A stretch of DNA of 27,498 bases from the NCBI RefSeq assembly GCF_023653455.1, contig NZ_JAKEDR010000029.1, forward strand, positions 1 to 27,498. Direction: 5' to 3'. The position numbers and the translations under genes were made by a program. Source of the DNA: Paraclostridium ghonii (lineage in GTDB: Bacteria > Bacillota > Clostridia > Peptostreptococcales > Peptostreptococcaceae). The notes beneath the pieces are model-generated. The model searched no databases. It was not told the DNA's origin and saw only the letters and a program-made list of their open reading frames with translations. Shown piece by piece: positions 1-27,498 of the stretch. The first letter of the stretch is position 1. Every line of letters starts with the position of its first letter.

Positions 1-343
1 CGTTTATATTACTCAATATTTTATACCATAAGTTGTAAATTTCAAATTAATTTTTTATATAATTTAATAAACTCTAATATGAAATTTTTAGTCATGTATA
101 AGGATATATTTAAATATAAATAAATTCAAATATTAAATAATAATATTATAAGTGTCTACTAAAAAATTGATTTAAATGAAATTATATTTATATTTTATAA
201 AATCCATAAAAAATTCACTTTGCTCATGTCGCCAACGACCTTGAAAATCAGGTCCGTTGCTCAAGTTTAACAGTCGAGATTATAATTTATCTATAAATCA
301 GACAAGTTATAATCCCTTAATATATATAAAAATAATTTTATTA
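1..343. other. non-coding start of window with two palindromes
   Basis: I see no gene here. There is a GC-richer hairpin at 233-259 (CAACGACCT against AGGTCCGTTG with one bulged C) and a 15-bp imperfect palindrome at 278-314 with two mismatches around the loop ATAAATC. Neither has a clean U tract, so they could be the end of a gene outside the window or operator-like sites for the T-box promoter just downstream. Confidence 0.4.
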
Positions 344-372
344 TTGACATATTTTAAAATCATATATATAAT
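344..372 (+). promoter_or_regulatory. sigma-A promoter of the brnQ T-box leader
   Basis: A perfect TTGACA at 344-349 and a perfect TATAAT at 367-372 are separated by 17 bp. Transcription should start near 379, giving a leader of about 600 nt before brnQ. Confidence 0.88.
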
Positions 373-378
373 CATTTT

Positions 379-680
379 TAAATAAAATTACATAAAAACA
401 AATTCTACGAAGAGAAAAAGTAAGTACTATTTTGTTCTACAGAGAGTTGGTGTTTGCTGAAAACCAATGTACAAATTCTACTGAAAATCATCTCTGAGAA
501 GCAATACTGAACCAGATTTTAGTAAGTATTGTCGGCATCTTTCACCGTTAAAGGATAAGCGTATTGATAGATACGTAACTGAGTGCTACAAATAGGTTTA
601 TTTATTATACCTTTATTTGTGGAATTAGGGTGGTAACGCGGATAATCCGTCCCTTGTATTTTACAAGGGGCGGTTTTTTT
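379..680 (+). promoter_or_regulatory. T-box riboswitch, isoleucine-type specifier
   Basis: This leader senses uncharged tRNA and prevents termination when the amino acid is scarce. The T-box signature AGGGTGGTAACGCGG lies at 627-641 and is followed by the competing terminator. The 3' side of Stem I reads GAAAATCATCTCTGAG (484-499), which places the specifier codon ATC (Ile) at 487-489. The base after TGG in the bulge is T, which pairs with an A discriminator, as in tRNA-Ile. An isoleucine specifier fits the downstream branched-chain amino acid carrier. The specifier was read by eye, so a one-base shift is possible. Confidence 0.9.
647..680 (+). terminator. T-box intrinsic terminator
   Basis: CCGTCCCTTGT pairs with ACAAGGGGCGG around a short loop and is followed by seven T residues. 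Its 5' strand overlaps the region that pairs with the T-box in the antiterminator, as expected for this class. Confidence 0.9.
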
Positions 681-727
681 ATGCTTAAGTATATTTCACT
701 TTTTAAAACACTGTGTATACCTATGAA

Positions 728-882
728 ACTTAGTTATCCCAATTACTATGTTTTGAGCATAAAAAAGGGTTTTGAGTAACGAACTAAGTCGTTTGAGTAA
801 CGGGACACGAGCTTGACAAGTGGACGTTAGCGATATGAAATTTTGATACATGAAGTGATTCGCAGATGTAATCGCTCAAGCT
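728..882 (+). other. second structured leader RNA upstream of brnQ, class unknown
   Basis: The stretch between the T-box terminator and brnQ is GC-richer than its surroundings and folds into two domains. In the first, ACTTAGTT (728-735) pairs with AACTAAGT (782-789), with CCC/GGG and TATG/CATA helices inside. In the second, AGCTTG (810-815) pairs with CAAGCT (877-882), AGCGAT (829-834) with ATCGCT (871-876), and TACAT (847-851) with ATGTA (866-870). The 3' end runs into AAATTTTTTATTTTT, so it may terminate. TTTGAGTAACG occurs twice (771 and 792). I cannot match it to a riboswitch I know. A small reading frame of 10 codons at 920-952 follows. Confidence 0.5.
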
Positions 883-981
883 AAGCAAATTTTTTATTTT
901 TAGAAAGGGGTGCATATTTATGGACATTGAAGGTGATATAATGCGTGAATAAAAAATATTAATCAAATTGGAGGTTTTAAA

Positions 982-2328
982 ATGAACACTTTATCAAAAA
1001 AAGATTTATTACTTATAGGACTAATGCTTTTTTCTTTATTCTTTGGAGCAGGAAATTTAATATTCCCGCCATTTCTAGGTCAATCAGCAGGAAGTAACAC
1101 ATGGATAGCTATGTTATCATTTTTTATAACATCTGTAGGCTTTCCTATATTAGGGGTAGTAGCTGTTGCTAAGTCAGGTGGACTTACAAATCTAGCAAAA
1201 AGAGTTAATAATAGTTTTGCAGTAGTTTTTACAGTTTTAGTATATTTATCAATAGGCCCTGGTTTAGGAATACCAAGAGCTGGAAGTTTACCGTTTGAAA
1301 TGGTAGTATCACCTTATTTGCCAGAAACTGTATCAAAAACATTTGCATTGTTTTTATTTACTTTTATATTCTTTTCTGTAGCGTATTGGCTTTCACTTTC
1401 TCCAACAAAGCTAGTAAATCGTATGGGTAAAGTATTAACGCCTTTACTTTTACTTTTAATATCTGTAATATTTTTAGGATCATTATTTAAACCTCTAGGT
1501 AGTTACGGAGCACCTAGTGGAGATTATTTAACTACTCCTCTTGTTAAAGGATTTTTAGATGGTTATCTTACAATGGATACAATAGCTGCACTAAACTTCG
1601 GTATAGTTATAGCTTTAGCTATAAAATCTAAAGGTGTTCAAAGTGAAAAAGCTGTTGTTTCTCTATCTATAAAAGCAGGACTTATCGCTGGAACTTTATT
1701 GGTTGCAATATATTCATTACTTGCTCACTTAGGTGCTACTAGTGGTTTTAGATTTGGTGCTACTGAAAATGGTGCTCAAACACTGACTAATGTTACTACT
1801 TATGTTTTTGGTAAGCCAGGAGCATTGTTATTAGCTATTACATTTACATTAGCTTGCTTAACTACTAGTGTGGGACTTATAACTTCTTGTAGCCAGTATT
1901 TTACAACTCTTACAAATAAGATATCTTATAAATCTTTTGTTAGAATATTAGCTCTTTCTAGTATGACATTAGCTAACTTAGGTTTAACTAAAATACTTGC
2001 TATATCTGTACCTATATTAAATGCAATATATCCAATGGCAATAATGCTTATAGTATTAGCAATGCTTGATAATTTTTTAAAAGAAAGTTCTCTAGTTTAT
2101 AAGTTTACAATGTTATTTACTGGACTTGTAAGTGTTGTGGATGCTTTAGGCCAAGTAGGTTTTAAATTAGGTTTTGTTTCTGATCTATTTAGTAAATTCC
2201 CTCTATATTCACAAGGATTAGGTTGGGTCTTACCTGCTTTATTTGGTATATTTTTAGGTCTAATAACTACATCTGTAAAATCTAGCTTAGGTAATAAAAT
2301 GGTTGCACAGGGTGAAAATTTAAAGTAA
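982..2328 (+). CDS. brnQ: branched-chain amino acid carrier BrnQ (LIVCS family)
   Basis: The 448-residue product is a polytopic membrane protein with about 12 hydrophobic segments, the usual size for the LIVCS family. It imports Leu, Ile and Val with a cation. The N-terminus has the family signature FFGAGNLIFPPFLGQSAG (about residues 20-37), and later segments contain GPGLGIPRAG and LACLTTSVGL. The start is the ATG preceded by GGAGG 8 nt upstream. It is alone in its transcription unit, under an Ile-type T-box and a second structured leader, so it should be induced by isoleucine starvation. A bidirectional hairpin terminator separates it from the convergent glycosidase gene. Confidence 0.95.
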   Translation: MNTLSKKDLLLIGLMLFSLFFGAGNLIFPPFLGQSAGSNTWIAMLSFFITSVGFPILGVVAVAKSGGLTNLAKRVNNSFAVVFTVLVYLSIGPGLGIPRAGSLPFEMVVSPYLPETVSKTFALFLFTFIFFSVAYWLSLSPTKLVNRMGKVLTPLLLLLISVIFLGSLFKPLGSYGAPSGDYLTTPLVKGFLDGYLTMDTIAALNFGIVIALAIKSKGVQSEKAVVSLSIKAGLIAGTLLVAIYSLLAHLGATSGFRFGATENGAQTLTNVTTYVFGKPGALLLAITFTLACLTTSVGLITSCSQYFTTLTNKISYKSFVRILALSSMTLANLGLTKILAISVPILNAIYPMAIMLIVLAMLDNFLKESSLVYKFTMLFTGLVSVVDALGQVGFKLGFVSDLFSKFPLYSQGLGWVLPALFGIFLGLITTSVKSSLGNKMVAQGENLK

Positions 2329-2354
2329 TATCTTTAAAATACACATGGATAAAA

Positions 2355-2392
2355 TTTTGATATAATTAAAAAATCTAAAAATTATATCAAAA
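2355..2392. terminator. perfect 13-bp hairpin after brnQ
   Basis: TTTTGATATAATT (2355-2367) is perfectly complementary to AATTATATCAAAA (2380-2392). There is no strong U tract on the plus strand. On the minus strand the 3' flank is TTTTATCC, so it may back up termination of the glycosidase transcript. Confidence 0.5.
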
Positions 2393-2395
2393 CAA

Positions 2396-2434
2396 AAATA
2401 ACTATATAAAAACTAAGTTTTTATATAGTTATTT
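2396..2434. terminator. bidirectional terminator, 18-bp perfect stem
   Basis: AAATAACTATATAAAAAC pairs with its exact complement across a 3-nt loop (TAA). It lies between the convergent brnQ and GH4 genes. The core is nearly identical to the hairpin at 13342-13398, 11 kb away. Confidence 0.8.
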
Positions 2435-2619
2435 ATTTATTTTAACTATTATTTTTCTTTAATATCCTCTCAAATCTAGTATATTACTTACTATTTGTAA
2501 TTTTATAAGCCAATATTTATTACCTTTAAAATATCTAACTGTAAAATTATAATAATGAAAGTAACAATAAATATTTGAAATTTTTAATTGTTTTTGTTGA
2601 TTATTAATAAGTTTTTACA

Positions 2620-3939
2620 TTATTTTAATTCAGGAAAATATCCTTTATTAACTTCAATAAGAGCATCTAATACTTCTTTTGCTTTTTCAACTGAAGGTAC
2701 TGTGGCATTTAATGTTAATGCTTTAAGAGCTTTATCATATGATCCTTCAAGTGCTGCATCAACTGTTAACTTTTCATAAGCATTTTGATTTACCATCATA
2801 GATTTATAAAACTTAGGAATTTCTATAGATTTTTCAACTTTAGCACCATCTTTACTTATTGTTCCAAATGTCTCAATAATAATATCATCATCCATATTAG
2901 AGAAAACTCCATTGTTAACTACATTTACCATAAATCTTTCATTAGTATCATTAGCTATAGCAACAGCTTGGTCTACAATAAAATCACCATGTGCATCTAA
3001 CGAATGTTCATAACCTTTAATTGAATTAGCCTCTACAACCCTTTTACATTCATCAAAAACTTCTTTTCTTCTTCCATCCATAACCTCATTAGCTCTTGTA
3101 TAATTTGGATTTGATTTTTTAACCATTGCTTCAGGGAAGTAATAGTATTGCATATATGTTAATGGAATATAGTCTGGGAAAGCTTTAACCCCTTTAGCTA
3201 TATTAGCAAATGTTTTCATCCAACTTTCGTCCAAATGACCAAAGTCAATTAATTTCATACCTTCCCCATTTAACATTATTTCTTTTAATTTAGGCAGTAG
3301 TTCTTCTCCTTCTTTATTCTTGATTGAAGTAAACCAGCCAAAATGATTTAGCCCAAAGTACTCAAATATTAACTCTTTTTCTTCATACCCAAGAGTTGCT
3401 GCCATAGCCATTTGCTGAACTATTGGCATATCACAAATAAATAAAGATTTTGAATTTGGAACTTCTCTTCTAATAGCCTCTGCTAAAATAGGAAGTGGAT
3501 TAGAGTAATTTATAATCCAAGCATCAGGAGCATATTTAACTACATCTTTAGTTATTTCTATAATAGGTTTAATACTTCTCATTGCAAAAGCAAATCCTCC
3601 TGGTCCACAAGTTTCCTGACCTACTAAACCATGAGCTAATGAAACTTTTTCATCTTGTTCTCTCATCTCTAGTCCACCAGTTCTAATTTGCGTAAATACA
3701 AAGTCAGCATTTTTAAAAGCTTTCTCACGAGAAGTAGTCCATTCAACATCTGCTGGGAATTTTTCATCTCTAAATAAAATTTCAAGATATTTTCCCATCA
3801 TTTCTAATTTTTCACTATCAACATCTTGTAAAACCAGCTTATCAACAGGCATTCTATCATAAGCATTCATAATACTTCTTACTATTCCAGGTGTATAACT
3901 ACTTGCTCCTCCAACAATTACAACATTATATTTTTTCAT
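2620..3939 (-). CDS. 6-phospho-alpha-glucosidase, glycoside hydrolase family 4
   Basis: The 439-residue product resembles GlvA/MalH along its whole length. These cytoplasmic enzymes hydrolyse maltose-6-phosphate-type sugars with NAD+ and a divalent metal. The nucleotide-binding N-terminus is VVIVGGASSYTPGI (7-20). ETCGPGGFAFAMRS (109-122) is a family block, and INYSNP follows. CDMP (169-172) gives the metal Cys and catalytic Asp, NHFG (198-201) the metal His, and the Tyr-rich segment TYMQYYYFP (261-269) the expected base. It lies 57 bp downstream of the gntR-type gene on the same strand and is probably co-transcribed. No PTS transporter is present in the window, so the sugar phosphate must come from a transporter elsewhere. 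Exact substrate is not proven; I would write glvA/malH-like. Confidence 0.92.
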   Translation of the reverse strand: MKKYNVVIVGGASSYTPGIVRSIMNAYDRMPVDKLVLQDVDSEKLEMMGKYLEILFRDEKFPADVEWTTSREKAFKNADFVFTQIRTGGLEMREQDEKVSLAHGLVGQETCGPGGFAFAMRSIKPIIEITKDVVKYAPDAWIINYSNPLPILAEAIRREVPNSKSLFICDMPIVQQMAMAATLGYEEKELIFEYFGLNHFGWFTSIKNKEGEELLPKLKEIMLNGEGMKLIDFGHLDESWMKTFANIAKGVKAFPDYIPLTYMQYYYFPEAMVKKSNPNYTRANEVMDGRRKEVFDECKRVVEANSIKGYEHSLDAHGDFIVDQAVAIANDTNERFMVNVVNNGVFSNMDDDIIIETFGTISKDGAKVEKSIEIPKFYKSMMVNQNAYEKLTVDAALEGSYDKALKALTLNATVPSVEKAKEVLDALIEVNKGYFPELK

Positions 3940-3996
3940 TTCTATACATCTCCCTTTTTTGTATTTTTCAATAGATTGATCATTATATATTAAATA

Positions 3997-4716
3997 CTAA
4001 CTATTTATTGTCATAACCATAGTGTAAATATCACCTCTGTAATAACTTATAGTGTATTCTATAGGAATATTTTTTGAATAAGTTATTCTTTTACGTTTTA
4101 AAACAGGATCATTAACATTTATATGTAGAAGTTTACTAAGTTCATCATCTGATATTATAGCTTGAATTTCTTGTTCTGCTGTTGAAGGCTTGTGCCCTTC
4201 AGAGTTTAAAACTTTATATATAGATTGTACAGATAAATCAACTTCCAATAATTTTGAACATACATAATAAGGAACATATGATTTCTCTAAATTAATAATT
4301 TGATTATCTGCTAAACGTAGTCTTTGTGTAAAAATAACTTTTTGATTTTCTGAAATTTTAAGTTTTTCACATAAATGTCTGTCGGGGATTATTACACTTT
4401 GAGATACTACTTTACTTGATGGCTTCATTCCTTTATTCTCTATAATCTCAGTAAATCCCTTAAATCCTGGGAAGAATTCTATTTTATTTTCAGATACAAA
4501 AGTTCCCTGCCCTCTCTTTCTATACAAAACACCATCTTCAACTAAATTATTAATTGCTTTACTTACAGTCATTCTACTTATATTTAATTCTTCACTTAAT
4601 GTTCTTTCTGATGCAATTTTATCATCTACCTTATATATACCTTCTTCTATTCTTTTTCTAATTATATTTTCTAATTGATAATATAGGGGAATTGGGCTGT
4701 TTTCATCTAATTCCAT
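3997..4716 (-). CDS. GntR/HutC-family repressor with UTRA domain
   Basis: The 239-residue protein has an N-terminal winged helix (about residues 8-75, with PLYYQLENIIRKRI and SERTLSEELNISRMTVSKA) and a C-terminal UTRA effector-binding domain (about 95-235). UTRA domains of this family bind sugar phosphates or similar ligands. It is the first gene of a minus-strand operon with the GH4 glycosidase, so it most likely represses that operon and responds to the phosphorylated disaccharide. The palindrome in its own leader supports autoregulation. The start is an ATG with AAGGAG about 9 nt upstream. Confidence 0.92.
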   Translation of the reverse strand: MELDENSPIPLYYQLENIIRKRIEEGIYKVDDKIASERTLSEELNISRMTVSKAINNLVEDGVLYRKRGQGTFVSENKIEFFPGFKGFTEIIENKGMKPSSKVVSQSVIIPDRHLCEKLKISENQKVIFTQRLRLADNQIINLEKSYVPYYVCSKLLEVDLSVQSIYKVLNSEGHKPSTAEQEIQAIISDDELSKLLHINVNDPVLKRKRITYSKNIPIEYTISYYRGDIYTMVMTINS

Positions 4717-4745
4717 TTTTAATTACTCCTTACTCTTCATTGGAT

Positions 4746-4763
4746 AGGTGGACTATACCACCT
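4746..4763. promoter_or_regulatory. candidate GntR-type operator
   Basis: AGGTGG and CCACCT flank a 6-bp centre (ACTATA). On the minus strand the core is TGGTATAGTCCA, similar to HutC/NagR-type operators. It lies at about +3 to +20 of the predicted transcript, where a bound repressor would block initiation. I found no second copy before the glycosidase gene. Confidence 0.7.
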
Positions 4764-4772
4764 CTTATTTAA

Positions 4773-4801
4773 AAGATATCACACTATATTATTTATTTCA
4801 A
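4773..4801 (-). promoter_or_regulatory. promoter of the gntR-GH4 operon
   Basis: On the minus strand TTGAAA (4796-4801) and TATCTT (4773-4778) are 17 bp apart, upstream of the AGGTGG palindrome and the gntR-type start. Confidence 0.6.
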
Positions 4802-4938
4802 CTCTTATTTAAAACAATTTAAAACCATACTTTTACAATATCCTTAAATAATTAATCAAATTAAGTCAATTCCTCACTATTTACATATTTATAACTAAAA
4901 TATATATTAATGTGTCGATATTTGTATTTAGAATTTAA

Positions 4939-5001
4939 TTGATATATATTACGGTTGGCGATATACTTTTATTACGTTTAGTGATATATCTTTAACCGTA
5001 A
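4939..5001 (+). promoter_or_regulatory. padR promoter with repeated and inverted operator sites
   Basis: TTGATA (4939-4944) and TATACT (4962-4967) are 17 bp apart. The spacer and -10 hold ATTACGGTTGGCGATATAC (4948-4966), which is repeated in diverged form 23 bp further on (4971-4989). TTACGGTT (4949-4956) also has a perfect inverted copy, AACCGTAA, at 4994-5001. Sites overlapping the promoter of a PadR gene are the usual sign of autoregulation. Confidence 0.65.
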
Positions 5002-5018
5002 TAAAGAGAGGTGATATT

Positions 5019-5330
5019 TTGAAAGAGAATATTAAAAGTGGAGCCCTGACAGAAGTAACATTATACGTTTTATTATCTCTATATAGCCCTAATCATGGTT
5101 ATGGTATAATGCAGTTTGTTGAGGAAAAAACAAATGGTCGTTTAATTTTAGGAGCTGGTACATTATATGGAGCAATAAAAACACTTGTAGATAAAAAGTG
5201 GATAGAGCTTGTACACGAAGGAACTAAAAAGAAAGATTATCTAATTACAAAATTGGGAAAAGAAATTGTAAATAAGGAATTAAAAAGATTAAATGATGTT
5301 TTGAATGTTGCTAATCAAATAGTTAAGTAA
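5019..5330 (+). CDS. PadR-family transcriptional regulator
   Basis: The 103-residue protein has a PadR-type winged helix. HGYGIMQFVEEKTNGRL is followed by GAGTLYGAIKTLVDKKWI and a KKDYLIT beta-wing, with a C-terminal dimerisation helix. This is the short PadR subclass that represses its own operon. The start is TTG with GAGAGGTGAT 4-5 nt upstream. The next gene begins 16 bp after its stop and encodes a DUF2812 membrane protein, a very common partner, so the two form one operon. Confidence 0.93.
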   Translation: MKENIKSGALTEVTLYVLLSLYSPNHGYGIMQFVEEKTNGRLILGAGTLYGAIKTLVDKKWIELVHEGTKKKDYLITKLGKEIVNKELKRLNDVLNVANQIVK

Positions 5331-5346
5331 AGGAGTATAAATAATT

Positions 5347-5865
5347 ATGAATAAATCAAAGATATTCTTTGATATTGAAAAGGAAACAAAATGGCTCAAT
5401 ACTTTATCAAAAAAAGGATATAGACTAATTGATAAAAAGTGGTTCACATACATCTTTGAGCCTTGTGAAAATGGAGCTTATATTTATCAAATTGAAAGAA
5501 GAAAGCCTTTCACTTATGAAAAAAATAAAGATTATATAGATTTTATATCTAGCTTAGATATTAATACGGTATCAACACAATGGGGTTGGATTTACTTTGA
5601 AAAAGAGAATAATGGAAAAGAGTTTAATATATTTTCAGATATTCCATCTAAAATATACCACTATAAAAACCTTATTATTACACTATTAATAATAGGTTTT
5701 ATTAGTTTCTCTATTTTAGCTAGTGGCGTTCAAGGCCCATATATATTAAATATTTCATTTCCTCTTGTAGCCAATTTAGTAGTAATACTTTCATCTATTT
5801 TTACAATTATAAAGTATCTACTAAAAATCCATAGATTAAAAAAAGAAAATTCTATTATACAATAA
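5347..5865 (+). CDS. DUF2812 membrane protein
   Basis: The 172-residue protein has a cytoplasmic N-terminal domain starting FDIEKETKWLNTLSKKGYRL, the DUF2812 hallmark, with WGWIYF near residue 80. Two membrane helices follow (about 108-130 and 135-158), and the tail is charged. DUF2812 proteins are usually encoded with PadR regulators. Their molecular role is unknown; a part in envelope stress or transporter control has been supposed from context only. AAAGGAGTATAAATAATT precedes the ATG. A strong hairpin terminator follows. Confidence 0.85.
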   Translation: MNKSKIFFDIEKETKWLNTLSKKGYRLIDKKWFTYIFEPCENGAYIYQIERRKPFTYEKNKDYIDFISSLDINTVSTQWGWIYFEKENNGKEFNIFSDIPSKIYHYKNLIITLLIIGFISFSILASGVQGPYILNISFPLVANLVVILSSIFTIIKYLLKIHRLKKENSIIQ

Positions 5866-5907
5866 CTCAAATTTATTTATTGTTTTTAATCTATATCTAA
5901 TATTTTT

Positions 5908-5937
5908 TAACCGTATCACATCCTTGTGATACGGTTA
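5908..5937. terminator. bidirectional hairpin terminator
   Basis: TAACCGTATCACA pairs with TGTGATACGGTTA over a 4-nt loop. It serves the padR operon and the convergent minus-strand gene. Its arms resemble the terminator at 11497-11536 (GTATCAC and ATACGGTTA shared). Confidence 0.8.
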
Positions 5938-5963
5938 TTCTCTATAACCTTTTACTATATATT

Positions 5964-7040
5964 CTATCTTAGTTTATATTTTTCACTTAATAGATTTGGT
6001 ATTTCTGTATGCTTACTTAAATCATATATTTTTTTTGCCTCTTCTATTGCACTTGAAAAATTGTCCATTAAAAATGTAAGTGAACTTAGTTGAGAAACTT
6101 CAACCAACTTTTTGTCTTTTAACACTTTATCTTGTATTTCCTTTGACAAAAACACATCCTCTGAATATAAGAAAACTATGTAATTAACTAATGATAATTT
6201 ATCCTCATGGGATAACTTATTAAATTTTTTATAGAAATTCATATATCTTTTATCATTCGAATCCATGAACATCATAACGATACTAGTATCTTTTAGTGGA
6301 AATATACAAATATGTAAATTTTGTATCCTATATTTCCGATCTTTATCGTATATATCATTTAAAACTTCACCATCTAAATCCGTTACAAGAGCTATACTAC
6401 CTTGAAACGCTAAAGGTACAACATAGTCTAATTTTTCATGATAAAATTGATAGTATTCTTCATTACAGTTTATTTCACTTAATCTTTTTGCTTTTTCATA
6501 ATCTCTCTTATATTCCTCTAATTCAGCATCTTGAATACTGTGCATCTTTCTCACAAAATCTAATGCAAGAGGATTCTTTTCTCCTATTATTTCATACAAT
6601 GCATGATCATTTATCCTTTTTCCTATATGCCTTAAAAAATTTTTCATAGCTATTTGTGCTAACATTTTAGGCGTGGCTTCTTTTTCATAGTTATCTGGAT
6701 TTTCATATTCTTGAAAAATTGTACTATCGCACTCTTTACATATTATTTGAAATGTTCCAGCATTTTTAACTCCTTTCTCATCATCTAGTAATGGTATATT
6801 AATTAATGTATTTGAATAATACACCGCTCCATTAGTTGATATATTCCTTAGGCAAAATGCTGGTACTGAGTGTGAGTTACAGAAACTAGATTTCTTTTCC
6901 TTGCAGTGTAAACAGCTATCTCCCTTAGCTCTTCTTCTAGTTTGAGTCATTATATGACCAAATTCTTTTTTTCTAGCTAAAACATCATTTTCTATCTCAC
7001 CTTCATATAATCCAAGTTTTAAAAATTCTATTTCTTTCAT
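5964..7040 (-). CDS. unknown protein with HNH-like zinc-finger motif
   Basis: I do not recognise the family of this 358-residue protein with certainty. The N-terminal third contains Cys pairs and a His laid out like a treble-clef or degenerate HNH finger: C43-x2-C46, C54, SHSVPAF with H57, then C101-x2-C104-D. Proteins with a CxxC...SHxIP...C..C arrangement occur as solitary genes in bacterial accessory regions. The remaining 240 residues are mostly helical and charged, with no membrane segment or signal peptide. It is transcribed alone, convergent to the padR operon and divergent from the radical SAM cassette. A role in defence is possible but not shown. The ATG has AAGGGG upstream. Confidence 0.6.
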   Translation of the reverse strand: MKEIEFLKLGLYEGEIENDVLARKKEFGHIMTQTRRRAKGDSCLHCKEKKSSFCNSHSVPAFCLRNISTNGAVYYSNTLINIPLLDDEKGVKNAGTFQIICKECDSTIFQEYENPDNYEKEATPKMLAQIAMKNFLRHIGKRINDHALYEIIGEKNPLALDFVRKMHSIQDAELEEYKRDYEKAKRLSEINCNEEYYQFYHEKLDYVVPLAFQGSIALVTDLDGEVLNDIYDKDRKYRIQNLHICIFPLKDTSIVMMFMDSNDKRYMNFYKKFNKLSHEDKLSLVNYIVFLYSEDVFLSKEIQDKVLKDKKLVEVSQLSSLTFLMDNFSSAIEEAKKIYDLSKHTEIPNLLSEKYKLR

Positions 7041-7098
7041 ATTCTACCCCTTTATTTAAAATAGCTAAAAATACACATATTAAATAATATATATACAC

Positions 7099-7293
7099 TT
7101 AAATATTTTTACGTAAAAAAGAAGAAGCAAATTCTGTATATGAATTTATTTTATAATATTTATACTTAATTATATCATTTAATGATTTTTTAACTTTGTT
7201 TAATTTTAAATTTTTTACTTAATGTAGTATATCTAATTCTACATCAGTAGTTTCTGGATTTAATATTGCATTATAAATCTTTAAATATTTCAT
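7099..7293 (-). pseudogene. decayed gene fragment
   Basis: One minus-strand frame reads as plausible protein for 65 codons with a single in-frame TAA at codon 25. The first part includes NAILNPETTDVELDIL and the second ends YTEFASSFLRKNI. The frame also extends a few codons upstream of its ATG before another stop, so the N-terminus is probably lost. I cannot name the parent gene. AT-rich chance similarity to coding sequence remains possible. Confidence 0.3.
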
Positions 7294-7605
7294 TTGTCCA
7301 TATATCTCTAGAAAAATCTAATTCCTTATATTTTGAATATAGTAAATATTATAAGATTTACTATATGTAATAAAAATGCACTTTATCGTCTGCTTTTACT
7401 GATTTTTTTACATTTACATACGAATTTTAATTTTAGATTACTTTATTAGATTTTTAGAGATAGTATATATTAATATAATTGAAAAACTATATCCTTGTTA
7501 GTACTTATTTAATTTTTAAGCTAGAAAGTATAATAAAGTTGTATAGATATTTATTTTAGAAGTTTTATAACTATTAAACAAATTCTAACCAAGAAGGTGA
7601 TTTAA
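7294..7605 (+). promoter_or_regulatory. leader region of the radical SAM cassette
   Basis: No gene is seen. ATATAGTAAAT (7337-7347) and ATTTACTATAT (7356-7366) form a perfect 11-bp inverted repeat around 8 nt, a possible operator. TATAAT hexamers lie at 7474-7479 and 7529-7534, but neither has a good -35, so expression may need an activator or another sigma factor. Confidence 0.35.
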
Positions 7606-10008
7606 ATGAAATGTAATCCATTATTAATCTTTCCTCCAGGATGGAGTCCATTTGGACCGTATGCTGCTCTTCCTGTCCTAAAAGGGTACTTAGAAAAACA
7701 CAATATGAATTCTACAGTAATTGATTTAAATTTAGATTTTTATAATGAAATATTTTCAGAAAGATTTATAGATAAATGTTATAAAAAATGCTTTGAAAAA
7801 TTCAATATACTAGATTTAAAATCCGAACTGACTAAGTCAGAAAAGGAACAATATAGAAAATTTTCTAAAGCAGTATTAATGAAAAATGTAAAAATAAATA
7901 TCGAAGAAGCAAAAAACATTATTAAAACTAGAAATTATTACGATTCTGATAAAGCTCACTTTTCTAAAAATATATTATTTAATGCATTATATTTAACAAG
8001 CTTAGCCTATGATGGTGATTTTAAATTTAATAGATTTACATTAGATTATTCTGTTAGGTCTTCTTATGAAGTAATGCAATCCCTAGATGACATTGATAAA
8101 AATCCATTTATAGATTTCTTTAATAATGGAATCATAAAAAAAATAAAAATTTCTAATTATAACACTGTAGCTTTATCTATAACTGGAAATTCACAATTGA
8201 TTCCTACTCTTACACTTGCAAAGTTAATTAAAGAAAAATGTTCTAATATAAAACATATTTCTGTAGGAGGAAATTATATAACTAGAATATCTCAAGGTTG
8301 GAAAGATAAACATGATTTCTTTAAATATATAGATTCTATAATGACATTTGAAGGGGAAAAATCATTGCATAATTTATTGTTATATTTAAATGGGGATCTT
8401 GATATAAAAGATGTACCTAATCTAATGTATGTACAAGATGATAAACTCATTATAAACCCTTCTTATACGCTTGATGTTAATGAGTTTACAACAGCAAATT
8501 ATGATGATTTACCTTTAGACGATTATTATATGCCTGAAAAAGTTATTCCTATATTTACATCTAGAAGTTGTTTTTCTAAATGTGCTTTTTGTTCAATACC
8601 TTATTCCAGCAAAGACAAATATAGAAGTTTAGAAATATGTACGGTTTTCAATGATATGAAATTATTCAATAAAAAATACAATGTTGAGAACTTCGCTTTT
8701 GTTGATGAAACATTTACCCCTGATAAAATGTTAAAACTATCGCGATGTATAAAAGAAGAAGGTTTATCATTTAAATGGTATGGAGAAACCAGATTTTCAC
8801 CTCTCTTTACACAAGAATTTTGTAAAGAACTTTATGATGGTGGATGTAGAAAAATACAATTTGGATTAGAGTCATATAATCAAGAAATTTTAAATAAGAT
8901 GCAAAAAGGTATAAAAAAAGATTGGATACATCCTACAATACAAAATTGTTTTAAAGCAGGAATTTCAGTTCATATGTTTTTTATGGTTGGGTTTCCTGGA
9001 GAGAAAAGAGAACAGGCTTTAAATACAATATTGTTTACTAGAAAAATGTATCAAGAGTCTCGACATAAGTATAACAATCCAAACACAACATTTGGATGGG
9101 ATGTATTTGGATTAGATAAATATTCTGATGTTTGGTTAAACCCAGATAAGTATGGAGTTTCTATAAAAAATGGCTCGGATTACTACGATTTAGATATTCA
9201 ATATGACTTCAATGTAATTGATGGTATGAGTCAATTAGAAGCAAAAAATTTATCTGAACAATATAATAAAGATCCTTATATTAATATAAAAAACTTCGGA
9301 ATACACCCATTCCAAGACATGACAAATCAAATATATTCAGAAGAGGAAAAGTTTTTATTAAATTGTATGCGAAATCTAAAAACAGAAAAAACATATAATA
9401 CTAGAATTTTATTAGATACAGGTTCATACATTAACCTTAAATATAATAGTGACATAGAAGTTATAAAATTAAATTATGATATATCTACTATGAGCTTAAA
9501 AAAGTCTGAAATATATTGTATTTATACTAACAATAATAATTCTGTCTATATTATTGATAATACTATGTTTAATTTATTAAAAAATAATTATATGAACACC
9601 TTCGAAGTAGAGATAACCTCAAATATAAAAAATTCCATTGAGGATCTGATTTTTTATGGATTCGTTCAAATTGAAGGATACATTAATTCTTCAGAGTATG
9701 ATTTTAATAATTCTAAATTAATCTTTAATGAAAATTCTATAGTATTTGATATTAATCAAGATGATGGATTGGAAAAAGAATTATTTTGCTATACTACAGG
9801 ATCACAAATTAAAATCAATGAATTTTCTTATGATCTCTTAACTACCTTCGATGGGAACTTAAGTGCAAAAGAACTTTTTTCATTGGTAATTGAAGAAAAA
9901 ATTGAAATTGATCCTGATATTTATAGGGAATTGATTTATTCAGCACTGAATTCATCAATTTTAAATATAGTAAAAGGGGGTGAAGGTCCGTGTCTCAATC
10001 TAAGCTAA
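7606..10008 (+). CDS. B12-binding radical SAM enzyme with PqqD-like C-terminus, probable peptide maturase
   Basis: The 800-residue protein begins with a cobalamin-binding-type domain (about 1-290; N-terminal LIFPPGWSPFGPYAALPVLKG, and SVGGN at 219-223; no DxHxxG motif). A radical SAM core follows (about 310-560) with the cluster motif C322-x3-C326-x2-C329, then FVDETFT, GCRKIQFGLES and FFMVGFPGE. A long C-terminal extension ends in a PqqD-like helix-turn unit at about 726-790 (KINEFSYDLLTTFDGNLSAK), the type of domain that binds leader peptides. Such enzymes perform methylation or other C-C chemistry on unreactive carbons. Its last 19 nt overlap the start of a 34-codon peptide gene and an exporter follows. 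I infer RiPP maturation. The start is an ATG with AGAAGGTGAT 7 nt upstream. Confidence 0.85.
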   Translation: MKCNPLLIFPPGWSPFGPYAALPVLKGYLEKHNMNSTVIDLNLDFYNEIFSERFIDKCYKKCFEKFNILDLKSELTKSEKEQYRKFSKAVLMKNVKINIEEAKNIIKTRNYYDSDKAHFSKNILFNALYLTSLAYDGDFKFNRFTLDYSVRSSYEVMQSLDDIDKNPFIDFFNNGIIKKIKISNYNTVALSITGNSQLIPTLTLAKLIKEKCSNIKHISVGGNYITRISQGWKDKHDFFKYIDSIMTFEGEKSLHNLLLYLNGDLDIKDVPNLMYVQDDKLIINPSYTLDVNEFTTANYDDLPLDDYYMPEKVIPIFTSRSCFSKCAFCSIPYSSKDKYRSLEICTVFNDMKLFNKKYNVENFAFVDETFTPDKMLKLSRCIKEEGLSFKWYGETRFSPLFTQEFCKELYDGGCRKIQFGLESYNQEILNKMQKGIKKDWIHPTIQNCFKAGISVHMFFMVGFPGEKREQALNTILFTRKMYQESRHKYNNPNTTFGWDVFGLDKYSDVWLNPDKYGVSIKNGSDYYDLDIQYDFNVIDGMSQLEAKNLSEQYNKDPYINIKNFGIHPFQDMTNQIYSEEEKFLLNCMRNLKTEKTYNTRILLDTGSYINLKYNSDIEVIKLNYDISTMSLKKSEIYCIYTNNNNSVYIIDNTMFNLLKNNYMNTFEVEITSNIKNSIEDLIFYGFVQIEGYINSSEYDFNNSKLIFNENSIVFDINQDDGLEKELFCYTTGSQIKINEFSYDLLTTFDGNLSAKELFSLVIEEKIEIDPDIYRELIYSALNSSILNIVKGGEGPCLNLS

Positions 10009-10094
10009 ATAAATTAAAAAACTATAAAGAAAAAACTATAAAATTTGACAAAAACATAGTTTCTCAATCTACTACTCAATATTGTCTTAAGTAA
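9990..10094 (+). CDS. putative RiPP precursor peptide (34 aa)
   Basis: A GTG start lies inside the end of the radical SAM gene in another frame, 9 nt after AAAGGGGGTGA. An in-frame TGA immediately upstream (9981-9983) rules out a longer form. The product is Lys-rich at the N-terminus (SKLNKLKNYKEKTIKFDK, suitable as a leader) and ends in a short Ser/Thr/Gln segment with one Tyr and one Cys, SQSTTQYCLK, which would be the core. There is no double-glycine. The overlap implies translational coupling to the enzyme. It could be a chance frame, but position, RBS, composition and the exporter downstream all support a precursor. Confidence 0.6.
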   Translation: MSQSKLNKLKNYKEKTIKFDKNIVSQSTTQYCLK

Positions 10095-10129
10095 AAATCT
10101 ATATGAATAACTAACTGACTATGCTTTAC

Positions 10130-10171
10130 ACATAAGGTAAAATAGATAAAAATATCTATTTTACCTTATGT
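10130..10171 (+). terminator. perfect 19-bp hairpin between peptide and exporter genes
   Basis: ACATAAGGTAAAATAGATA is followed by an AAAA loop and its exact complement. The 3' flank is only weakly U-rich (ATTTCT), so it may act as a partial terminator and RNA-stabilising end that gives more peptide mRNA than exporter mRNA. Confidence 0.6.
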
Positions 10172-10231
10172 ATTTCTATAATCAAAGTCTCTTAAACAAT
10201 ATATATTTACTAATTAAAGGAGGAGAATTAA

Positions 10232-11434
10232 TTGATTGCTAGTGCGTCTATATTTAATAACAAAAATTTCAAAAATTTTTACCTAGCTCAAGCCATTTCC
10301 TCATTTGGAGACTGGGTTAGTTATATCGCCATTCCACTGATAGTATATGGCATTACGAAAGATCCTATATCAATGGCTGTATATACTGCTTTAAAATTTA
10401 TACCTACTATTCTTATAGCTCCTTTTTTAACAAAACTTACATCCCGGTTTAGTAAAAAAAGTCTACTGGCAATATCAGATGTAGTAAGAGGAATGATATT
10501 TTTAGGATATCTATTTACTGAGGATATTTATTTCATTTACTTAATCACATTTATAACTAGCATGTTTAGCGCTATTTTCAATCCTATAAAGTTCAGTCTT
10601 ATTCCAGATATAGTTGATAAAAAATATATGACTAAATCTAATTCTTACATATCTGGAGTTTCAAGATTGATGATGTTAATTGGCCCGTCCATAGGAGGGG
10701 TTATAATGGCTTCTTTCGGTCAATATATTGTCATTATAATAAATTCAGTTAGCTATTTTATTTCTCTTTACTTTATATTAAAGATGGACATAAAGGATTT
10801 AAATACAGTAACTGCTAATTTAAATAAAAATAAGATAAAATATATGTATTTATTAAAAAAGATTTGGATAAATAAAGAACATCTAGTTAAATTTCTATTA
10901 ATAACTTCGATAATAAACTGTAACTTTGGGGCTCTTAATACTTTATTTCCAATAGTATCTTATAAGTTTGAAAATTCATCATTAATTTATGGGCATATCA
11001 TGTCTGTATTAGGGGTAGGTCTATTAATAGGAACTATGATAACACCTAGATTAATAAAAAATAAGAACTTTACCAAGGTATATGGTATAGCAACTGTATT
11101 AGGTTCAATATTTCTTGCATTATTTGGTGCTAGCAATAGCTATATATTAACACTTATTATGGTCCTTGGTATAAGTGTAAACAATGGTATTCAGGAAATA
11201 TCATCAACTAGTTTTATACAAAATGATGGTGGAGAGTATTGCTTAGATTTCTTTACGATATCTCAAACTATAAGTTCTTCGTTAATTTTAGTAAGTACAA
11301 GTGTTGCATCTATAATGGTTAAATATTTAGATTTATTTTATACATTACTTATAATTTCCATGTTATCTATTATTTTAGGTATTTTAGTAATAATGATAAA
11401 AGAAAAAAAAATTAATAATATTAATCTTAGTTAA
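10232..11434 (+). CDS. MFS exporter (MacB/Mef- or EntS-like), linked to the peptide cassette
   Basis: The 400-residue protein has about 12 membrane helices. Its N-terminus, NFKNFYLAQAISSFGDWVSYIAIPL, is typical of the MFS subgroup that includes macrolide and enterobactin exporters (FrnFr..w.a...s.lGd.v...a.p). A conserved IGPSIGGVIMA element lies in helix 5. The start is TTG with a perfect AAAGGAGGAG 5 nt upstream. A chance ATG does not fit the frame. It lies 137 bp after the peptide gene across a hairpin. Exporting the modified peptide or giving self-immunity is the natural inference. A general drug exporter is the alternative. Confidence 0.82.
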   Translation: MIASASIFNNKNFKNFYLAQAISSFGDWVSYIAIPLIVYGITKDPISMAVYTALKFIPTILIAPFLTKLTSRFSKKSLLAISDVVRGMIFLGYLFTEDIYFIYLITFITSMFSAIFNPIKFSLIPDIVDKKYMTKSNSYISGVSRLMMLIGPSIGGVIMASFGQYIVIIINSVSYFISLYFILKMDIKDLNTVTANLNKNKIKYMYLLKKIWINKEHLVKFLLITSIINCNFGALNTLFPIVSYKFENSSLIYGHIMSVLGVGLLIGTMITPRLIKNKNFTKVYGIATVLGSIFLALFGASNSYILTLIMVLGISVNNGIQEISSTSFIQNDGGEYCLDFFTISQTISSSLILVSTSVASIMVKYLDLFYTLLIISMLSIILGILVIMIKEKKINNINLS

Positions 11435-11496
11435 AGATATATTTTTATTGATATAGAATTAAAAAGAGGATGTTAAGAAATTTGTATAAATAAGAA

Positions 11497-11536
11497 ACTA
11501 TTGACTGTATCACTCATTTGTAATACGGTTAATAGT
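11497..11536. terminator. bidirectional terminator, 17-bp imperfect stem
   Basis: ACTATTGACTGTATCAC faces GTAATACGGTTAATAGT with G-U pairs and one mismatch. It is followed by CTTTT on the plus strand and lies between the convergent exporter and anti-sigma genes. It is related to the hairpin at 5908-5937. Confidence 0.7.
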
Positions 11537-11556
11537 CTTTTAAAATACTATATCTA

Positions 11557-12588
11557 CTACTTTAATGGTAGTTTAAACTCACTAAATACATCTAAGTTAT
11601 CAGTACTTTTATCTACAACTTTTACTATAATATACTCTGAATCTTTAGATATAGGAGTAAATTTTTTATATTCTAATGTTCCAATCTTGCTTTCTAAGTT
11701 GTAGCTACATGTATGTCCCTCTAATTTATTACCTTTATCATCATATGCTAGTATATACGCACTATCCCCAAACTCCTTAGGTATATCTACTTCTACTTCA
11801 GTAGTTCCTGGAGTTAAAACAACTTTTTTAAGTAAAGCTTTATTATTTTCTAAGTTAGGTTCAAACTTTATATTCTTACTATCATCCTTTTTCATAGCTA
11901 ATTTATAGTTCCAATGACCTTTTATATATTTCAATCCTGTTTCATTCCAGATACTAAGATTTGATATATTTATTTTTAAATCAAATGTATCCTCTATATT
12001 TATTCCCTTCTCTATCAGTGGTACTAAATCAATATATTGTAATACTACATAAGTATTTTCATCAATCTTTTTAGTAGCAGAATCAACTACACTTAACTCT
12101 TCATCACTAAAACTAGTTTTTATATCTCCTTCATTAACAGTTTTATTCAACCCAACATAATCTGATTTATTAAGTTTACTATTATTTGATTCTATTAGAT
12201 AGCTTATAAAGATATTGCTCCCATCACAATATGCTTCTTGCACAGTTATATCTATATCATTGCTTACAGCTTTTTCATTTATTAATTTTAAATTTTTATT
12301 GTTTACGCCTTTAACAAATGACATTTTTTCAGATAATGCATTGTCTGATTTTAATGTATTCATTACATTTCCTAGAAACGGTATTTTCTCTGCAAGTGCG
12401 GGATGAGTTACACTCATTCCTAAAAGAATAACACAAATCATTCCAAATGATAAAGCTGTATTTTTAATGACCTTTTTTCTTCTTTTTTCTCTTTTTATAA
12501 ACGCTTTTGTTTCATTTATTCTCATATCTATAAAATGTGGGATTTCACTGCCACCTATTATTTTATCAACTTTGTTCATTTGATCCAT
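11557..12588 (-). CDS. DUF4179 anti-sigma factor, membrane-anchored
   Basis: The 343-residue protein has a short cytoplasmic N-terminus ending in a basic stretch (KREKRRKK, about 32-39), one membrane helix (about 43-60) and a large extracytoplasmic beta-rich region of the DUF4179 type (about 60-340). The gene begins 3 nt after the sigma factor stop, with GGGAGGT lying over that stop, so the two are translationally coupled. In this family the N-terminus holds the sigma factor and the outside domain senses an unknown signal. It is a paralogue in architecture of the 342-residue protein at 18364-19392. Confidence 0.85.
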   Translation of the reverse strand: MDQMNKVDKIIGGSEIPHFIDMRINETKAFIKREKRRKKVIKNTALSFGMICVILLGMSVTHPALAEKIPFLGNVMNTLKSDNALSEKMSFVKGVNNKNLKLINEKAVSNDIDITVQEAYCDGSNIFISYLIESNNSKLNKSDYVGLNKTVNEGDIKTSFSDEELSVVDSATKKIDENTYVVLQYIDLVPLIEKGINIEDTFDLKINISNLSIWNETGLKYIKGHWNYKLAMKKDDSKNIKFEPNLENNKALLKKVVLTPGTTEVEVDIPKEFGDSAYILAYDDKGNKLEGHTCSYNLESKIGTLEYKKFTPISKDSEYIIVKVVDKSTDNLDVFSEFKLPLK

Positions 12589-12591
12589 TAC

Positions 12592-13098
12592 TTATACCTC
12601 CCTTATTATCTTAGTATTTTTTCTTAACTTATTTCTAGCCCTAGATAACCTGGATTTAATAGTACCTTCTGATTCTTTCAATATTGCACTTATTTCTCTA
12701 GTGTTAAATTGAGATATATAATAAAGTGATACAACTAGTTTTTGTTCTTTTGATAAAACATTTAACATCTCTTCTATTTCAAATTTAATTAAGAATTCTT
12801 GCGTATATCCTTCTTCTTTATAGTTGTCAAAAATCAATACTTCTTTATTTTTAGCCATAATATCTTTGCATTTATTTATTAATATTTTCGTCAACCATGT
12901 TTTGAAGTAAGAATCATCTTTAAGTGATTTTATATTTCTATATGTAGATATTATTGTTTCTTGTATTGCATCTGCTACATCATCATCATCATTTAAAATA
13001 GATTTTGCAGCCTTATATAGAGCTAATTTATTTTCTTCAATCAACTCAAAAAAAGATTCTTCATTCCCTTTTTTAGCTTTTTCTATTAAGTTTTTCAT
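12592..13098 (-). CDS. ECF RNA polymerase sigma factor
   Basis: The 168-residue protein carries sigma region 2 (about 8-75; DDDDVADAIQETIISTYRNI and FKTWLTKILINKCKD) and region 4 (about 110-160; VVSLYYISQFNTREISAIL, then SEGTIKSRLSRARNKLRK), with no region 1 or 3. This is a typical ECF factor. It is the first gene of a two-gene operon with its anti-sigma factor. The start is an ATG with AGGAGGAAG upstream. GAAAGTAACA about 35 nt before the gene could be an autoregulated -35 element, but this is weak. Confidence 0.92.
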   Translation of the reverse strand: MKNLIEKAKKGNEESFFELIEENKLALYKAAKSILNDDDDVADAIQETIISTYRNIKSLKDDSYFKTWLTKILINKCKDIMAKNKEVLIFDNYKEEGYTQEFLIKFEIEEMLNVLSKEQKLVVSLYYISQFNTREISAILKESEGTIKSRLSRARNKLRKNTKIIREV

Positions 13099-13341
13099 TA
13101 CTTCCTCCTAAAATTCTATGTCCTTACATGTTACTTTCCACATTTTACTTTATCTATCTCCAATTATTAGACTGATTTTTTATCCAAATAGTTCCATTTA
13201 TTTTTAATTTTTTAATAAAAATAATAAACTTTAAATTAAAAACCATATTAAACTATTTATACTAAATAACATATTAACTATTTGATAATTAATATAAATT
13301 TAAAATACACGTATATACTTTTTCACATTTAAAACTTTATT

Positions 13342-13398
13342 AAAACAATAAAATAACTATATAAAAACTTAGTTTTTATATAGTTATTTTATTGTTTT
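13342..13398. terminator. 27-bp perfect palindromic terminator
   Basis: AAAACAATAAAATAACTATA with its continuation to 13368 is exactly complementary to 13372-13398, with a 3-nt loop (TTA). The inner 16 bp match the hairpin at 2396-2434. It lies downstream of rep1 and its small follower frame on the minus strand, and upstream of the sigma operon. Confidence 0.8.
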
Positions 13399-13489
13399 AA
13401 CTTGTATTTTTTTTAAATAACTTCATCAAATAATTCAATATCTTACTTATGTATTCGGTTTCATTCTCATTATAATCTATATTTAACAC
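13397..13489 (-). CDS. possible small protein (30 aa) or gene remnant
   Basis: From a GTG at 13489 the minus strand encodes 30 residues with good protein-like composition: an acidic start (NIDYNENETEYISKI) and a basic, amphipathic end (NYLMKLFKKNTS). The stop runs directly into the 27-bp terminator, which is what a real 3' gene end looks like. No convincing ribosome binding site is seen, and in-frame codons continue a little upstream before a stop, so it may be the tail of a lost gene. Confidence 0.25.
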   Translation of the reverse strand: MLNIDYNENETEYISKILNYLMKLFKKNTS

Positions 13490-13562
13490 TCTTATTTTCT
13501 AATATTAATCCTAAGTTTTTCTATAAAGAGATCTCTTGTAAATTTTCACTTCTCTTTTTTTA

Positions 13563-13614
13563 TCATTTAAGGTTCCCATGTGTCGCATTTATATTTAATT
13601 TTATTAGTAATTTC
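13563..13614. repeat. orphan iteron and flank duplicated downstream of rep1
   Basis: One rep1-type iteron (ATTTAAGGTTCCCATGTGTC) is followed by GCATTTA and TTTAATTTTATTAGTAATT. The same order ends the main iteron array at 14897-14970, except that one 22-bp unit is missing here. This is a fragment of the origin copied to the other side of rep1. Confidence 0.8.
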
Positions 13615-13619
13615 TATAT

Positions 13620-14723
13620 TTACCAAAATAAGTCCATTTCTTGTTGATGAAGAATATCCCCTTCTTCTTCTAACTTATATTCAGTAATCTTATTTTCCAA
13701 TGTTCCTTTGAAAAACTTATAAGATCCTGCTTTGATTTTTTCAACATCATCTTTATCAAGAGTTATCATAACTGCATCTTCAAATGCTCTTTCCATATAT
13801 ACATTTTTAAAATCAATATCTTTAAAATCCATTTTAATCCTTCTTAAAGTTCCTTTTGTAAATAAACTCTCATCAGGTATATATACATTATTTGCAACTG
13901 CCTTTGAATCATCAACATTAGAATTTTTACTTATATCTTTTAAATCTTTACTATCTAAAACTTCTACATCAACTGAACATTCATCCAATAAAATTTGTTC
14001 TTGTTCTTCGCTATTGACTATAATATCTTTAGCAAAATACTTTCGTTTATCTAAATCTTTAACTATAAAATCAATAGAATCAACTCTTCTTCCAACTTTA
14101 TTTTCATTAAAATCTATCTTGAAACATCCAGTATTATTAAGTTCTTTTATAGCTGGAACTATAATTCTTCTCTTAAAATCATTGTATCTATCATATTTTC
14201 CTTCTATCATCAAAAGTTCCTTAAGCTCATCAACTTTATAATTTATAATAGATTTAGTTCCACTCCATAATCTTAGTAAATCGTAAAACCTTTGAGCATT
14301 TGGGTTTATTAGTCCGAAAAATATAGCTAAGTTAATAGGAGTATAACCTGTATCTAAATAGTTTCTTATGTAGTTATGAATTTCTTTAGATGCCTCAATT
14401 TTAAAAGTTTTTCTAGATTTTATATATTTAAAACCATTGATAAAACCATATTCCCCCCAGCCTTCTTCATCTTTAAAATATATACTTTGTTTTCTTAAAT
14501 TAACTAATAAATTTGAAATTGAATCTACAGAACTAGTCTGCTTTTTCTTTATTATAGTCTTAAATTCCTCATGAGATATTTCACATTTGATAATATCATC
14601 ATTATTTTTTTGTAATTTATATAAAAGCATTAGAAATATTCTATTTTCTAATGTAGATATATTATATTTAGCTTTTATAATTATATTATTTTTCATAACT
14701 ATATTTTTTTCATTTATATCCAT
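13620..14723 (-). CDS. Rep_3-superfamily plasmid replication initiator, copy 1
   Basis: The protein has 367 residues from the chosen start. It has the two winged-helix domains of Rep_3 (RepB/RepA) initiators: about 8-125 (IIKAKYNISTLENRIFLMLL) and about 130-220 (NAQRFYDLLRLWSGTKSI, FKRRIIVPAIKELNNTG). A conserved C-terminal part ends EEEGDILHQQEMDLFW. It binds iterons to open the origin. I place the start at the ATG at 14723, because GGCGGAGGC lies 6 nt upstream of it; the ATG at 14741 would put that site inside the gene. TTGACG (14788-14793) and TAAATT (14765-14770) form a promoter next to the iterons, so autorepression is likely. Strong paralogue of the protein at 15179-16321. Confidence 0.93.
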   Translation of the reverse strand: MDINEKNIVMKNNIIIKAKYNISTLENRIFLMLLYKLQKNNDDIIKCEISHEEFKTIIKKKQTSSVDSISNLLVNLRKQSIYFKDEEGWGEYGFINGFKYIKSRKTFKIEASKEIHNYIRNYLDTGYTPINLAIFFGLINPNAQRFYDLLRLWSGTKSIINYKVDELKELLMIEGKYDRYNDFKRRIIVPAIKELNNTGCFKIDFNENKVGRRVDSIDFIVKDLDKRKYFAKDIIVNSEEQEQILLDECSVDVEVLDSKDLKDISKNSNVDDSKAVANNVYIPDESLFTKGTLRRIKMDFKDIDFKNVYMERAFEDAVMITLDKDDVEKIKAGSYKFFKGTLENKITEYKLEEEGDILHQQEMDLFW

Positions 14724-14808
14724 TCTTATGCCTCCGCCCAATAATTCATATAAATACTAATTATAATTTAATATAAAAATAGAATTACGTCAATTTTTTA
14801 AAATATGC

Positions 14809-14940
14809 GTATTTAAAGTTCCCATGTGTCGTACTTAGAGTTCCCTCCTGTCGTATTTAAAGTTCCCATGTGTCGTACTTAGAGTTCCCTCCTATCGTAT
14901 TTAAGGTTCCCATGTGTCGTACTTACAGTTCCCTCTTGTC
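14809..14940. repeat. iteron array of rep1: six 22-bp units
   Basis: Six units start at 14809, 14831, 14853, 14875, 14897 and 14919 with no gaps. They alternate between type A (GTATTTAAAGTTCCCATGTGTC) core TTCCCATGTGTC and type B core TTCCCTCCTGTC, so the real period is 44 bp. A partial unit GCATTTAC follows. This is the initiator-binding part of the origin and lies about 85 bp upstream of rep1. Confidence 0.95.
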
Positions 14941-14989
14941 GCATTTACGTTTAATTTTATTAGTAATTCCAATGCTTTCAGATATGTCT

Positions 14990-15046
14990 AAATACTATTA
15001 AATACTATAAATACTATTTTAAATACTAAGTAAAGACTAGTAAAGG
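14990..15046. repeat. AT-rich AAATACT repeats, probable opening region of origin 1
   Basis: AAATACT is repeated about every 10-16 bp, followed by AGTAAAGACTAGTAAAGG at 15029-15046. The same layout and the same 18-nt end occur beside the other iteron array. Repeated AT-rich elements next to iterons usually form the melting region. I see no clear DnaA box. Confidence 0.65.
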
Positions 15047-15178
15047 TCCCTTTTTCTATTCTGAACTGTTCTTTAAAAATAAAAAATAACTAGTCTTGTA
15101 TTTAAATATACTTGCTAGCTATTTTTTATGTATTCTATAAGTTTTCATAAATTATAATTTAAATATAAATTTCTATAT

Positions 15179-16321
15179 CTACCAAAACATATCCATTTCT
15201 TGTTGATGGAGAATATCTCCTTCTTCTTCTAACTTATATTCAACAACCTTATTCTCTAAGGTAGCTTTAAAAAATTTATACGAACTTGCTTTAATCTTTT
15301 CAACATCATCTCTATCAAATGTAATCATAACTGCATCATTAAAAGCTTTTTTCATGTATTTATTTTTAAAATCAATTTCCTCAAAATCTAATTTAAAGTT
15401 TCTTAAAGTTCCTTTTGTAAAAACCAATTTATCAGGTATGTACATTTCTTTATATAATTTAGTTATTTTAGGGTTTTCAATTATTAAATCTGCTTTTTCG
15501 TATGTATCTACAGTAATTGCCGATTCTTTCATTTTTTTAAAATCTGTCAATTCATTTCCAATGTCTATGCTTTTTCCAAAGTATTTTCTTTTATCTAAGT
15601 CCTTAACTATAAAATCTATAGACTCAACTTTTCTCCCCACTTTATTTTCTTTAAATTCTATTTCAAAATATCCAGTGTTATTAAGTTCTTTTATAGCTGG
15701 AAGAATAACCCTTCTCTTAAAGTCCCCATATAAATTATACTTTTCTTCTATTTGGAGAAGTTCTTTTAACTCCTCTACCTTGTAATTTATAATTTGTTTA
15801 GTGCCACTCCAAACCCTTAATAAGTCATATAATCGTTGAGCGTAGTAGTTATTCATTCCTAATTTAACTATTAAGTTTATAGGAGTATGCCCTTCCCTTT
15901 TGTCATAATAATTCTGTATTAAAGTATAAATTTCCTCTGTAGCTTTGACTGTAAAAGTATCTTTATCTTCATCGTAAGTTGCCCCATTTACAAGTCCGAA
16001 TCTATGCCATTTATACTTTTCCTTACCCTGAATCTTTTCAGCTATTAAAATTTCCTTTAATCTTAATGACTCTAATAGATCACTAATCCCCTTTATTGTT
16101 TTGTCTTTTTCTTTCCCTATTAAAAATTTCAATTCATCTCTATGTATCTCACAACTTAAAATACCGTCTTTTTCTTTTTGAAACTTATATAATAAAAGTT
16201 CAAATACTCTATTTTGGACCAATGTTAAGTTATATCTAGCTTTAACTAATGAGTTATGTTTCATTAGTACTTTTATATCTTCATCTGTTCCAAATTGTTT
16301 TCTTAAGTCAGATTTTTTCAT
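15179..16321 (-). CDS. Rep_3-superfamily plasmid replication initiator, copy 2
   Basis: The 380-residue protein is collinear with rep1: VKARYNLTLVQNRVFELLL in the first winged helix, YYAQRLYDLLRVWSGTKQI and FKRRVILPAIKELNNTG in the second, and a C-terminus EEEGDILHQQEMDMFW. Similarity is highest in the second winged helix and the C-terminus and lowest in the linker (about 245-290), so this is an old duplication or two captured replicons. The ATG has AGAGGTGGG upstream. The minus-strand promoter TTGCAT-16-TATTAT (16347-16374) is overlapped by an inverted half-iteron, TATGACAA (16375-16382), an arrangement known for autorepression by Rep dimers. Confidence 0.93.
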   Translation of the reverse strand: MKKSDLRKQFGTDEDIKVLMKHNSLVKARYNLTLVQNRVFELLLYKFQKEKDGILSCEIHRDELKFLIGKEKDKTIKGISDLLESLRLKEILIAEKIQGKEKYKWHRFGLVNGATYDEDKDTFTVKATEEIYTLIQNYYDKREGHTPINLIVKLGMNNYYAQRLYDLLRVWSGTKQIINYKVEELKELLQIEEKYNLYGDFKRRVILPAIKELNNTGYFEIEFKENKVGRKVESIDFIVKDLDKRKYFGKSIDIGNELTDFKKMKESAITVDTYEKADLIIENPKITKLYKEMYIPDKLVFTKGTLRNFKLDFEEIDFKNKYMKKAFNDAVMITFDRDDVEKIKASSYKFFKATLENKVVEYKLEEEGDILHQQEMDMFW

Positions 16322-16394
16322 TTCCCACCTCTAATATTTTGTCTATATAATAAATGGTAATATAATCCATGCAATATGACAACTAAATTTTATT

Positions 16395-16570
16395 TGTCAT
16401 AGTTTATTTCCTAAATGTCATAGTTTACTTCCCATTTGTCATGATTAAACTTCCTAAGTGTCATAGTTTACTTCCTAAATGTCATAGTTCACTTCCTATT
16501 TGTCATGGTTAGACTTCCTAAGTGTCATAGTTCACTTCCTAAATGTCATAGTTTACTTCCCATTTGTCAT
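16395..16570. repeat. iteron array of rep2: nine TGTCAT cores
   Basis: TGTCAT occurs at 16395, 16416, 16437, 16459, 16480, 16501, 16523, 16544 and 16565. Spacings are 21, 21, 22, 21, 21, 22, 21 and 21, so a 64-bp superunit of three iterons is repeated. Unit cores read TTCCTAAATGTCATAG, TTCCCATTTGTCATG and TTCCTAAGTGTCATAG. They share TTCC and TGTC with the rep1 iterons but differ in between, consistent with separate binding by each initiator. Confidence 0.95.
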
Positions 16571-16617
16571 ATTAAAAATGGTCTATATTAGTAATTCTAA
16601 TAGTTATAAGCTTGCCT

Positions 16618-16672
16618 AAATACTATTAAATACTTTAAATACTTTCTTAAATACAGTAAAGACTAGTAAAGG
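16618..16672. repeat. AT-rich AAATACT repeats, probable opening region of origin 2
   Basis: AAATACTATTAAATACTTTA and its continuation end in AGTAAAGACTAGTAAAGG (16655-16672), matching the region beside origin 1. TTAGTAATTC just before it (16588-16597) is also shared. Confidence 0.65.
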
Positions 16673-17067
16673 TTATTTTTTCTAAACTGAACTAATCTAT
16701 TAAAAAAATAAACGACATTAAAGGATTAACAATATTGAAATAATATACTTTGTTTAATCTATATAAATTTAAAATAATATAAGTTTTTGTAGATTATGAG
16801 AAAGATATATGTAGTTAAAATTAACTAAAAGTGAAAAAAATGTAATTTAGTGACTGCAATTGAATAGAAATCATGCTCATATAAGCTAATGAGAAGCATT
16901 TTAAGAAGGTTTAAATGTTTTTTCGGGTGATAGGTCATTTAGATATATTTTAATAGTTTTAAATCTAAATTTAGAGGTTCATGTATTAGTTTCTTTGTGA
17001 TTAATTTATTTAAATGCTAAAATTTGCTTATTTAATAAACTAAAAAAATAAAATCATAAAAAATATA
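16673..17067. other. non-coding stretch beyond origin 2
   Basis: I see no credible gene. A weak hairpin lies at 16873-16899 (ATGCTCAT with ATGAG...GCAT). A 12-codon frame preceded by AAGAAGG starts at 16916 but is too short to support. Confidence 0.3.
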
Positions 17068-17115
17068 AAAGAATGTATATATTCAAATACAAAACTTATA
17101 ATATATACATTCTTT
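17068..17115. terminator. terminator of the signal peptidase gene
   Basis: AAAGAATGTATATAT (17068-17082) is perfectly complementary to ATATATACATTCTTT (17101-17115). On the minus strand it is followed by an AU-rich flank. It lies 42 bp past the restored stop of the peptidase gene. Confidence 0.65.
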
Positions 17116-17156
17116 CATATTTTAAACTATTCACTAAATGCAAATTTTAAGATTAG

Positions 17157-17688
17157 TTATTTTACAGTTCCGATTTTATTAAATGGATATAATCTTATAT
17201 CAACTTTTCCAATTACATCATCAATATTAATAGCTCCAATTTCCCTACTATCTCCACTTTTAGGTCTATTATCTCCCATAGTAAATATATGATTTGGGGG
17301 GGACAATCATATCTATGTTTCCATCTGTGTTAACACCATGTAAGTAGTCTTCATTTAATTTTTTACCATCAATAAAAACTTCAGCATCTTTGATAACGAT
17401 ATGTTCGGCAGGTAATGCTATTACTCTTTTAACTAAGTCTTTCTTTTTATTTGTTTTATTGTCAATTAAATCGGTCTTAAAAACAAGTATATCTCCTCTC
17501 TTAGGAGCTTGCTTAATATAAGAAAGTTTATTGACTATTAAATATTCATTATTATTTAATGTAGGATACATTGATTCACCGTTAACTATAGTAGGCTTGA
17601 TGAAAAGAGTGATACTGAAAGCTAAAAGCATTGATACGCTTATAGTTTTTAACCAACTAATTATTTCTTTTTTTATTTTTTCAGTCAT
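17157..17688 (-). pseudogene. lepB: type I signal peptidase, frameshifted in a G7/C7 run
   Basis: Signal peptidase I cleaves signal peptides outside the membrane. The first 139 codons hold a membrane anchor (about 11-31), the catalytic Ser39 in NGESMYP and Lys87 in LVKRVIALP. The frame then stops soon after MIVPP. Seven consecutive G residues at 17296-17302 mark the break: removing one base gives NHIFTMGDNRPKSGDSREIG, the missing conserved box, and a natural end at 17157. The repaired protein would have 176 residues, a normal length. The rest of the gene is intact, so this is a recent mutation, phase variation or a base-calling error in a homopolymer. GGAGGAAATTA precedes the ATG. Confidence 0.9.
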
Positions 17689-17800
17689 TAATTTCCTCCA
17701 AATAAATTTATTTATATATAGTTTAACCTATTAGAAAAGGTATTTCAGATTACAAAATGATAACAATACAATATAAAAAAACTATTCTCTAAAAATTTGT

Positions 17801-17860
17801 TTAAAGAGTTGTAGTAAAACTGTCCTTAAAATCCATTTATTTGGATTCTAAGGGTATTAA
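17801..17860. repeat. palindromic repeat copy 1, likely terminator
   Basis: CCTTAAAATCC (17824-17834), an 8-nt loop ATTTATTT and GGATTCTAAGG form a stem that is better paired on the minus strand. The head TTAAAGAGTTGTAGTAAAAC precedes it. It lies 46 bp after the DUF3784 gene stop and is part of a dispersed family. Confidence 0.75.
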
Positions 17861-17905
17861 CTTTATTTGAAATATGAAACTAGTCTCTAAACTAAAATTT
17901 TAAGA

Positions 17906-18229
17906 TTAGTTAATTTTATACTTATCAAATATTTTATTGCTAAAGCTAGTATTTCTTAAAAAATATATTAACCAAATTGCAAATGATATCCAAAAACACC
18001 AACTAGAAATCATTATACAACCAATTCCACCTAAGAAAAATATTAAACCATATTTAAAAAAAGTAGTTCCAAAATCTTTACTAAGTTTTGTTTCATCATA
18101 ATTTTTTCTTTGATCTTTGGGTATGAAGTTATATCCGCTTATTAAAATACATGATTTATTTTTAAATATAAAAAATATGAAAGCTACAATAAAAAAAATT
18201 AATGACATAATTAAACAACTAAAAAACAT
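17906..18229 (-). CDS. DUF3784 small membrane protein
   Basis: The 107-residue protein has an N-terminal membrane helix (about 3-22), the segment ILISGYNFIPKDQRKNYDETKLSKDFG (about 29-55) typical of DUF3784, and two further hydrophobic helices (about 57-95). The function of the family is unknown. It is transcribed alone, between the sigma/anti-sigma operon and the signal peptidase gene on the same strand. GGGGGGAGGTTTTTT is the ribosome binding region. Confidence 0.75.
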   Translation of the reverse strand: MFFSCLIMSLIFFIVAFIFFIFKNKSCILISGYNFIPKDQRKNYDETKLSKDFGTTFFKYGLIFFLGGIGCIMISSWCFWISFAIWLIYFLRNTSFSNKIFDKYKIN

Positions 18230-18286
18230 AAAAAACCTCCCCCCTTAATACTTATCATAGCATATTCAATTATTCTCTAAAATATA

Positions 18287-18345
18287 TTTAGAGATAACTA
18301 GTAAAAAAGCCATCGTAATCCATTTATTTAGACTACAATGACTTT
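18287..18345. repeat. palindromic repeat copy 2, likely terminator
   Basis: CATCGTAATCC (18311-18321), loop ATTTATTT and AGACTACAATG form an imperfect stem. The head AACTAGTAAAAAAGCC matches other copies. It lies 19 bp after the anti-sigma gene stop. Confidence 0.7.
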
Positions 18346-18363
18346 AGATTGTAAAGGAAAACT

Positions 18364-19392
18364 TTATTTTAACTCACTTAAATCTATTGTAAATTCATCA
18401 CCAATTTTTTTGAAATCATCATTCATTTTACCACTTGTATTTGCTTGTTTTGCAGCATAAGGTACAAGCTTTAATTTTGTTACATTTTTATCTAGTTTTT
18501 TATCTAAATTAGCTAATTTTAGTTTGCCTTTATTTTCATCAGTACCTATTAAATAAAACTCAACATTATTACTTAAATCATCCTTTCCTACTAACTTTAT
18601 ATCATAGTAAACTAATTCTTTATTATGAATTTTTCTATCATAGAGTATATTAGAGCCTAAAGCATTAGTTCTATATTCTTTTAATGTTATTGTTTCATCT
18701 TTTCCTAAATCAAAAGATTGATTTAACTTTATAGTTTTTGTATCAAGAGCAAGTTCATCTCCATTTGTTTTAAATTCAAATATCCATTTTCCAATAATAG
18801 TTTTTTCTATATTATTTTCAAAGTAAAATGGATTAGAATAAACTATTTTAACATCTAAGTCACCTTTTACTTCTTCACCTAAGTCATATCTAAGTACTTC
18901 TTCAACTGTATTTTTATCAATTGCAGTAGCACCGCCACTTCCCCCTAATCCCATAAGTTTTCCATTTACATAAATACTTGCACAACCCATAATATGTCCA
19001 TTTTCAAGTTCTTTTCCATATTTATACGTTGTAGATACAACTAGAGTATCTTTATCTAGCACAACTTCATTTAGGGTTATTGTAAGTCCATTTTCTGTTA
19101 TGGATTTTCCAACTACTGTTTTATAGTCATCTAAGTTTGACTCTAATCCTAAAGCATTTTTTATATCGTATATTACTTTATACATATTTGCATAAACAGG
19201 TTGGCGAAATACAAATAATCCACCAATTATAATCATACCAGATATACCAGCGGCTAATATTTTCTTAGATTTGTTTTTTCTTTTGTTTAATTTAGACTTT
19301 ACTTTAGATTTTATCAATTCTTTATTTACATTAATCTCTTCATAGTTATCTATATCAAATTCTACATCATTAAAAGTTTTATATTCATTCAT
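18364..19392 (-). CDS. DUF4179 anti-sigma factor, membrane-anchored (second pair)
   Basis: The 342-residue protein has a cytoplasmic N-terminus with a Lys-rich stretch (about 28-45), one membrane helix (about 45-62) and an extracytoplasmic DUF4179-type domain containing a Gly-rich turn (GKLMGLGGSGGATA). It starts 14 nt after the sigma factor stop and is expected to hold that factor at the membrane. Its N-terminus differs from the other DUF4179 protein, consistent with a private partner. Confidence 0.83.
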   Translation of the reverse strand: MNEYKTFNDVEFDIDNYEEINVNKELIKSKVKSKLNKRKNKSKKILAAGISGMIIIGGLFVFRQPVYANMYKVIYDIKNALGLESNLDDYKTVVGKSITENGLTITLNEVVLDKDTLVVSTTYKYGKELENGHIMGCASIYVNGKLMGLGGSGGATAIDKNTVEEVLRYDLGEEVKGDLDVKIVYSNPFYFENNIEKTIIGKWIFEFKTNGDELALDTKTIKLNQSFDLGKDETITLKEYRTNALGSNILYDRKIHNKELVYYDIKLVGKDDLSNNVEFYLIGTDENKGKLKLANLDKKLDKNVTKLKLVPYAAKQANTSGKMNDDFKKIGDEFTIDLSELK

Positions 19393-19406
19393 AACTACTA
19401 ACCTCC

Positions 19407-19928
19407 TTATTTACGGATTTCTTCTCTAATCTTTTTTCTACCTCTAGATAATCGACTATAAAAACTAGATACACTTAAATTATTTTCCTTGGCTATTGCT
19501 GGAGCATCCACGCCTTCTAAATAATACTTTATAAAAATATCTTTATCTTTAGAGTCTAAGTGCTTAAAAATATCTTCTATACCTTCTTTAATTTCAAGGC
19601 TAAGTAAGTTTTTGTCTATGTAATAAATATCCGCATTGATTTCAGATGTTTCATACTTAGATAGATATTTTTTCTTGTAGTTAATTGCTTTATATTTTGC
19701 TATTACACAAATCCAGTTCTTAAATGAATTTTTATTTCTATCAAAACTATCTATGTTATCCCAAATGGCTATAAATGCATCGCTTATACATTCTTCTTCA
19801 TAGTTTGTTAATTTCCCTAAGTTACTTCTAACAACAGATGCAACAAGACCACTGTATTTGTCTATTAGCATTTCTATTCCCTTCTGTTTTTTCTTTTTTA
19901 TATATTTAATAATCAATTCATCTTGCAA
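19407..19928 (-). CDS. ECF-like RNA polymerase sigma factor (second pair)
   Basis: The 173-residue protein has region 2 (about 10-80; YEEECISDAFIAIWDNIDSF and NWICVIAKYKAINYKKK) and region 4 (about 115-170; KYYLEGVDAPAIAKENNLS, then SSFYSRLSRGRKKIRE). The start is a TTG, with GGGAGGAAG 6-7 nt upstream; no ATG exists in this frame near the start. It is only distantly similar to the sigma factor at 12592-13098, so the two pairs are not a recent duplication. Confidence 0.88.
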   Translation of the reverse strand: MQDELIIKYIKKKKQKGIEMLIDKYSGLVASVVRSNLGKLTNYEEECISDAFIAIWDNIDSFDRNKNSFKNWICVIAKYKAINYKKKYLSKYETSEINADIYYIDKNLLSLEIKEGIEDIFKHLDSKDKDIFIKYYLEGVDAPAIAKENNLSVSSFYSRLSRGRKKIREEIRK

Positions 19929-20072
19929 GTTACTTCCTCCCTTTCATACTTCCGATAGATCATAAAAGCTTTTACATCTCTTATATACAATTTAAATTAT
20001 AAAAACCTTGCAGTTTTATAAAAAATTTAACTACTTTAAAAAGCATATTTAAATATAAATAGCAAAAAAAAA

Positions 20073-20100
20073 CTTAGAATCCATTTGTTTGGAATCTAAG
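20073..20100. repeat. palindromic repeat copy 3, no gene end nearby
   Basis: CTTAGAATCC, loop ATTTGTTT and GGAATCTAAG form a 10-bp stem with one mismatch, followed by GGGCTATAATT. It lies 145 bp upstream of the sigma gene, so it terminates nothing visible and may mark a lost gene. Confidence 0.65.
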
Positions 20101-20246
20101 GGCTATAATTTTACCAAAAAAGCTTTGGATATTAAATTAAAAATTTTTCTATGTATTTTAATTTAATTCTTTTTTATTTTAATTATTATATTAAATGTAT
20201 CTTAATAAATATAAGGGTTTAAAAATTTAAACAACAGAATGTTTTG

Positions 20247-20255
20247 TGTTATAAT
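20247..20255 (+). promoter_or_regulatory. extended -10 promoter of toxin mRNA
   Basis: TGTTATAAT is a perfect extended -10. TTTAAA lies about 17 bp upstream as a weak -35. The transcript should begin near 20262, just before the pairing segment GGAATTGAAAT. Confidence 0.7.
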
Positions 20256-20263
20256 AAATAACA

Positions 20264-20531
20264 GGAATTGAAATTTATAGAGTGGTGTTCCATTAAAACT
20301 TCTAGCCTACTTCGTAATGGAAGGAGGTGAGAAGTATGGAACTAAAGATAATTGTTGGTGCTTTAAGCACTATATGTCTTGGTCTTTTGACTAATTACAT
20401 ATATGACAAATTAAAAAACCACTCTAGTCGCCCAACTAAGAGTGGTATAGAACTTGACATTAAAATCAAGTTCAAGCATTTCAAATAAATTAATTTGGAA
20501 TATCACTCTACTGCGAATAGATTTCAATTCC
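20264..20531 (+). other. long-distance 5'-3' pairing of the toxin mRNA
   Basis: GGAATTGAAAT (20264-20274) is exactly complementary to ATTTCAATTCC (20521-20531), and AGAGTGGTGTTCC (20279-20291) pairs with GGAATATCACTCT (20497-20509) with two G-U pairs. CCATT/AATGG and CTTCTxGCCT opposite AGGAGGTGAGAAG can also hide the ribosome binding site. Such closed messages are typical of type I toxins, which must be held inactive until processed. Confidence 0.7.
20336..20488 (+). CDS. type I toxin, small membrane peptide (50 aa)
   Basis: A perfect AAGGAGGTGA lies 5 nt before the ATG. The product has one hydrophobic helix (LKIIVGALSTICLGLLTNYIY, about residues 3-23 with a break) and a Lys-rich tail with the pattern KSGIELDIKIKFK. 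Type I toxins of Clostridioides difficile have the same plan, with a tail of KSGxE...IKxK. Toxicity would come from insertion in the cell's own membrane. The antisense RNA overlapping its 3' half and the closed mRNA structure support the call. On a plasmid it would act in maintenance. Confidence 0.85.
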   Translation: MELKIIVGALSTICLGLLTNYIYDKLKNHSSRPTKSGIELDIKIKFKHFK

Positions 20532-20538
20532 TTTTTAT
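20413..20538 (-). ncRNA. antisense RNA antitoxin of the type I pair
   Basis: On the minus strand TATAAT (20545-20550) should start an RNA near 20538. Its terminator is inside the toxin gene: CCACTCT and AGAGTGG arms at 20439-20445 and 20419-20425, followed by six U residues (20413-20418). The RNA, about 125 nt, would cover the second half of the toxin gene and its 3' pairing segment. The toxin and antitoxin promoters share a TTTAAA-type -35. Convergent, 3'-overlapping layout matches the C. difficile pairs. Confidence 0.75.
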
Positions 20539-20795
20539 ATTTATATTATATCACAATTTATTTTGTTTTAAACTTAATTTTTGCAATTCATAACATACTA
20601 AAGTTTAGTAAATTATTTCAATGTGATTGAAAAATTGTGAATAACTATCTAAAAAGCCTCCATTTTTGATTATGGTACAATATTACATATCTATAATTAT
20701 TTTGAGAAACGGTAAATACAGCCATTGCATAGCTTATAATTTCAAGTTTAACTTAATCCAAGTCGAATTCGCATACATCATCTAAATTGTCTTAT

Positions 20796-20823
20796 TGTCT
20801 AATAAATAATTATTTATATAAAT
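20796..20823 (+). promoter_or_regulatory. candidate promoter of the acetyltransferase gene
   Basis: TTGTCT (20796-20801) and TATAAA (20818-20823) are 16 bp apart, about 60 bp before the gene. Confidence 0.4.
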
Positions 20824-20884
20824 TTCTAAAAGTATAGCTATAATGACTTTATACATATTAAATAGGATTTAAGGGAGGTAATAT

Positions 20885-21385
20885 ATGAAAAAGATTATCA
20901 AAAAATCTGACTTAGTTACGTTAAGATTAACAGAATATAGGGATTTAGATTTTGTAATTGAATCAGAAAATGAATCTGAAAATGCTAAGTATATAGGGAA
21001 TTGGTCTAAAGATAAACATTTAGAGTCTTTATCAAATTCAGATATACTACACCTAATAATTGAGGATAGTAAAACAAATAAGTCAATAGGTTATATAATT
21101 ATGGCTGGTTTAGATAATCCTAATCACAATATTGAATTTAAAAGATTTGTTATTTGCAATAAAGGTAAAGGTTTTGGCAAAGAAAGTCTAAAATTAATTA
21201 AAGAATATTCATTTAGTGAATTAAAGGCACATCGATTATGGTTAGATGTTAGATACAAAAATAAAAGAGCTCAAAGTGTTTATAAATCTCAAGGATTTAA
21301 AGAAGAAGGAATTCTTAGAGAGTGCATTTATTATCAAGGAAACTATGAATCATTAATATTAATGTCAATATTGGAGTACGAATAA
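20885..21385 (+). CDS. GNAT-family N-acetyltransferase (RimJ/RimL type)
   Basis: The 166-residue protein has the order of RimJ/RimL-like enzymes: an N-terminal LRLTEYRDLDFV strand-helix, IGYIIMAGLD strand 4, the acetyl-CoA loop NKGKGFGKE (92-100), and near the C-terminus LDVRYKNKRAQSVYKSQGFKEEGI. It transfers an acetyl group from acetyl-CoA to an amine on a protein or small molecule; the acceptor cannot be read from sequence. Resistance or toxin inactivation are possible roles. GGGAGGTAATAT precedes the ATG. It stands alone, after the toxin-antitoxin pair. Confidence 0.9.
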   Translation: MKKIIKKSDLVTLRLTEYRDLDFVIESENESENAKYIGNWSKDKHLESLSNSDILHLIIEDSKTNKSIGYIIMAGLDNPNHNIEFKRFVICNKGKGFGKESLKLIKEYSFSELKAHRLWLDVRYKNKRAQSVYKSQGFKEEGILRECIYYQGNYESLILMSILEYE

Positions 21386-21412
21386 TAAGAATGAACTTAT
21401 ATATAGGTTAAG

Positions 21413-21460
21413 GATAGCTAGTAAAAATACCATTAAAATTTATTTAGATGGATAAAGTTA
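21413..21460. repeat. palindromic repeat copy 4, degenerate
   Basis: AGCTAGTAAAAATACCATTA with ATTTATTTAGATGGAT keeps the head and first arm of the family, but the second arm is eroded. It lies about 30 bp after the acetyltransferase stop. Confidence 0.55.
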
Positions 21461-21490
21461 TACGAAAAAATAGTAATATGAGATATTATA

Positions 21491-21558
21491 AAAAACACGT
21501 GCAAAACCGGCCATATCGATATTTTAAAAATTAAGTGGCCAGATTTGCACGTGTTTTT
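21491..21558. terminator. large two-stage hairpin terminator
   Basis: AAAAACACGTGCAAA (21491-21505) is perfectly complementary to TTTGCACGTGTTTTT (21544-21558). Inside, GGCCA (21509-21513) pairs with TGGCC (21536-21540), and the apical part carries the palindrome ATATCGATAT. A T run follows on plus and an A run precedes, so it can act in both directions. Confidence 0.8.
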
Positions 21559-21802
21559 TCTCCCCATGTATTTCACTATTTTTAGGTACGTTTTTTAAAT
21601 AAAATATATTTGTTAATTAGCTATATAACTAAAAAGTAATAAGATATAACGTTTAAAATTAAAACAATTGACTTTTTATACCATGCTTGTTATTTAGCTT
21701 ATTAATGTGTTTTTAATAAAAAATCAAATCATAATTTATTATATTTAAAATGTAGATGTTTTTAATGTTTATTTTGGTTTTATAAGTTAAGTAGATAATA
21801 TT

Positions 21803-21892
21803 TTATCTATTCTCATTTTTATAAAGGGAATACACATTATAAGTACCTAGTAAAATAGAAAAAATAAATATAATTAATTTTGAGATACTCAT
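21803..21892 (-). CDS. small single-span membrane peptide (29 aa)
   Basis: GGAGGTGAT lies 3-7 nt before an ATG on the minus strand. The peptide is SISKLIIFIFSILLGTYNVY followed by a short polar tail, that is, one membrane helix. TATAAT at 21914-21919 (minus) could be its -10. No family is recognised; the strong ribosome binding site makes it likely to be translated. Confidence 0.55.
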   Translation of the reverse strand: MSISKLIIFIFSILLGTYNVYSLYKNENR

Positions 21893-22056
21893 TTTATCAC
21901 CTCCATAAAATATATTATAGCATTATAATTACAAACACACTTAAAAAATAATAGTATAAATATGCATTTTTATAGTATAACTACTGGCTATTCAAATGTA
22001 TGGTATTTTCTATCAATATGAGAAAATAAACTTGAAAGAGTTATTAAAGTAAAACT

Positions 22057-22085
22057 TTGAAGAATATTGATATTTATGATATCTT
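22057..22085 (+). promoter_or_regulatory. promoter of the small membrane peptide-HD operon
   Basis: TTGAAG (22057-22062) and TATCTT (22080-22085) are 17 bp apart, 43 bp before the 38-residue peptide gene. The -10 is the same as that of the gntR operon. Confidence 0.5.
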
Positions 22086-22127
22086 TGTATAAAGAAAACA
22101 ATAGTGAGAAGGCAAAGGGTGTGAATT

Positions 22128-22244
22128 ATGACTACATTTATACTTTTCCTAATAGTAGCTAGCTTTGGAATAATCTCAATAGCATTTATTAAAATAAGGG
22201 AATTACAAAGTGAAGTAGATGAACTTAAGAAAAGTAAAAACTAG
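22128..22244 (+). CDS. small membrane peptide with coiled-coil tail (38 aa)
   Basis: The peptide has one membrane helix (about 3-22, FILFLIVASFGIISIAFI) and a heptad-like charged tail (IRELQSEVDELKKS). AAAGGGTGTG lies 6-7 nt before the ATG. The HD hydrolase gene begins 65 bp later on the same strand, so they may be co-transcribed. It could anchor a partner at the membrane; no function is known. Confidence 0.55.
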   Translation: MTTFILFLIVASFGIISIAFIKIRELQSEVDELKKSKN

Positions 22245-22309
22245 ATTGATTTAAAGATATCTAAATTCACAGAACAAGTAAAAAATAAAATACCAAAGGA
22301 GATTTGAAT

Positions 22310-22879
22310 ATGAGAGATACAGCTTTAGATATACTATTAAAACATTTAAAATCAGAACACTTAATAAAACATTCTTATGCAGTAGAGGCAGTCATGAGAG
22401 CATTAGCTAAAAAATTAGATCCTGAGCATGAAGAAGATTGGGCAATAGCAGGTTTATTACATGATATTGACTCGGATTTACTAGATTATAAAAACAACGA
22501 AGAGGATTCTAAAAGACATGGAATTCTTGCTGTAGATATTTTAAAGAAAGAAAACTTTGGGAATGAGAATATATATCATGCTATAATGGCACATAGTGAA
22601 GAAAATGGAACAGAAAGAATATCTTTAATGGATAAAGCTATTTATGCTGCTGATCCAATAACTGGATTTATAACAGCAATAACATTGGTTTATCCTGATA
22701 AAAAAATAGCTAGTGTAAAAGTTAAATCAATAACTAAGAGAATGAAAGAGTTAAGATTTGCAGCTGGAGCGAACAGAGAAGCAATGAAAAGCATTGAGGA
22801 TTTAGGAATACCTTTTTCTGAATTCGCAACATTAGCCCTAGAAGCAATGCAGGAAATAAGTACAGAATTAGATCTTTAA
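22310..22879 (+). CDS. HD-domain phosphohydrolase
   Basis: The 189-residue protein has the HD superfamily metal set: H21 (IKHSYAVEAVM), H51-D52 (AGLLHDID), a later H95 (IMAHSEENG) and D108 (SLMDKAIYAAD). It resembles single-domain HDIG proteins that hydrolyse phosphate esters of nucleotides; the substrate is unknown. I use the ATG at 22310, 7 nt after AAAGGAGA, rather than a TTG two codons upstream. A small YciI-like gene follows 35 bp later in the same operon. Confidence 0.88.
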   Translation: MRDTALDILLKHLKSEHLIKHSYAVEAVMRALAKKLDPEHEEDWAIAGLLHDIDSDLLDYKNNEEDSKRHGILAVDILKKENFGNENIYHAIMAHSEENGTERISLMDKAIYAADPITGFITAITLVYPDKKIASVKVKSITKRMKELRFAAGANREAMKSIEDLGIPFSEFATLALEAMQEISTELDL

Positions 22880-22914
22880 TATAGTAAAAATGTGTTATAA
22901 AAGGGGATGTAAGT

Positions 22915-23205
22915 ATGGTAATAGTGAATATAACGTATGTAGCTGAATTAAAAGAGATTGAGCAAAAACTAGACGAGCATATAGAGTTTTTAAATAAATA
23001 TTATGATAATAATAAATTTATATGTTCTGGAAGAAAAAATCCTAGAACAGGTGGTATAATTTTATGTAATGCTGATAAAGATGAAGTTGCTGAAATTATA
23101 AAAGAAGATCCATTTTATACTAACAAATTAGGTAATTATGAAATTATTGAATTTGAACCATCAAAGATTAATAATGAATTAATAAGTAATAAATTAGAAA
23201 ATTAA
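22915..23205 (+). CDS. YciI-like protein
   Basis: The 96-residue protein fits the YciI ferredoxin-like fold: ITYVAELKEIEQKLDEHIEFL (residues 5-25, His near 22 in the usual place), then SGRKNPRTGGIIL (about 38-50) and EIIKEDPFYTNKL. Family members are small dimeric proteins with a putative catalytic His, of uncertain reaction. AGGGGATGTAAGT precedes the ATG. It is the last gene of the HD operon and ends shortly before a repeat-family terminator. Confidence 0.8.
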   Translation: MVIVNITYVAELKEIEQKLDEHIEFLNKYYDNNKFICSGRKNPRTGGIILCNADKDEVAEIIKEDPFYTNKLGNYEIIEFEPSKINNELISNKLEN

Positions 23206-23212
23206 TAAGTTA

Positions 23213-23262
23213 AAAATGGCCTTAAAATCTATTTATTTAGACTTTAAGGCCATTAGTTTTAA
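23213..23262. repeat. palindromic repeat copy 5, strong bidirectional terminator
   Basis: AATGGCCTTAAAATCT (23215-23230), loop ATTTATTT and AGACTTTAAGGCCATT form a 16-bp stem with a single mismatch, followed by AGTTTT. This is the best-paired member of the family and lies 9 bp after the yciI-like stop. Confidence 0.85.
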
Positions 23263-23391
23263 AATAGCTACCATTTATGGTTAAACTAAAGAAGGACTAC
23301 GGTCAATTAATGATATAACACTAAGTATTCAAAGCTAACCCTAGGGTATTAAGATAAGTAAGTAGAATTTAGTCTTGTTAGATTAAAATAT

Positions 23392-24435
23392 TTAGTTGTT
23401 TATATAAAATGATACAAATTGTTGATCTTTAACTTTATCTAATTCAAATTCTTTTATTAATTTAAAGTTTTTAGTATCATATATATATATTTTATTTCCA
23501 TCTGAAGATATAAATTCATCTTTAACTATATAGCTTGTTTGATTATTGTTATTGCTATTGAATACATCTATCTTCATATTTTGTAAATTTATTTTTGCAA
23601 TTCTATTTTTTGTTTCATAACCATTATAACTTGCCTCTACTACATATAAATTATTATCATCAGAATGTAGTTTAAATAAGTTATCAAAAGGCAAATCTAT
23701 TGTATTTATAGAAAAATCATTTAGATTTAGTTTTATTAATTTATTGGATAAATTATCTTTACCATCTCTATTTGGCAATATGTACATATTATTATCAATT
23801 ATCTTAGCATCAATTACAAAGCTTAAATCTGGTAAATCAATGGTCTTAGATACTTTAAAGTTATCTTTATCTAAAATATATACTTTTCCATGAGTATTTG
23901 AATCGTGGATAATTGTTATAGTATATAAATTTTTACTGTCTTCCGTCATAAATATACCTTGACCTTGTATTTCTGTAGAATTTAAAACTTCATTTTTATT
24001 TAAATCAGTTTTAGATAAATATGTTGTTGTTAAAGTAGAAAATCCAGAGTAAGCATATTTATCATCTACACTAAAATGTGTAGGTGTAATCTTATCTGCA
24101 CTCTTAATTTTTTTATCTTCAAGAGTAGTAGTGTTTAATTGAAGGATATAGTTGTTACCCTTATTTTCAGATACAGGACACCCATAATATATGTAGTCTC
24201 CAACACTTATACCAGATTTCATAAAGCTTGATAATGTAATTCCACCAGCATTAATATCTTTATCAGATACATGTTTACCATCATTATCATATGTATATAG
24301 TTTTGATTTGTTATTATATATAGAACTATATATTACTCCATATTTATATTCAGATTTGCTAACTTTAGAATCAGAACAACCTGTAAAAATAAGTAGACTA
24401 AATATAAAGAACAATAATATCTTAAATATTTTCAT
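23392..24435 (-). CDS. secreted lipoprotein, beta-propeller-like
   Basis: The 347-residue protein begins with a lipoprotein signal (KIFKILLFFIFSLLIFTGC) with the lipobox IFTGC and modified Cys20. The mature part is built of repeated beta-rich units (YILQLNTTTLEDKKI, VYILDKDNFKVSKTIDLP, IYIYDTKNFKLIKEFELD) typical of a beta-propeller. It should sit on the outer face of the membrane; ligand unknown. Only 18 nt separate the upstream terminator from its start, so it has no promoter of its own and depends on read-through from the hydrolase gene at 24497-25165. AGAGGTGAAATAAA is its ribosome binding region. A truncated copy lies at 25289-25438. Confidence 0.8.
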   Translation of the reverse strand: MKIFKILLFFIFSLLIFTGCSDSKVSKSEYKYGVIYSSIYNNKSKLYTYDNDGKHVSDKDINAGGITLSSFMKSGISVGDYIYYGCPVSENKGNNYILQLNTTTLEDKKIKSADKITPTHFSVDDKYAYSGFSTLTTTYLSKTDLNKNEVLNSTEIQGQGIFMTEDSKNLYTITIIHDSNTHGKVYILDKDNFKVSKTIDLPDLSFVIDAKIIDNNMYILPNRDGKDNLSNKLIKLNLNDFSINTIDLPFDNLFKLHSDDNNLYVVEASYNGYETKNRIAKINLQNMKIDVFNSNNNNQTSYIVKDEFISSDGNKIYIYDTKNFKLIKEFELDKVKDQQFVSFYINN

Positions 24436-24453
24436 TTTATTTCACCTCTTAAA

Positions 24454-24490
24454 AAAGCCATATGTTATTGATTTAACAACATATGGCTTT
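24454..24490 (-). terminator. attenuator-like terminator between hydrolase and lipoprotein genes
   Basis: AAAGCCATATGTT pairs perfectly with AACATATGGCTTT, followed on the minus strand by six U residues and then at once by the lipoprotein ribosome binding site. Confidence 0.8.
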
Positions 24491-24496
24491 CTTTAA

Positions 24497-25165
24497 TTAA
24501 ATTCCCATAGAGTATATGCAACTCGTCTTATCAGATTGGAGTAAATTTACAGGAGTTACTATTCCTCCACCGTAATTTAAGTCTATACCAGTTGTATCTT
24601 TATAGGCTTTATATACTAATTGTGAACAATAGAACGAATCAGTAGTTTCTGTATTAAAAAAATTCCAGTTATAAGGTTTTCCTACTTGTTTGTATGCATA
24701 ATTTGCAGCATCTTGGTCTTTCTGTGGAGATGAATCTTTTACTAATAAACCATAGGCATTTTTGCAACTAGTATTCCATGTATTTGGATAAGTACCAACA
24801 CCATTCTCAGTGTAAGATTCAACAGTGGTAGTTGAATTATATACTATACCTGCATGTCCAACTAATTCACCAAATTTACTATCTTTAGTTACTAAAATAG
24901 CCCCTGGTTGTGTAGGATAAGTGCCTTCTTCAGATTGTTCAGATTGAACGCTTTTAAATTGTTTTTTATTTGGCTGACTCTTTTCAGCTCTATTTTCCCT
25001 AATTTGGTTATCGATTTCATTAAAAGCAGATATTTGTTCCTCAATAAGTGCTTTTGTATCATCGGATTCAATATTTTTGCTTTCATTAGCAAATGATACA
25101 TTTATTGAGCCAACAAAACATAACCCTAAAACTAATAAACTTGAAGCATATTTTTTTAATTTCAT
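24497..25165 (-). CDS. secreted YiiX/NlpC-P60-like cysteine hydrolase, paralogue 1
   Basis: The 222-residue product has a signal peptide (residues 1-26, cut after VSFA), a helical linker (about 35-75) and a papain-like fold of the YiiX/YycO type: PGAILVTKD (88-96), the catalytic His104 in LVGHAGIVY and Cys180 in SFYCSQLVYKAY, plus a GKPYNWNF block. The His-before-Cys order marks a permuted NlpC/P60 fold. A cell wall or lipid amide is the likely substrate. I choose the ATG at 25165, preceded by GGGAGGA at 5 nt, rather than a start 10 codons upstream that lies ahead of that site. Confidence 0.88.
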   Translation of the reverse strand: MKLKKYASSLLVLGLCFVGSINVSFANESKNIESDDTKALIEEQISAFNEIDNQIRENRAEKSQPNKKQFKSVQSEQSEEGTYPTQPGAILVTKDSKFGELVGHAGIVYNSTTTVESYTENGVGTYPNTWNTSCKNAYGLLVKDSSPQKDQDAANYAYKQVGKPYNWNFFNTETTDSFYCSQLVYKAYKDTTGIDLNYGGGIVTPVNLLQSDKTSCIYSMGI

Positions 25166-25203
25166 AATATTCCTCCCTATTTTATTACAATTCAACTAAT
25201 ATT

Positions 25204-25260
25204 TTACCAAATATTGTAAATATTGATTAAAATTATAACAAAATAAGTTCAAAAAAACAA
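25204..25260 (-). promoter_or_regulatory. promoter and operator-like palindrome of hydrolase 1
   Basis: On the minus strand TTGTTT (25255-25260) and TATAAT (25232-25237) are 17 bp apart. TTACCAAATATTGTAA (25204-25219), one mismatch from a perfect palindrome, lies just after the start point. The same layout occurs before the two paralogues. Confidence 0.7.
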
Positions 25261-25288
25261 GTTTTTGGTAAAAAATGTAATAAAATAG

Positions 25289-25438
25289 CTATAAATATAA
25301 AAATTTCTTTGTTTTTTTACATACTGCGTTGATTAAATGAGGATTACAGTATATTTTAACTTTAGAATCAGAACAATCTGTAAAAATAAGTAGACTAAAT
25401 ATAGAAGATAAGAATAAAAATATCTTAAATATTTTCAT
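25289..25438 (-). pseudogene. truncated second copy of the lipoprotein gene
   Basis: The first 26 codons match the start of the intact lipoprotein (KIFKIFLFL...SLLIFT, then CSDSK), but the Gly before the lipobox Cys is now Asp (TDC), and after about 26 codons the homology ends and the frame runs into unrelated AT-rich DNA, stopping after 49 codons. The upstream sequence (ribosome binding site and hairpin) also matches. It is the remnant of a duplicated hydrolase-lipoprotein unit. Confidence 0.8.
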
Positions 25439-25453
25439 TTTATTTTACCTCTT

Positions 25454-25496
25454 AAAAAAGTCATGTGTTATTAAATTAATAACACATGACTTTTTT
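25454..25496 (-). terminator. 19-bp perfect terminator after hydrolase 2
   Basis: AAAAAAGTCATGTGTTATT is exactly complementary to 25478-25496 over a 5-nt loop. It occupies the same place as the attenuator at 24454-24490. Confidence 0.85.
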
Positions 25497-25498
25497 TA

Positions 25499-26152
25499 TT
25501 AAACTCCTTTAGTGTACACTAAATCCGTAAGATCAGAGTTAACTATATCTATAGGGAATATAATCCCTCCATTATAATTTAAGTTTATACCACTTGTTTG
25601 TTTATATGATTGATAAACTAACTGTGAACAATAGAATGAATTAGTAGTATCTGGATTTAAGAAATTCCAATTATAAGGGTTACCTATATGTTCATATGCA
25701 TAAGATGCAGCAGATTCATTTTGATCTGTAGAAGCTTTATTTACTTCTAAACCATATACAGCATTATATCTAGTATTCCAGTCGTTTGCATAAGTACCTA
25801 CTCCAGTATTAGGCATAGATTCTACAGTAGTAGCTGAATTATAAACTATACATGCATGACCGACTAACTTATCTAGAAATCCATCTCTAGTTACTAATAT
25901 AGAACCTGTTTTTGTAGGGTAAGTCCCCTCTTCAGATTGAGTGCCTTTAAGTTGTCTTTTACCTTGATTGATCGTTTCAGATCTATCTTCTCTAATTTGT
26001 TTATCCAATTTATCAAATTCGGATATTTGTTTTTGAATTATTGATTTTGTGTCAGTAGGTTCACTATTTTCATTGGCAAAAGATATATCCATTGAGCCAG
26101 AAAAACATACCCCTAAAACTAGTAGGCTTAAAGCATATTTTTTTAATTTCAT
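25499..26152 (-). CDS. secreted YiiX/NlpC-P60-like cysteine hydrolase, paralogue 2
   Basis: The 217-residue protein shares the signal peptide (KLKKYA start, cut after ISFA at 26), linker and catalytic layout of its neighbours: GSILVTRDG (83-91), His99 in LVGHACIVY and Cys175 in SFYCSQLVYQSY. Gly in the His motif of paralogue 1 (GHAG) is Cys here (GHAC). Linker sequence has diverged more than the catalytic part. The ATG follows AGGGGAATTTACT. Its partner lipoprotein gene is the truncated one. Confidence 0.88.
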   Translation of the reverse strand: MKLKKYALSLLVLGVCFSGSMDISFANENSEPTDTKSIIQKQISEFDKLDKQIREDRSETINQGKRQLKGTQSEEGTYPTKTGSILVTRDGFLDKLVGHACIVYNSATTVESMPNTGVGTYANDWNTRYNAVYGLEVNKASTDQNESAASYAYEHIGNPYNWNFLNPDTTNSFYCSQLVYQSYKQTSGINLNYNGGIIFPIDIVNSDLTDLVYTKGV

Positions 26153-26180
26153 AGTAAATTCCCCTCTTATTAAAAAATTA

Positions 26181-26236
26181 TTACCAATTATTGGTAAATG
26201 TAATTAGATTATAACAAAAATTGACTTGAAAAACAA
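26181..26236 (-). promoter_or_regulatory. promoter and palindromic operator of hydrolase 2
   Basis: TTGTTT (26231-26236) and TATAAT (26208-26213) are 17 bp apart on the minus strand. TTACCAATTATTGGTAA (26181-26197) is a perfect 7+3+7 palindrome located at about +4 to +20. Confidence 0.75.
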
Positions 26237-26348
26237 TTTTTTAACAAAATATATAAGAATAGGAGTCAAATTTTAAGCTATTTTAGTAAATTAAAATACT
26301 TACTTTAGAATATATAAAGATTAATTAGTTATTTGAAAGGGGAGTATT

Positions 26349-26395
26349 AAAAATACCATTAGAATCCATCTATTTGGATTTCAAGGGTATTTTCA
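26349..26395. repeat. palindromic repeat copy 6, likely terminator
   Basis: ATACCATTAGAATCC, loop ATCTATTT and GGATTTCAAGGGTAT (26353-26390) form a stem with three mismatches followed by TTTTC. It lies 16 bp after the stop of hydrolase 3 (minus strand). Confidence 0.75.
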
Positions 26396-26405
26396 ATACT
26401 GGTTA

Positions 26406-27065
26406 TTAAACCCCTTGAGTATATACTGTATGTGTATTATTAGAGAGAATTAAATCTATAGGGAATACTATTCCTCCGTCTGCATTTATGTCTATTCCCA
26501 GTGTTTGTTTATAAGCTTGATACACTAATTGTGAGCAATAATAGTTGTCAAGATTTTCTGGATTGCAGTAAAAGTAATTATAGTTTTTTCCTCTTTGATT
26601 GTATGCATAAGTTGCAGCAGCTTGACCTTGAGCTAGTGATATTCCATTTAACTCTGCTCCATATACAGTATTATATCTAGCATTCCAGTTGTTTGAATAA
26701 GTACCAACGCCACTACCAATATAAGATTCAACAGTAGTAGATGCATTATATACTATACCTCCATGACCCATAAAAACATCCAGTATTCCATCTCTAGTTA
26801 CTAAAATAGAACCTGGTTTTGTTGGGTAATTTCCAGCTACAGATCTAGCACTTCTATATTGAACTTTATTTGATTGGGTAATTTGAGATCTACTTTCCCT
26901 AATTTTGTTATCCAATTCATTGAATTGTGATCTTTGTTTCTCAATCATTGCTTTTTTTTCAGTTGGGTCAATATTGGCATCTTCATTAGCAAATGATACA
27001 TTCATTGAGCTAGCAAAACATAACCCTAATACTAATATGCATGACGCATATTTTTTTAATTTCAT
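26406..27065 (-). CDS. secreted YiiX/NlpC-P60-like cysteine hydrolase, paralogue 3
   Basis: The 219-residue protein has the same signal peptide (cut after VSFA at 26), linker and fold: GSILVTRDG (85-93), His101 in FMGHGGIVY and Cys177 in NYYCSQLVYQAY. The block before the Cys reads GKNYNYFYCNPE instead of NWNF, so the substrate groove may differ. It is the first gene of the tandem set in transcription order and is not followed by a lipoprotein gene. The ATG follows AGGGGATG. Confidence 0.88.
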   Translation of the reverse strand: MKLKKYASCILVLGLCFASSMNVSFANEDANIDPTEKKAMIEKQRSQFNELDNKIRESRSQITQSNKVQYRSARSVAGNYPTKPGSILVTRDGILDVFMGHGGIVYNASTTVESYIGSGVGTYSNNWNARYNTVYGAELNGISLAQGQAAATYAYNQRGKNYNYFYCNPENLDNYYCSQLVYQAYKQTLGIDINADGGIVFPIDLILSNNTHTVYTQGV

Positions 27066-27081
27066 AATAGTACATCCCCTT

Positions 27082-27151
27082 TTGGCAAAATTTATTGGTA
27101 ATTTATGGAAATTGACAATTAAAGTATAACAAAAGTTGTCTCAGAAAACAA
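27082..27151 (-). promoter_or_regulatory. promoter and operator half-site of hydrolase 3
   Basis: TTGTTT (27146-27151) and TATACT (27123-27128) are 17 bp apart on the minus strand. ATTGGTAA at 27094-27101 matches one arm of the TTACCAAT palindrome; TTGGCAAA at 27082-27089 is weaker. The AT-rich stretch upstream of the -35 (ACAAAATATATAAGAA) is also shared with hydrolase 2. Confidence 0.65.
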
Positions 27152-27208
27152 TTTTTCACAAAATATATAAGAACATGCTGGAACTTTAATTAAATCTTAA
27201 AAGCTTAT

Positions 27209-27240
27209 TTAAAGAGTGCTAGTAAAAATGCCCTTAAAAT
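27209..27240. repeat. palindromic repeat copy 7, half only
   Basis: TTAAAGAGTGCTAGTAAAAA with TGCCCTTAAAAT matches the head and first arm of copy 1, then homology stops near the start of the insertion sequence remnant. The other arm may have been separated by the insertion. Confidence 0.6.
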
Positions 27241-27283
27241 TCAAATCAATAGATAAAATGTATCCTATAGAGTGGACAATTAT

Positions 27284-27308
27284 AAAATGCCCTTCTATAG
27301 GGTATTTT
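27284..27308. terminator. small hairpin in the IS leader
   Basis: AAAATGCCCT pairs with AGGGTATTTT (one G-U) over a 5-nt loop. It lies between TAGAGTGGACA (27269-27279), a possible IS end, and the transposase start, where it could block transcription entering the element. Confidence 0.5.
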
Positions 27309-27346
27309 TATGTATAATAAAATAAAACGACTCGGAGGATTAGATA

Positions 27347-27498
27347 ATGAGTAAAAAATTATTTACAGAAGATGAAATACTAGCTCATAATATTTCTACT
27401 AGTTTAAAGTTAGATATAGTATTAGACACTATATCCATTCTTAGTAAAAATGTAGGCGATAGCCTTCATAAAGATGCTTTCATACATTCAGACCAAGG
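27347..27498 (+). mobile_element. IS3-family transposase remnant, orfA start fused to orfB end (cut by window end)
   Basis: GGAGGATTAGATA precedes an ATG. The first residues, SKKLFTEDE, match the usual start of IS150-type orfA proteins. From residue 11 the sequence EILAHNISTSLKLDIVLDTI, then LHKDAFIHSDQG, matches the C-terminal catalytic part of an IS3-family orfB, including the second DDE Asp in HSDQG. An in-frame internal deletion has removed most of orfA and the front of orfB. It cannot be active. The element continues past the window. Confidence 0.75.

Follow-up and report, generated by a model that had tools for sequence, protein, structure and literature searches.

Organization of the locus

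The window (i.e., the whole stretch of 27,498 nucleotides from Paraclostridium ghonii contig NZ_JAKEDR010000029.1 that was analyzed) contains a radical SAM enzyme gene, a 34-codon peptide gene, a 19-bp hairpin, and an MFS gene, arranged in this order (5' to 3') on the + strand at positions 7606 to 11434. The elements and their parts are as follows.

7606..10008, + strand: putative radical SAM peptide-modifying enzyme (800-aa ORF; Pfam, NCBIfam, and three further family loci)
7606..8475, + strand: predicted N-terminal cobalamin-binding-type region, residues about 1 to 290, with a long insertion (limits approximate)
8557..9033, + strand: radical SAM core, residues 318 to 476 (Pfam; C322-x3-C326-x2-C329)
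9757..9981, + strand: PqqD/RRE-like domain, about residues 718 to 792 (hhalign; Pfam PqqD in the L016 sister piece)
9990..10094, + strand: putative 34-codon precursor peptide gene, GTG start (ORF; 33-codon homologues; shuffle tests)
10080..10082, + strand: codon of Tyr31, invariant in the four-peptide alignment and the putative target residue
10130..10171, + strand: 19-bp hairpin between the peptide and exporter genes (folding and shuffles)
10232..11434, + strand: putative MFS exporter, 400 aa, TTG start (Pfam MFS_1)

The cassette is carried by a Paraclostridium-like plasmid. Its region is absent from the matching stretch of three related plasmids, and the search for repeats flanking it at both ends gave a best E value of 0.17. 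Scans for relatives found none in viral contigs or in a collection of genome contigs, and nothing matched among phages at an E value of 1e-10. Identity as a defense system was rejected; the single PADLOC match was weak (E = 2.9e-4) and lay in the radical SAM core. No leader peptidase gene occurs within the cassette. A Peptidase_S26 gene is located at 17269 to 17688, about 6 kb away.

The radical SAM enzyme and its terminal domains

The Radical_SAM family of Pfam matched residues 318 to 476 of the enzyme (E = 1.9e-16). The CX3CX2C motif noted in an earlier sequence-only reading is present as C322-x3-C326-x2-C329, and its three Cys residues are invariant across the three intact family members. 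The best NCBIfam matches were TIGR04479 (PhpK P-methyltransferase; 140 bits versus a cut-off of 600), TIGR03975 (rSAM_ocin_1, a RiPP maturation radical SAM C-methyltransferase; 107.1 bits versus 281.85; residues 169 to 527), and TIGR03471 (HpnJ; 101 bits versus 577.6), the first and third of which are small-molecule and hopanoid enzymes by name. Since the enzyme falls below the cut-offs of all the NCBIfam families listed, its chemistry is not readable from family membership.

The N-terminal region had been read as cobalamin binding. No Pfam match to the B12-binding domain was obtained for the window enzyme or, at E values up to 0.01, for the L067 enzyme, and the L013 enzyme gave an E value of 0.19. 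The same model matched the sister piece from L016 (L016:7749-8567) with an E value of 1.4e-7 and 31.8 bits, 0.3 below the cut-off of 32.1. The assignment draws on homology, mainly to this one sister protein, and on the below-cut-off NCBIfam matches; the enzyme is probably cobalamin dependent (class B type). Cobalamin riboswitches occur in all four host genomes, but also in 8 of the 14 control genomes.

At the other end of the protein, a stretch of about 75 residues near the C terminus resembles PqqD/RRE domains. The C-terminal alignment of four family members, compared with a profile of 27 PqqD domains, gave an hhalign probability of 85.8 (P = 5.4e-6); four other hhalign comparisons gave probabilities of at most 3.1. 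This comparison supports the earlier suggestion of a PqqD-like C terminus, although Pfam did not find PqqD in the window enzyme; in one homologue (the L016 sister piece), the Pfam match was weak (E = 0.089). In the set of loci scanned with it, the C-terminal profile had no match outside the family. An upstream region that looked alike by eye raised the idea of tandem RRE domains, which was dropped at hhalign probabilities against PqqD of 0.1 and 3.1. We predict from these comparisons that the RRE-like domain is a leader binder.

A short peptide gene accompanies the enzyme

The peptide gene begins within the enzyme gene (i.e., a 19-nt overlap with its stop), as had been read from the sequence, and has AAAAGGGGGTGA ahead of it as a ribosome binding site. 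Three further loci (L013, L016, and L067) encode an enzyme of this family including its C-terminal domain; two of these enzyme genes are intact, while that of L016 is broken. They come from three genomes of three other families, and each carries a homologous 33-codon gene. Thus, a 33- to 34-codon gene with a Shine-Dalgarno sequence is found at the enzyme 3' end in 4/4 family loci, and its start overlaps the enzyme stop at two of them (19 and 11 nt). No such gene was found in the 16 distant relatives with enough sequence to test.

In an alignment of the four peptides, only Met1 and one Tyr near the C terminus (second to fourth from the end) are invariant. Every peptide has Gln or Lys just before the Tyr (Lys in two of the four), and the residues just after it are Cys, Val, Ala, and Ala. 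The sequence-only reading had expected a short gene beside each homologue with a conserved Q-Y-C core; the gene is there, but the motif reduces to [Q/K]-Y-[C/V/A], with Gln replaced by Lys in two peptides and Cys by Val or Ala in three, and a conserved Q-Y-C core was rejected on this alignment. Thr-x-Tyr was also rejected, as it fits three peptides and is broken by the fourth (L067). None of 5,000 shuffles reached the sum-of-pairs similarity of the four peptides. One of the six pairs, L016-L067, has no likeness beyond chance (1,273 of 5,000 shuffles). Because the L016 enzyme gene is broken, its peptide may be free of selection.

Hairpin and MFS gene

The hairpin that had been described downstream of the peptide gene was recovered, with 19 pairs (only 4 of them G-C), a loop of 4, and a dG of -25.1 kcal/mol (z = -8.1; 0 of 200 shuffles were as stable). 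It is the sole site returned by a terminator scan of positions 7000 to 11700 (mean for shuffles, 0.6) and is perhaps a partial terminator or an RNA stability element.

The MFS gene was likewise confirmed, with AAAGGAGG ahead of its TTG start and an MFS_1 match in Pfam (E = 2.1e-26). An MFS gene lies 89 to 1,208 nt from the enzyme-peptide pair at all four loci. The best match of the window MFS protein in genome G504 is the MFS protein adjoining that genome's enzyme (34% identity), while in G547 the linked MFS protein barely exceeds another from the same genome (88.9 versus 86.9 bits). Only the window and L016 MFS proteins are close to each other; those of L015 and L068 share 23 to 26% identity with that of the window. 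The MFS protein of L065, a related plasmid, was considered as the same gene and found to be unrelated (E = 0.16), and those of L064 and L066 were left out.

Comparison with known systems

ApyD is an RRE-containing B12-radical SAM enzyme that adds 14 Da to the penultimate Tyr of its substrate (GYLYD) by beta-methylation (PMC10635010). The window enzyme, with its predicted B12 dependence, would likewise act on a ribosomal peptide with a Tyr near its C terminus. The sequence-only reading knew of no described class with this core and gene order, but the novelty is narrower than that, since ApyD is described. The systems nevertheless differ. The apy cluster (PMC10635010) is larger and also includes MNIO, P450, methyltransferase, and partner protein genes; a Pfam scan of the 20 window ORFs found none of these families. 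In addition, the ApyD family model (NF050148) scored 64.1 bits on the window enzyme, with a cut-off of 750, far below family-level similarity. The biphenomycin-like pbs cluster also combines a B12-radical SAM gene, an MFS transporter, and short precursors with conserved aromatic residues, but its modification is centered on an MNIO with a partner protein and an arginase, and its precursor motif is FHAFRF (PMC12026744).

Proposed pathway and alternative explanations

The sequence data show a conserved pairing of enzyme and peptide, RRE homology, an invariant Tyr, and a linked MFS gene. We consider it likely that the plasmid carries a minimal RiPP cassette, in which an RRE-fused, probably cobalamin-dependent enzyme modifies the invariant Tyr, plausibly by C-methylation, a host protease cleaves off the leader, and the MFS protein acts as the exporter. 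The 34-residue peptide would be the substrate, and its N-terminal part would serve as a leader that binds to the PqqD/RRE-like domain at the enzyme C terminus (the leader/core division being putative). The enzyme would then act on the Tyr near the peptide C terminus, most plausibly by C-methylation, perhaps on the Tyr beta carbon as with ApyD. A host protease may remove the leader, and the MFS protein may export the small product. The RiPP interpretation of the sequence-only reading, which a family locus lacking a conserved short gene would have contradicted, is thus supported by the peptide genes at all four loci, while its Q-Y-C core and the breadth of its novelty are not.

The same cassette might instead perform another radical reaction, either cross-linking (e.g., Tyr to the preceding Gln or Lys, compare the Glu-Tyr of PqqE) or excision of the Tyr as a small molecule, as with PQQ and mycofactocin. 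Tyr cross-links and a Tyr rearrangement are among the reactions described for RRE-assisted radical SAM enzymes (PMC8326336). The Gln or Lys before the Tyr in 4/4 peptides fits this explanation, as may an MFS gene suggestive of a small exported product, and the nearest solved relative by sequence, 6fd2, is not a methylase by its label ("Putative apramycin biosynthetic oxidoreductase 4"). However, the cross-linkers among these RRE-assisted enzymes are of the SPASM type, whereas no SPASM family (SPASM/twitch) was found for the window enzyme in Pfam and NCBIfam at E values up to 1, and the Thr is not kept in L067. Overall, we regard such a reaction as unlikely but deserving of weight.

It is considerably less probable that the short gene encodes a regulator of the enzyme or exporter (a small partner protein or a signal peptide) and not a substrate. 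A core/leader boundary is not visible in the peptide, which speaks for this reading, but both the conservation of the RRE-like domain and the placement of the invariant Tyr near the C terminus are in keeping with a substrate. That the frame arose by chance can be almost entirely dismissed. It is short, starts with GTG, and lies in AT-rich DNA (22% G+C in the ORF), but ORFs like it occupy the corresponding position in three other genomes, each from another family, and peptide-like ORFs appeared in only 2, 1, 1, and 1 of 2,000 dinucleotide shuffles at the four loci (ORF of 30 to 37 codons, Shine-Dalgarno sequence, and [QK]Y starting within the last 5 residues, a motif set after the peptides had been seen).

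More tentatively, and with more doubt than confidence, the minimal RiPP cassette may represent an undescribed RiPP class. Its defining features would be one B12-radical SAM enzyme with a fused RRE and a 33- to 34-residue precursor in which a Tyr, two to four positions from the C terminus, is the sole core residue that never varies. The class would be distributed patchily among Firmicutes lineages and carried on a plasmid at least once; its product, exported by MFS proteins, would be a very small Tyr-derived molecule made via a new radical reaction. If the proposed pathway is right, it would be about as small as a B12-radical SAM peptide pathway for reconstitution can get (i.e., one enzyme, a 34-residue substrate, and an exporter) and a clean system for a fused RRE presenting a C-terminal Tyr to such an enzyme. 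The C-terminal domain together with the [QK]-Y ending would then provide a search key for a rare, patchy family that the curated models searched have missed.

Cassette layout and plasmid setting

The window is the entire contig C212 of its assembly (27,498 bases).

Features of the cassette and of the replication region
7606-10008: radical SAM enzyme gene (800 residues; radical SAM core present)
9990-10094: 34-codon peptide gene with a GTG start, overlapping the enzyme gene by 19 nt; AAAAGGGGGTGA upstream
10130-10171: 19-bp hairpin 3' of the peptide gene (dG, -25.1; z, -8.1; 0 of 200 shuffles)
10232-11434: MFS gene 3' of the hairpin; TTG start preceded by AAAGGAGG
13620-14741 and 15179-16321 (minus strand): two Rep3 plasmid replication initiator genes

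All features listed in the sequence-only reading were found where it had placed them; the domain names that it gave to both ends of the enzyme need homologues to be seen. The hairpin may reduce expression of the exporter relative to that of the peptide.

The contig is a plasmid, because it carries two Rep3 replication initiators. A comparison of its first 24,900 bases with plasmid records gave 17 similar ones, 15 of them from Paraclostridium, so this genus is the probable host. In three related P. bifermentans plasmids (L064 to L066), the flanking DNA on both sides is about 83 to 85% identical to the window, while the stretches examined contain no match to window bases from about 7222 to 13564. 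Each has an MFS gene at the corresponding place; that of L065 was rejected as a counterpart of the cassette gene, being unrelated on comparison. An enzyme search of whole plasmid records at 1e-15, from which near-window records were possibly excluded, matched four records, none of them a Paraclostridium plasmid. The cassette is thus, as judged by sequence comparison, an accessory plasmid module.

Other elements were also observed on the contig. Short stretches beside the replication genes (13565-13613 and 14808-14947) have matches at several positions on P. bifermentans plasmids and may be iteron-like. A T-box leader (398-657; 149.5 bits) precedes a gene for a branched-chain amino acid transporter (982-2328), and two pairs of genes each encode a sigma-70 (ECF-like) factor and a DUF4179 protein (11557-13098 and 18364-19928, minus strand).

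A rare enzyme family

The enzyme family is rare. Enzyme or alignment searches of 197, 393, 398, 198, 199, 3, 82, and 391 genomes (overlapping sets; E limits, 1e-20 to 1e-50) yielded, besides the window, two intact members, one broken member, and one N-terminal remnant. The intact members are L013 in genome G547 (36% identity over residues 5 to 790) and L067 in G1075 (37% in the alignment). None of the five same-genus genomes matched the enzyme at 1e-20. The remaining hosts come from three further families within the window's own phylum. In G504 (L014/L016; 42% over the first 273 residues, 29% in the C-terminal piece), the gene is split by insertion-sequence genes, which we take to be of the IS66 type; profile positions 314 to 493 had no match in the 17 kb examined, and the MFS gene is likewise in two pieces. 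An N-terminal remnant at L025 (944-1420, minus strand) in G797, a genus mate of G547, suggests that the enzyme was lost in that genome.

Distant relatives (21 to 32% identical among the matches listed) align to the full profile no further than position 659 of 801. Among the loci then collected, a C-terminal region profile matched the window protein, L013, and L016 only and had no match in any distant relative. L067, found after that scan, aligns over positions 120 to 788.

For the C terminus, which had been described as PqqD-like, Pfam detected no PqqD domain in the window protein and a weak one in L016 (E, 0.089). The claim is supported by profile comparison: a PqqD profile built from 27 domains of 30 loci (L035, L040, and L054 left out) matched the last ~100 residues of four enzymes with a probability of 85.8 (P, 5.4e-6; 72 columns), while controls gave 3.1 (preceding segment), 1.6 and 1.6 (two other enzyme segments), and 0.6 (reversed domain). 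In a prior run with three sequences, the probability was 67 when the last domain was used alone, 56 when the preceding segment was included, and 0.1 for that segment by itself. The C-terminal domain is a probable RRE. A tandem arrangement with a second RRE is not supported by the preceding segment's values in either run.

In NCBIfam, the window enzyme scores highest against B12/radical SAM families (PhpK, 140 bits; rSAM_ocin_1, 107; HpnJ, 101), with no listed match near its cut-off. Among solved proteins, 6fd2 (apramycin biosynthetic oxidoreductase; E, 4.4e-9) and 9ccb are closest in sequence. The cobalamin-type N terminus proposed earlier, sought as a B12-binding domain, was not detected in the window protein, nor, with E allowed up to 0.01, in L067; it is marginal in L013 (E, 0.19) and emerges in the sister N-terminal piece of L016 (E, 1.4e-7; 31.8 bits; cut-off, 32.1). 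Cobalamin riboswitches occur in all four host genomes but also in 8 of 14 control genomes. Taken from these matches, cobalamin use by the enzyme is likely.

A single short peptide gene at each family locus

The region from 40 bases before to 400 bases after the enzyme stop was searched for ORFs of 25 to 60 codons with a Shine-Dalgarno match. The check for homologous loci without a short peptide gene favored the earlier proposal: exactly one such ORF, of 33 or 34 codons, is present at all four family loci. None of 16 distant enzyme ORFs with enough downstream sequence has a gene of this type (a 17th, at L020, was left out, having 39 bases downstream only). The expectation was drawn from the first three loci before L067 was found, and L067 agreed with it except for Met instead of Thr before the [QK]Y (i.e., Gln or Lys before Tyr). 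The peptide start overlaps the enzyme stop by 19 nt (window) or 11 nt (L016) or follows it after 23 nt (L067) or 153 nt (L013).

ORFs of 30 to 37 codons with a Shine-Dalgarno match arose in 18, 103, 73, and 63 of 2000 dinucleotide shuffles at the four loci; those that also had [QK]Y followed by 1 to 3 residues, a motif picked after the peptides were known, arose in 2, 1, 1, and 1. When the four peptides are scored together, their similarity was equalled in 0 of 5000 shuffles. For the pairs, 67, 7, 14, 74, 10, and 1273 of 5000 shuffles reached the observed score, the last value being that of L016-L067, which is therefore the one pair that is not significant. Only Met1 and Tyr31 are invariant across the four peptides. 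The predicted conservation of Gln-Tyr-Cys failed in two of its three residues: position 30 holds Gln, Gln, Lys, and Lys, and the Tyr is followed by Cys, Val, Ala, and Ala.

Short peptides of other kinds lie near distant enzyme relatives. A Cys-containing peptide of 46 to 47 codons ending GNCYPCSECC (L018, 7695-7838), 3' of one relative, is likely another RiPP precursor. L008 has a 50-codon Cys-containing peptide ending CNNNVFIGTTIC immediately 3' of another (ends 832, minus strand). L017 has two identical 26-codon peptides (5763-5843 and 5909-5989; strong Shine-Dalgarno; MREFEIPELISYSEEEVTNSISVSAC). The same stretch encodes a PqqD protein and two relatives of the radical SAM enzyme and has a nucleotidyltransferase-like gene; it looks like another RiPP cluster.

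A linked exporter

An MFS gene is linked to the enzyme at all four family loci. In the window it lies 137 nt past the peptide gene, and in L016 it lies 89 nt ahead of the enzyme gene. In L015 and L068, the wider stretches around L013 and L067, it follows the peptide gene at 1208 and 1110 nt, respectively, with a DUF2087 regulator in between. The window MFS protein shares 33 to 34% identity with the L016 protein and 27% with the best paralogue from its own genome. The L015 and L068 proteins are generic relatives (24% and 23%), and in G547 the linked MFS barely outscores another MFS of the same genome. Linkage is thus regular, and by these identities a single orthologous exporter is supported for the window and L016 only.

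Proposed modification and its relation to known systems

In the most likely course, the peptide leader would bind the RRE-like domain of the enzyme, the core would reach the radical SAM site, and the enzyme would modify the invariant Tyr. Our first guess for the chemistry would be C-methylation, because ApyD, an RRE-containing B12-radical SAM enzyme, is described in passages of PMC10635010 as beta-methylating the penultimate Tyr of its own precursor. Possibly, the enzyme instead cross-links or excises the Tyr, for which passages of PMC8326336 offer precedents in PQQ and mycofactocin. The two enzymes share an RRE (a probable one here), but the enzyme of the cassette scores 64 bits on the ApyD NCBIfam model, far from its cut-off.

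The architecture with a [QK]-Y precursor was not found in the literature searched, i.e., passages and listings of mostly non-subscription main texts (including PMC12710340, PMC9062424, PMC8326336, PMC10635010, PMC12026744, and PMC8456703); PMC7470986 gave no matching passage. The claim of an undescribed system is narrowed, an RRE-containing B12-radical SAM enzyme having already been described in ApyD (passages of PMC10635010). The cassette is best placed as a variant within RRE-containing B12-radical SAM RiPP systems, outside every curated family tested.
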